Below are positions 1 to 64,000 of a stretch of DNA of 64,000 nt, one piece after another (positions within the stretch are counted from its first letter, which is position 1; every line of letters starts with the position of its first letter). A model generated the notes under the pieces. That model worked only from the letters and a program-made list of their open reading frames with translations. It searched no databases and was not told the DNA's origin. This stretch comes from Rhodopirellula europaea 6C (GTDB lineage Bacteria > Planctomycetota > Planctomycetia > Pirellulales > Pirellulaceae). Made by a program: the position numbers and the translations under genes. The stretch spans positions 1-64,000 of the forward strand of contig NZ_ANMO01000116.1 in assembly GCF_000338295.1 (NCBI RefSeq). Direction: 5' to 3'.

Positions 1-50
1 CTTCAACAAGCGATGTATCGAAAAACCACACGACCTCTGAAGGCGAGGGG

Positions 51-1352
51 TCACTCGGTTTCGTCTTCAGGCGTAGCGGTTGGGTCATCGACGGGAGCCA
101 AGATGGCTTCGAGCTCAATCTCTTCGCCTTTGCGAATCACCTTCAGTGATTGGGTAGAACCCACAGGTTCTCGTTCGATCGCTTCGCGAAGATCAATTGC
201 TTTGCGAACTTCTTGGCCCGCGAATTCAGTGATCACGTCGAGTTGTTGCATGCCGGCACGATCCGCCGGGCTATCACGGATAATCTGATACACGAGCACG
301 CCCATTCCCTCGATCAGCTTGAATGTCTTTGCCATTTTCGCGTTCAATTCCACCATGGTGATTCCGATAGTTGAACGACGCACTGTTCCATGTTGAGCTA
401 ACTCGCGAGCGATCCATTTGGCTTGATCAATCGGCACGGCGAACCCGATTCCCTGATAGCTGCCGCTGCGAGTTGCGATTGCTGTATTGATCGCGATCAC
501 GTTGCCATCCAGGTCGACCAATGGGCCGCCGGAATTGCCAGGGTTGATCGCAGCATCGGTTTGCAACAGCCGACTGCGACGGATGCGATCGAGCCTTCGA
601 TTCTTTGCGCTGATGATGCCTGCACTGACGGTTGCTTCCAGTTTGAAAGGACTGCCGATCGCGAGCACCCAGTCGCCAATGTCTAGGCTTTTGGAGTCCC
701 CGTACTGGGCGATCTTGAGTGGTTCGTCCGATGTGATTTGCAGCACGGCGATGTCGCTGGCAGAGTCGCCGTGCACCTTCTTCGCCACCAGTTCGGTTTC
801 GTTTGGCAGTTGAACAACAACCTTCTTTGCATTGTTGATGACATGGTTGTTGGTCATCACCCAATAGATCGATTCATCTTTTTCTTTGTCCTCATCGGTC
901 ACGTCGACGAATGGATTGATGATCACACCGGATCCCAAACCGCTGAGTTCAAATTCACCGTCCTCGGATTGTTTGGGCGGCATTGGACCGACCGATTCGT
1001 CGGGTGATTCCTCGTTCGTATCTTCTTCGGGCTCGTCCTCCGTTTCACCAGAGAGCGTTTGGTTTTGTCCGTAGGAAAACACCGTGACGACCGAAGGGTT
1101 GGCTTCGCGAGCGGCGTCGCGGAAGGCTCGCGAAAGTGATCGGGCGCTGTCTTGGGCGGTTTCGTCGGCGCTTGCCTCGAGCGAAATTGAGATGACCGCG
1201 AATGTGAGGGCCATCAGCAACAACGGAAAGTCGTTTAGCAAACGGTTCGGTCGGATGGGGGTGAGTCGGGGTGCCATGCGAAGAGAGTCGAAATTCAGAG
1301 GCATTTCAGGAACACTTGGAACCGATGGAGATATGGAAGGTGGACCCGACAT
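51..1352 (-). CDS. HtrA/DegP-like trypsin-family serine protease with PDZ domain
   Basis: Periplasmic or membrane-anchored protease of the HtrA (S1C) family, which degrades or refolds misfolded envelope proteins. Numbered from the ATG at 1352 (433 residues), the catalytic triad is visible as His170 (NNHVINN), Asp200 (SDIAVL) and Ser274 in NPGNSGGPL. A PDZ domain follows at about residues 315-410 (GVLVYQIIRDSPADRAG). A hydrophobic stretch near residues 43-58 looks like a signal or anchor, followed by an acidic low-complexity linker (about 100-135) that is unusual for the family. The frame stays open to an ATG at 1421; I chose 1352 because the extra 23 residues would run into the region between this gene and the divergent deaminase. 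Only one PDZ domain is present, so it resembles DegS more than DegP. Confidence 0.9.
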   Translation of the reverse strand: MSGPPSISPSVPSVPEMPLNFDSLRMAPRLTPIRPNRLLNDFPLLLMALTFAVISISLEASADETAQDSARSLSRAFRDAAREANPSVVTVFSYGQNQTLSGETEDEPEEDTNEESPDESVGPMPPKQSEDGEFELSGLGSGVIINPFVDVTDEDKEKDESIYWVMTNNHVINNAKKVVVQLPNETELVAKKVHGDSASDIAVLQITSDEPLKIAQYGDSKSLDIGDWVLAIGSPFKLEATVSAGIISAKNRRLDRIRRSRLLQTDAAINPGNSGGPLVDLDGNVIAINTAIATRSGSYQGIGFAVPIDQAKWIARELAQHGTVRRSTIGITMVELNAKMAKTFKLIEGMGVLVYQIIRDSPADRAGMQQLDVITEFAGQEVRKAIDLREAIEREPVGSTQSLKVIRKGEEIELEAILAPVDDPTATPEDETE

Positions 1353-1572
1353 GTTAACGCGCCTGAAGTGATTTCGGACGGACGGGATGCTGGATGTCCT
1401 GTGGTAAAATGGATGCATCACGTCGTGATTTCAGGGGCCAATCTCGACGGAGGTGATTTCGAAGCGTGTTGTCGCATTGCTTTACGGATGCAGGCGGGTA
1501 CTCTATGGGCATCTGATGGCGGAATCTGCACCTCACTTCGGCGAGTCTATTTCCTTGTCTCTCTATCCTGCC

Positions 1573-2016
1573 ATGACCGACGTACACAGTCACGCATCTG
1601 AAATCGATCCGCCTAGCGACGAAGATGTCCAACGTTTGATTCAGGCGGCTATTTCGGCTCGCGATCATGCCTACGCACCGCACAGTCACTTCTATGTCGG
1701 TGCGGCTCTGCTGACTCACGATGGACGCATCGTGGAAGGTTGCAACGTCGAAAACGCAAGCTATTCGTTGACACAGTGCGCCGAACGCACCGCCGTTTGC
1801 TCGGCTGTCGCGGGCGGATACCGAATGTTCCACGCGGTTGCGATCGCCAGTATTGGCGGAGCGATGCCGTGCGGGGCTTGCCGACAAGTGCTGGCAGAAT
1901 TCGGGTCCGATCTCTACGTCTACACCATCGATGTGATCGATGGTGACCAGCAAATGCGACGTCTTTCTGAGCTGCTGCCTGACGCCTTTTCGACGTCAGA
2001 TATTCCCAAACGCTGA
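1573..2016 (+). CDS. cdd: Cytidine deaminase
   Basis: Deaminates cytidine or deoxycytidine to uridine or deoxyuridine in pyrimidine salvage, in the cytoplasm. The product is 147 residues, the length of the small homotetrameric class. Zinc-site motifs are clear: CAERTAV, with the Cys ligand and catalytic Glu, and PCGACRQ with the two other Cys ligands. CNVENASYS is the usual substrate-binding stretch. The frame is open upstream to 1453, but that extension resembles no deaminase, so the ATG at 1573 (MTDVHSHA) is preferred. It diverges from the HtrA-like gene across about 220 bases and appears monocistronic. Confidence 0.93.
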   Translation: MTDVHSHASEIDPPSDEDVQRLIQAAISARDHAYAPHSHFYVGAALLTHDGRIVEGCNVENASYSLTQCAERTAVCSAVAGGYRMFHAVAIASIGGAMPCGACRQVLAEFGSDLYVYTIDVIDGDQQMRRLSELLPDAFSTSDIPKR

Positions 2017-2263
2017 TTTGCCGACACTCCAGCGTCTTGGTGGCTGGATTCGCCGGAATTCAGATGTTTGAGTTGGTTGGAGTCCGAATTCTGGCGAAAG
2101 CGGCTACGGAGGGGTGCCCTTGCTAACGCCGCGGGTTGTGACGGACGTAGGCTAGGCTGTGCTTGGCGGGGTGGCTAGCGAAACCCGCTACGGAAGGTGC
2201 GATGTCGGAACACGCCCGCGTCACTTTGATCTGCGGTTTGGCAACCAAGTGTCCCACAGGGAC
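2017..2263. repeat. Intergenic region with inverted repeat and degenerate direct repeats
   Basis: This 247-base stretch lies between the convergent ends of cdd and the DUF1552 gene. TCGCCGGAATTC (2050-2061) pairs with GAATTCTGGCGA (2086-2097) at 11 of 12 positions, leaving a 24-base loop. Further on, two related stretches (gctaacgccgcgggttgtga at about 2121, gctagcgaaacccgctacgg at about 2173) look like degenerate copies of one another. No T-tract follows the stem, so an intrinsic terminator is not supported. I see no gene here; it may be a dispersed palindromic element. Confidence 0.45.
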
Positions 2264-3670
2264 TCAGATCAGTTCGGTGACTTTGCCGTCGCTGTCTGCA
2301 ACCGATTCGGCAGGAACATCGAGCTGCTGAAGCATGGTGACGAACAGATTCGAGAGCGGGCGATCTTCGTGCGAGATCTCTTGTTGCCAAGGTTCTCGGC
2401 CACCGTTCCAAGCTCCACCCTGCGGATTGGAGCCCGCATTGTTGAGGTACTTGCCGTGCTTGAATCCCATGTTCTTGCCACCGGCCAGGATCAGCGGGTA
2501 GTTGCGTGACAGGTGGAAGGCACTGGATGCCGACCCGAACAGCAGCAGCGTGTTGTCCAGCATTGATCCGCGACCGGCGGGTTCGTCGGTTGCTTTGAGC
2601 TTGGCGACGAAACGACCGAATTCTTCATTGAGAAATTGGCAGTAGATCGCAAAGTTTTTCCAGCCGCCGGGGTTCTTGGTTTCGTGCGACAGTTGATGGG
2701 CCAAGCTGAAGCCAACGGCACGGGCCAAATGATCGCTGATTCCGACGCCGTTTTCTCGACCGATTTGATAGGTCGCTACACGAGTCGAATCAGTTTTGAA
2801 AGCAAGGAAGATCATCTCGAACATGGTCTGCAAGTACTGACGCGGTTCGTCGGGCGTCAGGTTGAGGTTCAGATGATCCGCGTTGACAGTTGGCAGAGGT
2901 GTTTTGAGCCAATGCTTCGCTTTTTCGACTTTGATCTCCGCTTCACGGACGGAATCAAGGTATTCATCCAAACTGGATTGATCGTTCGACGAAAGCGTTT
3001 TGCGAAGTGACCTCGCATCGGCCAGCAAATCGTCCAGCGCACTTTGGCTGATCGCCAGTCGACGTGCGGCGTCTTCATCGCTCTTGACAAACAGCATGTC
3101 GAAAATGCGTTTGGGACGATTCTCCGCTGGGATGGCTCGGCCATTTCGATTGAATGAAAGCGTGTGAGTTCCCCGCGGCGTCCCGGTGCCACCATCGGTC
3201 GACATCACCAATGAAGAATACCGGGTTTGGTTGCCGATGTGCTCGGCGTAGATCTGGTCCAGCGAAATGGAATTCTTGTAGGGACCGTTGGATCCGGTAT
3301 CTGCGGCGGTCAAGAATTGATCGGCATTGGAGTGCCCGTGGACGCTTCGGGATTTTGGGTGCGAAAATCCTGAAAGAACACTGATCTCATCCCGCAATGG
3401 TTCCAGTGGTGATAATGCTTTGGTGAACTTGAAATCATCTCCCGTGCCATGCGGGAACCAAGACCAATCCTTGTAAGCCGGGTCTTCCACCAGCGGCATG
3501 GGCACGCCATCGGGGAAGTAGAAACATGCCAAACGCTTTGGATCCTGAGGCGGTTCAGAAGCTCGGGGGCCAGCCATCGCGACGGATTCAAGCAGTGGCA
3601 ATGCCAACGCAACTCCGGTTCCGCGAAGAAAGCGACGTCGGTCCAAGCCATTCAGATTCAGTGTCATCAA
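2264..3670 (-). CDS. DUF1552 family Tat-exported protein
   Basis: A 468-residue protein of the DUF1552 family, common in planctomycetes; its biochemical role is not established. The N-terminus has a twin-arginine signal (LDRRRFLRGTG followed by ALALPLLESVAMAG), so it is probably exported folded. Features typical of the family include ACFYFPDGVPMP near residue 50, the GFSHPKSRSVHGHSNADQF stretch, and the C-terminal LILAGGKNMGFKHGKYL with a GG-rich tail. It lies 63 bases downstream of the DUF1592 cytochrome gene on the same strand. That pairing is regular in planctomycetes and suggests an envelope redox complex (inference). Confidence 0.88.
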   Translation of the reverse strand: MMTLNLNGLDRRRFLRGTGVALALPLLESVAMAGPRASEPPQDPKRLACFYFPDGVPMPLVEDPAYKDWSWFPHGTGDDFKFTKALSPLEPLRDEISVLSGFSHPKSRSVHGHSNADQFLTAADTGSNGPYKNSISLDQIYAEHIGNQTRYSSLVMSTDGGTGTPRGTHTLSFNRNGRAIPAENRPKRIFDMLFVKSDEDAARRLAISQSALDDLLADARSLRKTLSSNDQSSLDEYLDSVREAEIKVEKAKHWLKTPLPTVNADHLNLNLTPDEPRQYLQTMFEMIFLAFKTDSTRVATYQIGRENGVGISDHLARAVGFSLAHQLSHETKNPGGWKNFAIYCQFLNEEFGRFVAKLKATDEPAGRGSMLDNTLLLFGSASSAFHLSRNYPLILAGGKNMGFKHGKYLNNAGSNPQGGAWNGGREPWQQEISHEDRPLSNLFVTMLQQLDVPAESVADSDGKVTELI

Positions 3671-3733
3671 AGGTTCCTTCAGGACTGCGATCTTGGCGGG
3701 AGCTAGTTGTTCGGAAACAAAAACAGAAGAGTG

Positions 3734-6460
3734 TTACTTGGATTGAAACAGGTCGCTGGCGACCAATTGCTCGATCATCGTTGCGAGGCCGTCGCCACGT
3801 TGGCGGACTTCGGCGGTGATTTCGTCAATGCTGGAGTGGTCTGAAAATGTGAGCGGACGCCCCAACGCGTAGGTTGCCAACTTATGGACCATGCCACGGA
3901 CAAATTGATCCTGGCGATGCTCGAGCAGATAGCGTTTGAGGCCTTCGACGCCGGCGAGTTCTTGTTGATTGAACAACGTGGCCGACGCGACGACGGGTTT
4001 GCCATTGATGGAGTCACGCCAGCGACCGACCGCGTCGTAATTTTCAAAGGCGATTCCCCAGGGGTCGATCTTGGAATGACACGACATGCACGCGGGATGA
4101 TTGCGGTGATCAGCCATCCGTTCGATCAGCGTCATTTTCGCGATTTCGGGATCGGCCAAATCAATTTCGGGAACCGCGGGCGGCGGTGGTGGTGGCGGGT
4201 CGTTGAGGATGCTTTCCAGCAACCAAACACCACGTTTGAGCGGATGCGAGTCGGTTCCGTCCGAGTTCATCGCCAACAATCCAGCTTGGGTCAGCAAGCC
4301 GCCCCGTCGCGGATCGGAGTTCAGTGAGACGCGGCGGAAATGGTTGCCGTACACATTTGGGATTTGATAGTGCCGAGCCAATCGTTCGTTGACCATCGCG
4401 AAATCGGCGTGGATGAATTGGAGCACGCTTTCGTCTTCATGCAGCAGTTCGTGAAAGAACGCGATCGGTTCACGCTGCATCGCTTCTTTTAGCAGCGGGC
4501 TGAGTTTCGGTTTGGTTTCGTTGACATTGAGGAAGTCGAGCAGTTGAAGGTCAAGCCATTGATGAACGAAATGATCGCTGAAGCGTTCCGCCTTTGGGTC
4601 AGCCAACATGCGACGAACCTGTGTTCTGAGTTGCTCAGCGGACGACAGCTGCTCGTCGCGTGCGAGTTCGAGCAGTTCGGAGTCTGGGACGCTGCACCAC
4701 AAGAACAATGCCAGTCGTGTTGCCAGTTCATTCGGCGACAATCGATCCATCGTCGTTTCTGCATCGTTCGTGTCAGCGGAGCGAACGACATACAGGAAAT
4801 TGGGTGACGAAAGGACGGACGCCAGGACTTCCGAGAGGGCTTCTTCCATCGATTCGCACTGTCCGCGAATTGCGACGAATAAATCGAGTTTGCGTGTCAG
4901 TTCGGCTTCAGTCGGCGGTCGTCGCCAAGCACGGTGCATGAATGCGGCCAGAACTTCTTTGGCGTATCGAGGTTCATCGTCGCGATGTTCGCTGGCAACG
5001 AAAACCTGCTGATGTGATTCGGGTGGCCATTGGTCGTTGACGGGAGTCACCACTTCAACATGGTCGATTTGAATGGCCGATTTCGACACGGAACTGTTGA
5101 CGAACCGGATGTACTCCGATGGGCTGGGCATGGCTCCCATCTTCGATGCTCCACGGACGGAGTTGCGTGGGTAGATGTCGCCCAGCGGAACGTTCCATTC
5201 ATAGAATTGTGGTTCATCCGGTGATGCTTCGATCAGGGTGTCAGCGACGCTGACTCGCATGTCTGCACGCCCTTCGTTGCTGGCCCGCCAACCAAATTCC
5301 AACTGCAAACTGGGTGCCTGCGATTTGTCATCGGACGGGTCGTCTTTCAACCAAGACGCACGTACACGAACTCGCATGATGCCTCGGTTTGGAACTTGAT
5401 CGCCCAGTTCAATGATCAATTTTTGGTTGCGACCGCCCGGTAGCACCGCCACATGATCGAAGGTCGGCGGCATGACTCGCGGTGCATCTTCAGGAGCCAT
5501 CGCGTAGCGAGCCCCGTGATAGGCCCAAGTTGCCGAAACCTTTTGTCCGTTGGTGAGGTCTCGGTAGTGGGTGTCTCGCGGTATGTTTTGAAATGTTTCT
5601 CGAAGAGCGTCGACTTCCTGTTTTTGTTTGGCGGGATCGTCTTTGTGTTTCTCGGCAACTTGGTCGAGTTTGGATTGTTGTTGTTGACGATCGATCTTGC
5701 TGTTTTGCTTCATGCTGATGCTCCAGTACATCGGAGCGGGTTGTTCACCCAGCACGATGGCTCGATCAAGTGCTTGTCGAGCGAGCTGGCGATAGGTGTC
5801 CAACTGCTTGACCGTCATGTGCAGCATTTCGGAGCTGTTTTGAAATCCATCTTCCGAATGGGCTTCGGGCGGAAGATCTTTCGCGAATTCGTATGGCAGG
5901 CCGAGCAAATCCTGCAACGCGTGGTTGGTTTCATAACGCGTTAGACGGCGAAACGACGAGTGACCACCGGTCGCTCGGCGGACCGACGATGCAGTTTGAA
6001 TTTCGCCCGACAACCATTCCACCACGGTGCTTCGATCGTCGTCGTCCATGTCGACTTCGTCCGGTGGTGGCATCTCGCCGTTGTTGAGAACGGCCAAGAC
6101 TTCGACCCACCACTGAACGTCATCGCCTTGCATCAAATTGGGGTCGAGCGTGTCGACTCGAATGTTGCCCTCTTCGTTGCCAGGGCCATGACAGTCAACG
6201 CAGGACTCTTCCAGGATGGGCGCGATGACATCGCGAAAGGTTTGTAGGTCGGCTTGTGGCGTTTTGGTTTCGTTCGGCCGAGTGGTGGGCTCGAGATACT
6301 TCGAACGACTCGCGCCGTGCCGTTTGGTTTCTTCCAAAGACAGCGAAGGGGCGGGAGCATTCGAAGGCTCTTCCGCGATCAAGCAGGTACTTGAAAGGCA
6401 TGCCCAGCAAAACATTGCGAACAGTGCACGCGCATTCGCACGGAACGGTTGGGCGAACAT
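3734..6460 (-). CDS. Planctomycete-type cytochrome c protein with DUF1587/1595/1592/1588/1585 domains
   Basis: Large exported haem protein of 908 residues counted from the ATG at 6460. A signal peptide (MFAQPFRANARALFAMFCWA) is followed by a planctomycete-type cytochrome domain with the haem motif CVDCH. The family domains then follow in order: DUF1587 (YETNHALQDLLGL), DUF1595 (AFMHRAWRRPPTEAEL), DUF1592 (LSPNELATRLALFLW), DUF1588 (LAMNSDGTDSHPLKRG and CMSCHSKIDPWG, a second CxxCH) and C-terminal DUF1585. The frame is open to 6532, but the signal peptide begins at the internal Met, so 6460 is preferred. It is first of a two-gene unit with the DUF1552 gene. An electron-transfer role is inferred from the haem sites; the substrate is unknown. 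Confidence 0.88.
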   Translation of the reverse strand: MFAQPFRANARALFAMFCWACLSSTCLIAEEPSNAPAPSLSLEETKRHGASRSKYLEPTTRPNETKTPQADLQTFRDVIAPILEESCVDCHGPGNEEGNIRVDTLDPNLMQGDDVQWWVEVLAVLNNGEMPPPDEVDMDDDDRSTVVEWLSGEIQTASSVRRATGGHSSFRRLTRYETNHALQDLLGLPYEFAKDLPPEAHSEDGFQNSSEMLHMTVKQLDTYRQLARQALDRAIVLGEQPAPMYWSISMKQNSKIDRQQQQSKLDQVAEKHKDDPAKQKQEVDALRETFQNIPRDTHYRDLTNGQKVSATWAYHGARYAMAPEDAPRVMPPTFDHVAVLPGGRNQKLIIELGDQVPNRGIMRVRVRASWLKDDPSDDKSQAPSLQLEFGWRASNEGRADMRVSVADTLIEASPDEPQFYEWNVPLGDIYPRNSVRGASKMGAMPSPSEYIRFVNSSVSKSAIQIDHVEVVTPVNDQWPPESHQQVFVASEHRDDEPRYAKEVLAAFMHRAWRRPPTEAELTRKLDLFVAIRGQCESMEEALSEVLASVLSSPNFLYVVRSADTNDAETTMDRLSPNELATRLALFLWCSVPDSELLELARDEQLSSAEQLRTQVRRMLADPKAERFSDHFVHQWLDLQLLDFLNVNETKPKLSPLLKEAMQREPIAFFHELLHEDESVLQFIHADFAMVNERLARHYQIPNVYGNHFRRVSLNSDPRRGGLLTQAGLLAMNSDGTDSHPLKRGVWLLESILNDPPPPPPPAVPEIDLADPEIAKMTLIERMADHRNHPACMSCHSKIDPWGIAFENYDAVGRWRDSINGKPVVASATLFNQQELAGVEGLKRYLLEHRQDQFVRGMVHKLATYALGRPLTFSDHSSIDEITAEVRQRGDGLATMIEQLVASDLFQSK

Positions 6461-6611
6461 GGGCGGGAGTTCGGAAGGCGGGAGGGAGGAGCGTCCAGGA
6501 AGGCGTCGCGTCAACGCGATGACGGTTGCCAACGTGGAGTAAAAGCAAAAGGTGGGGACTTTCTACGCTCGATCCAGTGGAGCTTCATTATGCACAGTCA
6601 CGCGAACTTAA

Positions 6612-8648
6612 TCAATCGAACCAACCATGAAGTTGCCAATCGGTCGGGTGATTGAGGTCGCGAAAAATCCACCAACGTGCCCCATCGTCCAGTTCCACTC
6701 GGAAGTAATCGCGGCGAACCATCGGGCCTTGCCACCATCGGGTTTCAATCCGTTCGGGGCCCCAGTGCTGATGCACGTTCCACACTTTTCCGCGAAAGCG
6801 AAATCTTGGGGGGAACTGATTTTCACCGAAGGGGTCTCCGCCATGTCCCAGCGGCGTGAGTCGCTGAGGGGATGAATGCAGTTGAAGCGGCCGACGTCCG
6901 GCATCATGGGGCGTTGGCACTCCGTTGCGAGTTCCGCCGCCATGTCGCCCATGAGATTCGTCATGCGATTCCGCGGCCGAGGAAGTTTTGGATTTGGGGC
7001 GACGCCGCGGCCGGTTGGTGGCGAGTTTGCGACCTCGCGATTGAGTCAGCGGGAAATCCGTGACGGTGTCTTCGGGCAACGGGTCACGATTGATGCGGAC
7101 GCCTCGCACAGATTCTTCTCCCAATCGACCGCTCAACGAATCGATCAATCGAGCGATGTCAGTTTGACGCGTCCAATCGGTTTGCGTGTCGCTTTCAAAG
7201 CCGGGGCCGAAGATCGACGGTTGAGTGCTGGCGAGGACCGCGTCTTGCAGCACGTCCAATCGAAGATGCGAAACCTTGGACTGACAGGCATGCGATTCAA
7301 ATGCACCAATCATCAGATTGCTGAGGTGGTTCAGGTCCAATGTCGGTGAGAACAGTCCGGATTCGAGCGTCACCGATGGGGACTCGGTGAAGTCGAGTTG
7401 GCATCGCAAACGCAATACGCCTCTTCCCAGTGGACGCAAAGATGCGGTGGCGGATTCGATCAAACGAATGATCCGGTCGCGAATCAAATCCACCGCGTCG
7501 GTTGGATATTCCAGTTCCAAAGATGCTGTGTGTTCGGTGGGAATGTCGATCGCGAGAATGGGTTCGTCGACTTCTCCCAGTGCTTGAGCGATGCGGTTGC
7601 ACAAACCGTGACCGATGCGAGTGGCCAATCCGTTGCGAGGCAATTGCAAGAGCGAACCGATGGTTTCGATTCCCAACCGTTGCAAGGTTTCCACATCCGT
7701 TGGGTTTAAACGCAAAGCGGATGGCGGCAACGTTTGCAGTGCGTCGCGGGTGCGATCGGCGGGGGCCAAGAAAAAGTCGAAGTGGTTCTTGGCGGGATCT
7801 TTGGTTCGGTTTTGAGAGGGTGCGTGGGTGGCCAACGCCCAAGCCGCACCGACGGTGCTGGCGATTGCCAAGCGAGCTTTCAGGTGACGGCGTTTGAGAA
7901 TGGTGGCCGCTGCGGCGAGCAAGCCAGGTTCGTCATCGAACAAATGGGTGACGCCGTCGATCTCCGCGACAAGTGCTTCGGGATCATGTCGAAAGCGACC
8001 GGCCCATTTGAAACGGTCGAGTGTTTCCAGTGCGATCTGCGGGCACAGATGGCTTTGCAGTTCGGTCGCCAACGAATGCAACGCTCGCCGATCAGCGACA
8101 CGATCGTGTTCGTCGATGATCGCGGTGGGGATTGGCGGGACGCTTTGATTGGCGACGTTTCGGCTGGAGTTGTGCTGGTCGGCCAGTGTGGTTGTGATGT
8201 CGACGGCTTGCGCGATCGGCATGCCCAATCGGACGCCCATGGCCGCGGCACGGTGGCAGCTCGCCGCCACGATTCTTCCGCGACGAGGATCGGCATGCCA
8301 AAGGATCAGCGGCGCGGTGGCTTGAGGACTGGACGGGTGAGTGGGGCGTTCAGGCTCGGCCCTCCCCTCGCTTCGCTCGACCCTCCCAGAGGAAGGTTGA
8401 AGTGCGGAGGGAGAAATGCTTCGCTCGGCGCTTCGGGAGGAAGCGTGAAGTGCGGAAGGAGAGCTTCGCCCAACCTTTTGGGAGGGAGGGTGAAGTGGCG
8501 AAGTCTTGGTAGTGCTATCCCGCGGCTCGGCGGTTGTTTTGTCGTTGGTCGCTGGGGCGTTGAGATTCGCGTTGGCGCTGAGGAGGCTCTCGGCGCGTCG
8601 ACGTTGGACGGGCCAATTGGGCAGCCAAATGCACAGCAGCCTTTTCAT
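6612..8648 (-). CDS. imuB: ImuB-like Y-family DNA polymerase homologue
   Basis: Translesion-synthesis accessory protein related to Y-family polymerases; in the ImuA-ImuB-DnaE2 mutasome ImuB bridges the beta clamp and DnaE2. The start MKRLLCIWLPNWPVQRRR at 8648 is characteristic of ImuB. Also seen are LIDDEHDRVADRRAL-like palm sequence, the helix-hairpin-helix stretch PTDVETLQRLGIETIGSLLQLPR, and a C-terminal ImuB tail ending FRVELDDGARWWIFRDLN. Residues of about 50-110 are a non-family insertion built from translated 48-bp repeats (LHPPSQKV, LHASSRSAERS, LQPSSGRVERSEGRAE). It lies directly downstream of imuA, whose 3' end overlaps it by 134 bases. No dnaE2 is found in the window. Confidence 0.88.
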   Translation of the reverse strand: MKRLLCIWLPNWPVQRRRAESLLSANANLNAPATNDKTTAEPRDSTTKTSPLHPPSQKVGRSSPSALHASSRSAERSISPSALQPSSGRVERSEGRAEPERPTHPSSPQATAPLILWHADPRRGRIVAASCHRAAAMGVRLGMPIAQAVDITTTLADQHNSSRNVANQSVPPIPTAIIDEHDRVADRRALHSLATELQSHLCPQIALETLDRFKWAGRFRHDPEALVAEIDGVTHLFDDEPGLLAAAATILKRRHLKARLAIASTVGAAWALATHAPSQNRTKDPAKNHFDFFLAPADRTRDALQTLPPSALRLNPTDVETLQRLGIETIGSLLQLPRNGLATRIGHGLCNRIAQALGEVDEPILAIDIPTEHTASLELEYPTDAVDLIRDRIIRLIESATASLRPLGRGVLRLRCQLDFTESPSVTLESGLFSPTLDLNHLSNLMIGAFESHACQSKVSHLRLDVLQDAVLASTQPSIFGPGFESDTQTDWTRQTDIARLIDSLSGRLGEESVRGVRINRDPLPEDTVTDFPLTQSRGRKLATNRPRRRPKSKTSSAAESHDESHGRHGGGTRNGVPTPHDAGRRPLQLHSSPQRLTPLGHGGDPFGENQFPPRFRFRGKVWNVHQHWGPERIETRWWQGPMVRRDYFRVELDDGARWWIFRDLNHPTDWQLHGWFD
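8370..8510. repeat. 48-bp tandem repeat family, three copies inside imuB
   Basis: Units begin with GCTTCGCTCG at 8370 and 8418 and with a variant at 8463, giving periods of 48 and 45 bases, both multiples of three. Each unit carries a short complementary arm (CCTCCCAGAGGAAGG in the first) and ends GTGAAGTGCGG or similar. Read on the minus strand they encode the proline/serine/arginine-rich segment LHPPSQKV / LHASSRSAERS / LQPSSGRVERS of ImuB. The same family occurs in imuA at 9553-9792. Confidence 0.8.
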
Positions 8649-9939
8649 GAGTGTTTGCCGTGGATGTGTCAGCGGTTGCGGTGTCACCAACCGGGTTCGA
8701 GTGGGAAACAGGGTTCGAGTGAGCAGCGAGGAAGGGACGCGAATCCAAATCATGTAGCATCGCGTCGGGGGTGATCGCCAGGAAAGCTTGGCGGGCCGCG
8801 TTGGTTTTGGCTCGGGGCATCGTCACATGAGCCACCCGGAGATCACGATAGCGACGAAGATTGGTGGGTGGCAAAGCGGAACGGGACCGAGGAAGCGGAA
8901 CAATTTGTTCGGGCTGAGCCGGCACCGACCGGACGTGCCAGCGAACCGAAGCAAACGAAGGCTGCCGCCCCGCCGACGCGGTTCGCACGAGCAAGCCTGG
9001 TGTTCGACCGGTTTCAGCGGCGAGTTGCAATCGGCGCGCGTCGCGATCGTTCAGATTCCAAGGCAACATTGACCACACCGCGGCGACGGATCCGCAACGG
9101 AGGGCTTGGTCGAGCGTCCACACCGCGTCGCGGCGGTTGGTGACTCGACACCAAACGATTCGTTCGGCGGGGATGCCGCAAGCGATCGCGGCGGGAGCAT
9201 AGAAATGACCGCCGGGGTCGACGACGATGATGGGACCGTCGTGATGAGCGTGTGCCGATGAATGAGGTTGGTTGGCCGTTCCCAAAATCTGGGCCGCGGC
9301 GAGCAAGGAAAGTGTGCCCGCGCCGCCGCCTTCGGTTTCCGCGATCCATTCACTGATCGTGCCGCGTCTCATTCCGCCGCCGGGCAACCAAGAATCCAGA
9401 GCCGAAGATCCGGTCGAAAAACGCGGGGTGGAATCGGTCGCGACGAGCGGATCGGAGATCGCTTCGGTTTGGCGACGCAGTTTTTGCAGCAACGCTTCGC
9501 GAGTGGCGGGGGCGTGTTCGGCTTTGCTCTCGCTTTGCTCGGCCCTCCCCTCGCTTCGCTCGACCCTCCCAGAGGGAGGGTGAAGGTGAGTTTGGTCACC
9601 GCTTCGCTCGACCTTCTCGGAAGGAGGGTGAAGTGGGGAGAGGGAAACGCTTCGCTCGGCTCTCCCAGAGGCAGGCGGAAGGTGAGTTGGGTCGTTACGC
9701 CGCTCGACCTTCTCGGAATGAGGTGGAAGGAGAGTTTGGTTGTTGCTTTGCTTGGCTGGTCGGGAGGGGAGCTGGGGGGCTGCGTGACGACGCTTGGTGA
9801 TTGAGGTTACAGTGGAAGAAGCCACCGATTCCTCCCAAAAAGCAAAGGTTTGCTGTTCGGGAGCCTGTTCCAACACGCTGGTGGACGCGGTCAAACGGCG
9901 TGGAACGGAGATGTTTTCGGTGGAAATGCTGTTTGGCAT
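8515..9939 (-). CDS. imuA: ImuA-like RecA-fold protein of the mutasome cassette
   Basis: ImuA is a RecA-like protein co-expressed with ImuB in SOS mutagenesis. The 474-residue product has the ImuA core FSTGSSALDSWLPGGGMRRG, then EWIAETEGGGAGTLSLLAA (a degenerate Walker A region), IIVVDPGGHFYAPAA (strand and Walker-B-like segment) and VRWHVRSVPAQPEQIVP. Residues of about 65-145 are four to five copies of a 16-residue repeat (HPPSEKVERSGDQTHL type) encoded by 48-bp DNA repeats. The low-complexity C-terminal tail overlaps the first 134 bases of imuB. The ATG at 9939 lies 38 bases from an 18-bp palindrome resembling a LexA operator. The repeat block makes it longer than usual for the family. Confidence 0.83.
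   Translation of the reverse strand: MPNSISTENISVPRRLTASTSVLEQAPEQQTFAFWEESVASSTVTSITKRRHAAPQLPSRPAKQSNNQTLLPPHSEKVERRNDPTHLPPASGRAERSVSLSPLHPPSEKVERSGDQTHLHPPSGRVERSEGRAEQSESKAEHAPATREALLQKLRRQTEAISDPLVATDSTPRFSTGSSALDSWLPGGGMRRGTISEWIAETEGGGAGTLSLLAAAQILGTANQPHSSAHAHHDGPIIVVDPGGHFYAPAAIACGIPAERIVWCRVTNRRDAVWTLDQALRCGSVAAVWSMLPWNLNDRDARRLQLAAETGRTPGLLVRTASAGRQPSFASVRWHVRSVPAQPEQIVPLPRSRSALPPTNLRRYRDLRVAHVTMPRAKTNAARQAFLAITPDAMLHDLDSRPFLAAHSNPVSHSNPVGDTATADTSTANTHEKAAVHLAAQLARPTSTRREPPQRQRESQRPSDQRQNNRRAAG
9553..9792. repeat. 48-bp tandem repeat family, five copies inside imuA
   Basis: Units start at 9553, 9601, 9649, 9697 and 9745, an exact 48-base period; the last is the most diverged. The first unit contains a perfect hairpin, ACCCTCCC (9563-9570), loop AGA, GGGAGGGT (9574-9581). 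On the minus strand each unit is read as 16 residues (HPPSGRVERSEGRAEQ, HPPSEKVERSGDQTHL, PPASGRAERSVSLSPL, PPHSEKVERRNDPTHL). No unrelated spacers separate the units, so this is not a CRISPR array. Confidence 0.88.
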
Positions 9940-9977
9940 CGTCTTGCTGCCTGCCTCGTTTGGTCAGTCCATTGATC

Positions 9978-9995
9978 CTAGCAAACATTTGCTAG
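9978..9995. promoter_or_regulatory. Palindromic operator, LexA-box-like, upstream of imuAB
   Basis: CTAGCAAACATTTGCTAG is a perfect 8+2+8 inverted repeat. It overlaps a second palindrome, TTTGCTAGCAAA (9988-9999). It lies between the divergent starts of imuA (9939) and lapA (10038), 38 bases before the imuA ATG. imuAB cassettes are LexA-controlled in other phyla, so an SOS operator is the natural reading, but I cannot confirm the LexA consensus of this organism. Confidence 0.55.
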
Positions 9996-10037
9996 CAAAT
10001 CCCTTTTTTCGCGAGAAATCACCCTCGCCGATTTCAC

Positions 10038-10397
10038 ATGCTCCAGAAAATCCGCTGGTTTTTGTCGTTGGTGGCCGTCTTGGTCGTCATCATCGTGGCG
10101 TTTCAAAACCAAGACGCGGTGCCGCTAACGATTTTGTTTTTCAGTGGTGAATACCCGCTGACGTTGCTGCTGCTGGGCTGTTCCGGCGTCAGCTTTGTGC
10201 TTGGGTGTTTGATGACCGCGTGGAGAATCCGCAGTCGCCACAAGGCTCAAATTGCCCGAGAATCCGAAGCGAAAAAGGAATCCGAGGCCAAAAGAGCGGA
10301 AGCCACTGCGAAAGAGACGTCTTCCACGAAGAAGAAAAGTGTCGTGGGCAACGAGTCAGCCGAAGCTTCCATCGGCTTGGATCAGGAAGCGACCTGA
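10038..10397 (+). CDS. LapA domain (DUF1049) small membrane protein
   Basis: A 119-residue inner-membrane protein. Two hydrophobic helices (residues of about 8-21 and 42-60) flank FQNQDAVPLTILFFSGEYPL, which is the LapA/DUF1049 signature region. A charged Ala/Glu/Lys-rich cytoplasmic tail follows (RESEAKKESEAKRAEATAKE) and could form a coiled coil. LapA in enterobacteria works with LapB in controlling lipopolysaccharide synthesis; no lapB is adjacent here, so that role is not demonstrated. Its 3' end overlaps the convergent gene by 16 bases. Confidence 0.75.
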   Translation: MLQKIRWFLSLVAVLVVIIVAFQNQDAVPLTILFFSGEYPLTLLLLGCSGVSFVLGCLMTAWRIRSRHKAQIARESEAKKESEAKRAEATAKETSSTKKKSVVGNESAEASIGLDQEAT

Positions 10398-10690
10398 ACG
10401 TTGTCGTCGGCAGCGTCAAAGTCGCTGGCCTTTTGTTGCGACGCGGCTCGGCGGCGAGCCACCAAATCGTGGCGACGCAAAACGGCTTGAGCGAGATCGC
10501 CGATTCGCTGGATGGGACGTTCGGTCGATGCCCGCTGCGATTCGAGCTGTTCCCGGCCTTCACGGATCAATTCGGCGAGAGCCAACAGTGAGTTGTCCGA
10601 TCCATTGGACTTCGGTGCCGCGGTTGCGGAGACCGATGCGATCACGGGGGAAACCGGTGCGATGGCGTCGAAGAGAGAAAGCTGAGTCAT
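10382..10690 (-). CDS. Hypothetical protein
   Basis: I do not recognise a family. The 102-residue product starts MTQLSLFDAIAPV at the ATG at 10690; the frame is open to 10741. The middle has an amphipathic segment, LLALAELIREGREQLESQR, followed by a basic stretch (RRHDLVARRRAAS). It contains no Cys and no membrane segment. Two GTGAC-GTCAC dyads lie just upstream at 10726-10788 and could regulate it. It converges with lapA with a 16-base overlap. Confidence 0.55.
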   Translation of the reverse strand: MTQLSLFDAIAPVSPVIASVSATAAPKSNGSDNSLLALAELIREGREQLESQRASTERPIQRIGDLAQAVLRRHDLVARRRAASQQKASDFDAADDNVQVAS

Positions 10691-11045
10691 TCGAAAAACC
10701 TTCGTCAGTGGGGCGGGCGGCCGGAGTGACGTGTGGGTCACGTCTCACTGAAAAGATTGTTCGCAAGGTCCGTGACACGTTTGGTCACGCAGGAAGAGCG
10801 TTCGAATTTGACGGTTGTGAGGATCGCACTTCCAGGGGGTAATCGATCTCCCCGGTAGTTCGTGAAACGTTTGCCTCAAACGACTTGGGGAACTAATGTG
10901 ACCCATGCTTTATTGGCCGCTCTGGCTACCGGTGCATCGTGTTTGCACGGTGGACATGGCCGCTGGCATCTCACTCATCCCCAAACCCTGCCACCCCAGT
11001 TAGTCAGCTCGTCGACGGTTTCCGCTGCCGTGGAAGAGCGATCTG
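10691..11045. other. Intergenic region between divergent genes, with two dyads
   Basis: About 355 bases without a convincing gene. Two related inverted repeats stand near the left end. A 63-codon frame opening with GTG at 10862 is possible, but its composition and lack of recognisable motifs do not support it. GGAAGAG at about 11032 is a plausible ribosome-binding site for the GTG at 11046. Confidence 0.5.
10726..10788. promoter_or_regulatory. Pair of GTGAC-GTCAC dyads
   Basis: GTGAC (10726-10730) is separated by 6 bases from GTCAC (10737-10741). A second GTGAC (10772-10776) is separated by 7 bases from GTCAC (10784-10788). The dyad starts are 46 bases apart and lie 36-98 bases upstream of the ATG at 10690. 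They could be operator half-sites for a dimeric regulator; the regulator is unknown. Confidence 0.3.
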
Positions 11046-11954
11046 GTGCGTGAGCGCTGCACAATTGGCGTTCCTTTGCTCTGGAAACCTGCACCTCTTT
11101 CTGCTGTCAAACAATCGACACGTTCGGTGGCAATTTCGTTGGCTGCCGTGGGGTCGATCGCATTGGCCACGTCATTGACATGTGTCGCCACAGAAACCGC
11201 TCAGCTCATGTTGGTTTTGTCGTCGATCAGCCGTGACGCAATCGTTTGGATGAATTGGGGTTTGGCGTTGTTGTTGTTTGCGGCAACGACCGTCTATGTT
11301 TTCCCGATTTTGTCACGAGCCTTGGGCGTGCGGGTCAAGCATTGGTTTCCGCTGATGACTCGGCGCAAATTGCGGTTGTCGGATTTGGCGACTGAGCGAC
11401 GTGCGCTTCGCGGGTGTTTGATTGTCTTGGCTGCATTTCCATTGCAAACGAGTTTGGCTCATTCGGTCATGTTGCGAGCAACTCGCGGGGAATCGAACAC
11501 GCCATTCGTGCCGGCTTGGTTGTTCTTGATATTGGCCGTTGTGATGATGATCGTTGGGGCGGTGGTTCATTTTCGATTGCCCAAGATCTATTTGAAGTGT
11601 CGTTTTGATTCGTTGCTCAATGGGCTTCGGCACTATCCTCGCGGAGTGGCGCTCCGCAGTTTCATCGCCCAGTGGGACAACCCGACACGTGAAATCTATA
11701 CGGCTTGCCGAGTCAGTCGCCGAGTCGCGTGGGCCTATCGCGCCGGCATCTTGATCTCCGCCGCATGCTTCACCGCCGCCGGTTGCTTGGTTGCACGAGT
11801 CGAACTGCCGTGGGCGTTGGACGAAATGGGGACCGTGATCGCCATCGCCTGTGTTTTCAGTTTATGGCCGACAGCGGAGCGAATGGTGAGCTGGAGCGGT
11901 CTGGTTCTGGATCCCATTTGCGGCGGGCCCGACGAATTCGACGAGTACGATTGA
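11046..11954 (+). CDS. Multi-pass membrane protein of unknown function
   Basis: I do not recognise a family. The 302-residue product appears to have five or six hydrophobic helices: about 28-48, 66-87, 126-140, 157-178, 235-255 and 262-278. A basic loop (RVKHWFPLMTRRKLRLSDL) follows the second helix. The C-terminus is acidic (DEFDEYD). The start is uncertain: the GTG at 11046 has a plausible ribosome-binding site (GGAAGAG), and the next Met is about residue 54. It lies upstream of the acetyltransferase gene with a 120-base gap. Confidence 0.65.
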   Translation: MRERCTIGVPLLWKPAPLSAVKQSTRSVAISLAAVGSIALATSLTCVATETAQLMLVLSSISRDAIVWMNWGLALLLFAATTVYVFPILSRALGVRVKHWFPLMTRRKLRLSDLATERRALRGCLIVLAAFPLQTSLAHSVMLRATRGESNTPFVPAWLFLILAVVMMIVGAVVHFRLPKIYLKCRFDSLLNGLRHYPRGVALRSFIAQWDNPTREIYTACRVSRRVAWAYRAGILISAACFTAAGCLVARVELPWALDEMGTVIAIACVFSLWPTAERMVSWSGLVLDPICGGPDEFDEYD

Positions 11955-12061
11955 GTCATCCCAGGCCGGGTGAAAGACGCACACGGGTGAAAACCTGCTG
12001 ATTCGGCTACAATCATCCCCGTCATTGCCAAGAGGCGATCAACTCGACGTTTGACGAGACC

Positions 12062-12067
12062 GGGAGG
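12062..12067 (+). promoter_or_regulatory. Shine-Dalgarno deciding a TTG start
   Basis: GGGAGG lies 7 bases before the TTG at 12075. This favours that codon over the in-frame TTG at 12051 as the start of the acetyltransferase. Confidence 0.6.
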
Positions 12068-12074
12068 CAGACGA

Positions 12075-12515
12075 TTGGAATTCCTCGAAATCGAATGGTG
12101 CACGCCGCTGTACCAGGAGGCATTGGATCTGAGGCATCGAGTGCTGCGCGAACCATTGGGGCTCCGTCTGACGGCCGAGGAATTGGACGGGGAATACGGG
12201 GATCTGCACTTTGGGTTGCGGAATGGATCCGAAGATTTGGTGGCCGTTTTGTCGGCAAAGCCTCTGACTTCCAGTGCTGTCAAATTACGTCAAATGGCGG
12301 TCGATCCAGAGAATCAAAACGAGGGACTCGGCGCGAAATTGCTGGGAGAAGTCGAGTCGGCGTTGGAGAAGAAGGGATACACCCAATTCCAATTGAACGC
12401 TCGAGAAACCGCGATCGGTTTCTATAAAAAGGCGGGCTACACCGCTGTGGGAGAAACCTTCACTGAAATTTCTCTTCCGCATCGCAAGATGGTGAAGCCA
12501 CATGACGAAGCCTGA
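12075..12515 (+). CDS. GNAT family N-acetyltransferase
   Basis: An acetyl-CoA-dependent N-acetyltransferase of 146 residues; the substrate is unknown. The acetyl-CoA motif A is visible as LRQMAVDPENQNEGLGAKLL, with the Q/R-x-x-G-x-G/A pattern, and motif B as GFYKKAGYTAVGETF near the C-terminus. The N-terminal FLEIEWCTPLYQEALDLRHR resembles the ElaA/GNAT branch. The start is TTG, chosen from the Shine-Dalgarno at 12062-12067. The 3' end overlaps the next gene by 14 bases, which suggests translational coupling. Confidence 0.82.
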   Translation: MEFLEIEWCTPLYQEALDLRHRVLREPLGLRLTAEELDGEYGDLHFGLRNGSEDLVAVLSAKPLTSSAVKLRQMAVDPENQNEGLGAKLLGEVESALEKKGYTQFQLNARETAIGFYKKAGYTAVGETFTEISLPHRKMVKPHDEA

Positions 12516-12978
12516 ACCCTCCACCGCCGACATCGTTTCGGGCTTGATGAATCATTGCACGGTCGGTTCGCTGGCAACGCAGATGGCGGATTCCAATGCA
12601 TCGCCACGACCGTACGTGTCGCTTGTCACGGTGGCTCGAGTCGGTGAAACTTCAATCGCGATGCTGTTGAGCGGTTTAGCAAAACACACTCAGAACCTAG
12701 CGAAGTGCCCCGCGGTGTCGCTCCTAATCTGCGAAGAGACTTCTCCTGCTTCCGACCCGATGGCCGCCCAGCGTGTCACATTGATGGGCCAAATCGCTCG
12801 CTTGCCGCATGAAGATGATATGAATGTTCGCGACGCCTTCTTGCAAAAGCAACCGAATTCGCGAATGGTGGCGGGGTTCAGGGATTTCTTCTTTCATGTG
12901 TTGCACATCGAAGAGTGCCATGTGATCGCAGGGTTTGGGCGAATTGAAACCCTCTCATCTTCTTGTCTACGGGTTTGA
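12502..12978 (+). CDS. Pyridoxamine 5'-phosphate oxidase-like FMN-binding protein (HugZ-like)
   Basis: A 158-residue split-barrel flavin-binding fold protein. Supporting sequence: GSLATQMADSNASPRPYVSLV in the first strands, LLSGLAKHTQNLAKCPAVSLLI typical of HugZ/PPOX proteins, then RVTLMGQIARLP and FRDFFFHVLHIEECHVIAGFGRI. HugZ relatives bind haem or reduce flavin; whether this one acts on haem is not shown. The protein stops soon after the barrel, so it lacks the C-terminal DUF2470 domain of longer HugZ proteins. It is coupled to the upstream acetyltransferase. Confidence 0.75.
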   Translation: MTKPEPSTADIVSGLMNHCTVGSLATQMADSNASPRPYVSLVTVARVGETSIAMLLSGLAKHTQNLAKCPAVSLLICEETSPASDPMAAQRVTLMGQIARLPHEDDMNVRDAFLQKQPNSRMVAGFRDFFFHVLHIEECHVIAGFGRIETLSSSCLRV

Positions 12979-13030
12979 CGGCCCCGCATCTCTTCTGCTC
13001 TTGCTCATCTCTGTTTTTGGTCAACCGTTC

Positions 13031-13441
13031 ATGAATTCATCGTCTCTTCCCCCTGAAGATGCCGCTGAGAAGCAGCCTGGACCGGAGGATATGTCCAACT
13101 TTCGCGTGGCAAACCCACCTGATTCCGCGCAATTAACTCAATTCGTGACGACAATCAAAAACGCGGAACAGCAGGTCGGCGAGAACATCATTGAGGCGTT
13201 GAAGCATCCTGGAACCGTCGCGGTGCTGACCACGGCCGTTTTGGGACCCGACGGTCAGCAGCGAGTGTTGTCGATGGCACTCGATGCTGATCGCATGAGT
13301 CAGGTCCAAGAAATCCTTCAAACGTCGGTGGAAGAACGCGAAGACGAAGAACGTTGCTATGGTTTCCATTGCTTGGTGAAGACGAAGGCGGCAAAAGAAC
13401 AGCCAAGCACCGACGAAGACGCACCGTCTGAAACGAATTGA
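13031..13441 (+). CDS. Hypothetical protein
   Basis: A 136-residue soluble protein with no family that I recognise. From MNSSSLPPEDAAEK the first 30 residues are polar and probably disordered. A mixed alpha/beta segment follows (LTQFVTTIKNAEQQVGENI, GTVAVLTTAVLGPDGQQRVLS, DADRMSQVQEILQ), and the tail is acidic. The frame is open to 12935, overlapping the preceding gene; the ATG at 13031 is preferred because it lies clear of that gene. Confidence 0.6.
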   Translation: MNSSSLPPEDAAEKQPGPEDMSNFRVANPPDSAQLTQFVTTIKNAEQQVGENIIEALKHPGTVAVLTTAVLGPDGQQRVLSMALDADRMSQVQEILQTSVEEREDEERCYGFHCLVKTKAAKEQPSTDEDAPSETN

Positions 13442-13496
13442 TCCACCCCCAAATTCTTTTGCATTTCACTCGTCCTCTCATCTTGCGTGATTCGTT

Positions 13497-14513
13497 TTGT
13501 ATTCTCCGACTCAACATGTGACGCCCGCCGCGGAAGCGTTGACGGTGGCCCAAAATCCCAAGTCCGCTTTGCCGGACGAGCTGCAGCTGCCGTGGCGTCA
13601 TCTGCAAGAGGTGTCCGCTCGGCTGCGGCAAGTGATCCGCGGGAAGGACGATGTCATCGAAGCGGTTTTGATTGCTTTACTCGCCGAAGGGTCCGTGTTG
13701 CTGGAAGACGTTCCCGGTGTTGGTAAAACAACGCTGGCGAAATCCGTTTCGCGTTTGATTGACCTGGAATATCAACGCATCCAGTGCACGCCCGACTTGT
13801 TGCCCGCGGACATTTTGGGCGGGCCGATTTACTTGCAATCCAAAGGTGAGTTTGAGTTCCGCCCCGGACCGGTGTTTTGCAATCTGTTGGTTGCCGATGA
13901 AGTCAACCGAGCTTCTCCACGAACGCAAAGTGCACTGCTGGAGGCGATGGCGGAATCACAAGTTACGATCGACGGTGAACGTTACGATCTGAAGCACCCT
14001 TTCATGGTGATCGCGACTCAAAACCCAGCGGGCTTCGAAGGCACCTTCCCATTGCCCGAGTCGCAACTGGACCGGTTCTTGTTTCGTTTGTCGATGGATT
14101 ATCCCGACACCGAAAGCGAAATCGATCTGTTGCTGGATCAATCCGAAGCGGAACCGGTTGCTGCCTTGCAACCTGTGATGAAGGCCGAAGAATTGACCCT
14201 GCTACAGACTTGGGTGCGTCAAATTCGAACCGATCGAAAGGTTGCTGCTTACGTGGTCGCATTGGCAACCGCCACGCGGCAGGATTCTCGTTTGCGGGTT
14301 GGATGCAGTCCGCGAGGCAGCAAAATGTTGATGCGTGCTTCTCAGGCTCGCGCCGTCCTGATGGGCCGAGACTTTGTCTTGCCCGACGACGTCCAACAAT
14401 TGGGAACGGCGGTGTTGGCTCACCGGGTGAGCACTCGCCACGGAACCGCGACATCGAACGAGAGTCGCCAGATCGTTGCGTCCATTGTGGACCAAGTCCC
14501 CGTGCCTGTTTGA
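13497..14513 (+). CDS. MoxR-family AAA+ ATPase
   Basis: A chaperone-like ATPase of about 331-338 residues, thought to act with the following DUF58 and transglutaminase genes in assembling or maturing an envelope complex. Walker A is EDVPGVGKTTLAKS, Walker B is LLVADEVNRASP, and sensor 1 is FMVIATQNPAGFEGTFPLP. The C-terminal lid contains VGCSPRGSKMLMRASQARA, characteristic of MoxR. No ATG suits the start; TTG at 13497 or GTG at 13518 are candidates. It is first in a four-gene operon, 10 bases before the DUF58 gene. Confidence 0.92.
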   Translation: MYSPTQHVTPAAEALTVAQNPKSALPDELQLPWRHLQEVSARLRQVIRGKDDVIEAVLIALLAEGSVLLEDVPGVGKTTLAKSVSRLIDLEYQRIQCTPDLLPADILGGPIYLQSKGEFEFRPGPVFCNLLVADEVNRASPRTQSALLEAMAESQVTIDGERYDLKHPFMVIATQNPAGFEGTFPLPESQLDRFLFRLSMDYPDTESEIDLLLDQSEAEPVAALQPVMKAEELTLLQTWVRQIRTDRKVAAYVVALATATRQDSRLRVGCSPRGSKMLMRASQARAVLMGRDFVLPDDVQQLGTAVLAHRVSTRHGTATSNESRQIVASIVDQVPVPV

Positions 14514-14523
14514 AAGACGACCC

Positions 14524-15855
14524 ATGAAACGGGACGCCTCCGCATCGCGAAAAACGCGTTGGTCACGACGTCGCTTGGCTTTGAAAACCCTTCAATGGTG
14601 CAACCCCATCGCGTGGTGGCTGGCGCTGCGGCGAAGCATGACTGGCGGTTCGGTGACCTTGTTGTTGATCGGAATCGTTTCGCTGAACATCGTTTGGGGA
14701 TATCCCTGGATGGGCATGTTCGCCAGTTGCGTTGCAATGTTCGTGGTGGGATGGATCATCAACCGACTTATGTCACCTCGTTTGAAGGTGGCCTTGGATG
14801 TGCCTCTGGCAGTGCGAGCGGGTGAGAGCTTTGTCGCTCGTATCTCCTTGATCCACGAAGGTCGGTTGCCGGCGATGAGTCTGTGTGCGGGGCTTGATCA
14901 CAGTCGCCGAAAGCATGGTCGTCGGGACATCGAGATGCCGTTGGATGCCTCTGCGATGCAGTGGGTTCCTGACATCGCGCCGGGAGCAACAACGACGATT
15001 GAACAATCGTTGACGTTTCTCAGACGAGGTGTGCATGAAATGCCTCCGGTCCGAATCGAATCGTTGTTTCCGTTTCACTTGTTTCGATCGACGCAGTGGC
15101 TCGACAGCGGAGAGTCGATGGTCATCACGCCACGGCGGCTAGATTGGGACAGCGAAATGGCGTGGCAGATGATTCACGCGAGTCTGCGTGGGCTGGCCGT
15201 TGGGTTGTCGCAAGGAGATCATCAGCACTACGTCGGCAGCCTGGAATATCGCGCTGGGATGCCCGTTCGTCGGTGGGATTTCGCGTCGTGGGCGCGATTG
15301 GGCAGACCGATCTTGCGAGAGTTCAATTCTGCGGCAAAGCAGACCGTCACGGTGTTCATTGATACCACACCCGTCGAATCGGATGCCGCAGTCACGCCTA
15401 TGTCGCGATGGCGTCGATACGCAGACGACGAGGACGCATCACTGGAGCGATTGTTGTCGATCGCTTCGGCAGGACTGGAGACTCTGGTGGGAGCGAACGT
15501 TCAAGTGCGTTTGGTCGTGCCATGGCAGGCACCTTCGGTGATTCAAAGCCAAGAGCGAAATGGAAAGTTGCGTTCGGTGCTATGCGAAGGAGCTTCCGAC
15601 CCGACGCCTTTGTTGATGGCACTGGCCGAGGCTGAGCCGGTTGATGCCGACACCGCTCAAGAAGTCTTGCATGCGATGCCACAGGCAGGCGGCACATTCC
15701 ACGGAGTCGTGTTCTCTCGTCGCGAACGTGAGGCGGCCGATCTGTCGCATTTGCCAGATTTGATGTGGTTGAACATCAACGAAGATTCGCGGGACAGCTT
15801 TGGCAATACGGCCGTTTCGAGTATCGATAACGACGCGACGAAGGTGCTGGCATGA
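14524..15855 (+). CDS. DUF58 domain membrane protein
   Basis: A 443-residue protein with two adjacent hydrophobic helices near the N-terminus (residues of about 42-58 and 62-80) and a large domain that carries the DUF58 signature YRAGMPVRRWDFASWARLGR at about 245-265. DUF58 proteins resemble von Willebrand A domains and accompany MoxR ATPases. The ATG at 14524 follows the moxR stop by 10 bases. Its stop shares ATGA with the start of the next gene. Confidence 0.88.
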   Translation: MKRDASASRKTRWSRRRLALKTLQWCNPIAWWLALRRSMTGGSVTLLLIGIVSLNIVWGYPWMGMFASCVAMFVVGWIINRLMSPRLKVALDVPLAVRAGESFVARISLIHEGRLPAMSLCAGLDHSRRKHGRRDIEMPLDASAMQWVPDIAPGATTTIEQSLTFLRRGVHEMPPVRIESLFPFHLFRSTQWLDSGESMVITPRRLDWDSEMAWQMIHASLRGLAVGLSQGDHQHYVGSLEYRAGMPVRRWDFASWARLGRPILREFNSAAKQTVTVFIDTTPVESDAAVTPMSRWRRYADDEDASLERLLSIASAGLETLVGANVQVRLVVPWQAPSVIQSQERNGKLRSVLCEGASDPTPLLMALAEAEPVDADTAQEVLHAMPQAGGTFHGVVFSRREREAADLSHLPDLMWLNINEDSRDSFGNTAVSSIDNDATKVLA

Positions 15856-16193
15856 CAACCTTGACGCATGAAGAGCCGATGGAATGGCGTGATTGGTTGT
15901 CGGATGACCGAGTGGTGCTGGGCGCATTGACCGTTGGGTTGGCTTGGTTCTTGGGCGGCACGTTCATGACCTCGCCCGCGTGCGTCTTGGTCGCCACGAT
16001 CATTTTGGTTGTTGTGGTGTTGATGCGTCTTCGTTGGCCAGAACCAATACTGCCAAACGCCAATTGGAAAATGCGAGCAGCTCGAGGCGTGGTGCTGTTT
16101 TTGACATTGATCGGTTCGATGCTGATTGTCTTTGCATGGCGTTTCTATCCCGCGTTGCAAGGCACGCCCAACGGTGTTGTTGGTTGCGGTTGA
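15852..16193 (+). CDS. Small three-helix membrane protein
   Basis: A 113-residue protein with three predicted helices (VVLGALTVGLAWFLGGTFM, ACVLVATIILVVVVLM, GVVLFLTLIGSMLIVFAW). It starts in an ATGA overlap with the DUF58 gene. It lies exactly where the N-terminal membrane part of TgpA-like transglutaminases is usually encoded, and its 3' end overlaps the transglutaminase frame. It may be the detached front of that protein, either as a natural split or through a frameshift near 16150-16190. Confidence 0.6.
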   Translation: MTTLTHEEPMEWRDWLSDDRVVLGALTVGLAWFLGGTFMTSPACVLVATIILVVVVLMRLRWPEPILPNANWKMRAARGVVLFLTLIGSMLIVFAWRFYPALQGTPNGVVGCG

Positions 16194-18111
16194 TTCGATT
16201 GGCCATGCGGCGTTCATGCTGATGTGCGTGCTGTGGATGCACTGGCCTCGTCGTGGTCATGTCATGATGTTGGTGCTGGGGATGACCGTGGTGTTGATGT
16301 CCGTCGCTGGTGGTGGACTCAGTACAACCGTGACGGCGCAGACGGCGTTGGGTTTGACCGTGTGCATCGGCTTCGTACTGGCGACGCGGGCGATGAACAG
16401 TGGTTTGTCAAAGGAACAAGCGGCCGCGGGACCGCAGTCGTACGAGGAAACACCCAAGCGAATTGGCGGGGCGCTGTATCGGTTCATGGCACTGTTCGCG
16501 ATGCTGATCGCGGCGTCCGCAACCACTCACGCCACGATTTGGTTTTTGCCGGATGTCCAGGCGGGCGTGATGGCTCAGCTAAACGACCGTTTGGAAGCGA
16601 CTTCCAGTCGAGGTTGGGGCGGAACGGATCGATACGTCACCGGTTCGCGTTTGGGAAACGTTCGCGAGTCCATTCTTAGCGATCCCGCAGCAGTCGCGTT
16701 GAGAGGTTTTGCCGAGACCAAACCTGGATACCTTCGCGGAAATGTTTACGACTCCTACAGCAACGGGCGTTGGCGAACGTCTCGCAAGTGGATCTTCCAG
16801 TCGCCTCCCGGCAGTGGTGTCCGGCGTGTTGCGGAAGCTCGTTTTCTGCGTCCCGATGGTGTTGCGACGATGTCGCTACAAATTGCGGACGATCATCTTC
16901 GCCAGCGTTACTCCATGCGAATTGGTTCGGTGGAAGAGGAGGTTGATCCTTCGATCGAGCTGATGAACTGGAATGGTGTTGAAGCGACTGACATTGGTGG
17001 CGGACGATTTGTTGGGACTGTCGAGATTCATGGTGAACCCAGCAAGGGACAAAAAGTGTTCTTGCCCGCGGCGACGCGTTGGATTGAGTTGGCGGGCGAA
17101 GGCGTCGGGATCACGCCGCATGGATTGTTGGGGTATGGGGTGGATGTTCGTTGGCCTTGGGTGGCTGGCGTTCAAGAGTTTCCTCCCGCCGAGCAATTAG
17201 GCCAGGAAGATCGCGAAGCCTTGGTGCGTGTGGATTCAGAGTTTCAATCGCAGCTGAAACCGCTGACCGAAGGTTTGATGGATGGTGTGAAGACCAACGC
17301 GGAACGCGCTGATCGAGTCGCTCGGTTCTTCAAGCAGAACTACGAGTACTCGCTCGACCCGGTTAGCGTTCCGCCAAAGGTCGATCCTTTGACCCACTTC
17401 ATTCAAAGTCGCCATCCAGCTCACTGTGAGCTGTTTGCCAGTGCGACTGCATTGATGTTGCGTACGGTAGGTGTCCCCACTCGTTACGTGACCGGCTACG
17501 TCATGGACGAACTCGACGATGCGGGGGAAGCGTATTTGGCTCGCAACCGAGACGCGCACGCGTGGGTCGAGTACTACGACGAAGACGCTTCCCGATGGTT
17601 GCCCGTCGAGTCGACGCCGGGGCGTTCTTACCTTTCCATGCAGCACCAGGAAGTGTCGTTGCCGGGCGCCGGAGGCGTTGGAAGCGACGAGCAAACCGAG
17701 GACATCACAAGGAGTTGGTTTGCTCCCATCTTGAGTTGGTGGGCATCGCTGCGAGCGACCAATACTCTGGTCACTTTATTCCGTTGGTTGCAGGTGCCTC
17801 TGTTGGTGTTCCTCGTCGCGGTGTTGTGGCGACGAAACCAAACCAAGGCCGATGACCAACGCAGCGTTCAGTTGGCTGCCGAGCGCCGACGGATGGACCG
17901 ACGTATTCGCAGGCTCGGTTGGGTGCGACGGCCGAGTGAAACGCTGCACACGTTTGCAAGCCGTTTAGAAGTCGAAGCGGTCGCCAGTCCGTCGGGAGAG
18001 GAGTTGTTGAATGCTGCGAACTGGTATCGCGAGCATGCGGTGGAGTGTTATCGCGGTGCGCCGATGACGACGTCACTCACTCGGAAGGACGTCTCAGTCG
18101 TTCAAACGTGA
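16174..18111 (+). CDS. TgpA-like membrane transglutaminase-domain protein
   Basis: A membrane protein of about 645 residues with a transglutaminase-like (papain-fold) domain. Several N-terminal helices (AAFMLMCVLWMHW, MMLVLGMTVVLMS, LTVCIGFVLATRA, FMALFAMLIAASA) precede an extracytoplasmic region. The catalytic triad can be read as Cys in HPAHCELFASATALML, His in RDAHAWVEYYDED and Asp in that same region. A C-terminal helix (LQVPLLVFLVAVLW) leads to a DUF4129-like tail. The frame is open to a TTG at 16126; GTG at 16174 is my choice, and ATG at 16216 is possible. It is last in the MoxR operon, and its end overlaps the convergent DUF971 gene by 35 bases. Confidence 0.85.
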   Translation: MLLVAVDSIGHAAFMLMCVLWMHWPRRGHVMMLVLGMTVVLMSVAGGGLSTTVTAQTALGLTVCIGFVLATRAMNSGLSKEQAAAGPQSYEETPKRIGGALYRFMALFAMLIAASATTHATIWFLPDVQAGVMAQLNDRLEATSSRGWGGTDRYVTGSRLGNVRESILSDPAAVALRGFAETKPGYLRGNVYDSYSNGRWRTSRKWIFQSPPGSGVRRVAEARFLRPDGVATMSLQIADDHLRQRYSMRIGSVEEEVDPSIELMNWNGVEATDIGGGRFVGTVEIHGEPSKGQKVFLPAATRWIELAGEGVGITPHGLLGYGVDVRWPWVAGVQEFPPAEQLGQEDREALVRVDSEFQSQLKPLTEGLMDGVKTNAERADRVARFFKQNYEYSLDPVSVPPKVDPLTHFIQSRHPAHCELFASATALMLRTVGVPTRYVTGYVMDELDDAGEAYLARNRDAHAWVEYYDEDASRWLPVESTPGRSYLSMQHQEVSLPGAGGVGSDEQTEDITRSWFAPILSWWASLRATNTLVTLFRWLQVPLLVFLVAVLWRRNQTKADDQRSVQLAAERRRMDRRIRRLGWVRRPSETLHTFASRLEVEAVASPSGEELLNAANWYREHAVECYRGAPMTTSLTRKDVSVVQT

Positions 18112-18481
18112 ACAAGCCGGATGAGTGTCCGTCGCTGAAGCCGATGTTGTACGCATAGGTTCCCACCGGACGCATCGATTCAATGGTCAGCGGGCGAGCC
18201 TCCGCCGCACTCAAGACTGGCAGTCCGAGCGGTTGTGGAGGTTTCTTGGCATCTGCCGCGCCAGCGTTTTTATCGGTCAACGTCACCGCTTCGTGACCGC
18301 CGGTTTCGCCCCGTTTTTCGCGACAGGTCGCACATGGGCACGCATCGCGTAATTCGCGAGCGGTCCAGGATGACGATTGTCCATCGTTCCAAAGAATGCG
18401 GATCCCTCGTTCGCCTTCACGCTCGATGGCGGTGGGAGAGTATTCGACCGGATCTTGAATGTTGCGTTTGGGAGCATTCAT
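18077..18481 (-). CDS. DUF971 protein (gamma-butyrobetaine hydroxylase N-terminal-like domain)
   Basis: A 134-residue protein of the DUF971/GBBH-like N-terminal family. Signature features are [29 protein letters not shown] (start of the domain, with a CxCxxC cluster that may bind metal) and the C-terminal [25 protein letters not shown]. Free-standing members have been linked to Fe-S or Mrp/ApbC contexts; the role here is open. Its start overlaps the stop of the dehydratase gene by 4 bases, so the two are probably translated together. Confidence 0.87.
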
Positions 18482-20493
18482 TGGGCGCTGGCCTGCTGTT
18501 GAGACTTCTCTGAGTTTTGGGCCGCAAGTGCAGCTTGACCAGCATTCAATGTCTCGATGATTTTGTTCACGTCATAGGTGCATCCGCCCCACGAGCCGCC
18601 GCCAACTTGCTGCAGTGCCGCCCACAATCGTGTGTCGTCGGGAATGTTTTCGTCTCGATCCAAACCTTCGGCCATCGGTCGGGTTCGTAAGGCTTCGATG
18701 GGATCCGCGCCGTCGATCGTGGCGACCAAGTCCACTCGTCCGTCCAGCGTGTTGCGGTCAATGATGATCTCGACCGTATCACCGTCACGCACGCGACCGA
18801 TTGGGCCGCCCGCGAGAGCTTCGGGACCAACGTGACCAACGCATGCACCCGTGCTGACGCCAGAGAACCTTGCGTCTGTTACCAGAGCGACATGCTTCCC
18901 AAAGGACAAATACTTCAGTGCAGAAGTGATTTGGTAGGTCTCTTCCATGCCGCATCCAATGGGGCCGCGACCGATCAAGACGATCACGTCACCGGCTTCG
19001 ATTGGTTTGTCCGATTGGCCCTTCACCGCCGCAATCGCATCGCTTTCTTTGGAGAAGACTCGAGCTCGTCCGCGTTTGCGATACACGCCATCGTCATCGA
19101 TCACGGTTGGATCGATCGAAGTGGCTTTGATGACCGAACCCTCCGGGCACAGGTTGCCTGATGGGAAGCAAACCGTGCTGGTCAGACCGCGTTCCTTGGC
19201 GATCGCAGGTGGCAAGATGACTTCATCGGGATCGACTCCGTCCGCGGCACGCAATCTTTCGCGGCAGACTTCGCGGCGTTCCGAGTTCTGCCACTTGTCG
19301 AGCAGTTCATTCCAGGTCATCCCGGTAACGGTTTTTTCGTCCGAGTTCCACAGGCCCGCTTCGCGAAGATGCCAAGCGACTTCTGGAACCCCGCCCGCCA
19401 AAAACAATCGAACGGTTGGATGTCCGACCGGTCCGTTGGGCAAACAGTCGACAAACCGTGGGACCGATTGATTGATGCGTCGGAAGTCGTCCGCGGTTGG
19501 TCGTCGTCGTCCGGCGGCCGCGGCGACCGCGGGAATGTGTAGCAATAGGTTGGTGCTTCCGCCCACCGCAGCATGCATCAACATTGCATTCTCAAACGCT
19601 TTGTCAGTCAGCACGTCGTGCAGCGACAATCCGGAGGCATGCATTGCCGCGGCCGTTGCTGCTGCATCACGAGCCAACCGAGTCCAAATCGGTTGCCCGC
19701 TGGGAGCGAGTGCCGCATGCGGGACGGTCATCCCAAGGGCTTCCGCGATCACCTGGCTGGTCGCTGCCGTGCCGAGAAATTGGCATCCGCCGCCGGGAGT
19801 GCCGCAGGCTTTGCAACCGGCAACCGATGCCTCTTCCAAAGTCATTTCGCCACGGCTATAGCGAGCGCCGATCGTTTGAACTTTGCCCGCGTCTTCTCCG
19901 ACCGTTGGCGGCAATGTCACGCCGCCGGGAACCAAAACATTCGCGAGGTGACCGGTGCCGGCGAGAGCCATCATCATGGCCGGCAGACCTTTGTCACACG
20001 TTGCGATGCCGATCACGCCTTTGCGACGCGGAAGCGATCGGATCAGTCGTCGCATGACGATCGCGGCGTCGTTGCGATAAGGCAACGAATCAAACATGCC
20101 GTGAGTGCCCTGCGTTCGACCATCGCAAGGGTCGCTCACAAACGCGGCGAATGGAACTCCGCCGTCGCGTTCAATTTGTTCTGCGGCGGCTCGGCCAAGC
20201 AGTCCGACTTCCCAGTGTCCGGTGTGATAGCCGAGAGCCTGCGGGGTGCCGTCCGGGTTGCGCACTCCGCCCTGAGTGCTGAGGATCAAATATTGATCGC
20301 CGAGGACTCGACGTGGATCGAATCCCATTCCGACACTTTGCGTGAGCCCAAACAGGTCACCGCTGGTCCAGGATCGAAGGATCTCGTCGGAAAGCGGAAG
20401 TTTGCCATCGGGCCCATCCGCTTTGGTTGCCAAAGTCTCGGGGGCATCCAAAGCAGCAAAGTAATCAGAAGGGTCAATCACTACGTCGGCCAC
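18478..20493 (-). CDS. IlvD/Edd-family dehydratase, YjhG/YagF (sugar-acid dehydratase) type
   Basis: A 671-residue dehydratase of the IlvD/Edd superfamily; its length and sequence fit the YjhG/YagF branch, whose characterised members dehydrate D-xylonate. Supporting motifs: [18 protein letters not shown] near the N-terminus, [14 protein letters not shown] and [18 protein letters not shown] with Cys residues likely to ligate the Fe-S cluster, [20 protein letters not shown], and C-terminal [23 protein letters not shown]. No sugar transporter or aldolase is next to it, so the substrate is inferred only from the family. It overlaps the upstream peptidase gene by 20 bases and DUF971 by 4. Confidence 0.85.
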
Positions 20494-21148
20494 TGGTGAG
20501 AATCAGGAGGTAATAAGCCAGCGTCATGATCGATTGCAATGTCGCGGCAACGTAAGTCAGTGCGGCAGCGTTCAGAACCTTTGCGACATAGCGTTCTTCC
20601 TGCGCCGTGATCAAACCATACTCGACCAAGTGCTCTCGAGCACGACTGGATGCATTGAATTCCACCGGCAAATTGACGACCTGAAAGAACACCACGGCCG
20701 AGAACAAGATAACCCCAATCCACATCAGTGGTGCGAACGACATGATCGCACCCAGGAATAGCAACGTCGCACCAATTCCGCTGCCGAAATTCGCGGCCGG
20801 AACGGCAAAGTTGCGGACGACCAATGGAGCGTAGTGCTGCGCGTCCTGGAATGCGTGTCCGGCTTCGTGACAAGCCACACCAAGTGCCGCCATCGAGCGT
20901 CCCGAGTAGACATCTTCACTGAGTCGCAGGACTTTGGATCGAGGGTCGTAGTGGTCCGACAATTGACCAGCAATCCGTTCGATTCCAACGGATTGCAAGC
21001 CGGCACGATCCAGCATGCGACGAGCGGCTTCGGCACCCGACATTCGTGCCGGAACTTGTGCCATCGCTGCGAACGACGATTTCACCTTCCACTGCGCATA
21101 CAGGCCCAGCAAAAACGGAGGCAAAACAAAGAGGAAGTAGATACCCAT
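20474..21148 (-). CDS. Membrane zinc metallopeptidase, YugP family
   Basis: A 224-residue membrane peptidase of the YugP/Zn_peptidase_2 family. The zinc motif HEAGHAFQ is at about residue 113, with further family stretches [22 protein letters not shown] and [15 protein letters not shown]. There is an N-terminal helix ([18 protein letters not shown]) and two or three more after the active site. Physiological substrates are not known. Its end overlaps the dehydratase start by 20 bases. Confidence 0.88.
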
Positions 21149-21361
21149 TGAAGGAATGTTCCCTAAAACATCGATAGCAAACGCGATCGGTCGTTCGGGG
21201 CCTATTTAAAAGGCCGCCAATCGCCGAGGATCAGCCGTTCTGACAGCCGAAAACGTTCATTTTCAGCGGCAGATAGCCAATTGGGCAGGCACTCGCTGCG
21301 CCACAGCATTCAATACGCAATTGCCGCACCAACGTTCGCGGCAATCCATTGTTTCAGTTTG

Positions 21362-21814
21362 TTACGCGTACAGTTGGTAGAGCATCAGGTAGACCAAGAC
21401 ACCGGTGACGGAAACGTACATCCAAATCGGATAGGCAATTCGAACGAGTTTTTTGTGAGCCACGATGCGGCCGTTCTTGGCCAGGTAAATCGCTCGCAAC
21501 GCCAGGAACGGTACCGAGATCGCCAACAAAATGTGCGGGATCAAAATCGACAGATACGTGTACCGAGCGGCAACGGGGGCGTCCGTGGGAAAACGACGGT
21601 TGAATTCACCCGTCGATTGGTACAACGCGAATTTGTGGAACAGATAGCACAACAAGAACACCATGCTGACGCCGAACGCACGCAGCATCATCTGTTTGTG
21701 AATCTTCGCCCGGCCATTCTTGATGTAGTAAAGGCCGAGGGCGAGCAAGATTGTCGCGATCAAATTCAAGGCCGCGTTGAGGTGCGGCAAATTGGCCGCC
21801 AGTGTATCCCACAT
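21362..21814 (-). CDS. DUF420 membrane protein
   Basis: A 150-residue protein with four hydrophobic helices, matching DUF420: HLNAALNLIATILLALGLYY, KQMMLRAFGVSMVFLLCY, a central PHILLAISVPFLALRA and a final VTGVLVYLMLYQLY. The conserved HK, HKF and PHI histidines suggest metal handling or a structural role. DUF420 proteins are habitually encoded with SCO and cytochrome oxidase assembly genes, as here, where the SCO gene ends 3 bases before this one starts. Confidence 0.85.
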   Translation of the reverse strand: MWDTLAANLPHLNAALNLIATILLALGLYYIKNGRAKIHKQMMLRAFGVSMVFLLCYLFHKFALYQSTGEFNRRFPTDAPVAARYTYLSILIPHILLAISVPFLALRAIYLAKNGRIVAHKKLVRIAYPIWMYVSVTGVLVYLMLYQLYA

Positions 21815-21817
21815 GAA

Positions 21818-22513
21818 TCAAGACTTCTTCGAGGAGGCTTCTTCCTGGAGCATGGATTTGATGCTCTCTTTCAGTGCTGCCAGTTGACGTTTTTCAGGCC
21901 AGTTGTAGAAGCCCTCGATTTTCCCATTCGGATCGACCAAGACAAAACGCTCGGTGTGAAATTGCTTGTTGACGGGCTGCTGGAAAATCTCTGCACCGAT
22001 GCGGCGGATGTAATTCAGTTCACCGGTCAAGAACAACCATTGCTCTGGATCAGCTCCAAATCTCGCGGCGTATTCGCGAAGAACCTCAGGTGTGTCGGTT
22101 TCAGGATCAACCGAGATCGCGACGAAACGCACGCCCTGCCCCTCAAACTCGTCCTGCAATTCTTTCAGCTTTTGGTTCTGAGACACGCAAATGCTGGGGC
22201 AAGTGCTGAAGAAGAAACTGACCACATACGGTGACCCTTTCAGGTCGTTGGTCGAAACCATTTCGCCGCTGCGTTCGAGCAGCTCGAACTCACTGAGCCA
22301 TTCGGCGTCTTCGGGCGGTTTGGACGGAGTGTCGTTGGCAACGTCCTCGGGACGCAGCGTCGCGTTGTCCGCCACCGCGTTGTCATTGCCGTAGATGACT
22401 TCGTCTGGCCCTGGGCCATCGGCGGGAGCGGTCGAGCTACGCAATTGCCGACCGATCAGCCCAAGGGCAACCCCGGCAACGAGGATCAGTGCGATGTGAG
22501 TGACTATTTTCAT
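21818..22513 (-). CDS. SCO1/SenC-family copper chaperone for cytochrome oxidase
   Basis: A thioredoxin-fold protein of 231 residues that delivers copper to the CuA site of cytochrome c oxidase. The N-terminal helix (ALILVAGVALGLIG) anchors it in the membrane. The copper site is CPSIC (CxxxC) in FFFSTCPSICVSQNQ, with the distal His in NKQFHTERFVLVDPNG. DPETDTPEVLREYAARFG is typical of SCO proteins. It is transcribed with DUF420; the main haem A / cytochrome operon lies about 2.7 kb further on, beyond two inserted genes. Confidence 0.93.
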   Translation of the reverse strand: MKIVTHIALILVAGVALGLIGRQLRSSTAPADGPGPDEVIYGNDNAVADNATLRPEDVANDTPSKPPEDAEWLSEFELLERSGEMVSTNDLKGSPYVVSFFFSTCPSICVSQNQKLKELQDEFEGQGVRFVAISVDPETDTPEVLREYAARFGADPEQWLFLTGELNYIRRIGAEIFQQPVNKQFHTERFVLVDPNGKIEGFYNWPEKRQLAALKESIKSMLQEEASSKKS

Positions 22514-22829
22514 GGCGAATTGCCCTGATTAGGAGTTGGTGTGCTCAGGCTCGTTTTCAAGCCGAACGGTCGGTGACCGGCCTATTTCATTGTAGTGAAG
22601 CCGTGCAATTCTCTTAACCGTTGTTTTGCGAATGCATGGATAGCTGATTGTCACCGACAGACCCGTGTTCACAGAAATCTGTGGGGCAAAACCGTCGAGT
22701 TGGTGCTCTCAACGAGTCTTTCGAGCTACTATTTCGAAATCGACCGCGCAATTCGTTGCGCTGGCGATTGAGACATTGCCCCAGGGTCGCCTGATTGCTC
22801 AGTTACCCAGCATACGCCCCAAAAGACTC
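22514..22829. other. Divergent promoter region between SCO and hydrolase genes
   Basis: About 316 bases between divergent genes, with no coding support. The in-frame extension of the hydrolase back to 22665 is not protein-like. A short dyad (CGGTCGGTGACCGGCC region near 22569-22584) lies close to the SCO start. I see no convincing -35/-10 pair. Confidence 0.4.
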
Positions 22830-23954
22830 GTGCTCTTGAATTCTCTATTTTCGAAGCGTTTGTTCGCTCAGTTTGCTGTTTCCGTTCTCATTCTTTGCCT
22901 CGGATCGAGTATTGGTTCGGCTCAGCGTCCAGGAACCGGTTCGCCGGCCCGTGGGAACTCCCAGAATGACCGGTCCGAACGCGGGCAGGGAGAGGCCGGG
23001 GGGAGACGCGGCAATGGAGAGCAGGGGCAACGGTCGCGAGGTGGAGGTGGTGAACGATCCGGTGGTGGTCGCACGCGCACCGAAACACCACCCGTGCTGG
23101 ATCAAGAGTTCATCGAAACGAAATTGCCCGCCGGCACCGAGTACATCAGCGATGTTGTCTTCAAAGAGGTGGATGGTCTGGAGTTAAAACTAGATCTGTT
23201 GCTGCCGAAGAATGAAACGAAGCGGCAACTGCCAACCGCCATTTGGATCCACGGCGGTGCTTGGATGCGTGGAAACAAAGCTCGCGACTTGCACCGATTT
23301 GACCAACTGACATCGCGAATTTTGCAAGAAGGGATGGCGTTCGTTTCGATCGAGTATCGATTGTCCAGCCAAGCATCGTTTCCCGAGCCCGTTTTGGACT
23401 GCACCGATGCCATCGCTTTTTTGAATCGCAATCGAGAGAAGTTTGGATTGGATACCGACCGCACGGTCATATTGGGGACCTCCGCGGGAGGCCACCTGGC
23501 TTCATTGATTGGCACCAGCCTCACCGTTGGAGGCAAGGATTTCGTGACGGATGCATCTCGGCCGATGGGCACAATTTTGGGCGTCGTCGACTTCTACGGA
23601 CCGACCGACTTGATCATGTTGCAGTCCAAACGCGGTGAAATCGATTTTGAGAACGATGCTTCGCCCGAGGCTCGATTTTTGGGGCATTCGCCGCTGAAGC
23701 GTCCTGACCTCGCCCGAGCCGCTTCTCCGGTCAACTATGTCAGCAAGGACTCACCGCCATTCTTGATCTTTCACGGTGACCTCGATTCTCGCGTGCCGAT
23801 GATGCAAAGCATCTACTTGAATTCCATGTTGGAAGTCAACGGTGTTGAGAGCCGATTAGTCCAGGTCGATGGTGCTCGTCATGGCGACGAGAAATTTGAT
23901 GAAACAGTTTACAATGACATGGCCATCGAATTCATCCGATCGCTGATTCATTGA
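22830..23954 (+). CDS. Secreted alpha/beta-hydrolase (BD-FAE/lipase-like)
   Basis: An exported esterase-type hydrolase. A signal peptide (FAQFAVSVLILCLGSSIGSA) precedes a Gly/Arg-rich low-complexity linker of about 60 residues (GEAGGRRGNGEQGQRSRGGG), then the hydrolase fold. The oxyanion segment is IWIHGGAWMRG, the nucleophile Ser lies in ILGTSAGGHLASL, the acid is Asp in FHGDLDSRVP and the base is His in DGARHGDE. The Gly/Arg-rich linker is common in planctomycete secreted proteins. Start is GTG at 22830 or TTG at 22836, since the signal peptide begins there. It ends 11 bases from a convergent gene. Confidence 0.82.
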   Translation: MLLNSLFSKRLFAQFAVSVLILCLGSSIGSAQRPGTGSPARGNSQNDRSERGQGEAGGRRGNGEQGQRSRGGGGERSGGGRTRTETPPVLDQEFIETKLPAGTEYISDVVFKEVDGLELKLDLLLPKNETKRQLPTAIWIHGGAWMRGNKARDLHRFDQLTSRILQEGMAFVSIEYRLSSQASFPEPVLDCTDAIAFLNRNREKFGLDTDRTVILGTSAGGHLASLIGTSLTVGGKDFVTDASRPMGTILGVVDFYGPTDLIMLQSKRGEIDFENDASPEARFLGHSPLKRPDLARAASPVNYVSKDSPPFLIFHGDLDSRVPMMQSIYLNSMLEVNGVESRLVQVDGARHGDEKFDETVYNDMAIEFIRSLIH

Positions 23955-23965
23955 GATCACATCGG

Positions 23966-25159
23966 CTACTGTGAGTGGCCAATCCGTTTCCGCCCGGTGA
24001 CGGTGGACAGGTCGTGTTTGGAGCCATGCCGCTGCCCGCGGTTGGCTGCATCGGGATCGTGTTGGTCTCGGCCGTTGCCTCTCGACATCACCAGCGAAAT
24101 GCCGCACTCGAGTTTGAGCCAATCCAAAGCGGCTTGTTTGACCGCGAGTGTGCGAGCGTGGGTCAACGTCGATTGACTGAAGACTTGGTCTTCGGTCATC
24201 GCGTTCGGTGTTTGCGAAACTTGTTTGGGCATTCCGCCCACGTAGCCTTCTGCATATGACGCGCCGCTGCCGCGAGAATGCCCGCCGTATTGCAATTGAG
24301 CAGCGGTCGCGATGGTCAGCAACAATTCGCGAAATAGCAGGATGCAGTTTTTGACATCGTCGACGGGACCGTAGAACCAAAACAACGTTCGGTTTTGTTT
24401 GCGGCCGTAGTACCACTGCACCATCGGGAAGATCTCTCCACTGACGTACGCTGCCAACGCCTTTTCCCATGCGCACGCTCGGCGTCCGTTCACCGGGCAA
24501 GCCATTCGTGTGTAGGAAACGCTTTCGATGTTGTCGTCTTCGGTGATGTCTTCGCGAGACAAGTTGTGACGCAGCATCAGGCTTTGCATCATTCGCAACG
24601 CGTTTCGTTTTTCACCTTCCGTGCTGGCGTGATTGCTGGCCGTTGTGTCCAGGGCACGCAAGCGGCGAAGGATCTTTTCGAATTCGTTTTGAGTCAGCAG
24701 TTGTTCGCTGTCCTGTGGTCGTTGAGGACCGATGGCGGGCAACTTTGAATCAGACGTTGCACCCGTGAACGTCCAGTAGTTCACGATGGCATAGTCGCCA
24801 TCGTCCATTGGATTCCAAGTGTCATGAATCTCATGATCGATGAGGCAGCAGAAGTGGCCTCCGCGCCGCGTGTTGAGTTTCTCAAGATGCACAACCACGA
24901 CACCGCGAGGCAAATGTTCGGCTTGGAATGGACGTCCGTTGCCCTGGTGTCGGTGCCACAGGTTGGCGCGAAGGTATTCATCCCCGACCGAGCTGCTGAC
25001 TCCGTTGCGAACGGTCTTGTTCGCGGATTTCCCCAGGGATTGGTAGACGTCGCGATAGCTTGTTCCCGTGGCGATCGCGATTGCTCGGGTCACACAGTCT
25101 CCTGCCAAGCCAACAAATCCCGCCGAGGATCGTCCGCCGTCGTTCCAGATGAAGTCCAT
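23966..25159 (-). CDS. Fusion of a phage-type cysteine-peptidase-like domain with DUF2786
   Basis: A 397-residue protein with two parts. The first (about 1-120) has a Cys22 in GLAGDCVTRAIAIATG, His102 in RRGGHFCCLID and Asp113/Asn116 in HDTWNP, an order typical of papain-like cysteine peptidases such as those in phage genomes. The second (about 150-340) resembles DUF2786: LRRLRALDTTASNHASTEGE, LMLRHNLSREDI, then WEKALAAYVS and a FWFYGPVDDVKNCILLFREL stretch. The basic, His/Asn-rich tail is probably disordered. The ATG at 25159 (MDFIWNDGG) is preferred to 25198. Both domains are typical of mobile DNA, and the gene breaks the cytochrome-biogenesis cluster. Confidence 0.65.
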   Translation of the reverse strand: MDFIWNDGGRSSAGFVGLAGDCVTRAIAIATGTSYRDVYQSLGKSANKTVRNGVSSSVGDEYLRANLWHRHQGNGRPFQAEHLPRGVVVVHLEKLNTRRGGHFCCLIDHEIHDTWNPMDDGDYAIVNYWTFTGATSDSKLPAIGPQRPQDSEQLLTQNEFEKILRRLRALDTTASNHASTEGEKRNALRMMQSLMLRHNLSREDITEDDNIESVSYTRMACPVNGRRACAWEKALAAYVSGEIFPMVQWYYGRKQNRTLFWFYGPVDDVKNCILLFRELLLTIATAAQLQYGGHSRGSGASYAEGYVGGMPKQVSQTPNAMTEDQVFSQSTLTHARTLAVKQAALDWLKLECGISLVMSRGNGRDQHDPDAANRGQRHGSKHDLSTVTGRKRIGHSQ

Positions 25160-25230
25160 TGCTGTATTGCGAAAATGTGGAGAAAGGACGCGGTTCAATT
25201 TGGATCGTGATCGACATCAGCGTCGATGGA

Positions 25231-26112
25231 TCAAACCATCGTATCGGCCTTTCGGCTTCCTCGCATCAGACGCCATGCGATCACCACAACGACGATCGTG
25301 GCAATCACGGTCACGGTCCAGCATGTCATCGAAGAAGGAGCAAATCCTGCCGATGACAAATCCAATGTGGGATTCAGCAGTCGACGCAGTTCCAGCATTG
25401 AATAACTCAGTGGGTTCAGTTGCATGATGCCCGCGAGCACCCAGCCGCCCCAATCGCCTATCGTCGCCGCCCCGGATTCAATGACCGGTCCAGAGGGGCT
25501 CCATTCGGGAATCGGAAAGAACGTTCCGGCGAGCAACCACATCGGCATCAAGCCCAGCATCATGATCGCGTGAAAGCCTTGTGTGCTTTCCATCGGCCAG
25601 GCCACGATCATTCCCAGGGCGCACATCGCAATCGCGATGATTGCCAATAGCAACAGCAGCCAAGGAAACGTCCATGCGATCGAAGCCGCACCGACCAAGT
25701 ACACCAGCAGCAAAAAGATCAACGCTTGTGCCCAGGCGATCGCGGCTCCACCGAGCACTTTGCCGACCAGAACGGGAAAGCGTCCCGCGGGCGAAACCAG
25801 CACCGATTGCATGAAGCCTTCCCGGCGATCTTCGATCACTGAGATTGTCGCGAAAATGGCGGTGAAAAGGACGATCAGTCCGATTGTGCCCGGCAAAAAG
25901 AATTGCGAGAAGCTTTCGCCTCCGGCTGATTCGAACGAGCCTCGCAGCCCGGTTCCAAACAGCAACCAAAACAAGAGCGGTTGCACGATCGCGGCGGTTA
26001 CGCGGTTTCGTTGGCGAAAGAACCGCGTCCATTCGCGTCGCGCCAACATCCACGCGGCGCCCATGCGAGCGGAGGTCGTCATGCCGGAGTCGGTCATTGC
26101 AGGAGAACTCAT
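25231..26112 (-). CDS. ABC-2 type transporter permease
   Basis: A 293-residue permease with six helices, in the order expected for ABC-2/DrrB proteins: AAIVQPLLFWLLFGTGL, FFLPGTIGLIVLFTAIFATIS, AQALIFLLLVYLVG, WLLLLLAIIAIAMCALGMI, GFHAIMMLGLMPMWLLAGTFF and CWTVTVIATIVVVVIAW. DRREGFMQSVLVSPAGR is the conserved cytoplasmic loop. Its start overlaps the ATPase stop by 4 bases. The pair lies in a haem A / cytochrome oxidase operon, so a role in haem, cofactor or copper export for oxidase assembly is plausible but unproven. Confidence 0.88.
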   Translation of the reverse strand: MSSPAMTDSGMTTSARMGAAWMLARREWTRFFRQRNRVTAAIVQPLLFWLLFGTGLRGSFESAGGESFSQFFLPGTIGLIVLFTAIFATISVIEDRREGFMQSVLVSPAGRFPVLVGKVLGGAAIAWAQALIFLLLVYLVGAASIAWTFPWLLLLLAIIAIAMCALGMIVAWPMESTQGFHAIMMLGLMPMWLLAGTFFPIPEWSPSGPVIESGAATIGDWGGWVLAGIMQLNPLSYSMLELRRLLNPTLDLSSAGFAPSSMTCWTVTVIATIVVVVIAWRLMRGSRKADTMV

Positions 26113-27083
26113 TGGAATTGTTTTCCCGTTCGAGCGACGAACACATCTTCAAGATTTGGACGCCCGATGCTGATCGACTGAACGTCATCGCCCAGTGCAT
26201 CCGAGACTTTGGCGACGACCTCCGGTGCATCGCATGGCATGCGGAGCGTTTCGCCGACAATTTGAGTTTCCAAATTCAGCTCCCGCTTCAAGATTGCTTT
26301 TGCGTCTGCCAGATCATCCGGGACGATGGTCAGCACGCCGCCACCCAAGTCCGCTCGCAAACGCGAAGGAGCGTCGTCGGCAATTTTCTTGCCCTGGTCT
26401 AACAAGATCACGCGGTTGGCCTTGGCGGCCTCTTCCATCAAGTGAGTCGTCAGCAGCACGGCCACGCCATCGTTGGCCAATTGTTGCAGTGCGTCCCACA
26501 GCGACAGGCGAGCTCCCGGGTCGAGCCCTGTACTGGGTTCGTCCAGCAGCATGACTCGTGGTCGATGCAGCAAACCTTTGGCGAGTTCGACGCGTCGTTT
26601 CAGTCCGCCGGAAAGTGTTTGGCAAAGATCCCGACGTCGATCAGTCAACGAGAACTGTTCCAGGAGTGCATCGCAGCGATCGGACAGCTCGCGTCCTGAC
26701 AAACCGTACAATGCGCCCTGGCAGCGAAGGTTTTCATCGACCGTCAGTTTGATGTCCAAACTGGGCGACTGAAAAATGATTCCGATGCGGCTGCGAACGG
26801 CGTCCACGTGTTCGGCGATGTTCAGTCCATCCAAAGTGACGCTGCCGCGTTGAATTGGCAGCAGTGTGCTGAGGACTCGGAACAGCGTCGTTTTGCCGCT
26901 GCCGTTCTTGCCGAGCACGGCGACGATCTCACCCGCCCGGACCGACAGATCGATCCCGTCGACGGCGACGTTCTCGCCGTAGCGGTGATGCAAGTCGCGA
27001 ATATCACAAAGGACATCGCCCAACGATGACGCGGACTCGTGCGGCGCGTCGATGGGACTGGTAGCAGTCGAGGTCGTTGTCAT
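26109..27083 (-). CDS. ABC transporter ATP-binding protein
   Basis: A 324-residue ATPase subunit. Walker A is LGKNGSGKTTLFRV, the signature is LSGGLKRRVELAKG, Walker B is VMLLDEPSTGLDPGARL and the switch His is in LLTTHLMEEA. It belongs to the DrrA/CcmA-like group and partners the adjacent ABC-2 permease. A C-terminal extension of about 90 residues (LRADLGGGVLTIVPDDLADA) follows, as is common in this group. It is fifth in the operon, 10 bases after ctaB. Confidence 0.93.
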   Translation of the reverse strand: MTTTSTATSPIDAPHESASSLGDVLCDIRDLHHRYGENVAVDGIDLSVRAGEIVAVLGKNGSGKTTLFRVLSTLLPIQRGSVTLDGLNIAEHVDAVRSRIGIIFQSPSLDIKLTVDENLRCQGALYGLSGRELSDRCDALLEQFSLTDRRRDLCQTLSGGLKRRVELAKGLLHRPRVMLLDEPSTGLDPGARLSLWDALQQLANDGVAVLLTTHLMEEAAKANRVILLDQGKKIADDAPSRLRADLGGGVLTIVPDDLADAKAILKRELNLETQIVGETLRMPCDAPEVVAKVSDALGDDVQSISIGRPNLEDVFVARTGKQFQ

Positions 27084-27093
27084 GAATGATTTT

Positions 27094-28269
27094 TTACAGT
27101 GAAGCTCGGAGAGTCATCACCAAGAGAACGGCGGGCAGAACAACCAATGACCAACGCAGCATCTTGCGAGCGGTTTTGTCGTTGGGGTTCGCACGGAAAT
27201 TCAGGGAGGCTCGCAGGAGAGGCCATGAAGCGGCTAGGATCAGAACCGTCGCCACAACGCTGGCGGCAGATGCGACCCATTGGCCATCGGGGAACCAAGC
27301 CAGGACCACGCCACAAGTCGCAAGAGCGAGGCTGCCCAGGATGCTTTGCCAAGCCGCGTGTCGCCCGGTGGGTTCAACGGTCGTTGTCATGCAGAAACCG
27401 GCCTTGGCGTATTGTGTTCGGTACAACCAGGCGATGGCCATGAAGTGGGGGTACTGCCAACACGCCAGCACGCCAAACAACATCCAACCGGGTAATTCTG
27501 TCAGGGTGCCACCGGCGGCGGTGTAACCGATGAACACAGGAAGAGCTCCGGCGATCGCGCCGACGGTTGTGTTCCAAGCGGTGCGTGTTTTCATCGGGGT
27601 GTAAACCAGCACGTAAATCAACCAAGTCGCGATGCCAACGCACGCGGGAATCATTCCATTGCCCAGCCACAGAATGGCTGCTCCAGCGATTCCGCTGGCG
27701 GCGGTCAAAGCAACCGCGACGGCGTAGCTCATCCGGCCACCGGGGACGGGGCGGTTTGCGGTCCGCGGCATGTTGCGGTCGATTCGGCATTCCCAAACTT
27801 GGTTGGCTGCGCCCGCACTGCCCGCGATCAAAGCGGTTCCGATCATCAACCAAAACCAATCGATCAACGTCAGCGTCGCGCTGCCGGCGATCAGAGCCGA
27901 TGCCACGGTCGTGACCAGAATCATCGTGACGATGCGAGGTTTGGTCAGCTCAATGACGTCGGCGAAGACACTCGCGGCGACACCCGTTTTCGCTTGCGAG
28001 TCAGCGTTCAAGGTTTCGGCGTTCGCGTTGGTTTCTTGCACGGGAATTTCATCATTCAACGTGCTGGCTCGATCGGTCGAGGGACGCGGGCGGGAAACAG
28101 TTTTCATCCGCGGCTTGGGTTCCAGCACGGCGGTCGATCCACTCGCAGAAACCGGTCCATTCGCAGCAACACTGCGAGGAAGCGAGCCCAAGTTCTGGAG
28201 AGATCGGTCATCGAGGGACAGACCGCTCCCGGCGACAATCTCGAGCGTTTCGCGGCAATCAGATGCCAT
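27094..28269 (-). CDS. ctaB: Protoheme IX farnesyltransferase (haem O synthase)
   Basis: Integral membrane prenyltransferase that converts haem b to haem O, the precursor of haem A for cytochrome oxidase. The polyprenyl-binding motif NQVWECRIDRNMPRTANRPV starts at about residue 156, and VFADVIELTKPRIVTMIL begins the catalytic core at about 101. Seven or more hydrophobic helices follow. A polar N-terminal extension of roughly 100 residues has no counterpart in typical CyoE/CtaB proteins of about 300; the true start may be at the Met at 28107. It lies 13 bases after ctaA. Confidence 0.92.
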   Translation of the reverse strand: MASDCRETLEIVAGSGLSLDDRSLQNLGSLPRSVAANGPVSASGSTAVLEPKPRMKTVSRPRPSTDRASTLNDEIPVQETNANAETLNADSQAKTGVAASVFADVIELTKPRIVTMILVTTVASALIAGSATLTLIDWFWLMIGTALIAGSAGAANQVWECRIDRNMPRTANRPVPGGRMSYAVAVALTAASGIAGAAILWLGNGMIPACVGIATWLIYVLVYTPMKTRTAWNTTVGAIAGALPVFIGYTAAGGTLTELPGWMLFGVLACWQYPHFMAIAWLYRTQYAKAGFCMTTTVEPTGRHAAWQSILGSLALATCGVVLAWFPDGQWVASAASVVATVLILAASWPLLRASLNFRANPNDKTARKMLRWSLVVLPAVLLVMTLRASL

Positions 28270-28282
28270 GATCGTTCCGGAT

Positions 28283-29353
28283 TCAGGATGAGACAGAAAA
28301 GGATAAAACGCGGCGGCGGCGTAGCAACCGGACCAGCAGGAGCGATGAGACCGCCAAAATCAACGACCCCGTCGCGACGTGCCCCGTCACAATCCACGCA
28401 TCCAACACGTTCTTGCTGTGCAGGAGATACGAGTCAGAAGCTGAAAACGAAGCCAGCATCCGTGGGTAGCCGTAGTTGACGATCCAGGTCGCGAACCCCA
28501 AGCCGATTTGAATGGCCACAAAGCATATCAAGGCACCCGCCGGTCGCGACAGCGTCAAATCGCCGCAGCGTCGCATTCGCCAGTACGCCAAGCCGGTCGT
28601 CAGCCACAACACGAAGGCGATCGTGATGTGAGTCTTGACGATATGAGCGAATCCGACCGGGCTGAATCCGGGCAAGGCGTGACGCATCATTGCCCCCAAA
28701 ACCAGCTGCATGTAGGCCAAAACCAGCAGCGAGATCGGCCAGAATGCGGTCGGCGTTCGCTCGGAAGTTCCCTCGGCGGATTGTCGCACTGAAGCGGCCA
28801 ACCATTTTCGTCCGGTGACGCAGGCGGCAATCACGCACAAGACAAAAAACCCGGGGCCGACGCATCCGTGGATCATCGCCAGCGTCCGGGCACTCAGCGT
28901 CACCCGCAAACCTCCCAGAACGCCCTGCCCGATCACGGCCGCCAGAACCATCACGGACAGTCCAATTGCCCAGCGGCGTTTTTCGGTTTTCAGAGAGGCG
29001 ATCACCAATCCGATCGCAATGAATCCCACCAACGCGGCCAGCAAGCGATGACCGTGCTCGATGAACAAATCAAACGGTCCAAATAACCAGGTCGAAATTG
29101 GATACAGAAGCAGGTTGTACCCATATGTCCCCGGCCAATCCGGCACCGACATCCCGGCGTCGTAGGTCGTTACCAAGCCGCCGACCCAAATCAGTGGCCA
29201 GGTCAAACAAACCATCACGCGGGTCAGCCGGAATGGCCATTTCGGAACCAGTTGAGCGGTTGGCTCGTTTGATATCTCTTCGCCATGCGAATTGGCCGGC
29301 GTCTCGGCCATCTGCGGCGATGTTCTGTTTTCGGATTCAGCAACTTCGCTCAT
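28283..29353 (-). CDS. ctaA: Haem A synthase, COX15/CtaA family
   Basis: A membrane haem O monooxygenase of 356 residues that makes haem A. COX15/CtaA features are WVGGLVTTYDAGMSVPDWPG after the first helix and the haem-ligating histidines in FIEHGHRLLAALVG, IHGCVGPGF, KTHITIAF and TGHVATGSL. Eight hydrophobic helices are expected. The N-terminal 35 residues are acidic and polar. Its start shares ATGA with the preceding small gene, and ctaB follows. Confidence 0.92.
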   Translation of the reverse strand: MSEVAESENRTSPQMAETPANSHGEEISNEPTAQLVPKWPFRLTRVMVCLTWPLIWVGGLVTTYDAGMSVPDWPGTYGYNLLLYPISTWLFGPFDLFIEHGHRLLAALVGFIAIGLVIASLKTEKRRWAIGLSVMVLAAVIGQGVLGGLRVTLSARTLAMIHGCVGPGFFVLCVIAACVTGRKWLAASVRQSAEGTSERTPTAFWPISLLVLAYMQLVLGAMMRHALPGFSPVGFAHIVKTHITIAFVLWLTTGLAYWRMRRCGDLTLSRPAGALICFVAIQIGLGFATWIVNYGYPRMLASFSASDSYLLHSKNVLDAWIVTGHVATGSLILAVSSLLLVRLLRRRRVLSFSVSS

Positions 29354-29526
29354 CGCTGTCCTCGTCGGTCAAAAATCTGTTCTCCCGCGATCCCACCGAT
29401 CACGCATCCGCCAGCACCAAATGCGGCTCCGGCGACAATTCCCGACATCCCGAACAAGAACATAACGCCAATGCCCAATGCCAAACCCACAATCGCACCG
29501 ATGGTTCGATAATTGTCGCGACTCAT
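29350..29526 (-). CDS. Small glycine-rich membrane protein
   Basis: A 58-residue protein (MSRDNYRTIGAIVGLALG start) with two hydrophobic segments rich in glycine (GIGVMFLFGMSGIVAGAAFG, then GAGGCVIGGIAGEQIF), resembling a glycine zipper hairpin. Both ends are 4-base ATGA overlaps, with the cytochrome gene upstream and ctaA downstream, which strongly supports it as a real gene. Its function is unknown; a role in oxidase assembly is guessed from position. Confidence 0.75.
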   Translation of the reverse strand: MSRDNYRTIGAIVGLALGIGVMFLFGMSGIVAGAAFGAGGCVIGGIAGEQIFDRRGQR

Positions 29527-30971
29527 GAGGAAACACCTGTTTCTGCGGCGGCAGGGGGATTTTTGTCCTCCGCCACACGCACGGACGGTTTGGGCGTGGG
29601 CTGGACCAAAGACTGAACGTAATGAACCAAGTCCCAAACGTCTCCAGGGGTCAAACCGGTTGTGCCCGCCGCTGATTCGCTCAAATCGATGCCCGGCATC
29701 GGTGTTCCCGCGATTCCATGCTGAATTCGGCGGAAAATCGTCTCGGGATCATCGCCGCCACGCAGCACCCCGCCGGACAATCGCCGGGGCTGGATGATTC
29801 GCGGTGGCAGCGCACCCGCTTTTTGGAAGGGTTTGACCGCATCGGCATCGGTCGGCGTGATACCAATCCGCGTCGTGAATTCTTTGGTCCAATCATCCAG
29901 GTCGTTCAGCGGCATGCCACCCTGCCCTCCCGGTCCGTGGCACCCAGCACAATTCGCGATCTGGCCGCCGAACAGCATCGAACCCCGGGCGATCGAGGCG
30001 TGCAGTTCGTCGGCGGCGTTGGGAATCGGCTCCGCGGGCACGGGAGCCACTGTCGTCTCGTTCCACTCGCTCACAACGTCTTGCAAAACAGAAATCGCGA
30101 CGAGTTCCCCTTCGGTCGAAACGACTTGAGCATCGACGGTATCCGATTCATCCGACTTCGGTTCGTCACGGCTGGACTGGTTCAGGTCCGTGAAAATGAT
30201 ATTCCCATCCTCATCTTTCCCGGGATCGCTTTCTTCGGTGGTTGCTACTCGCAACCGCAAGTCATTGCTCGGCGGCGTTTCTTCGTATCCTAGGTCATCG
30301 ATCGCGACAGCCAAAAGCTGACGTTCGACTTCACCACGAATAGAGAGGTAGATCAAATAGTCGATCAACGCTTCGCGGTCGTCGGGGGCGACGGTGGCAA
30401 ACGAAGGCATGGGCGATCCGGGGATCCCGTTTAGCAGCAGTCGTCTCAGGTCATCGCGAGTCGGTTTGGCATCCCGCTCGCTCGATTTCCACTTGAACAC
30501 ACCAGCTCGAAAATCGCGTGGGTAAGGCCACTGGTACATCGATGCAGGACCGGTTCCGCTGCCCGAAACCCCATGACAAATGACGCAGTGTTCGGTGTAC
30601 AGCCCACGGTGCACGTTCTCCGCGTCGCTTTCGACCGATCCCGAGGCTTGTTGCAATCGTTCCAGCGACACCAGTTCGCGAAGTTCGCCGGTGAGATGAT
30701 CTGCCGGCCAAGCGGGCTCTTCCGGCGTTCCGAACAGCTCGGCGATGACCAATTCCACATCGGCGAGAGCCGCTTCGGTGGGGACATCGCGAGAGTGTTC
30801 GAGTGCCATCGCATGAACGCGATTGGATTCAAACTCCATCGTGCCGTCGCTGCAGCCGACCCCAACGGGAAGGCTGCACGCAGCGGCCAGCAACCAAAGA
30901 CGTGAATGAGGCCCAAACAACGAAGAAACCCTTGCACTTGAAAACGAATTAGACACCCAATCGGAGCACAT
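29523..30971 (-). CDS. Membrane-attached dihaem c-type cytochrome
   Basis: A c-type cytochrome of about 482 residues with two haem motifs: CVICH in EHCVICHGVSGSGTG and CAGCH in IANCAGCHGPGGQGG. Each is followed by a Met-containing stretch (GSPMPSF, GTPMPGIDL) that could supply the axial ligand. A lipobox-like segment (LLAAACSLPVGVGC) suggests a lipoprotein. The frame is open to 31040; the Met at 30971 is a reasonable start, though a later one is possible. It is first in the operon leading to ctaA and ctaB, so it probably passes electrons to the terminal oxidase. Confidence 0.83.
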   Translation of the reverse strand: MCSDWVSNSFSSARVSSLFGPHSRLWLLAAACSLPVGVGCSDGTMEFESNRVHAMALEHSRDVPTEAALADVELVIAELFGTPEEPAWPADHLTGELRELVSLERLQQASGSVESDAENVHRGLYTEHCVICHGVSGSGTGPASMYQWPYPRDFRAGVFKWKSSERDAKPTRDDLRRLLLNGIPGSPMPSFATVAPDDREALIDYLIYLSIRGEVERQLLAVAIDDLGYEETPPSNDLRLRVATTEESDPGKDEDGNIIFTDLNQSSRDEPKSDESDTVDAQVVSTEGELVAISVLQDVVSEWNETTVAPVPAEPIPNAADELHASIARGSMLFGGQIANCAGCHGPGGQGGMPLNDLDDWTKEFTTRIGITPTDADAVKPFQKAGALPPRIIQPRRLSGGVLRGGDDPETIFRRIQHGIAGTPMPGIDLSESAAGTTGLTPGDVWDLVHYVQSLVQPTPKPSVRVAEDKNPPAAAETGVSS

Positions 30972-31067
30972 TTGCCCCGTAGAGCCAACCGGAAAAAAAG
31001 ACGCAGGGAAACGGGGTGCGTCAATCCGCCCGCTCGCCAAGGATCTGAAAAGACTCGATCCAACGGC

Positions 31068-31454
31068 TCACCAAATCCGCTTGATGCCATATGCATCAAA
31101 AGCGGCGTCGCAACTGACCATCTCGAACGACTCAAGCGTCACTTGTGAAATCAAAAGTCGATCGAACGGATCGCGATGATGATTCGGCATTCCGGAAACG
31201 AACGTCGCGTGCGCGAGCTGAATGGGTAGCAGAGAGAAGTGATTGGCGGAGATCTCGCGGGGCAGGAACTCCTCCACCGGATCACTCAAGGTCAATTTCC
31301 CCAGTCCGGTTTTGATCGAGATCTCCCAGCAGCTCGCGACACTCACCCACTTCTGATTCTTTGGTGATTCGATCGCAGTGCGAGCATCGAAACTCAGGCG
31401 AGCATCGTCGGCGACAAACCAAAGAAACGCATGCGTGTCCAAAAGCAAGTTCAC
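31068..31454 (-). CDS. VapC-like PIN-domain toxin
   Basis: A 128-residue PIN-domain ribonuclease, the toxin half of a type II toxin-antitoxin pair. Acidic active-site residues are in NLLLDTHAFLWF (first Asp), ASCWEISIK (Glu), DPFDRLLISQ and VSCDAAFDAYGI. The start lies in a 4-base ATGA overlap with the antitoxin gene. It sits just downstream of the antitoxin and close to the cytochrome operon. Confidence 0.88.
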   Translation of the reverse strand: MNLLLDTHAFLWFVADDARLSFDARTAIESPKNQKWVSVASCWEISIKTGLGKLTLSDPVEEFLPREISANHFSLLPIQLAHATFVSGMPNHHRDPFDRLLISQVTLESFEMVSCDAAFDAYGIKRIW

Positions 31455-31681
31455 TGCATGTACTCGGCAAAATCATCGAGTGGCGAATCGAAGTCGTCAG
31501 CCATGTCGAGGATTTTGCCTTTCGCTGATCCGGCTTTGCAAGAGAAATCCTGAGTTGGCTCTTTGCGAAGCACTGCCACCCGCTTCCCATCTTCAAGCAG
31601 GACGACCTCTTCACCGGGTTTTAAACCAGCAAGCAATCCGACAAGTGAAGCGTTGCTCGAGTCGATTTGCAATTCATTCAT
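31451..31681 (-). CDS. VapB/Phd-like antitoxin
   Basis: A 76-residue antitoxin. The N-terminal part (MNELQIDSSNASLVGLL and KPGEEVVLLEDGKRVAVLRK) resembles the DNA-binding half of Phd/VapB-type antitoxins; the acidic tail (DMADDFDSPLDDFAEYM) would wrap the toxin. It precedes and overlaps the PIN toxin gene, the standard order. Confidence 0.8.
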   Translation of the reverse strand: MNELQIDSSNASLVGLLAGLKPGEEVVLLEDGKRVAVLRKEPTQDFSCKAGSAKGKILDMADDFDSPLDDFAEYMQ

Positions 31682-31792
31682 ACGAAAACCTGTCGATTAG
31701 ACCAACGCGCACGGGTGGCGAACGCTTCCACGATTATAGACGAAAGTGCACCTTTTGTTCCGAGAACTTGATCTCAAATGAAGTGAACTGCG

Positions 31793-33010
31793 TCAATTCG
31801 TGCGGCCGCGCCAGGTGACTTGGCGGCCTCGAAGGTGGTTTGCGTACGCCCACCACTGGATCAGTAGGAAGCCGAGGATGGCGATCGGGTGCAGGAGTGC
31901 TCCCACGATGCTTTGACGCAAACGGATCGCGGCGGTCAATCGAGGCACGTAGCTGACTAAGATCGCGATGGTGCTGACCAGGATCCCAATCACCACGGAC
32001 GTCGAGACCGGCAAGCCTTCTGCGACCAAACTTGACCGCTTTGAAAAAGCAAACGCAAGTGTGACCCAAGGCAACAGATTTGTTCCGCCCAACAGAATCG
32101 TGAATGGAATCAGCAACCGAGAATTCGCGATGCCTTCGTGAGCATTCTTGAGCAGTCCCCGCACGACCTCGCCTGTTGTTGTGTACATCCGGCAACTCGC
32201 CCATTGCGATCCATCCACGCAGTCCGTCAACATTCCATTTTCGCGAAATGCTTTGGGCAACTTCAGCCCATCGTGACGGCTGGATCGAATCGCGGCGTGG
32301 GTTCCCGCCGCTTGATACGCATCCTGCGTTGTAAAGAATAACTGTCCGCATCCGGATGCATACGCAGGATGGTTGCTGCCTCGCATGCGAGCGAACGGCA
32401 AGTAAGAAAGCAAGATGAAATGCATCATCGGAATCAACAGTTTCTCCGCCAGTGTGCCGGTCACTTGCCGAGGGAATGCACTGAGCAAGCCGATGTCGCC
32501 GCCTTCGTGTTGAACCCTTCGTCGTCGGCAAAGACCGATGATAGCGGTCGGTTCCAGACGCACGTCGGCATCCAAAAACAACAAGTGCTCGAATTCGGCA
32601 TGCTGAGCCAATCGGTAGCAAGCGTGTTGCTTTCCGTTCCACCCTTCCGGCAAGTCGATGCCCTCGATCAGCTTGACCCGTTGATCTTGTTGCATCAGTT
32701 CGCGGACGATCGAGCCTGTTTGATCGGTTGAGCCGTCGTCTAACACGATGACTTCGAGGGTGACTTGCACGGACTGCAGAATGGATTCGACGCAAGCACG
32801 GATCGAGCCTTCTTCGTTTCTCGCTGGGATCAGCACCGACACCCGAGGTGGACTGTCGTCGTCAGGTTCGGTGGTCTTGGTCGCTTCAGCAGACTCGCCA
32901 TCCATGAACAGCGACAGGTTGGAAACGAACATTGCCGCTGCCAAAGCTGCCAAAGTCAGCGAGACAAACGGAAGGACGGCGATGATGAACCATTGAAGCC
33001 AAGCGATCAT
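31793..33010 (-). CDS. Family 2 glycosyltransferase of the carotenoid operon
   Basis: A 405-residue membrane glycosyltransferase with GT-A fold: VSVLIPARNEEGSIRACVES, VIVLDDGSTDQTGS, and LFLDADVRLEPTAI with the DxD metal site. There is one N-terminal helix and three or four C-terminal helices. In the squalene-derived C30 carotenoid pathway a CrtQ-type enzyme glycosylates the carotenoid acid, and the neighbours (aldehyde dehydrogenase, desaturase, acyltransferase) support that role here. The start at 33010 overlaps the acyltransferase stop by 4 bases. Confidence 0.83.
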   Translation of the reverse strand: MIAWLQWFIIAVLPFVSLTLAALAAAMFVSNLSLFMDGESAEATKTTEPDDDSPPRVSVLIPARNEEGSIRACVESILQSVQVTLEVIVLDDGSTDQTGSIVRELMQQDQRVKLIEGIDLPEGWNGKQHACYRLAQHAEFEHLLFLDADVRLEPTAIIGLCRRRRVQHEGGDIGLLSAFPRQVTGTLAEKLLIPMMHFILLSYLPFARMRGSNHPAYASGCGQLFFTTQDAYQAAGTHAAIRSSRHDGLKLPKAFRENGMLTDCVDGSQWASCRMYTTTGEVVRGLLKNAHEGIANSRLLIPFTILLGGTNLLPWVTLAFAFSKRSSLVAEGLPVSTSVVIGILVSTIAILVSYVPRLTAAIRLRQSIVGALLHPIAILGFLLIQWWAYANHLRGRQVTWRGRTN

Positions 33011-33858
33011 TGGAATTGATCTCCATGGCCGGCTTGGAATGATTGACCGGACATCCAAGATTTCAAACGTCTCGCGGTGTCATACATTCCGGAGGCGCCG
33101 CGTTTACCGCGAAGCAAATTTTCAAATGGTTCACTGGATCGATCAATGCAAAGTTTTGCCAGTCGCGACTGACTGAACCGAAGACGCTCGGTGAGTTCTT
33201 CTGACCATTGTTGTTTGTCCCAGTCGCTCGCGGTGGGGATTGAAATCACATCGCCGAAGCGAAACAGGACAAGCGGCAATCGCTCGTCCCAGAATACGTA
33301 CTCCATCGCCAAAGGCACGACCCAGCCCCGCTCGAGTTTCGAGCAGACATGAGCGAGGCCGGGCATCAATTCCGCCTCGTGATCACGAACGTCCGCGAAA
33401 CGACCTTCCGGTGTGACCCACAACGCACTGTGCTCGCGCCCGAACAATGCCGCCGTGGTCTTTAGGAATTGGGCTGCGCCCCGATTCGAATCCGATTGCA
33501 CGCCGAAGAATCCGAGCTTTTCGAACACCTTGTATTGCTGCAAAGCTTCCGCATCGATCGGTGCGTAGAACTGTCGTGGCGACAGCAATCGTTCGTTGAT
33601 GAAGTGCGCCAGCAGCGGATCCCACCACGAGGCATGATTGCTGTAAACAATCAGCGGAACGCTGCCGTCCGCCAGCGGTGAGGTTTGCGCGTCGTCCGGA
33701 TTCGCTTCGGCCAACGATTGAAACTGCGTCTGCAGTTCCGTTTCGCGAGCGAACGCGATCGCATGGAAGTTGCGACGGAGGTAAGAGTGTAGGAATCGAT
33801 GGAATCCGTTCTGAAACCAATCCGCTGGCTTCGCAATGGCGTCGGAGTCTGCCGTCAC
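33007..33858 (-). CDS. PlsC-like acyltransferase of the carotenoid operon
   Basis: A 283-residue acyltransferase. The HX4D motif is in YSNHASWWDPLLAHF, and the second block is VTPEGRFADVRDHEAELMPG. The enzyme would acylate the glycosylated carotenoid (CrtO-like role), although a phospholipid role cannot be excluded. Both ends are 4-base overlaps with operon neighbours. Confidence 0.83.
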   Translation of the reverse strand: MTADSDAIAKPADWFQNGFHRFLHSYLRRNFHAIAFARETELQTQFQSLAEANPDDAQTSPLADGSVPLIVYSNHASWWDPLLAHFINERLLSPRQFYAPIDAEALQQYKVFEKLGFFGVQSDSNRGAAQFLKTTAALFGREHSALWVTPEGRFADVRDHEAELMPGLAHVCSKLERGWVVPLAMEYVFWDERLPLVLFRFGDVISIPTASDWDKQQWSEELTERLRFSQSRLAKLCIDRSSEPFENLLRGKRGASGMYDTARRLKSWMSGQSFQAGHGDQFQ

Positions 33859-35458
33859 GCGAATTTTCCGTTGGTGACGTCTTGGTCCAAAGAATCCGCC
33901 GCGATCCAGCCACTCATCAGAACCATTGGCATGCCAGGTCCGGGGTGGGCAGCGCCGCCGGCCAGGTAGAGACCATGCAGATCCTTGCGGCGGTTGCCTG
34001 GCTTGAATGCGCCGGTGAATTTCCCGTGGCTGGCCAAGCCATAGATGGCACCGTTGAGGACTCGGTAACGGTTGTGGATGCCTTCGGGGGTCAGCGAATT
34101 TTCCGTGACGATCGCATCACGAATGCCTTCCATTCCGGCGGTCCGTTCCAATTTGTCCAAGATCACGTCGCGGTAACCCGGCAGCATCGCTTTCCAATCA
34201 TGACCGGGCCGGAGATACGGTGTGTGAACCAGAATGTACAGCGATTCGCAACCGTCCGGTGCCACTTCGGGTTCGCTAATCGCGGGAGCACAAACGTACG
34301 CGGTTGGGTCGGGAGCCGGCTGACCCTTTTTGTAGATGTAGTCGAATTCTTCTTCGGGATCTTTGGAGAACACAAAGTTGTGATGCAGCAATTGTTCGTA
34401 CCGCCGGTTCAGTCCCAGATACAGAACCACGCCGCTGCAGGCGGCTTCGTAGCGATTGGACTTTTCAAACTTGGTCGACTCCGGTGTACCGCTGAGTAAT
34501 TCGCGGTAGGTTCGAACCGCGTCGCAGTTGCTGACCACGGCATCGCAGGCAATTGTTTCACCGCCTGCGGTGGTCACTCCGCTGACGGACCCACCACCGG
34601 TTTCGATCCGAAGGATGTCCGTTCCGGTTCGGATGTCGACGCCGAGTTCACCGGCAAGTTTTGACAAGGCTTCGGGGACCGCTCGCGTGCCGCCGATCGG
34701 ATACCAAATGCCTTCTTCGGTTTGCATGTGAGCGATGCTGCACAACACTGCCGGTGATGCGTATGGCGATGAGCCAACGTACTGAGTGAAGTGATCCATC
34801 ATTTGTGACACACGATGTTCCGGAACGTGTGAGCGAACGATGGAAGCAACACTGCGTCCCATTTTGAGCGAGAGGACATCTTTCAGCACCGCGGCGGAGA
34901 ATGCACCGCCGACTTCCATGGTGTCTGCCAGTCCACCGATCGATCGCCAAAAGAAAAACGATCCGAGACGCCATGAAGTTGCTTGCTTCGTTCGATGAAC
35001 GATTCGTAGCCTTGGCCGGTTGTTTCGCCACCGGTGAACTCACGCAGGTGGCGTTTCATCTGCTCGACGTCAGCGACCAAATCCAACACCGTGTTGTCGG
35101 TGGTGCCGGATTGCGGGGTGGCTTCGAAAAAGCACCGCCACTGCGGATCCAATGCGACAAGTTCCAGATAGTCTTCCATCTTCCGACCAGCTTCCGTGAA
35201 GACTCGCCTGAGAACGCTGGGCAGCGTCAAGATGGTCGGCCCCATATCAAACCGGTAGCCCTCGGTCCGGTGCACGGCCGCTTTGCCACCGACCCAATCA
35301 TTTTTGTCGCACAGAGTGACTTTGTGACCGCGCGCGGCCAACACGCAGGCGGATGACAATCCGGCCAAGCCACCGCCAACGACAACCACGCGTTGTGGAT
35401 TGGAGGTCTTCTCGGCTGGAGCGTAGGCTTCATTTGCGGCGGATTGGGTGGCGATCAT
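33855..35458 (-). pseudogene. C30 carotenoid (diapophytoene-type) desaturase, frameshifted
   Basis: An FAD-dependent carotenoid desaturase/oxidase of the CrtN/CrtP type, read in two frames. The N-terminal part from the ATG at 35458 has the dinucleotide-binding site RVVVVGGGLAGLSSACVLA and ends out of frame at 34883. The C-terminal part (to 33855) contains WYPIGGTRAVPEALSKLAG and the terminal LYLAGGAAHPGPGMPMVLMSG. Adding one T to the minus-strand run T5 at 34954-34958 joins them through RFFFWRSIGGLADTMEVGG and gives a 534-residue protein of normal length. It may be a sequencing error, slippage or a true mutation. The neighbours suggest a squalene-derived C30 substrate. Confidence 0.75.
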
Positions 35459-37021
35459 CGGGGGCTTTCGATCCGTGGGGTAACTTTCCGGGCAAATGTG
35501 GGCGGGTCCGATTCGATCCGCCCACTTTTTTAATGCACGCCACCGGGAGGCGGCAGTGGTGACGCGGCGGAGAGCTGCAATTCGCCGCCCCCAGCCCTCG
35601 CTGTGGGACAATTGCAGCACGCCCGACAACAACTCGGCGTCTGCATCGTTTCGAGGTGACAAGTGCATTGCCCCGCGGCCACGCCGAGTCGCGATGACTC
35701 GGCACCCTGTCATCGCGAGCAACCCTTCCGGACCTCGAGTCACTCCAAAGCCGCTTTGACCTCGACCGCCAAAGGGCAGACGTGGGTCGGCGGTTGGTGC
35801 GACCGTGTCGTTGATCGTGACCACGCCGACATCCAAGCGTTCCGCAAACTCGCGAGCCTCGGACACTGGACCGAAAACGGAAGCCGCCAAGCGGTACGGG
35901 CATTCGTTGACGATTCGGACGGCTTGTTCGGCTTTTTGAACCGGGATGATCGAGATGACCGGTGCGAACACATCGCTCCGCAGGATCGCGTGGTCATCCG
36001 GCACATTTTGAAGCACCACCGGATGCAACTTGCCCGTCTGGCGAAGTCTTTCCGAGTTGTATTGACCGAGACTGTCCTCGGTTCCGTTCCCTAGGGCATC
36101 GTCGATTAAGTCGGCGACGCCGGAACGTGCGACTGGATGGACAGACACTTCGTTCGCGTCTCGTAGTCGATCGATGAGTCGTGGTGTGATCTGCGACGTC
36201 GATGGATGATTGGGGATGATCAATCGACGTGGGCCGATGCAGGTCGCTCCGCTGTTGAACAGCAACCCAAACGCCAGGGCATCGATCACTCGGTCCACAT
36301 CGGCACCGGGCAGAGCGATCGCCGCGTCAACGCCTGACAATTCCATGATCGATGGAGTCAGTGTTGCGGCGGATTGTTTGAGGACCTGTTTTCCGGTTTG
36401 CGCTGATCCAGTCAGGACGACCAAATCAACGCCCTTTGACTGTGCTTCGATCGCCGCCTCGGTGGATGAACCCAATAAAATGATGGCCGATTGGGGAACC
36501 CCCGCGGCCACAAATGCGGCAACCAGTTCCGCCGTGACGGCTTCCGATCCGGGAGCCGGTTTGAGCCAAACGTCGTTGCCGGCCGCCAGAGCCTGAGCCA
36601 TTTGCACTCCTGGCAAAAGCAGCGGGTAATTCCAAGTTCCGAGGATCAGAACGCGCCCCAGCGGGACTCGCGCGACAACACTGCGGACACCCCACATCCA
36701 CACCGGACGGCCCTTCAAACCGACCTTTCGGGGTGCGAGTGTTTTCCTGCCGTGCTTGCCGATCCACCGCAATGCGTCGCACAAGGGGATCAATTCCGAC
36801 GCCACCGTTTCTGCGTCATCGGTGCGTTGTTCGCTTCGACTCAAGCGTGTCAACTGATCAACTCGTGATGCGATTTCGTCGCGTGCTCGACCTACAATTT
36901 GACATCGCTCGCGAATCGACCACGTAGCCCAGTTTGAACCGTCGTGATAACCTATTCGCTCCGCACCAGGACGGTTTGAATTCGCGTTTTCTGACGTGGC
37001 GACCTGGGGTGCGTTGTTCAA
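35455..37021 (-). CDS. Aldehyde dehydrogenase of the carotenoid operon
   Basis: An NAD(P)-dependent aldehyde dehydrogenase of about 521 residues, probably oxidising a carotenoid aldehyde to the acid. Motifs: LGTWNYPLLLPGVQM, the catalytic Glu in MELSGVDAAIAL, Cys in NSGATCIGPRR, and DPRLPFGGRGQSGFG. As written, the frame has no stop and runs into the desaturase. With one A fewer in A6 (minus strand, 35526-35531) it stops at TGA 35455-35457, sharing ATGA with the desaturase start. The start is uncertain: the frame is open to 37258, but that part lies antisense to the nitroreductase gene; TTG at 37021 is my choice. Confidence 0.78.
35498..35531 (+). other. GC-rich hairpin followed by T6 (terminator-like on the plus strand)
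   Basis: GTGGGCGG (35498-35505) and CCGCCCAC (35518-35525) form a perfect 8-bp stem around a 12-base loop, and T6 (35526-35531) follows. On the plus strand this is the shape of an intrinsic terminator, although no plus-strand gene ends here. On the minus strand the A6 run comes first, immediately before the stem, inside the 3' end of the aldehyde dehydrogenase gene. Confidence 0.5.
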
Positions 37022-37048
37022 AACAATCTTGTAAGCGTTGGATGGAAG

Positions 37049-37654
37049 ATGGCAGTCAACGAAACGGATCTGGAAGTATTGCCCGTCATCGCTGATCGAT
37101 GGAGCCCGTATCGATTTGATGGGCGTGAAGTCGAAGATGACAAGTTGCGTCGGTGCTTGGAAGCCGCTCGTTGGGCCGCCAGCAGTTTCAATGATCAACC
37201 TTGGTCGTGGATTGTCGCACGTCGCCAAGACGGTGAAGCGTTTGAGGCGATGTTGCATTGCCTATTAGAAGCCAACCGGGATTGGGCGTCGCGAGCCGGT
37301 GTGTTGATTTGCACCGTCATTCGCACCAATTTTTCGTACAACCAAAAACCGAACCGAGTCGCTCTGCATGACCTCGGTGCGGCGGCGGCTCACATGTCAC
37401 TTCAAGCGACCTCCTTGGGTTTGCAGGTGCATCAAATGGCCGGTGTCAATTTGAGCCAAGTTCGAGGCCAATATCAGCTTCCCGAAGGCTACGAACCGGC
37501 CACGGCGATCGCTATCGGATACGCCGATGACCGTGAACCCAACACCGACGCCGAGCAAGTCTTGGAAGACCGTCAAAGCGGCGTGCGGGAAAGAACTCCA
37601 TTGAAGAACCAAGTCTTCATGGATGCATTCGGGCAAACAGCACCTTGGTTGTGA
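37049..37654 (+). CDS. Nitroreductase-family FMN protein
   Basis: A 201-residue flavoprotein of the nitroreductase fold. Visible features: IADRWSPYRFDGREV and CLEAARWAASSFNDQPWSWIV (FMN-binding N-terminal helix and loop), LHDLGAAAAHMSLQATSLGL, and HQMAGVNLSQVRGQYQLP near the C-terminus. Substrates of this family range widely, so none is assigned. The ATG at 37049 is clear of the divergent aldehyde dehydrogenase start. The regulator gene begins 4 bases after its stop. Confidence 0.87.
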   Translation: MAVNETDLEVLPVIADRWSPYRFDGREVEDDKLRRCLEAARWAASSFNDQPWSWIVARRQDGEAFEAMLHCLLEANRDWASRAGVLICTVIRTNFSYNQKPNRVALHDLGAAAAHMSLQATSLGLQVHQMAGVNLSQVRGQYQLPEGYEPATAIAIGYADDREPNTDAEQVLEDRQSGVRERTPLKNQVFMDAFGQTAPWL

Positions 37655-37658
37655 TTTC

Positions 37659-38810
37659 GTGAGTTCTCGAGGACAGCTCCTGCCTGGCGTCATCGGCCAT
37701 TCGCCCGCGATGCGTGAAGTTGATCGCGTGACGCGAAAGGTCGCGGTGAGCAATGCGTCGGTGCTGATCCTTGGAGAAACCGGAACGGGCAAAGAACTGA
37801 TTGCGTCAGCGGTGCACCGGTTGAGCCACCGCAGTGGCGGCCCGTTCGTTAAAGTCAACTGCGGTGCTCTGAGCGAGAGTCTGCTGGAAAGCGAATTGTT
37901 CGGGCACGTGCGTGGTGCCTTCACCGGAGCCGTTGCGAACCGAGCTGGTCGTTTCGAAGCTGCCGACGGAGGCAGTATCTTTCTCGATGAAATCAACTCC
38001 ACCACGTTGACATTGCAGGTCAAGCTTCTGCGAGTGTTGCAGGAGAAAGAATTCGAACGAGTCGGTGATACGTCAAGTCATCGCACCGACGCGAGAATCA
38101 TCGCGGCCAGCAACCGCGACTTGATGCGTCAGGTGCAGCTCGAAGAGTTCCGGGAAGACCTTTATTGGCGATTGAACGTGGTGCCAATCGAGCTACCTGC
38201 GCTGCGTCACCGTCGTGAAGACATCCCGGCTCTCGTGGCATTCTTCTTGGATCACTACAACGAAGTTAACGACCGATATGTGTCACACCTGGGACCCGGC
38301 GTGATGCGTGCGTTGCAAGACTACCACTGGCCGGGGAACGTTCGCGAACTTCAAAACTATGTTGAGCGAGCGGTGGTGATGAGTGACACCGATGAGTTGG
38401 TGCTCGACGCATTGCCACTGTGTGTTCGCGATCCTCATCACAGCGCGCCGGTTCGCGAATTGACCAGTGCCGCGGGTGGATTGCAGGCACCGCCGGTTTC
38501 CAACGGAATGAATGAAGTGCGTCCGGCCGACGTCGCTCCGGGAGCACCCGCCGGTGCAAATGCGGCACTTGATATCAATCGAATGGATCTGAAAACGCTC
38601 GCTCGGATCGTCGTCCAACGCGGTTTGGACGAAGCCGACGACGCCGAGGATTTGCACTCGGTCGTCGTCGATCAAGTCGAACGCGAACTGATTTCTCAGT
38701 TGTTACTGCGGTGCGGCGGCGTGCAGACCAAAACCGCGTCGCGTCTCGGGATGAACCGAAACACGTTGTCCAAAAAGATGAAGGACTACGGCCTGAACCT
38801 CGACGATTGA
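37659..38810 (+). CDS. Sigma-54-dependent transcriptional activator without a sensory domain
   Basis: A 383-residue enhancer-binding protein. The AAA+ domain begins almost at the N-terminus: GVIGHSPAMREV, Walker A LILGETGTGKELIA, the sigma-54-contacting loop RGAFTGA, Walker B GGSIFLDEINS, and HWPGNVRELQNYVERAVVM. A linker rich in Pro/Ala and a Fis-type helix-turn-helix (TASRLGMNRNTLSKKMKDYG) follow. No receiver, GAF or PAS domain precedes the AAA+ core, so activity must be set otherwise. The GTG at 37659 follows the nitroreductase stop by 4 bases; a frame open to 37623 would overlap it. Confidence 0.9.
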   Translation: MSSRGQLLPGVIGHSPAMREVDRVTRKVAVSNASVLILGETGTGKELIASAVHRLSHRSGGPFVKVNCGALSESLLESELFGHVRGAFTGAVANRAGRFEAADGGSIFLDEINSTTLTLQVKLLRVLQEKEFERVGDTSSHRTDARIIAASNRDLMRQVQLEEFREDLYWRLNVVPIELPALRHRREDIPALVAFFLDHYNEVNDRYVSHLGPGVMRALQDYHWPGNVRELQNYVERAVVMSDTDELVLDALPLCVRDPHHSAPVRELTSAAGGLQAPPVSNGMNEVRPADVAPGAPAGANAALDINRMDLKTLARIVVQRGLDEADDAEDLHSVVVDQVERELISQLLLRCGGVQTKTASRLGMNRNTLSKKMKDYGLNLDD

Positions 38811-38865
38811 TCGCGAGCTTTCAGGGCTGTTTCAATCGCCGGGTTGGTTCACTCGCAGGGCTAGT

Positions 38866-41010
38866 TCATTCAGCGTCAAACGGCAACCAATTGACCAAAT
38901 CAATCACGACGTAGCCGTTGGCATCTTCATTCGAGATAACCACTTTCGCGGGTTGTGATTTGTCGAACGCATAGATGCCCAACGACAGCAGCTTGCTGGA
39001 TTTGGAATCGGTTTCGATCTGCGTTTGATCAATTCGATGTGTCGTCGTGCCCCCTTTGTGATGGACATCGACGCGAGTTTGTTTGGATCGGTTGGAGTTG
39101 GTGGGAAAGCTCAGTCGCACCTCGTATTGACCCGATTTCGGCAGATCTGTCTGGTAGATCGCTTGCTTGATGCGATCGGTGACTTTTCCGTCGTGGTGAT
39201 AGCCCGAGCCGTAGAAGTTGCCCGAAGCATGACTTTGGATCCAACCGCCGATGCGTTCGGCTTGCGTGTCATCGACGCTGACGCCTTCGACGGTTTTCAG
39301 ATCCAACGACTCAGGATGGCTGGATTTCGCAACGCTCGGTGGCGTTTCCAGGATTTGTTCGTCATCGAGCAGACGCTTGCGAACATCCGTGTAGGGCACG
39401 TCTTGAACGGCGGTGTCGGATCGATTGGCGAGCGCCGCGATCGTCGCGGCGGATTGACCAAGGATCATGAAGACCGGTTCCATACGGATCGAACCGAACG
39501 CGACGTGAGTGGCCGAAACACAAACCGGTGAAAGCAAATTCTCGCACTCGTCGCGTTTTGGAAGCAACGCACCCATTGCGATTTTGTATGGGCCGCGGGT
39601 TGAAACGCCGAGGTCGCCTTCGTTTTGCACGTAGCCTTCCGGTGTGATGTATCGCTGGGTGTTGTGCGAGTCGATTCCGTAGGAACCCATGCCGACGGAG
39701 TCAGGGGTAGGCAAGTCTTTTCGCAAATGGTTCTCGGTCATCACGAATTGGCCGACCATCCGTCGGGCTTCGCGAACGTAGATCTGGTGCGGCCAGTGAT
39801 CGTTGTCGGTGAACTCATCCGCCGACAATCCCCACTGATTGATTTCGTCTTGGACTTCCTTTGGCACCCTTGGGTCGGTGGCGATGAAGTACAGCAACCC
39901 GCGTTGGTAATCTTCGTGTTGCTGAATGATTTCTTGGCGACGCTCGTAGGTGGCTTCGGGGTAGTCGTAGTTGGCACCAATGTTGTCGAAGCTGACAGGG
40001 CCGTGATTGTTGGTGTCCGTTTTGTGGTTCGGCAGCGGGTCGAATTTCTTGAACACATTTCGCCAACCGGCTTCGAAAGTACGAGCCATGATCTCGTACG
40101 TGGCGGGGTCATAGCCTTCCGGACGCTTCCACGCGACGCGGTTTTCTGGGTGATTGGTCATGCACGTGCGGAAGCAATAAGCTTGCACATGATCGTCAGC
40201 GGATCCAAACTCGCCCGGTGGATCGGGGCTGACCAAGGGAATCACGCCGCTGCTTGGGTCGCCCGGTACGACATACGGATCAACTCGTTTGGGCAGCACA
40301 TCAAAGTGGTGTGAGTGATGCAGGACGCCGGTTTGAACTCCCGCGTGAGGTTCGTTGTAATCTTTGATTCCTTCGCGGCCGTGAGCTGTTTGGACTCCCG
40401 CAGCGGCGATCAGGTCGCCTTCGTAGGTGGCATCGATGAACATCTTTCCCGGATAGGTTTTTCCGTCCAGTGTTTGAATGGATTTGATGCGACCATCCTG
40501 CTTCTTGACTCCCTTTTCCCGATCCAGCCAAGCGTCGCGAACGACAGTGATGTCGTGTTCGGCCAACATCTCATCGAGGATATTTTCGGCGACGTGTGGT
40601 TCAAACACCCACATCGTTGCTTGGTCATCGTCACTGGCCCGGTGCCCTTGGGCGCGGTTGCCGTACTTCTCTCGCGTTTGGAATTTCCAGGACGAGTCGT
40701 CTTGGTAGTGCTTGTAGACGCGGTGGTAGAAGTCCTTCGCGAGGCCACCAATCACCCCTTTATTGCCGGTGTCGGTCCAACCGAGTCCGCCACTGGTCAA
40801 GCCGCCCAAATGTTTGTCGGGCGAAACCATGATGACCGACTGCCCCATGCGAGCAGATTGAATCGCTGCGGTAACGGCGGCTGCGGTTCCGCCGTAAACG
40901 ACAACGTCGTGGGACGTTTCAGCATTTGTGCGTGAGGTGGGGAAGAGCAACAACGTGGCAAGAATCATCGAGCACATCGACAGACGATGGCTCCGAGAAG
41001 CGGAACGCAT
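38866..41010 (-). CDS. Exported FAD-dependent oxidoreductase with golvesin-like C-terminal domain
   Basis: A 714-residue protein. A signal peptide (MCSMILATLLLFPTSRTNA) precedes an FAD_oxidored domain: VVVYGGTAAAVTAAIQSARM is the flavin-binding fold, and DKHLGGLTSGGLGWTDTG is characteristic. FIDATYEGDLIAAAGVQTAHGREG is also conserved. The last 130 residues (SGNFYGSGYHHDGKVTDRI, LPKSGQYEVRLSFPTN, WLPFDAE) match the golvesin/xanthan-lyase-like domain. Such proteins are numerous in planctomycetes, and a role in polysaccharide oxidation or degradation is assumed; the substrate is unknown. Confidence 0.88.
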   Translation of the reverse strand: MRSASRSHRLSMCSMILATLLLFPTSRTNAETSHDVVVYGGTAAAVTAAIQSARMGQSVIMVSPDKHLGGLTSGGLGWTDTGNKGVIGGLAKDFYHRVYKHYQDDSSWKFQTREKYGNRAQGHRASDDDQATMWVFEPHVAENILDEMLAEHDITVVRDAWLDREKGVKKQDGRIKSIQTLDGKTYPGKMFIDATYEGDLIAAAGVQTAHGREGIKDYNEPHAGVQTGVLHHSHHFDVLPKRVDPYVVPGDPSSGVIPLVSPDPPGEFGSADDHVQAYCFRTCMTNHPENRVAWKRPEGYDPATYEIMARTFEAGWRNVFKKFDPLPNHKTDTNNHGPVSFDNIGANYDYPEATYERRQEIIQQHEDYQRGLLYFIATDPRVPKEVQDEINQWGLSADEFTDNDHWPHQIYVREARRMVGQFVMTENHLRKDLPTPDSVGMGSYGIDSHNTQRYITPEGYVQNEGDLGVSTRGPYKIAMGALLPKRDECENLLSPVCVSATHVAFGSIRMEPVFMILGQSAATIAALANRSDTAVQDVPYTDVRKRLLDDEQILETPPSVAKSSHPESLDLKTVEGVSVDDTQAERIGGWIQSHASGNFYGSGYHHDGKVTDRIKQAIYQTDLPKSGQYEVRLSFPTNSNRSKQTRVDVHHKGGTTTHRIDQTQIETDSKSSKLLSLGIYAFDKSQPAKVVISNEDANGYVVIDLVNWLPFDAE

Positions 41011-41060
41011 GGGGTTGGGATCCGGGTGGGGAAGGGATGGTGGGGCGGGTCAAAAAGAAA

Positions 41061-41087
41061 GCCCGATGAGTGGGACACTCATCGGGC
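41061..41087 (-). terminator. Rho-independent terminator after the small cytochrome gene
   Basis: GCCCGATGAGTG (41061-41072), loop GGA, CACTCATCGGGC (41076-41087): a perfect 12-bp stem. Read on the minus strand, it is followed by TTTCTTTTT, the expected U-tract, and lies 69 bases after the stop of the cytochrome gene at 41156. Confidence 0.85.
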
Positions 41088-41155
41088 TTCGCAGTTTAGT
41101 CGAACTCAGCATGCGTCATGGGCTTCATTGAAACCCAGACCATGGTCCGGGGCGA

Positions 41156-41554
41156 TCAAAGACCAGCGTCGGTCGCTGGCAATTCGTTCGATTTGATTTT
41201 TTCGCCGAAGGTCTTGCCGTCTTTGCTCTTCACTTCAGCAACTTTCTTGAAAGCGGCCGAGATCTTTGCGGCGGCTTCTTCTGGATGCTCTTTGAAGTAT
41301 TCCTTGGGGAAGTCCTTCTTGTCGAGCAGTTTGTGCAATGCACGTCCGTACTCGTTGCGAGCTTCTTTCTTTTCTGGTGCACCTTTGACGTGGCAGAGAT
41401 TGCAACCGGCTTTGCGAGTCGCTTTCACGAAATCAGCGTCGGTGTCTTCAGTGATGTAGTCAGCTTTCCACTGTTTGCCAAATTCGCTGATCGCGAACGA
41501 TGGGGTGGAAAAGCAGGCAGCGATGCCCAGAACAAGAGCCAAGCGTTTCATCAA
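41156..41554 (-). CDS. Small periplasmic c-type cytochrome
   Basis: A 132-residue exported protein with a signal peptide (RLALVLGIAACFSTPSFA) and one haem motif, CNLCH in RKAGCNLCHVKGAP. A Lys-rich helical C-terminal half (EYGRALHKLLDKKDFPKEYF) follows. I see no obvious distal Met ligand. It is transcribed alone and ends at a strong terminator. The partner is unknown. Confidence 0.8.
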   Translation of the reverse strand: MMKRLALVLGIAACFSTPSFAISEFGKQWKADYITEDTDADFVKATRKAGCNLCHVKGAPEKKEARNEYGRALHKLLDKKDFPKEYFKEHPEEAAAKISAAFKKVAEVKSKDGKTFGEKIKSNELPATDAGL

Positions 41555-41625
41555 GCAGGTTCCTCAAGTAAAGATCAGGTGGGTTTCAGGCGGGAGCCGA
41601 CGAGGCCGTCGACGCACTATTAAAG

Positions 41626-44600
41626 TCACGGTGTGGGGGGAAAGTCAAATGTACGTTCCATCGGCATTCTAGGTAGAGACCGTTCCTGGAATCCACCCAC
41701 AACTGATCCATCTTGCCTAAAGTCTCGCGGTGACCACCGGCTAGAGGGGGTGGATTCGGGCAGTTGTTCGGTCCAACGGACGGTCCACCGTGGTGGGCGT
41801 TCGTTCATCCAAGGCGGTGGATTTTCAAGGATTTCCAGGATATCGCTCATCGTTGTGATTCGGGTTTGCCCCAATTCGTCGCGAATCAACAGCATTGGGT
41901 CGTCCAAAGCGGTGTCGGTGTCGTAGGCGTTGCCTAAGCCACGTAAACGGACCCAAATTTCATCTCGGTCGACACGTGGGATTCCCGTTAATTCAATGTG
42001 AGGAATTCCCGTGTCGACGACAAAGACGCATTCCTCGGCTCGTCGCTCGATCTCGACCGGGTAGGGCGCGCTGACGCCCATCCGCATTTGCAGCAGCCCT
42101 TTGGGCGTGATCGCGGTCAACTGCTCCAGCGACAATCGCACAGATCCGGATGAGGGGTGAGGTGGTTGAAGTGCACCGCCCATTTCGATCATTCGGCGTG
42201 AAACCGCCAGCAATCCGTTTTCCCAAAGCAATTGAAGTTCGGCGGCGACGTCCATCCGCAACATCGTGATTTGACCGCGAACGATCACGTTGGACAGTTC
42301 AATGGAAACCAACGGCAACGCTCCGCTGGCATCTGAGACACCGCCGCTTTCGATTCGGTCATAAGGCAGCCGTTCTGGATCGGTGACGATGCTGAAAGCT
42401 TGCACATCGTCCCGACGCGAAGCGTTGTCGATCGTTACCGTGCAATCGCGCAGCCGGACGCGGCGGTTGTCGTTGATGGCGAACAGGGCTCCGCCGTCGG
42501 TTTCCGTTGCCGGCACGGTCCAGAAAAAATGCAGCCCTGACATCTCGATTCGGTGAGAACCGATCGTCATCATCTCGCTGCGTTGCATGTCCACGTTCTC
42601 GGTTGAACGGAACAAAATCTCAGTCCCACCAGGCAGACTGGACGAAAGAATCAAATCACTGCGTGGGATTGTCACCGGTGCGGATACGAGCTGTGGTGTC
42701 GCAATGTCGATGCGATCGATTTCCAACTCGTCGGCCAGCTGCAATGCATCAGACAAAGTCGTGGCAAGCTGCACGCCGGCGCGAGCGGCTTCTTCGCGAA
42801 GCTGGGGAACTCGTAGTGCTTCGGTTGAAACGATCTGAACTCGAATGGGTTCGGGCGGCGTTGTCGCCACTGGAAGATTGGTATCCGAATCCTTGGTGGC
42901 AACGGAATCGCCGGACGAGTCGCCGCCGGCGAGCGGTCGCGAGGAGCTCGTGGCGTTTGGGGTCAGCATGTTGGCTGCGACGGAGTCGGACGTGGTCGCC
43001 GAACCAACCGATTCGCCCGTCAGCGGATTCGCATTGACCGGCCCAATCATCGGCCCGCCAGCCATTGGAGTCGCGGTGTAGATCGGGTTGTTGCCAGACG
43101 CTCCTTCGCGATTGACAACGCTGGGGACTGTTGGGGCTAGCGGCAGCGTTTGGTAGGGCTCACCCGTCATTCCAGGTGGAAGAGGCAGGCCGCTGATGCG
43201 AGGCGGATCAATTCCGATTGAGGGTGAACTGTCGGTGCCGCTCCCGTCAGCGGATGCCGCGGAATCGTTGACCGTCATACCACCGGCGAGAGGCGTTGAC
43301 GCTGAGATGACAGAATCGGGATCGATCGACGGTGGGATTGATGGATCTTGTTGCGTTGTGCTGCGTCCCGTCATGCCGCTTTCAGCGATTTGATCGATCG
43401 CCGTCAAAGGTTCGGTTCCGCCGATGCCGGTGGCGCGAGCTTGTTCGGCAGCCGTTCCAGTCGCGGATGTTCCGCTGGGCAGCCGATCGCCGACGGATGT
43501 TGCTGGCAGTTGGCCTGGTGGCAGCAAGGCACCCTGCCCTGCCGACGTCCCGTTTCGCGGGGCCGTTGCGCCGGCGGTTTCGGTCGCAGGAGAGCTCGTT
43601 GATGTCGAAGTTGGTGCACCTTGCGAAAACGGCCGCGACGTCTCTAAATCGGTTGAACCGATGGCGTCTTGCAGGTTTTCGGTCGAACGTGGTGCGACGG
43701 ATTCCGTTGCATCAGGCGAGACCGAATTGTCGATCGCGAGACTGAAATCCCGCCGCGACGGCATGGAAAGCAGTTCCACCGCGAGTGCACTGAAGAGCAG
43801 AATTCCTGCGGCGATCATCCAAGGCAAATGGCGACGCAACCGTCGCATCGATTCGCGGTGATCATGATCTTCCACGGTCGGAACGGTGACGCCACGACTG
43901 CGTGGCAAGTTCTCTCGCGAGGCCAGTTCTCGCAGGTCCGCGATCAGCGTTTCGCTGCGCTGATAACGTTCCTCGGGAAGTTTCGCGAGCATCTTGTTCA
44001 GGATCGCCGTCATCTCCGGCGGAACATCCTCACGGTGTTCGCGGATATCTGGAATCGCGGCGTTGCCGTGGCTGAGCAACTTCTGCAGCATCGTTCCGCC
44101 AGGGAACGGTGGCGATCCGGTCAGCATGTAGAACAGCGTGCATCCCAGCGAATACAAGTCGCTGCGGATGTCGGCCAATCTTGGGTCGCGGGCTTGTTCG
44201 GGTGAGATGTAATCGAACGTTCCCAGCGTGACGCCACTGGCTGTCATGTCTTCGCTGGTGTCGAAGTTGTCCGACCGAGCCAACCCCATGTCGACGAGCT
44301 TGACCTCACCATCGGTCGTGACGATCACATTGGATGGTTTGATGTCTCGGTGAACGATGCCTCGCCGTGACGCGTGTCCGATTGCCTCGGCGACTTGGGT
44401 CGTGAAGAACAACGCGTCATCAAGCGACAACGGTCCTCCATTGGCGACCATGTCGCGAACATTGGCACCGTCGATGTATTCAAAGACGATGTAGTGCCAC
44501 GGGCCATCGTTGCCGACATCGAACACGCGAGCGATCAACGGGTGATCCAGCTTCGCGGCACTTTGGGCTTCGTTTCGGAAGCGTCGTTGCAAGTCGGGGT

Positions 44601-45141
44601 CATCGGCCGCGAACGGGATGACCTTCACCGCCACGGTCCGTCCCAGTTGTTCATCGCGGGCGCGGAAGACGGCACCCATCCCGCCGCCGCCAATTTGATC
44701 TAGCAGCAAGAAGTGATTGAGACGTTGGCCACCTAAGTCTCGCGTGATTGATGCGGGCGTGTTGTGTCGATGCGACGCGTGTGAAGAGTCTCGAAGTCGA
44801 AACGGCTCACCCGACATTCGGTGCGATCGAGTGGCCGAGATATTCGATCGGCTCGATCCGGCTCGGATCACCGTGTCAGCACCCTCGATCACCTCATCAA
44901 TAGGATAGGACTGAATCGAACGCGCTGACTTCAATCCACCGGATGCTCGCTGATCGTCCTGCAGCGATTCGTCATCTGCGTCGGCGATCGGTTCGACCAG
45001 CGAAGGGTCGGCTGATTCTTGCGGGGAGTCGTCTTGGTTTGCCGGTGCTGGTTTGGGTCGGTGCACCGTGGATCCCTCCGGCAAAACCGCGGAACGGTCC
45101 GGATGCGAGGAATCAGCTGATGAGAGCGACCGGGAATCCAT
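41626..45141 (-). CDS. Transmembrane Ser/Thr protein kinase with large extracytoplasmic domain
   Basis: A 1171-residue PknB-type kinase. The polar N-terminal 135 residues precede the kinase domain (about 140-410): glycine loop IGGGGMGAVF at 150-159, Lys173, the catalytic loop HRDIKPSN with Asp266, DMG at 284-286 in place of DFG, and GTFDYISPEQARDPR. One membrane helix (WMIAAGILLFSALAVELL) lies at 441-458. A low-complexity Ser/Thr/Pro/Gly-rich stretch of about 300 residues then leads to a C-terminal region (about 780-1171) with regular short strands (LILSSSLPGGTEILFRS, HRIEMSGLHFFW, NRRVRLRDCTVTID) that looks like a right-handed beta-helix. Its ligand is unknown. Confidence 0.88.
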   Translation of the reverse strand: MDSRSLSSADSSHPDRSAVLPEGSTVHRPKPAPANQDDSPQESADPSLVEPIADADDESLQDDQRASGGLKSARSIQSYPIDEVIEGADTVIRAGSSRSNISATRSHRMSGEPFRLRDSSHASHRHNTPASITRDLGGQRLNHFLLLDQIGGGGMGAVFRARDEQLGRTVAVKVIPFAADDPDLQRRFRNEAQSAAKLDHPLIARVFDVGNDGPWHYIVFEYIDGANVRDMVANGGPLSLDDALFFTTQVAEAIGHASRRGIVHRDIKPSNVIVTTDGEVKLVDMGLARSDNFDTSEDMTASGVTLGTFDYISPEQARDPRLADIRSDLYSLGCTLFYMLTGSPPFPGGTMLQKLLSHGNAAIPDIREHREDVPPEMTAILNKMLAKLPEERYQRSETLIADLRELASRENLPRSRGVTVPTVEDHDHRESMRRLRRHLPWMIAAGILLFSALAVELLSMPSRRDFSLAIDNSVSPDATESVAPRSTENLQDAIGSTDLETSRPFSQGAPTSTSTSSPATETAGATAPRNGTSAGQGALLPPGQLPATSVGDRLPSGTSATGTAAEQARATGIGGTEPLTAIDQIAESGMTGRSTTQQDPSIPPSIDPDSVISASTPLAGGMTVNDSAASADGSGTDSSPSIGIDPPRISGLPLPPGMTGEPYQTLPLAPTVPSVVNREGASGNNPIYTATPMAGGPMIGPVNANPLTGESVGSATTSDSVAANMLTPNATSSSRPLAGGDSSGDSVATKDSDTNLPVATTPPEPIRVQIVSTEALRVPQLREEAARAGVQLATTLSDALQLADELEIDRIDIATPQLVSAPVTIPRSDLILSSSLPGGTEILFRSTENVDMQRSEMMTIGSHRIEMSGLHFFWTVPATETDGGALFAINDNRRVRLRDCTVTIDNASRRDDVQAFSIVTDPERLPYDRIESGGVSDASGALPLVSIELSNVIVRGQITMLRMDVAAELQLLWENGLLAVSRRMIEMGGALQPPHPSSGSVRLSLEQLTAITPKGLLQMRMGVSAPYPVEIERRAEECVFVVDTGIPHIELTGIPRVDRDEIWVRLRGLGNAYDTDTALDDPMLLIRDELGQTRITTMSDILEILENPPPWMNERPPRWTVRWTEQLPESTPSSRWSPRDFRQDGSVVGGFQERSLPRMPMERTFDFPPTP

Positions 45142-45234
45142 ACGACGCAGCGGCGGAAAAGACAGAAGAGAAGAGGCAGTCCATTCCCACTCAGGATAGT
45201 TCTTTCAACCGGCGCGGGCAAACAAACTCAACGG

Positions 45235-46143
45235 CTAGATACCGGTTTCGCCGCAGAAAAAACGTAGCTTTGCCGATCCCAAGCCAACCTGTCGGGCCAT
45301 TTCCGAGAGTGTCGTGAGCGCGTCTTGCCCCACCGATCCGAGGTCCACGGTCCAGTCGTTGACGTACAGGTCCACGTGCTGCATCAGCACCGAATCGTCC
45401 ATTTCCTGGGCGTATCGACGCATCGCGGGCAGCGCAGAATCGGGATTCTGCCGAGCTGATTGGAGCGATCGGCGAATCACGTCGCAGGCCGCCCCCATCG
45501 TGGCGGGGGCATGTCGGTCTCGCATCACCAATCCGCCCAGCGGCAGGGGACGTTTGGTTGCGTTTTCCCAGAGATTTCCCAGGTCAGCAGCCAAATGCAG
45601 GCCCGATTCCGCGTAGGTGAAACGCCCTTCGTGGATGCAGACGCCGAAATCCGCCTCGGAACGCTGAAGAGCCGGCATGATCTCGGAAAACACGACCTGA
45701 CGCACCGAAGTGGAGTCTGGATAGAACAGCCGAAACAACAGATGTGCGGTCGTGTGTTCGCCGGGGCACAGCGTGATTTGATCCGGAGTTTGTGGCTTGG
45801 CTCCGTTGTGGGCTGAAAGCAGCAATGGGCCGACGCCGAACCCAAGTGCCGATCCCACCGGTAAAACCTGAGTCTCACCGGCCATCAGTAACGCCGCATG
45901 GAAACTGGTCTTCGCCAAGTCGAATTCGCCTGCCAACAGTCGTTGATTCAGCTCGTCAATGTCCAACAACTCGATTCGCCATGTGAAGCCACCTGTGTCA
46001 AACGACGACTCGCCGGGGGCCATCGCCGCATCCAACAACCGCGAAAAGGCAAAGGTGTCGTTGGGGCACGTGGAAATTCCCAGGTGAAGCTCAGGGCCTT
46101 CGCCGATTCGAAGTTCGTGCGGGACAGATTGGATCGAGTTCAC
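45235..46143 (-). CDS. mqnD: 1,4-dihydroxy-6-naphthoate synthase (futalosine menaquinone pathway)
   Basis: A 302-residue MqnD that cleaves cyclic dehypoxanthinylfutalosine to 1,4-dihydroxy-6-naphthoate, in the cytoplasm. The N-terminal GISTCPNDTFAFSRLLDA is diagnostic. LAKTSFHAALLMAGETQVLPVGSALGFGVGP and the later FGVCIHEGRFTYAESGL fit the periplasmic-binding-protein-like fold. It shows that the organism makes menaquinone through futalosine rather than isochorismate. Other mqn genes are not in the window; dapB lies just upstream. Confidence 0.92.
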   Translation of the reverse strand: MNSIQSVPHELRIGEGPELHLGISTCPNDTFAFSRLLDAAMAPGESSFDTGGFTWRIELLDIDELNQRLLAGEFDLAKTSFHAALLMAGETQVLPVGSALGFGVGPLLLSAHNGAKPQTPDQITLCPGEHTTAHLLFRLFYPDSTSVRQVVFSEIMPALQRSEADFGVCIHEGRFTYAESGLHLAADLGNLWENATKRPLPLGGLVMRDRHAPATMGAACDVIRRSLQSARQNPDSALPAMRRYAQEMDDSVLMQHVDLYVNDWTVDLGSVGQDALTTLSEMARQVGLGSAKLRFFCGETGI

Positions 46144-46235
46144 CGGTTCCGTTTATCTAGGGGCCATGAGTGTGCAGCCGAGCGTCTGTGAGCCCGTGCA
46201 AATCTGAGGGCCAAGCCTCGGGACCTGTGATGGGC

Positions 46236-47078
46236 TTAATTGTTGGACATGCCCAGCACATCAAACATGCTGTACAGGCCTGGGCCCTTGTTTTGGTGGA
46301 TCAGCCATTTCGCGGCAGCCAACGCGCCCGACGCATAACAATCGCGGTTGCTGGCGGCGACGTTGAGCTCAATTTTCTCGCCCAGCATCCCAAACACGAT
46401 CGTGTGTTCGCCCGGATTGTCGCCCACGCGAATGGCGTGATAGCCGATTTCTTCGCGAGTTCGAGCGCCCGTGTGACCTTCTCGACCGTGAACATGCGTG
46501 GTGGATTCACCCAACTGTCCAGCAATCAATTCGCCAAACTTCAAAGCAGTGCCGCTGGGAGCGTCTGCTTTGAAGCGGTGGTGCCGCTCCAAAATCTCAA
46601 CGTCCAGACCACCGGCGACATCTTTCAATGCGGCGGTGATCTGTTCGGAAATCTTCATCGACAAATTGACCGCCAACGACATGCTCGGCGCCCAGACGAC
46701 CGGAATTGACGAAGCAGCCTCGGACAGGTTTTGCTTTTGTTCATCAGACAAACCCGTCGTCGCCACCACCAACGGCGAGCCAACTTTGACGCAATGTTCG
46801 ACGCATCCGTCGATGGCTTCGGGAAGCGAGAAATCAATCACGGCTTGGTTGGTGGCTGAATCGTCCAGCACTGGCCAATGCGAAGAAATTTGAATGCCCG
46901 AGGGAGCTTCGCCGGCCACGGCACCTGAATCTTGCCCGAGGTGATCCGACTTGGCGTGATCGATGGCACCTACCAATTGAAAGTTGGGATCCGCCAAACC
47001 GAGAGCCACGACGCGGCGTCCCATGCGACCGGCTGCACCATGAACTGTAAGAGAAATCGGGCCTGTTGAATCTGCCAC
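46236..47078 (-). CDS. dapB: 4-hydroxy-tetrahydrodipicolinate reductase
   Basis: A 280-residue enzyme of lysine and diaminopimelate biosynthesis. The nucleotide-binding motif is VHGAAGRMGRRVVAL, followed by PLVVATTGLSDEQKQNL. The catalytic region is EILERHHRFKADAPSGTALK, with the conserved HH and K. GYHAIRVGDNPGEHTIVFG ends the substrate domain. The presence of dapB fits peptidoglycan synthesis in planctomycetes. It lies 92 bases from mqnD on the same strand. Confidence 0.94.
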   Translation of the reverse strand: MADSTGPISLTVHGAAGRMGRRVVALGLADPNFQLVGAIDHAKSDHLGQDSGAVAGEAPSGIQISSHWPVLDDSATNQAVIDFSLPEAIDGCVEHCVKVGSPLVVATTGLSDEQKQNLSEAASSIPVVWAPSMSLAVNLSMKISEQITAALKDVAGGLDVEILERHHRFKADAPSGTALKFGELIAGQLGESTTHVHGREGHTGARTREEIGYHAIRVGDNPGEHTIVFGMLGEKIELNVAASNRDCYASGALAAAKWLIHQNKGPGLYSMFDVLGMSNN

Positions 47079-47322
47079 CGAATGGAACCGTCTGTGAGAG
47101 GAAATGAACTGCGATCACACCGCGAAGGCTTCAATCTAACGACCCCACAAACGAACCAACAGGTCGGACGATCGGGCCCGCGGAGTTACACGGTTCGTAA
47201 TGAATCGCCTTTGATCCGATCGGTGCGACTCTCACGCATTGCCTTGAACCGCCCTCAATCAAGAATAAACCGAGTCGAAGTAACGTTCGCAGCAAATTTC
47301 CACGAGGAACGCTCGATTAGGA

Positions 47323-47919
47323 ATGTCGATGCCCGCCACTGACGGCCAAAACGAGACTACTGCGGACGCGGGGCCCGCTGATCGAACAACGTGCGTTCTG
47401 ACTCATCCCGGATTGCAGTTGGGAATGAGCGTCGCGGTCCTGATCGCGGCGGTCGCTTGGATGCAAACGACTTCTTCGCGTTCGAGCCTGGAAACCGCCG
47501 GTCAATCACCGGAAGCGTCCGCCAAGTTGAGCATTGGGTTGAACTCGTCCGACGCTCGTGAATTGTCATTGTTGCCGGGAATTGGTCCCAAATTGGCCGA
47601 TCGGGTTGTCCGGCATCGAGAATCTCATGGCCCATTTGCATCGGTCGAGGATTTGTTGGCAGTTCACGGCGTCGGCCCAAAGTTGTTGCATTCGCTGCGA
47701 CCCTGGGTTCACGTCACGCAACCTGCGCCGGCATCGCCCGAGCAATTGGCGGGCTCCGATCGCCCGGGATTCGAGGAAACCTCAACGAAGCACGGCCGAA
47801 ACGCTGATCAGCCCTCGACATCGAATCCGACGGCGGCGACCGATCGGTTTGACGATTTCGGGGGTGGCGGCCATGATGAACATCTCGCGAGAGTCGCCTC
47901 CGGCCGACTTTCGGACTGA
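47323..47919 (+). CDS. ComEA-like helix-hairpin-helix protein
   Basis: A 198-residue protein with one probable N-terminal helix (LGMSVAVLIAAVAWM) and a ComEA-type helix-hairpin-helix pair: LSLLPGIGPKLADRVVRHRE and FASVEDLLAVHGVGPKLLHSL. ComEA binds DNA during uptake, and this arrangement is compatible, but no other competence gene is near. The C-terminal 60 residues are polar and probably disordered. Its end lies 62 bases before the next gene's likely start. Confidence 0.8.
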   Translation: MSMPATDGQNETTADAGPADRTTCVLTHPGLQLGMSVAVLIAAVAWMQTTSSRSSLETAGQSPEASAKLSIGLNSSDARELSLLPGIGPKLADRVVRHRESHGPFASVEDLLAVHGVGPKLLHSLRPWVHVTQPAPASPEQLAGSDRPGFEETSTKHGRNADQPSTSNPTAATDRFDDFGGGGHDEHLARVASGRLSD

Positions 47920-47980
47920 CCGCGTCCACACGTCGACGTCGGCAAACGATTCCCAACCACGTGATTCAACGAGCATTCCA

Positions 47981-48301
47981 ATGGCTCTGGCCGAAGACAA
48001 AGTCCGCGAAGCCCTCAAAGAGGTCATCGATCCCGAGTTGTACGTCAACATTGTTGACCTGGGATTGGTGTATGTCGTCCAAGTCGGTGAGGAAAAAGAG
48101 GACGGCCGTCACGACGTGAATGTCGAAATGACGATGACCAGCCCCATGTGTCCAGCTGGTCCTCAGTTGGTCGCAGGAACCAAGAACGCCGCTGAGTCAC
48201 TCGAAGAAGTCGACACCTGTGACGTGAAGGTTGTCATGGAGCCAGCCTGGACTCCGGACTGCATGACCGACGAAGCTCGCGATCACCTCGGCATCTTTTA
48301 G
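47981..48301 (+). CDS. DUF59 / MIP18-type metal-sulfur cluster assembly protein
   Basis: A 106-residue protein of the DUF59 (SufT/PaaD-like) family, which helps Fe-S cluster maturation. Motifs: EALKEVIDPELYVNIVDLGL at the start and VEMTMTSPMCPAGPQLVAGT with the conserved Cys. The tail DCMTDEARDHLGIF matches family ends. The frame is open far upstream; the ATG at 47981 (MALAEDKVREAL) gives the normal length. A thioesterase gene follows after 5 bases. Confidence 0.87.
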   Translation: MALAEDKVREALKEVIDPELYVNIVDLGLVYVVQVGEEKEDGRHDVNVEMTMTSPMCPAGPQLVAGTKNAAESLEEVDTCDVKVVMEPAWTPDCMTDEARDHLGIF

Positions 48302-48306
48302 TCGCA

Positions 48307-48699
48307 GTGACGGATTCGCTGCCCACGCATAAGTACGGATTTCGCGTGGCCTATCAGGAAACGGATGGGCAACGTCGAGTTCACCATGCCAACTACCTGA
48401 ATTACTTCGAGCGTGGTCGTGTCGAGATGCTGCGCGATCTCGGACACAACTACAAAACGATCGAAGACGACGGTCGAATGCTGGTCGTCGCCGAAATGAA
48501 CGTGAAGTATTTCGCTCCCGCCGAGTTCGATGATTGGTTGGAGCTGACGACCACCGTTGTCGAAATTCGCAAAGTTCGAATGCGGCATCTCTACCAAATT
48601 CACCGTGGCGACCAATTGATCGTCGAAGCGGATTCGGTAATCGCGTGCGTCGATCGAACCGGCAAATTGGCTCGTTTGCCGAACCTGGAAACTCGCTGA
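48307..48699 (+). CDS. Acyl-CoA thioesterase, YbgC/4HBT family
   Basis: A hotdog-fold thioesterase of 130 residues. The motif YQETDGQRRVHHANYLNYFE matches the YbgC pattern, with ETD in place of the usual DTD; VKYFAPAEFDDWLELTT is the next strand. The start is GTG at 48307, 5 bases after the DUF59 stop. The ATP-grasp gene follows after 13 bases, so these form a small operon. Confidence 0.87.
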   Translation: MTDSLPTHKYGFRVAYQETDGQRRVHHANYLNYFERGRVEMLRDLGHNYKTIEDDGRMLVVAEMNVKYFAPAEFDDWLELTTTVVEIRKVRMRHLYQIHRGDQLIVEADSVIACVDRTGKLARLPNLETR

Positions 48700-48712
48700 C
48701 GGCGATCCCCGC

Positions 48713-49840
48713 ATGCGAGTCTTTGTCGGCGAATTTCTTTGTGGCGGTGGCATGGCGTCCACTCCCAAGGATCAAATCCCTTGTTCGCTCCTGAGCGAAG
48801 GTCTCGCGATGTGGCGAGCGATGATCACCGATTTTGCCGAATGGGCCGAAGTGGTCACGCCGATCGATCCCAGGTTGAATTTGAGCTTCGATCGCATGCG
48901 AGATTCGGTTCGTTGCGTTCCGCTTCGATCCGGGGAAAACGTCCGCGGGCAGTGGTTGGCCATCGCGAAAACCTGTGACATTGCCCTCGTCGTTGCGCCC
49001 GAAATCGATGATGAACTCGGGCAGATGGTCCAAGCTTTTCGCGAGGCGGGACCGGACTTGCTCTCGGCCGATCAGGCGACACTTCGTATGGCCAGCGACA
49101 AATGGTTGAGCGCGAAATGGTTGGTGGAAAATGACATCCCAACGCCGCTGGCTTGGTCGAGCGAATCAAGACTCGCCGCGAATGGGATACGACCAAGCGA
49201 ACTCGGCATTATTGGTTTGAACGCGAAACGTTGGGTGCGAAAGCCGCGTGACGGATGTGGTTCCGATTCCGTTCTTGTCTTCCACGATTTGCAAGCGGCT
49301 TGTTCGACCATGGCGAACGGCGACCTCGTTCAAGCATGGGTCGAGGGGCGGCCTGCTTCTATGTTGGTGGTAGGCGGAACGACAAAGGAAGTCGCCGATC
49401 AAGTCATTTGTCCCGCGGTTTGGCAGCACTGTCGGTTAGACGAGGATGATTCCGATTCCGCGAATCGATCCGACGTTTGGAAGGCGTGCTACACCGGTGG
49501 GAGTGGACCGATTGAATCCGAACTGCAATCGCGAGTCGTTTCGCTTGCCGAGCAAGTCACGCGTGCTTTGCCTGAACCGCTGCGCGGGTTCCTGGGGATC
49601 GACGTTGTCTTGGGGGACCGAATCGAAGACGACTGCGTGATCGAAATCAATCCTCGACTGACGACGTCCTACATCGGTATCCGACAAATGTTGGATAAGA
49701 ATCTGACTTCGATCTGGAATCCAGAATCGAGCTGTGAGCGGTGGATTGCCGGCGGGCAACTTCGTGTTGGACCGCGGCAAGTTTGTTGGACGTCCGAAGG
49801 CGACGTTCAGATCGAATCGTCGAGGGACGGCGAATCCTAG
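48713..49840 (+). CDS. ATP-grasp ligase, MfnD-like
   Basis: A 375-residue ATP-grasp protein. The ATP-binding part reads RWVRKPRDGCGSDSVLVFHD, and the metal-binding end is DDCVIEINPRLTTSYIGIRQ. The NPRLTTSY motif resembles MfnD (tyramine-L-glutamate ligase of methanofuran synthesis) and the ATP-grasp protein found with tetrahydromethanopterin-linked C1 genes. Planctomycetes carry such C1 genes, so a cofactor role is plausible, but no other member of that pathway lies here. MRVFVGEFLCGGGMAS is the start. Confidence 0.75.
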   Translation: MRVFVGEFLCGGGMASTPKDQIPCSLLSEGLAMWRAMITDFAEWAEVVTPIDPRLNLSFDRMRDSVRCVPLRSGENVRGQWLAIAKTCDIALVVAPEIDDELGQMVQAFREAGPDLLSADQATLRMASDKWLSAKWLVENDIPTPLAWSSESRLAANGIRPSELGIIGLNAKRWVRKPRDGCGSDSVLVFHDLQAACSTMANGDLVQAWVEGRPASMLVVGGTTKEVADQVICPAVWQHCRLDEDDSDSANRSDVWKACYTGGSGPIESELQSRVVSLAEQVTRALPEPLRGFLGIDVVLGDRIEDDCVIEINPRLTTSYIGIRQMLDKNLTSIWNPESSCERWIAGGQLRVGPRQVCWTSEGDVQIESSRDGES

Positions 49841-49844
49841 TTCA

Positions 49845-50666
49845 TCACATGCGAGAAGCCGCGGCGAAGAAGCCGCCGGCACAACCGCCACAGATGATGG
49901 CCGTGATTGCCGTTTTCCAGTTATCACGGAAATGTCGAATCACGAAGACCGGGACGTAGAGTATCGTCAGCGACAAAAGGCCCTCGTTGCGACTGACTTT
50001 GAAAGCGCGGGCGATCAGGGTCAGCACCGCACCGATGGCTACCATCGCAAACGCGGCTCCGCCCAGGTTGCAGAACATTTGCAGTGGTTTGAACTGCAAC
50101 TGCTCGACCCGGCGGGAAGCGTTCACGGCCAACACCGCGATTGTGACGGCACTGCCGAGGATGAAGAGGATCAAAGCCAGCATCCACGGAGGCATGCCTG
50201 CACCTTTGTGCATTTTTTCTTGCAAAGCCACATCGCGGACCATGTCCTGTTCCGCCTTCATGAGCGCTAGAGTGCCCATGTCGATGTCGACGCCGGCAAC
50301 CTTGTGGCTCTCCAGGCTCGTGCCAGTTTCTTTGTTGTAGCCACATTTGGTGCACAAAACCGCTCCGGCTGCCATCTCGGATCTGCAGGACGGGCAGACC
50401 GCGAAAACTTGGCGATCGAAACCTTCTTCGGCGAACAAATCGTCGAGAGAGTCAGATTGTGCTGCTGCTGGGGCTGGTCGAGCCGCTGCGGGACGAGCCG
50501 AGGCGGCTTTGGGTTTTGCCGTTTTCGCGGCGGCGGTTTTACCCCCCCCGCCTGACGCGGGCACGCGAATTGCTTTGCTGCAGCCCGGGCATTTGACCGC
50601 TTTTCCGGCAAATTCATCTCGGACGCTGAGTTGTTTGCCACAGGAGCATTGCAAGCGAATCGGCAT
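49845..50666 (-). CDS. Zinc-ribbon membrane protein
   Basis: A 273-residue protein. Two zinc ribbons stand in the soluble N-terminal half: CSCGKQLSVRDEFAGKAVKCPGC (spanning about residues 8-30) and CPSCRSEMAAGAVLCTKCGY. An Ala/Lys/Pro-rich linker separates them. Four helices follow (PWMLALILFILGSAVTIAVL, FAMVAIGAVLTLIA, LLSLTILYVPVFV, AITAIICGGCAGGFFAA). The family is common in planctomycetes and has no known role. It converges with the ATP-grasp gene, 4 bases away. Confidence 0.75.
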   Translation of the reverse strand: MPIRLQCSCGKQLSVRDEFAGKAVKCPGCSKAIRVPASGGGGKTAAAKTAKPKAASARPAAARPAPAAAQSDSLDDLFAEEGFDRQVFAVCPSCRSEMAAGAVLCTKCGYNKETGTSLESHKVAGVDIDMGTLALMKAEQDMVRDVALQEKMHKGAGMPPWMLALILFILGSAVTIAVLAVNASRRVEQLQFKPLQMFCNLGGAAFAMVAIGAVLTLIARAFKVSRNEGLLSLTILYVPVFVIRHFRDNWKTAITAIICGGCAGGFFAAASRM

Positions 50667-50923
50667 CTAGAAATCGTTGGCAAAAGGAATGGAGGACGTC
50701 TCGCGAAACCTGGCGGGCCGCTCCAGCGAGATGCGGGCCAATTGGTGAGGCGGTTTCGGCGTTAGTATAGATGCAAATGGCCGAAACGACGACTCACAAT
50801 TGAGTCTTTGATAACTCACCTCCGTGCTAGTAATTCTTGGTCGCTTAAGCAAACTTGTGATGGATCCTCGGCTCCGCGAATCGGTTCGCCCTCCGCCTGA
50901 ACGTCTAACCTGAACACTGCATC

Positions 50924-53900
50924 GTGAATTCACCCGAACGTGATCTTTCCGACCGACTCGCGAAGCTCTCTCCCGAACAGAGAGCAGCACTGCGAAAACG
51001 CTTGGCCCGTTCGTCATCTTCGACGTCTGCTCCCGCCACCCAGCCCGCCGATTCAGGCCAATCCAAATCGTCTGTCGAACCAATCGCGGTTGTCGGCGTC
51101 TCGTGCCGTTTTCCCGGTGCACCTGATTTGGATGCGTATTGGAAGGTCGTCTCCGAAGGCATCGATGCGACCTCGGAGATCCCACCGGAACGCTGGGATG
51201 TCGATTCTCTCTACGACCCGACCGGTCAGAAAGCGGGCCGGATGTCGGTCCGTCGCGCGGGCATGGTCGACAACATTGATCAGTTCGATCCAAAGTTCTT
51301 TGGCATCTCACCTCGCGAAGCGGCGCGGATGGATCCCCAGCAACGACTGCTGTTGGAAGTCAGTTGGGAAGCGTTCGAAATTGCCGGCATCCCGGTGAGC
51401 AGTTTGGCGGGAACGCCGGTCGGTGCCTACGTCGGAATTGGTGGCACGGATTATTCCAAAGTCCCTTCCACCTACGATGGTTACTACCAATACATCGACG
51501 CGCATGTTGGGACCGGCAACGCGCTTTCGATCGCAGCCAACCGATTGTCCTACATCATGGATCTTCGCGGTCCCAGCATGGCGATCGACACGGCGTGTTC
51601 GTCTTCGACGATGGCGATTCACTTGGCCGTGCAAAGTCTGCGTGCCGGCGAGTGCGACGCTGCGTTGGCAGGTGGCGTCAACGCAATCTTGACCCCCGAA
51701 ACAACGATCGCATTTTCGAAGGCACGCATGTTGTCGCCGGATGGGCAGTGCCGACCGTTCGATGCCGACGCCAATGGCTATGTCCGCGGTGAAGGTTGCG
51801 GCATGCTGTTGCTGAAACGTTTGAGCGATGCGGAACGAGACGGCGATCGTATCTGGGGAACGATCCTGGCCAGCGCGACCAATCAAGACGGCCGAACCAG
51901 CGGCATCACCGCACCCAATGGTGTGTCTCAACAAGCGGTCATTCGAACCGCCCTTCGTGAAGCTGGACTGCCCGCCTCGCGAGTCAACTACATCGAAGCA
52001 CACGGCACTGGGACTCCGTTGGGTGATCCGATCGAAGTCGATGCGCTGACGCAAGTGTTCTCTGGCAAACCAGGTGTCGACCCACCTTGCTATGTGACCA
52101 GCGTCAAAGCCAACGTGGGCCACATGGAAACCGTCTCGGGTGTGGCCGGCATCATCAAGTTGTTGCTGATGATGCGCCACCAAACGATTCCTGGTCAGCT
52201 CCATCTGAACAAGCTCAACCCGCGAATGTCGCTGAAGCGGTCACGCATCGTGATACCCGCTCAGTCACCACCATGGCCGGTTGATGATGAGCCGTTGGTG
52301 GCTGGAGTCAGCTCATTCGGATTTGGTGGAGCCAACACTCACCTTGTGATGCAGCAGTACGCGGCGAAGGAAACGGTCGAGCCCGCCGGTTCGACGGATT
52401 CAGACACGACGGATCGAACTCAGCACGTGTTGAGTCTGAGCGGCAAGAGTGACGCTGCCATCGCGGAGGTCGCTTCACGGTTGAAACAGCATCTTGATCG
52501 CACCGACGACAACGTGGTGGATGTGGCACACACGATGAATGTCGGCCGCGTTCATCACACGCATCGAACCGCGGTGGTTTTTGAAGACGCGAAGCAACTT
52601 CATCGTCAGCTGACTCAGTTGAGCGATGGCAAGAAAGGTCCCGGCATCCGAAGCGGGCAAACGGTGACCAGTCGCGCGACTCGAACCGCGTTCTTGTTCA
52701 CCGGACAAGGCTCGCAGGCTGCCGGTATGGGGCGTGGCTTGTTTGAAACGCAGCCGGTGTTTCGCAAGTCGATGAGGCGTTGCGATGAACTCTTGGCAAA
52801 GGTTCTGCCAAAGCGATTGCTGGATGTTTTGTACGGCGAAGGTCCCTACACCGAACTGGTTCACCAAACGCGATACACCCAACCCGCTCTTTTCGCGATC
52901 GAGTATTCGCTGGCACAGTTGTGGTTGTCATGGGGATTGAAGCCGAACGTCGTGCTTGGACACAGCGTCGGAGAATTCGCGGCGGCCTGCATCGCCGGTG
53001 TTGTGTCGCTGGAGGACGCGCTGAGCTTGATCGCACACCGTGGGCGATTGATGGGCGAGTTGCCTGCCGGTGGCGGCATGACAGCGATGTTTGAATCGGC
53101 GGAAGTCATCGCCAATCAACTTCGCGAATTTGAATCATCCGGCGGAGGATCGTTGTCAATCGCCGCCGAAAACGGGCCGCAGAACACGGTTGTTTCCGGT
53201 CCACAATCGGATTTGGATGCGTTCGCAAAACACTGCGAAGAAGCTGACATCGCTTCGAAGGCTTTGCAGGTATCGCATGCGTTCCATTCGCAATTGATGG
53301 AACCGATGTTGGATGAGTTCCGGCAGATCGCTGAACAGTGCGAATTCAAAACGCCGCGCATCCCTTTGATCAGCAACCTGACCGGTGAGCAATGGACCAA
53401 GGCTTGGGACGCTGACTATCTGTGCGACCACATCCGCAACGCGGTTCGCTTTGAACCGAGCATGCGAACGCTGGCGGAGATGGACATCGACGTCATGTTG
53501 GAAGTGGGACCATCGCCAATTTTGACCGGCATGGGCAAGCGTTGTTTGCCGGAATCCTCCGCCACCTGGGCCACCTCGCTGCGGTCGGGCAAAGACGACG
53601 AGACGACTTTGTTCGAAGCGGTGGGCGACGTGCACACTCGTGGTGGAAAAATCGATTGGAAAGCGTTTGATCAGCCGTGGAAGCGGCAGCGTTTGGTATT
53701 GCCCACCTATCCGTTTGATCGTCAACGATATTGGTTGGATCCATCCGATGAAATCGTCGAGGATCCATCTCGCAATCGCTCGGGATCGGGTGAACCACTG
53801 CATCCGATGCTTGGTCGCTTGCAGCCATCAGCACTGCGAAGTCGTTTGTATGAGAACGCATTGTCGGCCCGGTCGCCGGAGTTCTTGGCGGATCACGCGG

Positions 53901-56900
53901 TGCAAGGTTCCGTCAACTTGCCCGGAGCTGCCTTTGTTGAGGTTGCCTTTGCCGCGGCGAGAGACCGCTTCGGTCCGGGGGCACATGCGGTGACGGATGC
54001 CAGTATCGAACAAGCCATGTTCGTCAGCGAGGAACGCTGGAAAACGTTCCAAACGATCGTCGATGAGAGCCTATCGCTGGAAGTCTATTCTCGCGATCGG
54101 GTCGATACGAGCGATTCATGGCAGCGGCACATGTCGGCGTCGCTGGTTCCTGCTGAGCAAACTGATGAGTCGGCCGATTCGGAAGTTGTTCCTCCTCCAT
54201 CAGGTTTGTCGACCGTCGCTCAGCGATTTGTGGGTGGCAAGGATCACGACGAATTCTATGACCTGATGTCGCATCGCCGACTGGAGTACGGTCCCCGTTT
54301 CCGGATGCTGAATCGTGTCGATTACTCGATTGACGAAGCGTTGGGGCAAGTTCAATGCGATGACGCCACGCGTGCCGAACTGGATGATTACATTCTGCAT
54401 CCCGTTCTGGGCGACGCGTTGATGCAAACATTCTCGGCCTTGGTTCCGCGACCTGATCATGACACGTTCAGCGAAGCGACGTACATGCCGACGAAAGTTT
54501 CGCGGGCAGTTGTGTACCAGCGACCCGAAGGGACACTTCGTACCTATGGACGTAGGTCATCGCCGGGCGACGTTTTGGACCCCGAGTTCGTCGAAGGCGA
54601 TGTTTGGTTGGTCAATGAGCGTGACGAAGTCGTTGCCGAATGGACTGGCGTTCGCGTCACCCGGGTTGGACGCGTCGGTGGTGGAAAGTCAGAGTCGCTC
54701 GACGATTCGCTTTACCAAATCGATTGGGAGGCCACTGATTCGTTGTCCGATGACATTGACTTGGACGGTAAGCAAGTTTGGCTGTTGGGCGAATCAGGAT
54801 CGCGTCGAGAATCTTTGGCCAAGCAATTGGTTGACTTCGGTGCTGAAGTCGTCGAGGGAGACTTGGGCGATGATCTGAAAACGCTCGCGGAGAAATCCGA
54901 ATCGACCAAACCACTTGCAGGGCTCATCACGGTTTGGGACCCGAGCGATGGATCAAGCAATCCAGCGGATGATGCGGAGGCGGTTTGTCAGTCGGCCCTC
55001 AAGCAGATTCGCTCGGCGATCACGCACGTACCGGTGAGCAAACATTTTCGCGGTTGGTGGCATGTCACACAGGGGGCACAATCAGTTTCGGAATCGGAGT
55101 CGTCCATCGACTTGGTCCATTCACCTTTGTGGGGAATGATTCGCGTCGCGATGATGGAACTCGCCGATCTGAAACCTTCGTTGTTGGAGGTGGATCCGTC
55201 CGCTTCCGATCAATCCAATGGGCAAGCCATCGCGGCTGAGATGATTGCTGCGGATGACGAGGATCACGTTGCTTACCGGGATGGCACGCGTCACCTGGGA
55301 CGGTTGGTGAAGCGACGTGCCCCAGCGGCATCAGAAAGCGACACGATAGTCACGATTCCGTCACAGCCGCACCGGCTGCGTTTTCGACAAACCGGTAGTT
55401 TCGATTCGTTGTATTTCGAGCCGATGGAACGCGAGGCACCTCAGGGAAGCGAGGTGGAACTGCGGGTCAATGCGGCGGGACTGAACTTCAGCGATGTCCT
55501 GAAAGTCATGGGGCTGTATCCCGGGATCACTGACAAAGTGGTGCCATTGGGGATTGAATGTTCCGGTGTGGTTACCGCGGTTGGCAAAGAAGCGAAGCGT
55601 TTTCAAGTTGGCGATCAAGTGATGGGGGTCGCTCCGTTTAGCTTTGGTTCGCACGCGAAGACGCCTGAGTACACGTTGGTCAAACGCCCGGCTGGAATGG
55701 ACGATGTCGAAGCCGCAACCATCCCCATCGCTTTCTTGACCGTATGGTATGGGTTGGTGCATTTGGCTGACGTTCAGCCTGGCGAACGGGTGTTGATTCA
55801 TGCGGGGGCTGGCGGTGTCGGATTGGCGGCAACCCAAATCGCTCAATACCTCGGTGCCGAAATAATCGCGACCGCCGGCAGCGACGAGAAACGTGATTTC
55901 CTTCGTGAATGCGGCGTGAAGCATGTCTTCAACTCTCGAACCACGGAGTTTGCCGACGACATCCGTCGTGCATTCTCAGGTGAAGGAGTGGACGTGGTCT
56001 TGAATTCGCTTCCCGGCGAGGCCATTCCAAAAAGTCTCGGTGTGCTCAATGCATACGGTCGCTTTCTAGAGATCGGAAAGACCGATATCTACCAAGACCG
56101 CAAGGTTGGATTGTTGCCATTCCAGGACAACCTGTCCTACCACGCGATCGATTTGGATCGAGTGTTGCGACAGCGCCCGGCGAAGATCGAGAAGTTGTGG
56201 GCGGAACTTGCTGAGCGATTCGAGGCCGGCGACTTGCAACCGATCGCTTGCACCGAGTTTGATCAGACCGAGATGGTCGAAACGTTCCGTTACATGGCGC
56301 AGCGAAAGAACATCGGCAAAGTCATCACGCGAATGTCGACGCATACGACGACTGATGCGGTGCCGCAACAAGAAGCATCCGAATCGACCGTGTTGATCAC
56401 CGGAGGCACTGGTGCGATTGGTTTGAAGCTCGCGAAGCAATTGATCGACGAAGGTACGACCAGCATCGCGTTGCTATCTCGCCGGCAACCGACCGGTGAA
56501 GTCGCGGCGAAGATCGATGCGTTGACGCAGGACGTTGATTCGGTGCGGGTGACTGTGTTGCAAGGTGACGTGGGTGACCTTGATTCGTTGAAGTCGGCAC
56601 TCAAACAACTGCCCGGCGATCTGCCGCCTATCGGGCATGTCTATCACGCAGCAGGAGTTCTGCAGGATGGATTGTTGATGGACATGACCGAAGAACAGTT
56701 GCATGTTCCCATGGGACCCAAAGTCCAAGGTGGTTGGAACCTGCACGTGGCAACGAAGGATCTTCCGATCGAATCGTTTGTGCTGTTCTCTTCCATCGCC
56801 GCTTGTTTAGGATCACCCGGACAAGCCAACTACGCGGCGGCCAATAGCTTTTTGGATTCCCTGGCCGAATATCGCCGTGACAAAGGTTTGCCGGCGACCA

Positions 56901-58339
56901 GCATCGCTTGGGGCCCGTGGGCAGAGTCCGGAATGGCGGCCACCGAGGATCGGTCGTCGCAACTTGAATCGCGAGGAATGCGATTGCTTCCCGCCAATGC
57001 TTGTCTGCAAACAATGCAGCAACTCATCGATGCCGGCGATCGATACGTGGCCGTGATGGATGTGGATTGGCCCGCGATGACGAAAAGCATGCGGCGCAGT
57101 CGGCCGTTCTTCGCCGAGTTTGCGGATCGCTCCGATGTCGATGGCAAAGCGAGCGTGGATCAAGTCGACCACGAGTTCCGTTCCCAATTGTCGGGAGTTT
57201 CTGAAAGCGAACGAACCGACCGTTTGCGTCAGTACTTTGCTTCTGAACTGGCCCGGTTGATGGGCTGGGAAGCGGATCAGATCGACGTGAAGCAAAAACT
57301 CAGTGAATTGGGCATGGATTCGCTGATCGCAATGGAACTGAAGAATAACCTCGAGCAACGCTTGGCAATCACGATTCCAATGTCAGCACTTGTCGAGTCG
57401 CCGTCGATTAACAGTTTGGTCGATCATGTGGTTTCGCAGTTTGGCGACGAAGACGGCGAGATGAAGAAGACGTCGGAGAAGTCACAACAACCTGGCGGCG
57501 ACCGAACCGCGTTGATCGTGCCCTTGAAAGCCGATGGTGCTCGTTCGCCTTGGTTGTGTATTCATCCGCTGGGAGGGTCGACCGCTTGCTACTCCGAGTT
57601 TTCGCAGCAGGTCGACGACGACCAACCGGTGTACGCTTTGGTCGGTGGAGGCTCCGATGGGGTCAGCGAACCGCCGGCGTCTTTGGATGCCATGATGCAA
57701 GAGTATGTTGAGCTCGTGCAAGAACAATTCGGCGATGATGAGTTGCGTCTGATTGGTTGGTCTGCGGGCGGTGTCTTTGCTCTTGAACTCGCACGCCGAT
57801 TGGAAAACGAAGGCCGAGACAACGTCGCGGTGACGTTGTTGGACACGCCTCTTCCATCGATCTACCGCAATGTGGATCCGAATGATGATGTGCAGTTCGT
57901 CGCCGATCTGATCCAGTTCTCCAATGCATTCTCTGGGACAGACATGCACTTGTCGGCGGAAGAGTTGGAGGACGCTCGTGGGACCGATCAAATCTGGCAG
58001 CGTGTCTTGGAAGAAGCCCAGCGTGCCGGAGTCCTCACCCAGTCCGCATCGGCAGAAATGGTTCGTAAGTTGATCGATACCAGCCGTCAGCACGTGCAGT
58101 TCATCAAGTCGTATGAGATCGACCCTTCCAGTCCAAGTGTGCAGTTGATTCTTCCGGCGAAGACGACGGCCTTGGAAGGTTCTTCAGGAGAACGTTGGAC
58201 CGATCACCTGGATTGGGCTTCTCACCTGGATAGCGAAGTGCTTGTTGAGCAAACCGATGGTGATCACTTCACCATGCTGTTGGGTGAGCACGCGAAAGAG
58301 CTGGCGAAGAGAATGGAGCAACACGCGACGGCCAAGTGA
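50924..58339 (+). CDS. Single-module highly reducing type I polyketide synthase
   Basis: A 2471-residue synthase, GTG start. Domains in order: N-terminal helix (LSPEQRAALRKRL); KS (about 50-480) with Cys225 in DTACSSS, His360, His400; AT (590-890) with Ser681 in GHSVGEF and HAFHS, the malonyl-CoA signature; DH (955-1240) with His991 in HAVQGSVNLPG and Asp1164; a KR structural subdomain (about 1265-1460); ER (1490-1800) with AGAGGVGLAAT at 1627; KR (1820-2010) with TGGTGAIGLKLA at 1826 and Tyr1970; ACP with Ser2133 in LGMDSLIA; TE with Ser2280 in GWSAGG and His2448. A full reductive loop and own release domain suggest iterative synthesis of a saturated chain. No tailoring genes surround it. 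Confidence 0.93.
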   Translation: MNSPERDLSDRLAKLSPEQRAALRKRLARSSSSTSAPATQPADSGQSKSSVEPIAVVGVSCRFPGAPDLDAYWKVVSEGIDATSEIPPERWDVDSLYDPTGQKAGRMSVRRAGMVDNIDQFDPKFFGISPREAARMDPQQRLLLEVSWEAFEIAGIPVSSLAGTPVGAYVGIGGTDYSKVPSTYDGYYQYIDAHVGTGNALSIAANRLSYIMDLRGPSMAIDTACSSSTMAIHLAVQSLRAGECDAALAGGVNAILTPETTIAFSKARMLSPDGQCRPFDADANGYVRGEGCGMLLLKRLSDAERDGDRIWGTILASATNQDGRTSGITAPNGVSQQAVIRTALREAGLPASRVNYIEAHGTGTPLGDPIEVDALTQVFSGKPGVDPPCYVTSVKANVGHMETVSGVAGIIKLLLMMRHQTIPGQLHLNKLNPRMSLKRSRIVIPAQSPPWPVDDEPLVAGVSSFGFGGANTHLVMQQYAAKETVEPAGSTDSDTTDRTQHVLSLSGKSDAAIAEVASRLKQHLDRTDDNVVDVAHTMNVGRVHHTHRTAVVFEDAKQLHRQLTQLSDGKKGPGIRSGQTVTSRATRTAFLFTGQGSQAAGMGRGLFETQPVFRKSMRRCDELLAKVLPKRLLDVLYGEGPYTELVHQTRYTQPALFAIEYSLAQLWLSWGLKPNVVLGHSVGEFAAACIAGVVSLEDALSLIAHRGRLMGELPAGGGMTAMFESAEVIANQLREFESSGGGSLSIAAENGPQNTVVSGPQSDLDAFAKHCEEADIASKALQVSHAFHSQLMEPMLDEFRQIAEQCEFKTPRIPLISNLTGEQWTKAWDADYLCDHIRNAVRFEPSMRTLAEMDIDVMLEVGPSPILTGMGKRCLPESSATWATSLRSGKDDETTLFEAVGDVHTRGGKIDWKAFDQPWKRQRLVLPTYPFDRQRYWLDPSDEIVEDPSRNRSGSGEPLHPMLGRLQPSALRSRLYENALSARSPEFLADHAVQGSVNLPGAAFVEVAFAAARDRFGPGAHAVTDASIEQAMFVSEERWKTFQTIVDESLSLEVYSRDRVDTSDSWQRHMSASLVPAEQTDESADSEVVPPPSGLSTVAQRFVGGKDHDEFYDLMSHRRLEYGPRFRMLNRVDYSIDEALGQVQCDDATRAELDDYILHPVLGDALMQTFSALVPRPDHDTFSEATYMPTKVSRAVVYQRPEGTLRTYGRRSSPGDVLDPEFVEGDVWLVNERDEVVAEWTGVRVTRVGRVGGGKSESLDDSLYQIDWEATDSLSDDIDLDGKQVWLLGESGSRRESLAKQLVDFGAEVVEGDLGDDLKTLAEKSESTKPLAGLITVWDPSDGSSNPADDAEAVCQSALKQIRSAITHVPVSKHFRGWWHVTQGAQSVSESESSIDLVHSPLWGMIRVAMMELADLKPSLLEVDPSASDQSNGQAIAAEMIAADDEDHVAYRDGTRHLGRLVKRRAPAASESDTIVTIPSQPHRLRFRQTGSFDSLYFEPMEREAPQGSEVELRVNAAGLNFSDVLKVMGLYPGITDKVVPLGIECSGVVTAVGKEAKRFQVGDQVMGVAPFSFGSHAKTPEYTLVKRPAGMDDVEAATIPIAFLTVWYGLVHLADVQPGERVLIHAGAGGVGLAATQIAQYLGAEIIATAGSDEKRDFLRECGVKHVFNSRTTEFADDIRRAFSGEGVDVVLNSLPGEAIPKSLGVLNAYGRFLEIGKTDIYQDRKVGLLPFQDNLSYHAIDLDRVLRQRPAKIEKLWAELAERFEAGDLQPIACTEFDQTEMVETFRYMAQRKNIGKVITRMSTHTTTDAVPQQEASESTVLITGGTGAIGLKLAKQLIDEGTTSIALLSRRQPTGEVAAKIDALTQDVDSVRVTVLQGDVGDLDSLKSALKQLPGDLPPIGHVYHAAGVLQDGLLMDMTEEQLHVPMGPKVQGGWNLHVATKDLPIESFVLFSSIAACLGSPGQANYAAANSFLDSLAEYRRDKGLPATSIAWGPWAESGMAATEDRSSQLESRGMRLLPANACLQTMQQLIDAGDRYVAVMDVDWPAMTKSMRRSRPFFAEFADRSDVDGKASVDQVDHEFRSQLSGVSESERTDRLRQYFASELARLMGWEADQIDVKQKLSELGMDSLIAMELKNNLEQRLAITIPMSALVESPSINSLVDHVVSQFGDEDGEMKKTSEKSQQPGGDRTALIVPLKADGARSPWLCIHPLGGSTACYSEFSQQVDDDQPVYALVGGGSDGVSEPPASLDAMMQEYVELVQEQFGDDELRLIGWSAGGVFALELARRLENEGRDNVAVTLLDTPLPSIYRNVDPNDDVQFVADLIQFSNAFSGTDMHLSAEELEDARGTDQIWQRVLEEAQRAGVLTQSASAEMVRKLIDTSRQHVQFIKSYEIDPSSPSVQLILPAKTTALEGSSGERWTDHLDWASHLDSEVLVEQTDGDHFTMLLGEHAKELAKRMEQHATAK

Positions 58340-58391
58340 TCTTGTCTCTTCGTAGCCCGGGACGAATGCCCAACTGGCTCGTCGAGCGGCA

Positions 58392-59072
58392 CTACTTTGC
58401 CATCAGGTATCCAACCCCGCGGACCGATTTAATTCGCGTGGGTTGATTGGGGTCATCGCCTAGTTTGCGTCGAACTCGTGAGACACGCAGGTCAATCGAA
58501 CGGTCGAGTCCGTCGTAGGGCAGCCCCAGCAAATCAACATAGATGTCCTTGCGAGCGACCACTGATCCCGCACGAAGTGCTAGGTATTCGATCAAGTCAA
58601 ATTCCGCGGTGGTCATGTCGACCGGGTCGCCCGCAATGGTGACCTGTCGTCGGGCGGGCGTTACAACCAAATCACCAACGATGATTCGATCTTCGTCGGT
58701 CAGTTGAGCGTCCGATTTTTTAAGATGGTTCTTTAGCCGGGCCAGCAACGCACGCGGACGAACCGGTTTGCTCATGAAATCGTCCGCACCCACTTCTAGA
58801 GCGACAACTTCATCGATTTCTTCGCCGCGTGCGGTCAGGACGATGATTGGGCCCGAGAATTGATTGCGCACCGATCGACACACATCGATCCCGTTCATGC
58901 TGGGCAATCCAATGTCCAAAACAATCGCATCAAATCGGTCGTGGACGATTCTTTGAGCAGCGAGTTTGCCATCGTTTTCGACCTCAACATGAAATCCATT
59001 TTCATGAAGGAAGTCACTCACCATCGCTGCCAAATGGGTGTCGTCTTCGACCAATAGCAGTCGATCTTGCAT
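58392..59072 (-). CDS. OmpR/PhoB-family response regulator
   Basis: A 226-residue two-component regulator from MQDRLLLVEDD. The receiver domain has the acidic pair Asp10/Asp11, phosphoacceptor Asp53 in IVLDIGLPS, VLTARG and SKPVRPRALLARL. The winged-helix domain is visible in VTIAGDPVDMTTAEFDLIEY and RSIDLRVSRVRRKLG, ending IKSVRGVGYLM. No histidine kinase gene adjoins, so its partner is elsewhere. The frame is open to 59105, but the Met at 59072 fits receiver domains. Confidence 0.9.
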   Translation of the reverse strand: MQDRLLLVEDDTHLAAMVSDFLHENGFHVEVENDGKLAAQRIVHDRFDAIVLDIGLPSMNGIDVCRSVRNQFSGPIIVLTARGEEIDEVVALEVGADDFMSKPVRPRALLARLKNHLKKSDAQLTDEDRIIVGDLVVTPARRQVTIAGDPVDMTTAEFDLIEYLALRAGSVVARKDIYVDLLGLPYDGLDRSIDLRVSRVRRKLGDDPNQPTRIKSVRGVGYLMAK

Positions 59073-59273
59073 TACATCTTTTCCTTCTCGGACATGAACG
59101 TTCACCGACTGAAACCCCAGTCCCCGTCAAAGGTTCCGGCGGAAACGTGGGGCGGTGATGAAACCGACGTGAAACCAATTTTCGGCTCAATTTGGCGGAA
59201 CCTCCTACCCGTATCGGCATTGAAGCCTTGCCGTGAGTGGAGACTCACACGGTTTCACCAACAGGAGGAAAAA

Positions 59274-59657
59274 ATGAATCGAAAATCAATCACTTGCAGC
59301 AATGGGCACCATTTGCGAGCCGCCGGGGCGCTGTCCGGCAAGACTCTGCCCTGTCCGAAATGTGGTGTCGCAGTCACCATTCCGTGGGAAGAAGCGTTCA
59401 CGGTTCCTGAAGAACCCCCCGTACGCGACACGCTGTCCGATACCGGCGTCATGCGAATTCTAGGTGAGACCGCGGTGGCTCCCGCTACTGAAACCCAGCC
59501 GGACGCGAATCAAGCGAATCCAGAATCACACCGGCCGTGTCCGCGGTGCGAGTACTTGGTCAGCGATCAGTCCACGGTGTGCCCGAAGTGTGCTTGCTAC
59601 ATGGGCATGATGCCTCAATTTTTGCGAGCACTGCTTCCCAAGAATTTGTCCGCCTGA
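59274..59657 (+). CDS. Small zinc-ribbon protein
   Basis: A 127-residue protein with two probable zinc ribbons: ITCSNGHHLRAAG ... LPCPKCGVAV and CPRCEYLVSDQSTVCPKCACY. Nothing else is recognisable. A strong Shine-Dalgarno (AGGAGG, 59263-59268) lies 5 bases before the ATG at 59274 and fixes the start; the frame is open to 59067. A 6-bp hairpin (GTGAGT 59233-59238 with ACTCAC 59243-59248) lies 14 bases before that Shine-Dalgarno. Confidence 0.72.
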   Translation: MNRKSITCSNGHHLRAAGALSGKTLPCPKCGVAVTIPWEEAFTVPEEPPVRDTLSDTGVMRILGETAVAPATETQPDANQANPESHRPCPRCEYLVSDQSTVCPKCACYMGMMPQFLRALLPKNLSA

Positions 59658-59683
59658 ACGGACGAACAAGTCGCCGATAAGAC

Positions 59684-59718
59684 CCCTTCAAGGAATCCTG
59701 CCTGGATGCCTTGAAGGG
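59684..59718. terminator. Inverted repeat between convergent genes
   Basis: CCCTTCAAGG (59684-59693) pairs perfectly with CCTTGAAGGG (59709-59718) around a 15-base loop. It stands between the zinc-ribbon gene and the convergent esterase gene. No T-tract follows on either strand, so terminator activity is not certain. Confidence 0.5.
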
Positions 59719-59735
59719 ACGGGATCAAACCAAGA

Positions 59736-62387
59736 TCACTTCTCGACGGTCAGCTCACGCCGATAGATGGTCGTACCGTTCGTCACGTACAAGTGTGAGT
59801 GTTCCGGACCGGCCAGCACGCAGCTGGTCAAAGGTTGATCCGAATCGGGTTTGGGAAGCACTCCGCAGGGGCGACCGGTGGGATCAAAGATCTGCACGCC
59901 CAGTTCGCTGGTGACATAGAAGCGGCCGATCTTGTCAACCGCCGAGCCGTCTCCCTTGGACGCTTGGATGTACTGGGGTGGTTCGTTGAAATTGAAATCG
60001 CCCTTGGGATCGATCGGCAATCGCATCGGCATGGTTGGCATCTTTGCATCGAGCACACCATTCTTGTTGACTCGGAATGTCCATGTCGATGGTCCACCAT
60101 GATCCGAAACGAGCAGCGTGCCGCCGTCGTTGGACAGTGCGATGCCGTTGGGACGGGTGATGCCCACATCGACCGCGGTCACTTCACCCGTCTTGATGTC
60201 GATTCGAGTCACTTGGTGAGCTCTGGTCTCGGTGATGAACAAATAGCCTTCGTCTGAAACCGCGAGATCGTTGGGGGCAACGTTTTCAGCGATCGTCTTC
60301 ACTTCACCTGATTTTGGATCGATTGAGATCACTCGCTTCTTGGATCCTTGGCAGGCGTAGAGCAGATTGCCGGGACCAAACATCAATCCGCTGACGGCTT
60401 CCTTCGCGATGACCGATTTGCTTTGGTCTTTCGCGTCGACTCGCACCACTGCCGGAGCACGCATGTCGCAGTAATAAAAATTACCGTCTGCGTCGCTGCA
60501 GGGAGCATCAGAGAATCCAAGGTTTTCAGCGACGACTTCCCATGACTTACCTGGGACAAGAAGATTCAAGAGCGTCAGGTCGCCACGAAGGTCATCGGAA
60601 GTGTCGATGGATGGTGTGTGTGTTTCGCTGCGCCACAACCATTTCATTGCCTCGGGAAACTGCATGCTGCCGAAGTCAGCGTTGTGCCCAAAACCTTCTG
60701 CCCAATCCAGGCGAACGTCGTATCCCATGTAGGACAAAGATGATTCCATGCGTTGATTGGCAATCGGCCAATGACCAAACGGGTTGTCGTTGTCACCGCT
60801 GGTATCTGACATGTAGACGCGAATGGGTTTGGGTTCGGTCTTTCGGATCAAAGACGAATAAAGGTCTCCCCCACGCAAATTCACGAAGCTGCCGACATTG
60901 GAGTAAACCTTGCGGAATTGGTCGGGGCGTTCCCATGCAACGGTGAAGGCACAGATCGCACCGGAGCTGGATCCGCCAATCGCACGCATGTTGGGATCGT
61001 TGGAAAGGTTGTATTTCTTTTCAACCTCGGGAAGGATCTCTTCCAACAAGAATCGACTGTACCGATCGCCCAAGCTGTCGTATTCGAAACCTCGGTTGGA
61101 AGATTTGCGGCCCTTTCGAGGTTTGGATTTGTCGTGCCCCGGATTGAGAAACACCGCAATGGTTGGCGGCATGTCACCGCTTGCGATCAAGTTGTCGAAC
61201 ACGGTTGGGATACGCCAGCGACCCTTTGGGTCACGCATCCGCTCACCGTCTTGGAAAACCATCAATGCCGCTGGTTTGCTCGCGTCGTACTGAGCCGGAA
61301 CGTAGATGGACCAGTCTCGAATGGTGTTGTCAAAAATCTCTGAGTGCCAAGGCGGCATCGATTCCACTTTGCCTTGCGGAACGTTTTCGTTCACGATCGC
61401 GAGCGGGTGTGGTTCCCACTTGGGTTTGGTGGATGACGGCGGGGTGACTGTGGATTCCGCTTCGTCGTTCCACAACCACTGCAAGGCACTGGGCAGTTCT
61501 TTGCCGCCCCACTGACCACTGTGTCCGCCTTCGGTCATGACAAACTTGTATTGGTAGCCCGCGAATTGAAGTGCAGCGGCCATGTCGCGGTTTGCCAGCG
61601 GCCAGTTGCCATGTAGGTTGCTCAGGTCATCGCGGCCTTCTTGCAAGTAGACTTGGATGGGTTTCGGATTTGACTTTGTTTTGCGAATCAAACCGGGATA
61701 GGCCCAACCGCCACGAATGTTGGTGAAGCTGCCGATGTGACTGAGTACCTTGCCAAATTGATCTGGCCGTTCCCAAGCCACGGTGAAGGCGCAGATGCCA
61801 CCGGAAGAGATGCCCGCAATGGCGCGGCGTTTGGGATCGGTCGAGACTTTCAAATCCTTCAGTACAACTGGGAGGAATTCGTTGATCAGGAAGTTCGAAT
61901 AACGATCACCCAAAGAGTCGTATTCGAATGAACGGTTGCTACGGTTCTTGGCACCGGGTTTGGTGGCCGGGATGGTGCCTGGATTGACAAAGACGGCGAT
62001 CGTCGGAGGCAAGGAACCGTTGTCGATCAAGTTGTCCAGGACGATCGGAACGCGGAACGCACCGTTTGGTTTGGCGTAGTTCATTCCATCCATGAACACC
62101 ATCAAGTTCGCCGGTGATTCGGGATCGTATTGCGACGGAACATAGACGGCGTAGTCTCGCCGAGTCCCCGGATAGATCTCGCTGGTGTCGAACACTCCCT
62201 TCGTGATTTCGCCCTGTGGCACGTCATCCTGAACCGTTCGCAGCGATTCGTCGTCTGCGTTTGCACTCAGTGCGGTCGAGGCAATGAAAACTGCGGCGAG
62301 CATCCAAAGACAGGAGCACGACCGAATCCATGAAGCGATACGCTTCTTTGCTGGAAAGACTGCTATCGGATCGAGGGGGTGAAGCAT
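59736..62387 (-). CDS. Exported tandem esterase fused to an SMP-30/gluconolactonase-like domain
   Basis: An 883-residue protein. A signal segment (SCLWMLAAVFIASTALSA) precedes two esterase D-type domains (about 50-330 and 350-600) and a C-terminal SMP-30-like beta-propeller (about 625-883). The nucleophile serines lie in IAGISSGGICAFTVAWERPD and IGGSSSGAICAFTVAWERPD; histidines in TEGGHSGQWGG and GFGHNADFGS are candidate bases. The propeller contains FSDAPCSDADGNFYYCD and GPGNLLYACQGS. The two esterase halves are clearly duplicates. Acting on sugar-linked esters and lactones is inferred from the domains. Confidence 0.85.
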   Translation of the reverse strand: MLHPLDPIAVFPAKKRIASWIRSCSCLWMLAAVFIASTALSANADDESLRTVQDDVPQGEITKGVFDTSEIYPGTRRDYAVYVPSQYDPESPANLMVFMDGMNYAKPNGAFRVPIVLDNLIDNGSLPPTIAVFVNPGTIPATKPGAKNRSNRSFEYDSLGDRYSNFLINEFLPVVLKDLKVSTDPKRRAIAGISSGGICAFTVAWERPDQFGKVLSHIGSFTNIRGGWAYPGLIRKTKSNPKPIQVYLQEGRDDLSNLHGNWPLANRDMAAALQFAGYQYKFVMTEGGHSGQWGGKELPSALQWLWNDEAESTVTPPSSTKPKWEPHPLAIVNENVPQGKVESMPPWHSEIFDNTIRDWSIYVPAQYDASKPAALMVFQDGERMRDPKGRWRIPTVFDNLIASGDMPPTIAVFLNPGHDKSKPRKGRKSSNRGFEYDSLGDRYSRFLLEEILPEVEKKYNLSNDPNMRAIGGSSSGAICAFTVAWERPDQFRKVYSNVGSFVNLRGGDLYSSLIRKTEPKPIRVYMSDTSGDNDNPFGHWPIANQRMESSLSYMGYDVRLDWAEGFGHNADFGSMQFPEAMKWLWRSETHTPSIDTSDDLRGDLTLLNLLVPGKSWEVVAENLGFSDAPCSDADGNFYYCDMRAPAVVRVDAKDQSKSVIAKEAVSGLMFGPGNLLYACQGSKKRVISIDPKSGEVKTIAENVAPNDLAVSDEGYLFITETRAHQVTRIDIKTGEVTAVDVGITRPNGIALSNDGGTLLVSDHGGPSTWTFRVNKNGVLDAKMPTMPMRLPIDPKGDFNFNEPPQYIQASKGDGSAVDKIGRFYVTSELGVQIFDPTGRPCGVLPKPDSDQPLTSCVLAGPEHSHLYVTNGTTIYRRELTVEK

Positions 62388-62574
62388 GATGAATCGCTCG
62401 TTGGGATGCTGTTGGGGTGGGATCCTCCCGCGTAAGATCGCGTGAGGGGGCTCTGATCATCGTTGCTGGAGAGTTGCCAAGCAAGTGCCGCGAACAGATG
62501 AGCATCACGGGTGGGAAGATTGCTCCGGCCTGATAAGGTGCTTTCAAAGCCACTTCCGCCTCAGCAAACGTTTC

Positions 62575-63501
62575 ATGAACATCATTTCACTTCTGCCCAG
62601 TGCGACCGAAATCATCTGCGCGTTGGGACTGCAGGACCAATTGGTAGGTGTCACACATGAGTGCGATTATCCATCCGGTGTTGATCGTCTTGCGAAGGTC
62701 ACTCAGACGTTGATTCCGCATGATGCGACCAGCGGTGAGATCGACACGATGGTGCGAGAGCGATTGCAGACCGAGCGAGCTTTGTACTCACTGAATATGC
62801 CGGTGGTGGAATCGCTGGCGCCGGATCTGATCGTGACTCAAGCTTTGTGCGACGTTTGCGCGGTGGCTGAATCGGAGGTCAACGCGGCGGCGTGCTCCTT
62901 GCCCGGACAGCCTCGCGTCGTGAACCTGGAGCCGACTTCTTTGTCGGAGATGTTTGATTGCATCACCTTGGTTGGTGAAGCCGCAGGTTGTCCGGACCGG
63001 GCGACAGCTCTGATTGACCAATTGCAATCACGAGTCGCTCGAGTACGAAAACGCTCGGAGGATTTGTTGTCACGGCCCGAGACAAAGGTACCGAGCGTGA
63101 TGTTGTTGGAATGGATCGACCCTCCGTTCAGTGCCGGTCATTGGAGTCCGGAGTTGGTGCGACAAGCCGGCGGCCACGAATGTGTGGGCGAGGCCGGTGA
63201 GCGTTCCGAGACCACCTCTTGGGACCGCATGCGAGAAGCGGATCCGGACGTGTTGTTCATCGCGTGTTGCGGTTTCAGCGTGTCGCGAACATTGGAAGAC
63301 GTGCCGATTCTACGTGGCTATCCCGGATGGTCCGATATGAAGTGTGTTCGCGAAGAACGTGTCTACGTGGTCGACGGTTCGGCCTACTTCAGTCGGCCAG
63401 GCCCACGATTGGTCGACAGCCTAGAAATTCTCGCCAATGCCCTTCACCCTGAAGTCCACCCTCTCCCAGATGGCCTATCACCCGCCATGCACCTCATCTA
63501 A
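62575..63501 (+). CDS. Cobalamin-binding BtuF-like protein
   Basis: A 308-residue helical-backbone metal/corrin-binding protein (BtuF/FhuD fold). Supporting sequence: [47 protein letters not shown] and [19 protein letters not shown]. It starts at MNIISLLPS (62575) and has no signal peptide, unlike true BtuF; such soluble homologues are common in bacteria and their function is unclear. No BtuCD genes are near. It ends overlapping the convergent hisI by 4 bases. Confidence 0.8.
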
Positions 63502-63878
63502 GCGATGCGTTCTTCGGTGATGTGGGTTGTGCCATCGGGATCGACGCGACGGAAGAAGCAGCTTTCGTAGTTTTCGTGGCAGGCTGCTCCGGTTTGTTCG
63601 ACGGACAACAGGATCGTGTCGGCGTCGCAGTCCACTCGGATTTCTCGCACGACTTGAGCGTGGCCGCTGGTGTCACCCTTCCGCCAAAGTTTGCCTCTCG
63701 AACGGCTGAAATAAACCGCTCGGTTGCCCGAGATGGTTTCGTCCCAAGCTTCGCGATTCATCCACGCCAGCATCAACACTCGTCCTGTCGTGGCGTCTTG
63801 GGCGATGGCGGGCAGCAATGTTTGACCGGTCTTGGGACACGGGACTCCGGCGTCAAAGTTGGGAATGGGGGATGACAT
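63498..63878 (-). CDS. hisI: Phosphoribosyl-AMP cyclohydrolase
   Basis: A 126-residue enzyme of histidine biosynthesis that opens the purine ring of PR-AMP. The metal and substrate motifs are visible as [40 protein letters not shown] and [11 protein letters not shown]. HisE is not fused to it. It lies 8 bases downstream of the partial oxidoreductase gene on the same strand. Confidence 0.95.
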
Positions 63879-63886
63879 GAGGATGA

Positions 63887-64000
63887 TCAGGTGTTGAGTT
63901 TGACAATGATTTTGCCCGCCAGCTGACTGCTGTCTTCGAGCGTCGCGGATTCTTGCAAGGCGTGTGCTTGGGCGGCTTCGTCCAGGCTGAATCGAGCACT
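63887..64000 (-). CDS. C-terminal end of a zinc-type NADPH:quinone oxidoreductase (partial)
   Basis: Only the last 37 codons lie in the window. They read [20 protein letters not shown] ... GKIIVKLNT, which matches the C-terminus of medium-chain dehydrogenase/quinone-oxidoreductase proteins (the usual L-E-A-A-x-A-H and G-K-I-V pattern). The upstream part is outside the window. Confidence 0.65.

Follow-up and report, generated by a model that had tools for sequence, protein, structure and literature searches.

Two genes of Rhodopirellula europaea 6C, identified here as imuA and imuB, contain in-frame tandem repeats, which raises the question of whether the repeat is a DNA element that entered both genes or an ordinary segment of the proteins that they encode. 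The genes lie in the window (the whole 64,000-nucleotide stretch analysed, contig NZ_ANMO01000116.1, positions 1 to 64,000). The features are as follows, with units scored as matches to a 33-nt core read on the coding (minus) strand.

8515..9939, minus strand: imuA, ORF of 474 aa with a match to NCBIfam ImuA_translesion and orthologues in relatives
6612..8648, minus strand: imuB, likely start MKRLLCIW (alignment of 18 relatives), model similar to Y-family polymerases
9538..9585, minus strand: full 48-nt element, last imuA unit (residues 119-134, LHPPSGRVERSEGRAE; core 33/33)
9586..9633, minus strand: imuA partial unit -1 (core 29/33)
9634..9681, minus strand: imuA partial unit -2 (core 28/33)
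9682..9729, minus strand: imuA partial unit -3 (core 23/33)
9730..9777, minus strand: imuA eroded unit -4, doubtful (core 19/33; spacer resembling neighbouring spacers)
8355..8402, minus strand: full 48-nt element, last imuB unit (residues 83-98; core 31/33)
8403..8450, minus strand: imuB partial unit -1 (core 26/33)
8451..8495, minus strand: imuB partial unit -2 (45 nt; core 26/33)

The pair is recognized by an ImuA family match and a predicted Y-family fold. Against NCBIfam ImuA_translesion, the imuA protein scores 93.6 bits (E-value: 1.3e-26), short of the curated cut-off (150), and orthologues were found in 34 of the 40 relatives searched. By sequence, imuB has weak matches only (IMS, E-value: 0.0046). 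Its model is similar to Y-family polymerases (best Foldseek E-value: 1.1e-15), with a TM-score by query length of only 0.29. Neither protein matches Pfam at the default cut-off, and the imuB frame remains open upstream of its likely start, back to 8753. Background on the mutasome is found in sections of PMC6511836.

All units in both genes are in frame, and the natural unit on the coding strand starts CTTCAC. The imuA array consists of four clear units and one eroded unit, and the imuB array of three. A sequence-only reading had placed tandem in-frame arrays in these two partner genes, and they are indeed there; its 48-nt period holds throughout imuA, while the imuB spacings are 48 and 45 and its fifth imuA unit is borderline. 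The 19/33 core of that unit, despite the neighbour-like spacer, is close to the chance level, which is a best match of 17 or 18/33 per locus in ten dnaE-type loci (3.8 kb, both strands; part of each gene, DnaE1 and DnaE2 not separated), the dnaE genes being themselves at this level. Each array has a single full element, always as the final unit, and is preceded by partial units. What is repeated is a 33-nt part of the element with a species-variable spacer, mostly of 15 nt, and not, as had been supposed, a 48-bp hairpin. The perfect 8-bp stem noticed earlier in the first imuA unit (9553) is real (fold z -3.04 against shuffles); six further units were folded, and none is set apart from its shuffles (z +0.45 to -1.82). 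In the model proposed below, a good hairpin is lost from internal units and kept by the terminal one. Rfam gives no match up to an E-value of 1 in positions 6500-10500 of the window.

Both arrays belong to a dispersed family with the palindromic consensus CTTCACCCTCCC-NNN-GGGAGGGTCGAGCGAAGCGAGGGGAGGGCCGAG. Near-consensus copies (no more than three mismatches to the core pattern) number 14 in G000, the genome of the window (7.19 Mb in 273 contigs), 38 in G004, 85 in G002, 42 in G005 and 25 in G009. The patterns give 204 copies in these five genomes; merging of eight whose surroundings were identical (four in G002, four in G005) left 196 distinct copies for examination. At least one copy is present in 11 of the 13 genus genomes, with none for a backward control. 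An exact-match scan of a species-genome collection, which may omit genomes very close to that of the window, found 41 stretches, all in Planctomycetota (Rhodopirellula, Aporhodopirellula, Stieleria and MAGs); none has a spanning coding-like frame under a codon model from the window's genome. Among the 196 copies, 170 have no gene assignment. Intergenic copies often form the left half of a composite palindrome of 120-140 bp, in which inverted ends and inner hairpins can be seen by eye. The 48-nt solo form is free of stops in five of six frames. Stem covariation was left unused as proof, a two-sided change occurring at one pair only (C-G to T-A, 25/196, one subfamily). No description of this family was found in the published literature searched, outside of which most subscription journals lie.

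The distribution bears on one alternative, an ordinary low-complexity segment conserved in ImuA and ImuB with no tie to a DNA element. As this explanation would have it, all relatives have variable linkers rich in Pro, Ser and Glu, yet near-identical DNA occurs at many other sites, mostly extragenic, and the more distant ImuA and ImuB proteins are without the element. The explanation is scarcely credible on these grounds. The sequence-only reading had named as its own refutation a repeat confined to these genes and equally present in distant ImuA and ImuB proteins, and neither part of this holds. Its likening of the repeat to the palindromic elements of Rickettsia in coding sequence also holds, as the dispersed palindrome is found within genes too.

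Two further observations concern copy number and arrangement. In G000, seven of the 36 element matches are no more than 75 bp from the end of a contig (C124, C54, C204, C21, C69, C36 and C35; loci L018, L022, L030, L027, L028, L029 and L031, respectively), so the assembly appears to break at the repeat and the copy number of G000 is probably too low. In G002, larger-unit tandem arrays occur at 2287087-2287822 (L344, four copies) and 5981814-5982786 (L334, five copies), with spacings of 233 and 234 bp; both have the CCTGGCAGG stem variant.

Copies within genes mostly take a solo form with a CCGAG tail, for which the frame used (LHPP) gives the hydrophilic predicted peptide LHPPSGRVERSEGRAE. CCGAG-tailed copies lie in genes in 22 of 35 cases and the remaining copies in 4 of 161, counts in which orthologues were entered separately and copies are not independent. 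Frames were judged with a codon model for which 28 ORFs of the window served as training set and which separates weakly (median 0.18 vs -0.15). By the stricter test, a coding-like frame spans 14 of the 196 elements. By the looser test, 47 element-frame combinations are positive, and the LHPP frame makes up 26 of these compared with 96 of 382 open combinations; low-scoring or short-flank combinations among the 47 were set aside by judgement. Ten genes were accepted by reading and, where possible, Pfam, the model behind the assignments being weak: imuA, imuB and genes for PSD1/DUF1553, kinase-WD40, HsdR, epimerase-family, copper-ATPase-like, 440-aa and 485-aa proteins and an ABC protein with two ATPase domains. 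The LHPP frame is used in nine of the ten (binomial 2e-5 after a factor of five); in the ABC protein gene, the element is on the opposite strand and in another frame (LGPPLASLDPPKGRVK). A search with the ImuA protein, which is biased towards the LHPP frame, added two cases in that frame, a glycosyltransferase and a 278-aa protein. Among the twelve proteins, ImuA and ImuB aside, three are without a Pfam family (the 278-, 440- and 485-aa proteins). The epimerase-family protein has two elements, 132 bp apart. At L212 of G002 (ORF residues about 340-450), the two elements of an epimerase-family protein share one open frame with a second repeat, PSPPATGERARVRG. The family thus has in-frame copies within several unrelated genes, as do RPE-like protein-coding palindromes.

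Within 66 bp of a full element, extra head-to-tail copies are found upstream (one hit in 196 shuffled sequences), and the sole exception to the partial-then-full order is a pair of full elements 50 bp apart. In-gene spacings are 48 (imuA and imuB), 45 (once, imuB), 42 (278-aa protein and copper ATPase) and 39 (440-aa protein, from translation). Copies that do not pass as coding are spaced by 40, 44, 50, 59 and 62 as well as by multiples of three (48, 51 and 60; 45 from translation). These spacings and the 170 copies not assigned to genes contradict the earlier idea that the element tolerates only in-frame spread. The full, least changed unit stands last in the imuA, imuB and 278-aa protein arrays, which would agree with repeated insertion, in which new elements landed beside old ones and the perfect last unit is the newest. 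Against this, the internal units are without the 3' part of the element, their spacers resemble one another as duplication of flank plus core predicts, and imuA units -1 and -2 of G002 match at 44/48 with the spacer included. Repeated insertion is highly improbable in view of these features. Tandem duplication is instead suggested by the related spacers, the restriction of partial units to the upstream side and the differing unit numbers. In the gene for the 440-aa protein, G002 has three units, and G000 and G005 have one each; the G009 copy is 21 nt shorter, G004 has nothing recognizable and G011 none. The element contains GGGAGGG twice, with a distance of 21 bp between the two at L359 of G009, the same distance as the 21-nt loss in the 440-aa protein gene of G009, so the element can apparently shrink in frame by way of its own direct repeat.

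Across four species, the terminal imuA units match at 47-48/48 in each of the six pairs (the 48 nt of G000 recur unchanged in G004 and G005, and at 47/48 in G002), with downstream flanks at 82-95%. Terminal imuB units are 44-46/48 identical, with flanks at 86-95%. Internal units diverge much more: for the internal imuA units of G000, the best ungapped match to a G004 unit is 37/48, although the flanks are 94.7% identical. The contrast of terminal with internal units is partly built in, as copies were picked by a near-consensus pattern, and orthologous non-gene copies can equal the terminal conservation (44-48/48 in one group, five genomes). In G004, imuA unit -1 matches imuB unit -2 at 43/48 (next-best unit 38), and this one unit pair suggests exchange between the genes. 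Differences of internal units from the consensus number 21, 36 and 38 at codon positions 1, 2 and 3; as positions 2 and 3 differ about equally, constraint at the protein level looks weak. The element is absent from the imuA, imuB and 440-aa protein sites of the outgroup G011, and G009 has eroded remains alone in imuA and nothing in imuB. No clean pair of empty and filled sites with exact borders was obtained among the genomes compared.

The PSD1 site is pristine in G004 and G002 and eroded in G000 and G009. Refreshing of old copies was considered for this gene but not adopted, since the species group in part the same way by their flanks. Some copies shared by G000 and G005 (L004/L284 and L003/L259) have flanks that are 96-99% identical, compared with 86% for the imuA flanks, so that a recent exchange between these species is likely.

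Both arrays fall in stretches modelled as disordered. The ImuA array covers residues 55-134, where pLDDT is mostly <50, ahead of the first modelled helix at 147. The ImuB array (residues 52-98) falls in a predicted loop with pLDDT <50 over 39-109, between helix 1 and strand 2 of the Y-family-like fold. In ImuB, the interval from WLP[NDH]WP[IV]QR to the LILWHADPRR-type motif is 80-120 residues in the four array species, 28 in G009 and 12 to 75 in element-free relatives (11 of the 18 sequences gave a value). For the ImuA linker, array species have 107-139 residues and properly measured relatives 83-132, a G003 row that matched the wrong place being excluded. Since element-free relatives also have long linkers, the element is not their sole source. 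The linker is preceded in 13 of 13 genus sequences by QQTF[ASE]FW, which we take to resemble a clamp-binding motif.

These data allow a reading in which a long, charged, disordered tether on ImuA and ImuB helps the mutasome, with the element as raw material and unit number tuned by selection. The low-confidence stretches that hold both arrays, the QQTF[ASE]FW motif before the ImuA linker and the sharing of the feature by two partner genes are in keeping with it. Its appeal is reduced by the element-free linkers, which reach 132 residues in ImuA of G012 (107 in the array-bearing G005) and 75 (G003) and 54 (G012) in ImuB, by the presence of the same predicted peptide in unrelated proteins, and by G009, which retains only the eroded imuA remains. 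We consider it unlikely. A bolder version, in which the arrays of a mobile palindrome are kept, resized and exchanged between the two genes because linker length or charge affects the meeting of ImuA and ImuB at the clamp, is quite improbable; if true, the inducible mutation machinery would itself evolve via a repeat.

The proposed model, which we regard as probable, is that a palindrome of Planctomycetota entered genes, where it is retained mostly in one frame, and was then tandemly duplicated and exchanged in imuA and imuB. The family, which occurs in Pirellulaceae and other Planctomycetota, is dispersed like REP, RPE and MITE elements. Insertions at other places or in other frames would mostly have been lost through selection. 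In imuA and imuB, slippage or unequal recombination would have duplicated the first 33 nt together with neighbouring nucleotides, and units may have been swapped at least once between the two genes, judging by one unit pair. Whole-codon changes alone would survive in these arrays. The element is presumed to be mobile and its in-gene copies to be translated, and any linker function is putative. A phylum and a repeat family are added to the few palindromic elements that write new peptides into proteins. Within one genus, the same gene is found with arrays of varied length, a single copy, an eroded remnant or no element, so that how a protein repeat arises and expands can be tested directly.

The repeat family is new, and its kind is already known from intragenic REP- and RPE-like repeats, earlier reported in DNA-repair genes. 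It has the REP-type feature of a short palindrome with many dispersed, mostly extragenic copies. Y1_Tnp genes are present in all 13 genus genomes, but association with a RAYT (Y1_Tnp) was not found in the complete genomes G002 and G004, where every copy is more than 5 kb from a Y1 transposase (smallest distances 5.3 and 17.2 kb). G002 has three tandem Y1_Tnp matches with equal scores, about 1 kb apart, at 6437942-6440280. No GTAG/CGTC end tag was seen by eye in the consensus, whose ends are provisional. According to sections of PMC3733652, CGTC families have no dedicated transposase and the RAYT link is not general for REP families. The composite 120-140-bp form, in which the inverted ends and inner hairpins are visible by eye, may be comparable to the MITE-like small mobile sequences described in part of PMC2229807, from which it differs in having no established parent transposase or target duplication. 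The Rickettsia palindromic elements described there occur in 19 reading frames, and the present family is like these RPEs in lying in frame in unrelated protein genes and also between genes. Compared by description and not by sequence, it differs in that its in-gene form is 48 nt and the RPEs are 105-146 bp.

A further close likeness is to the intragenic REPs of the GTAG/CGTC families, which the sections of PMC3733652 concerned describe as mostly intergenic, short dispersed palindromes sometimes within ORFs. Clusters of them encode 43-82 aa in Thauera and R. conorii, and many target genes belong to DNA synthesis or repair, DnaE2 included; the text does not mention Rhodopirellula. The present family is similarly a dispersed palindrome, mostly outside genes, with DNA-repair targets, in this case two mutasome genes. 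Unlike those REPs as described there, its partial units grow in tandem and in frame within two partner genes, with species-specific histories, and this is its most unusual feature.
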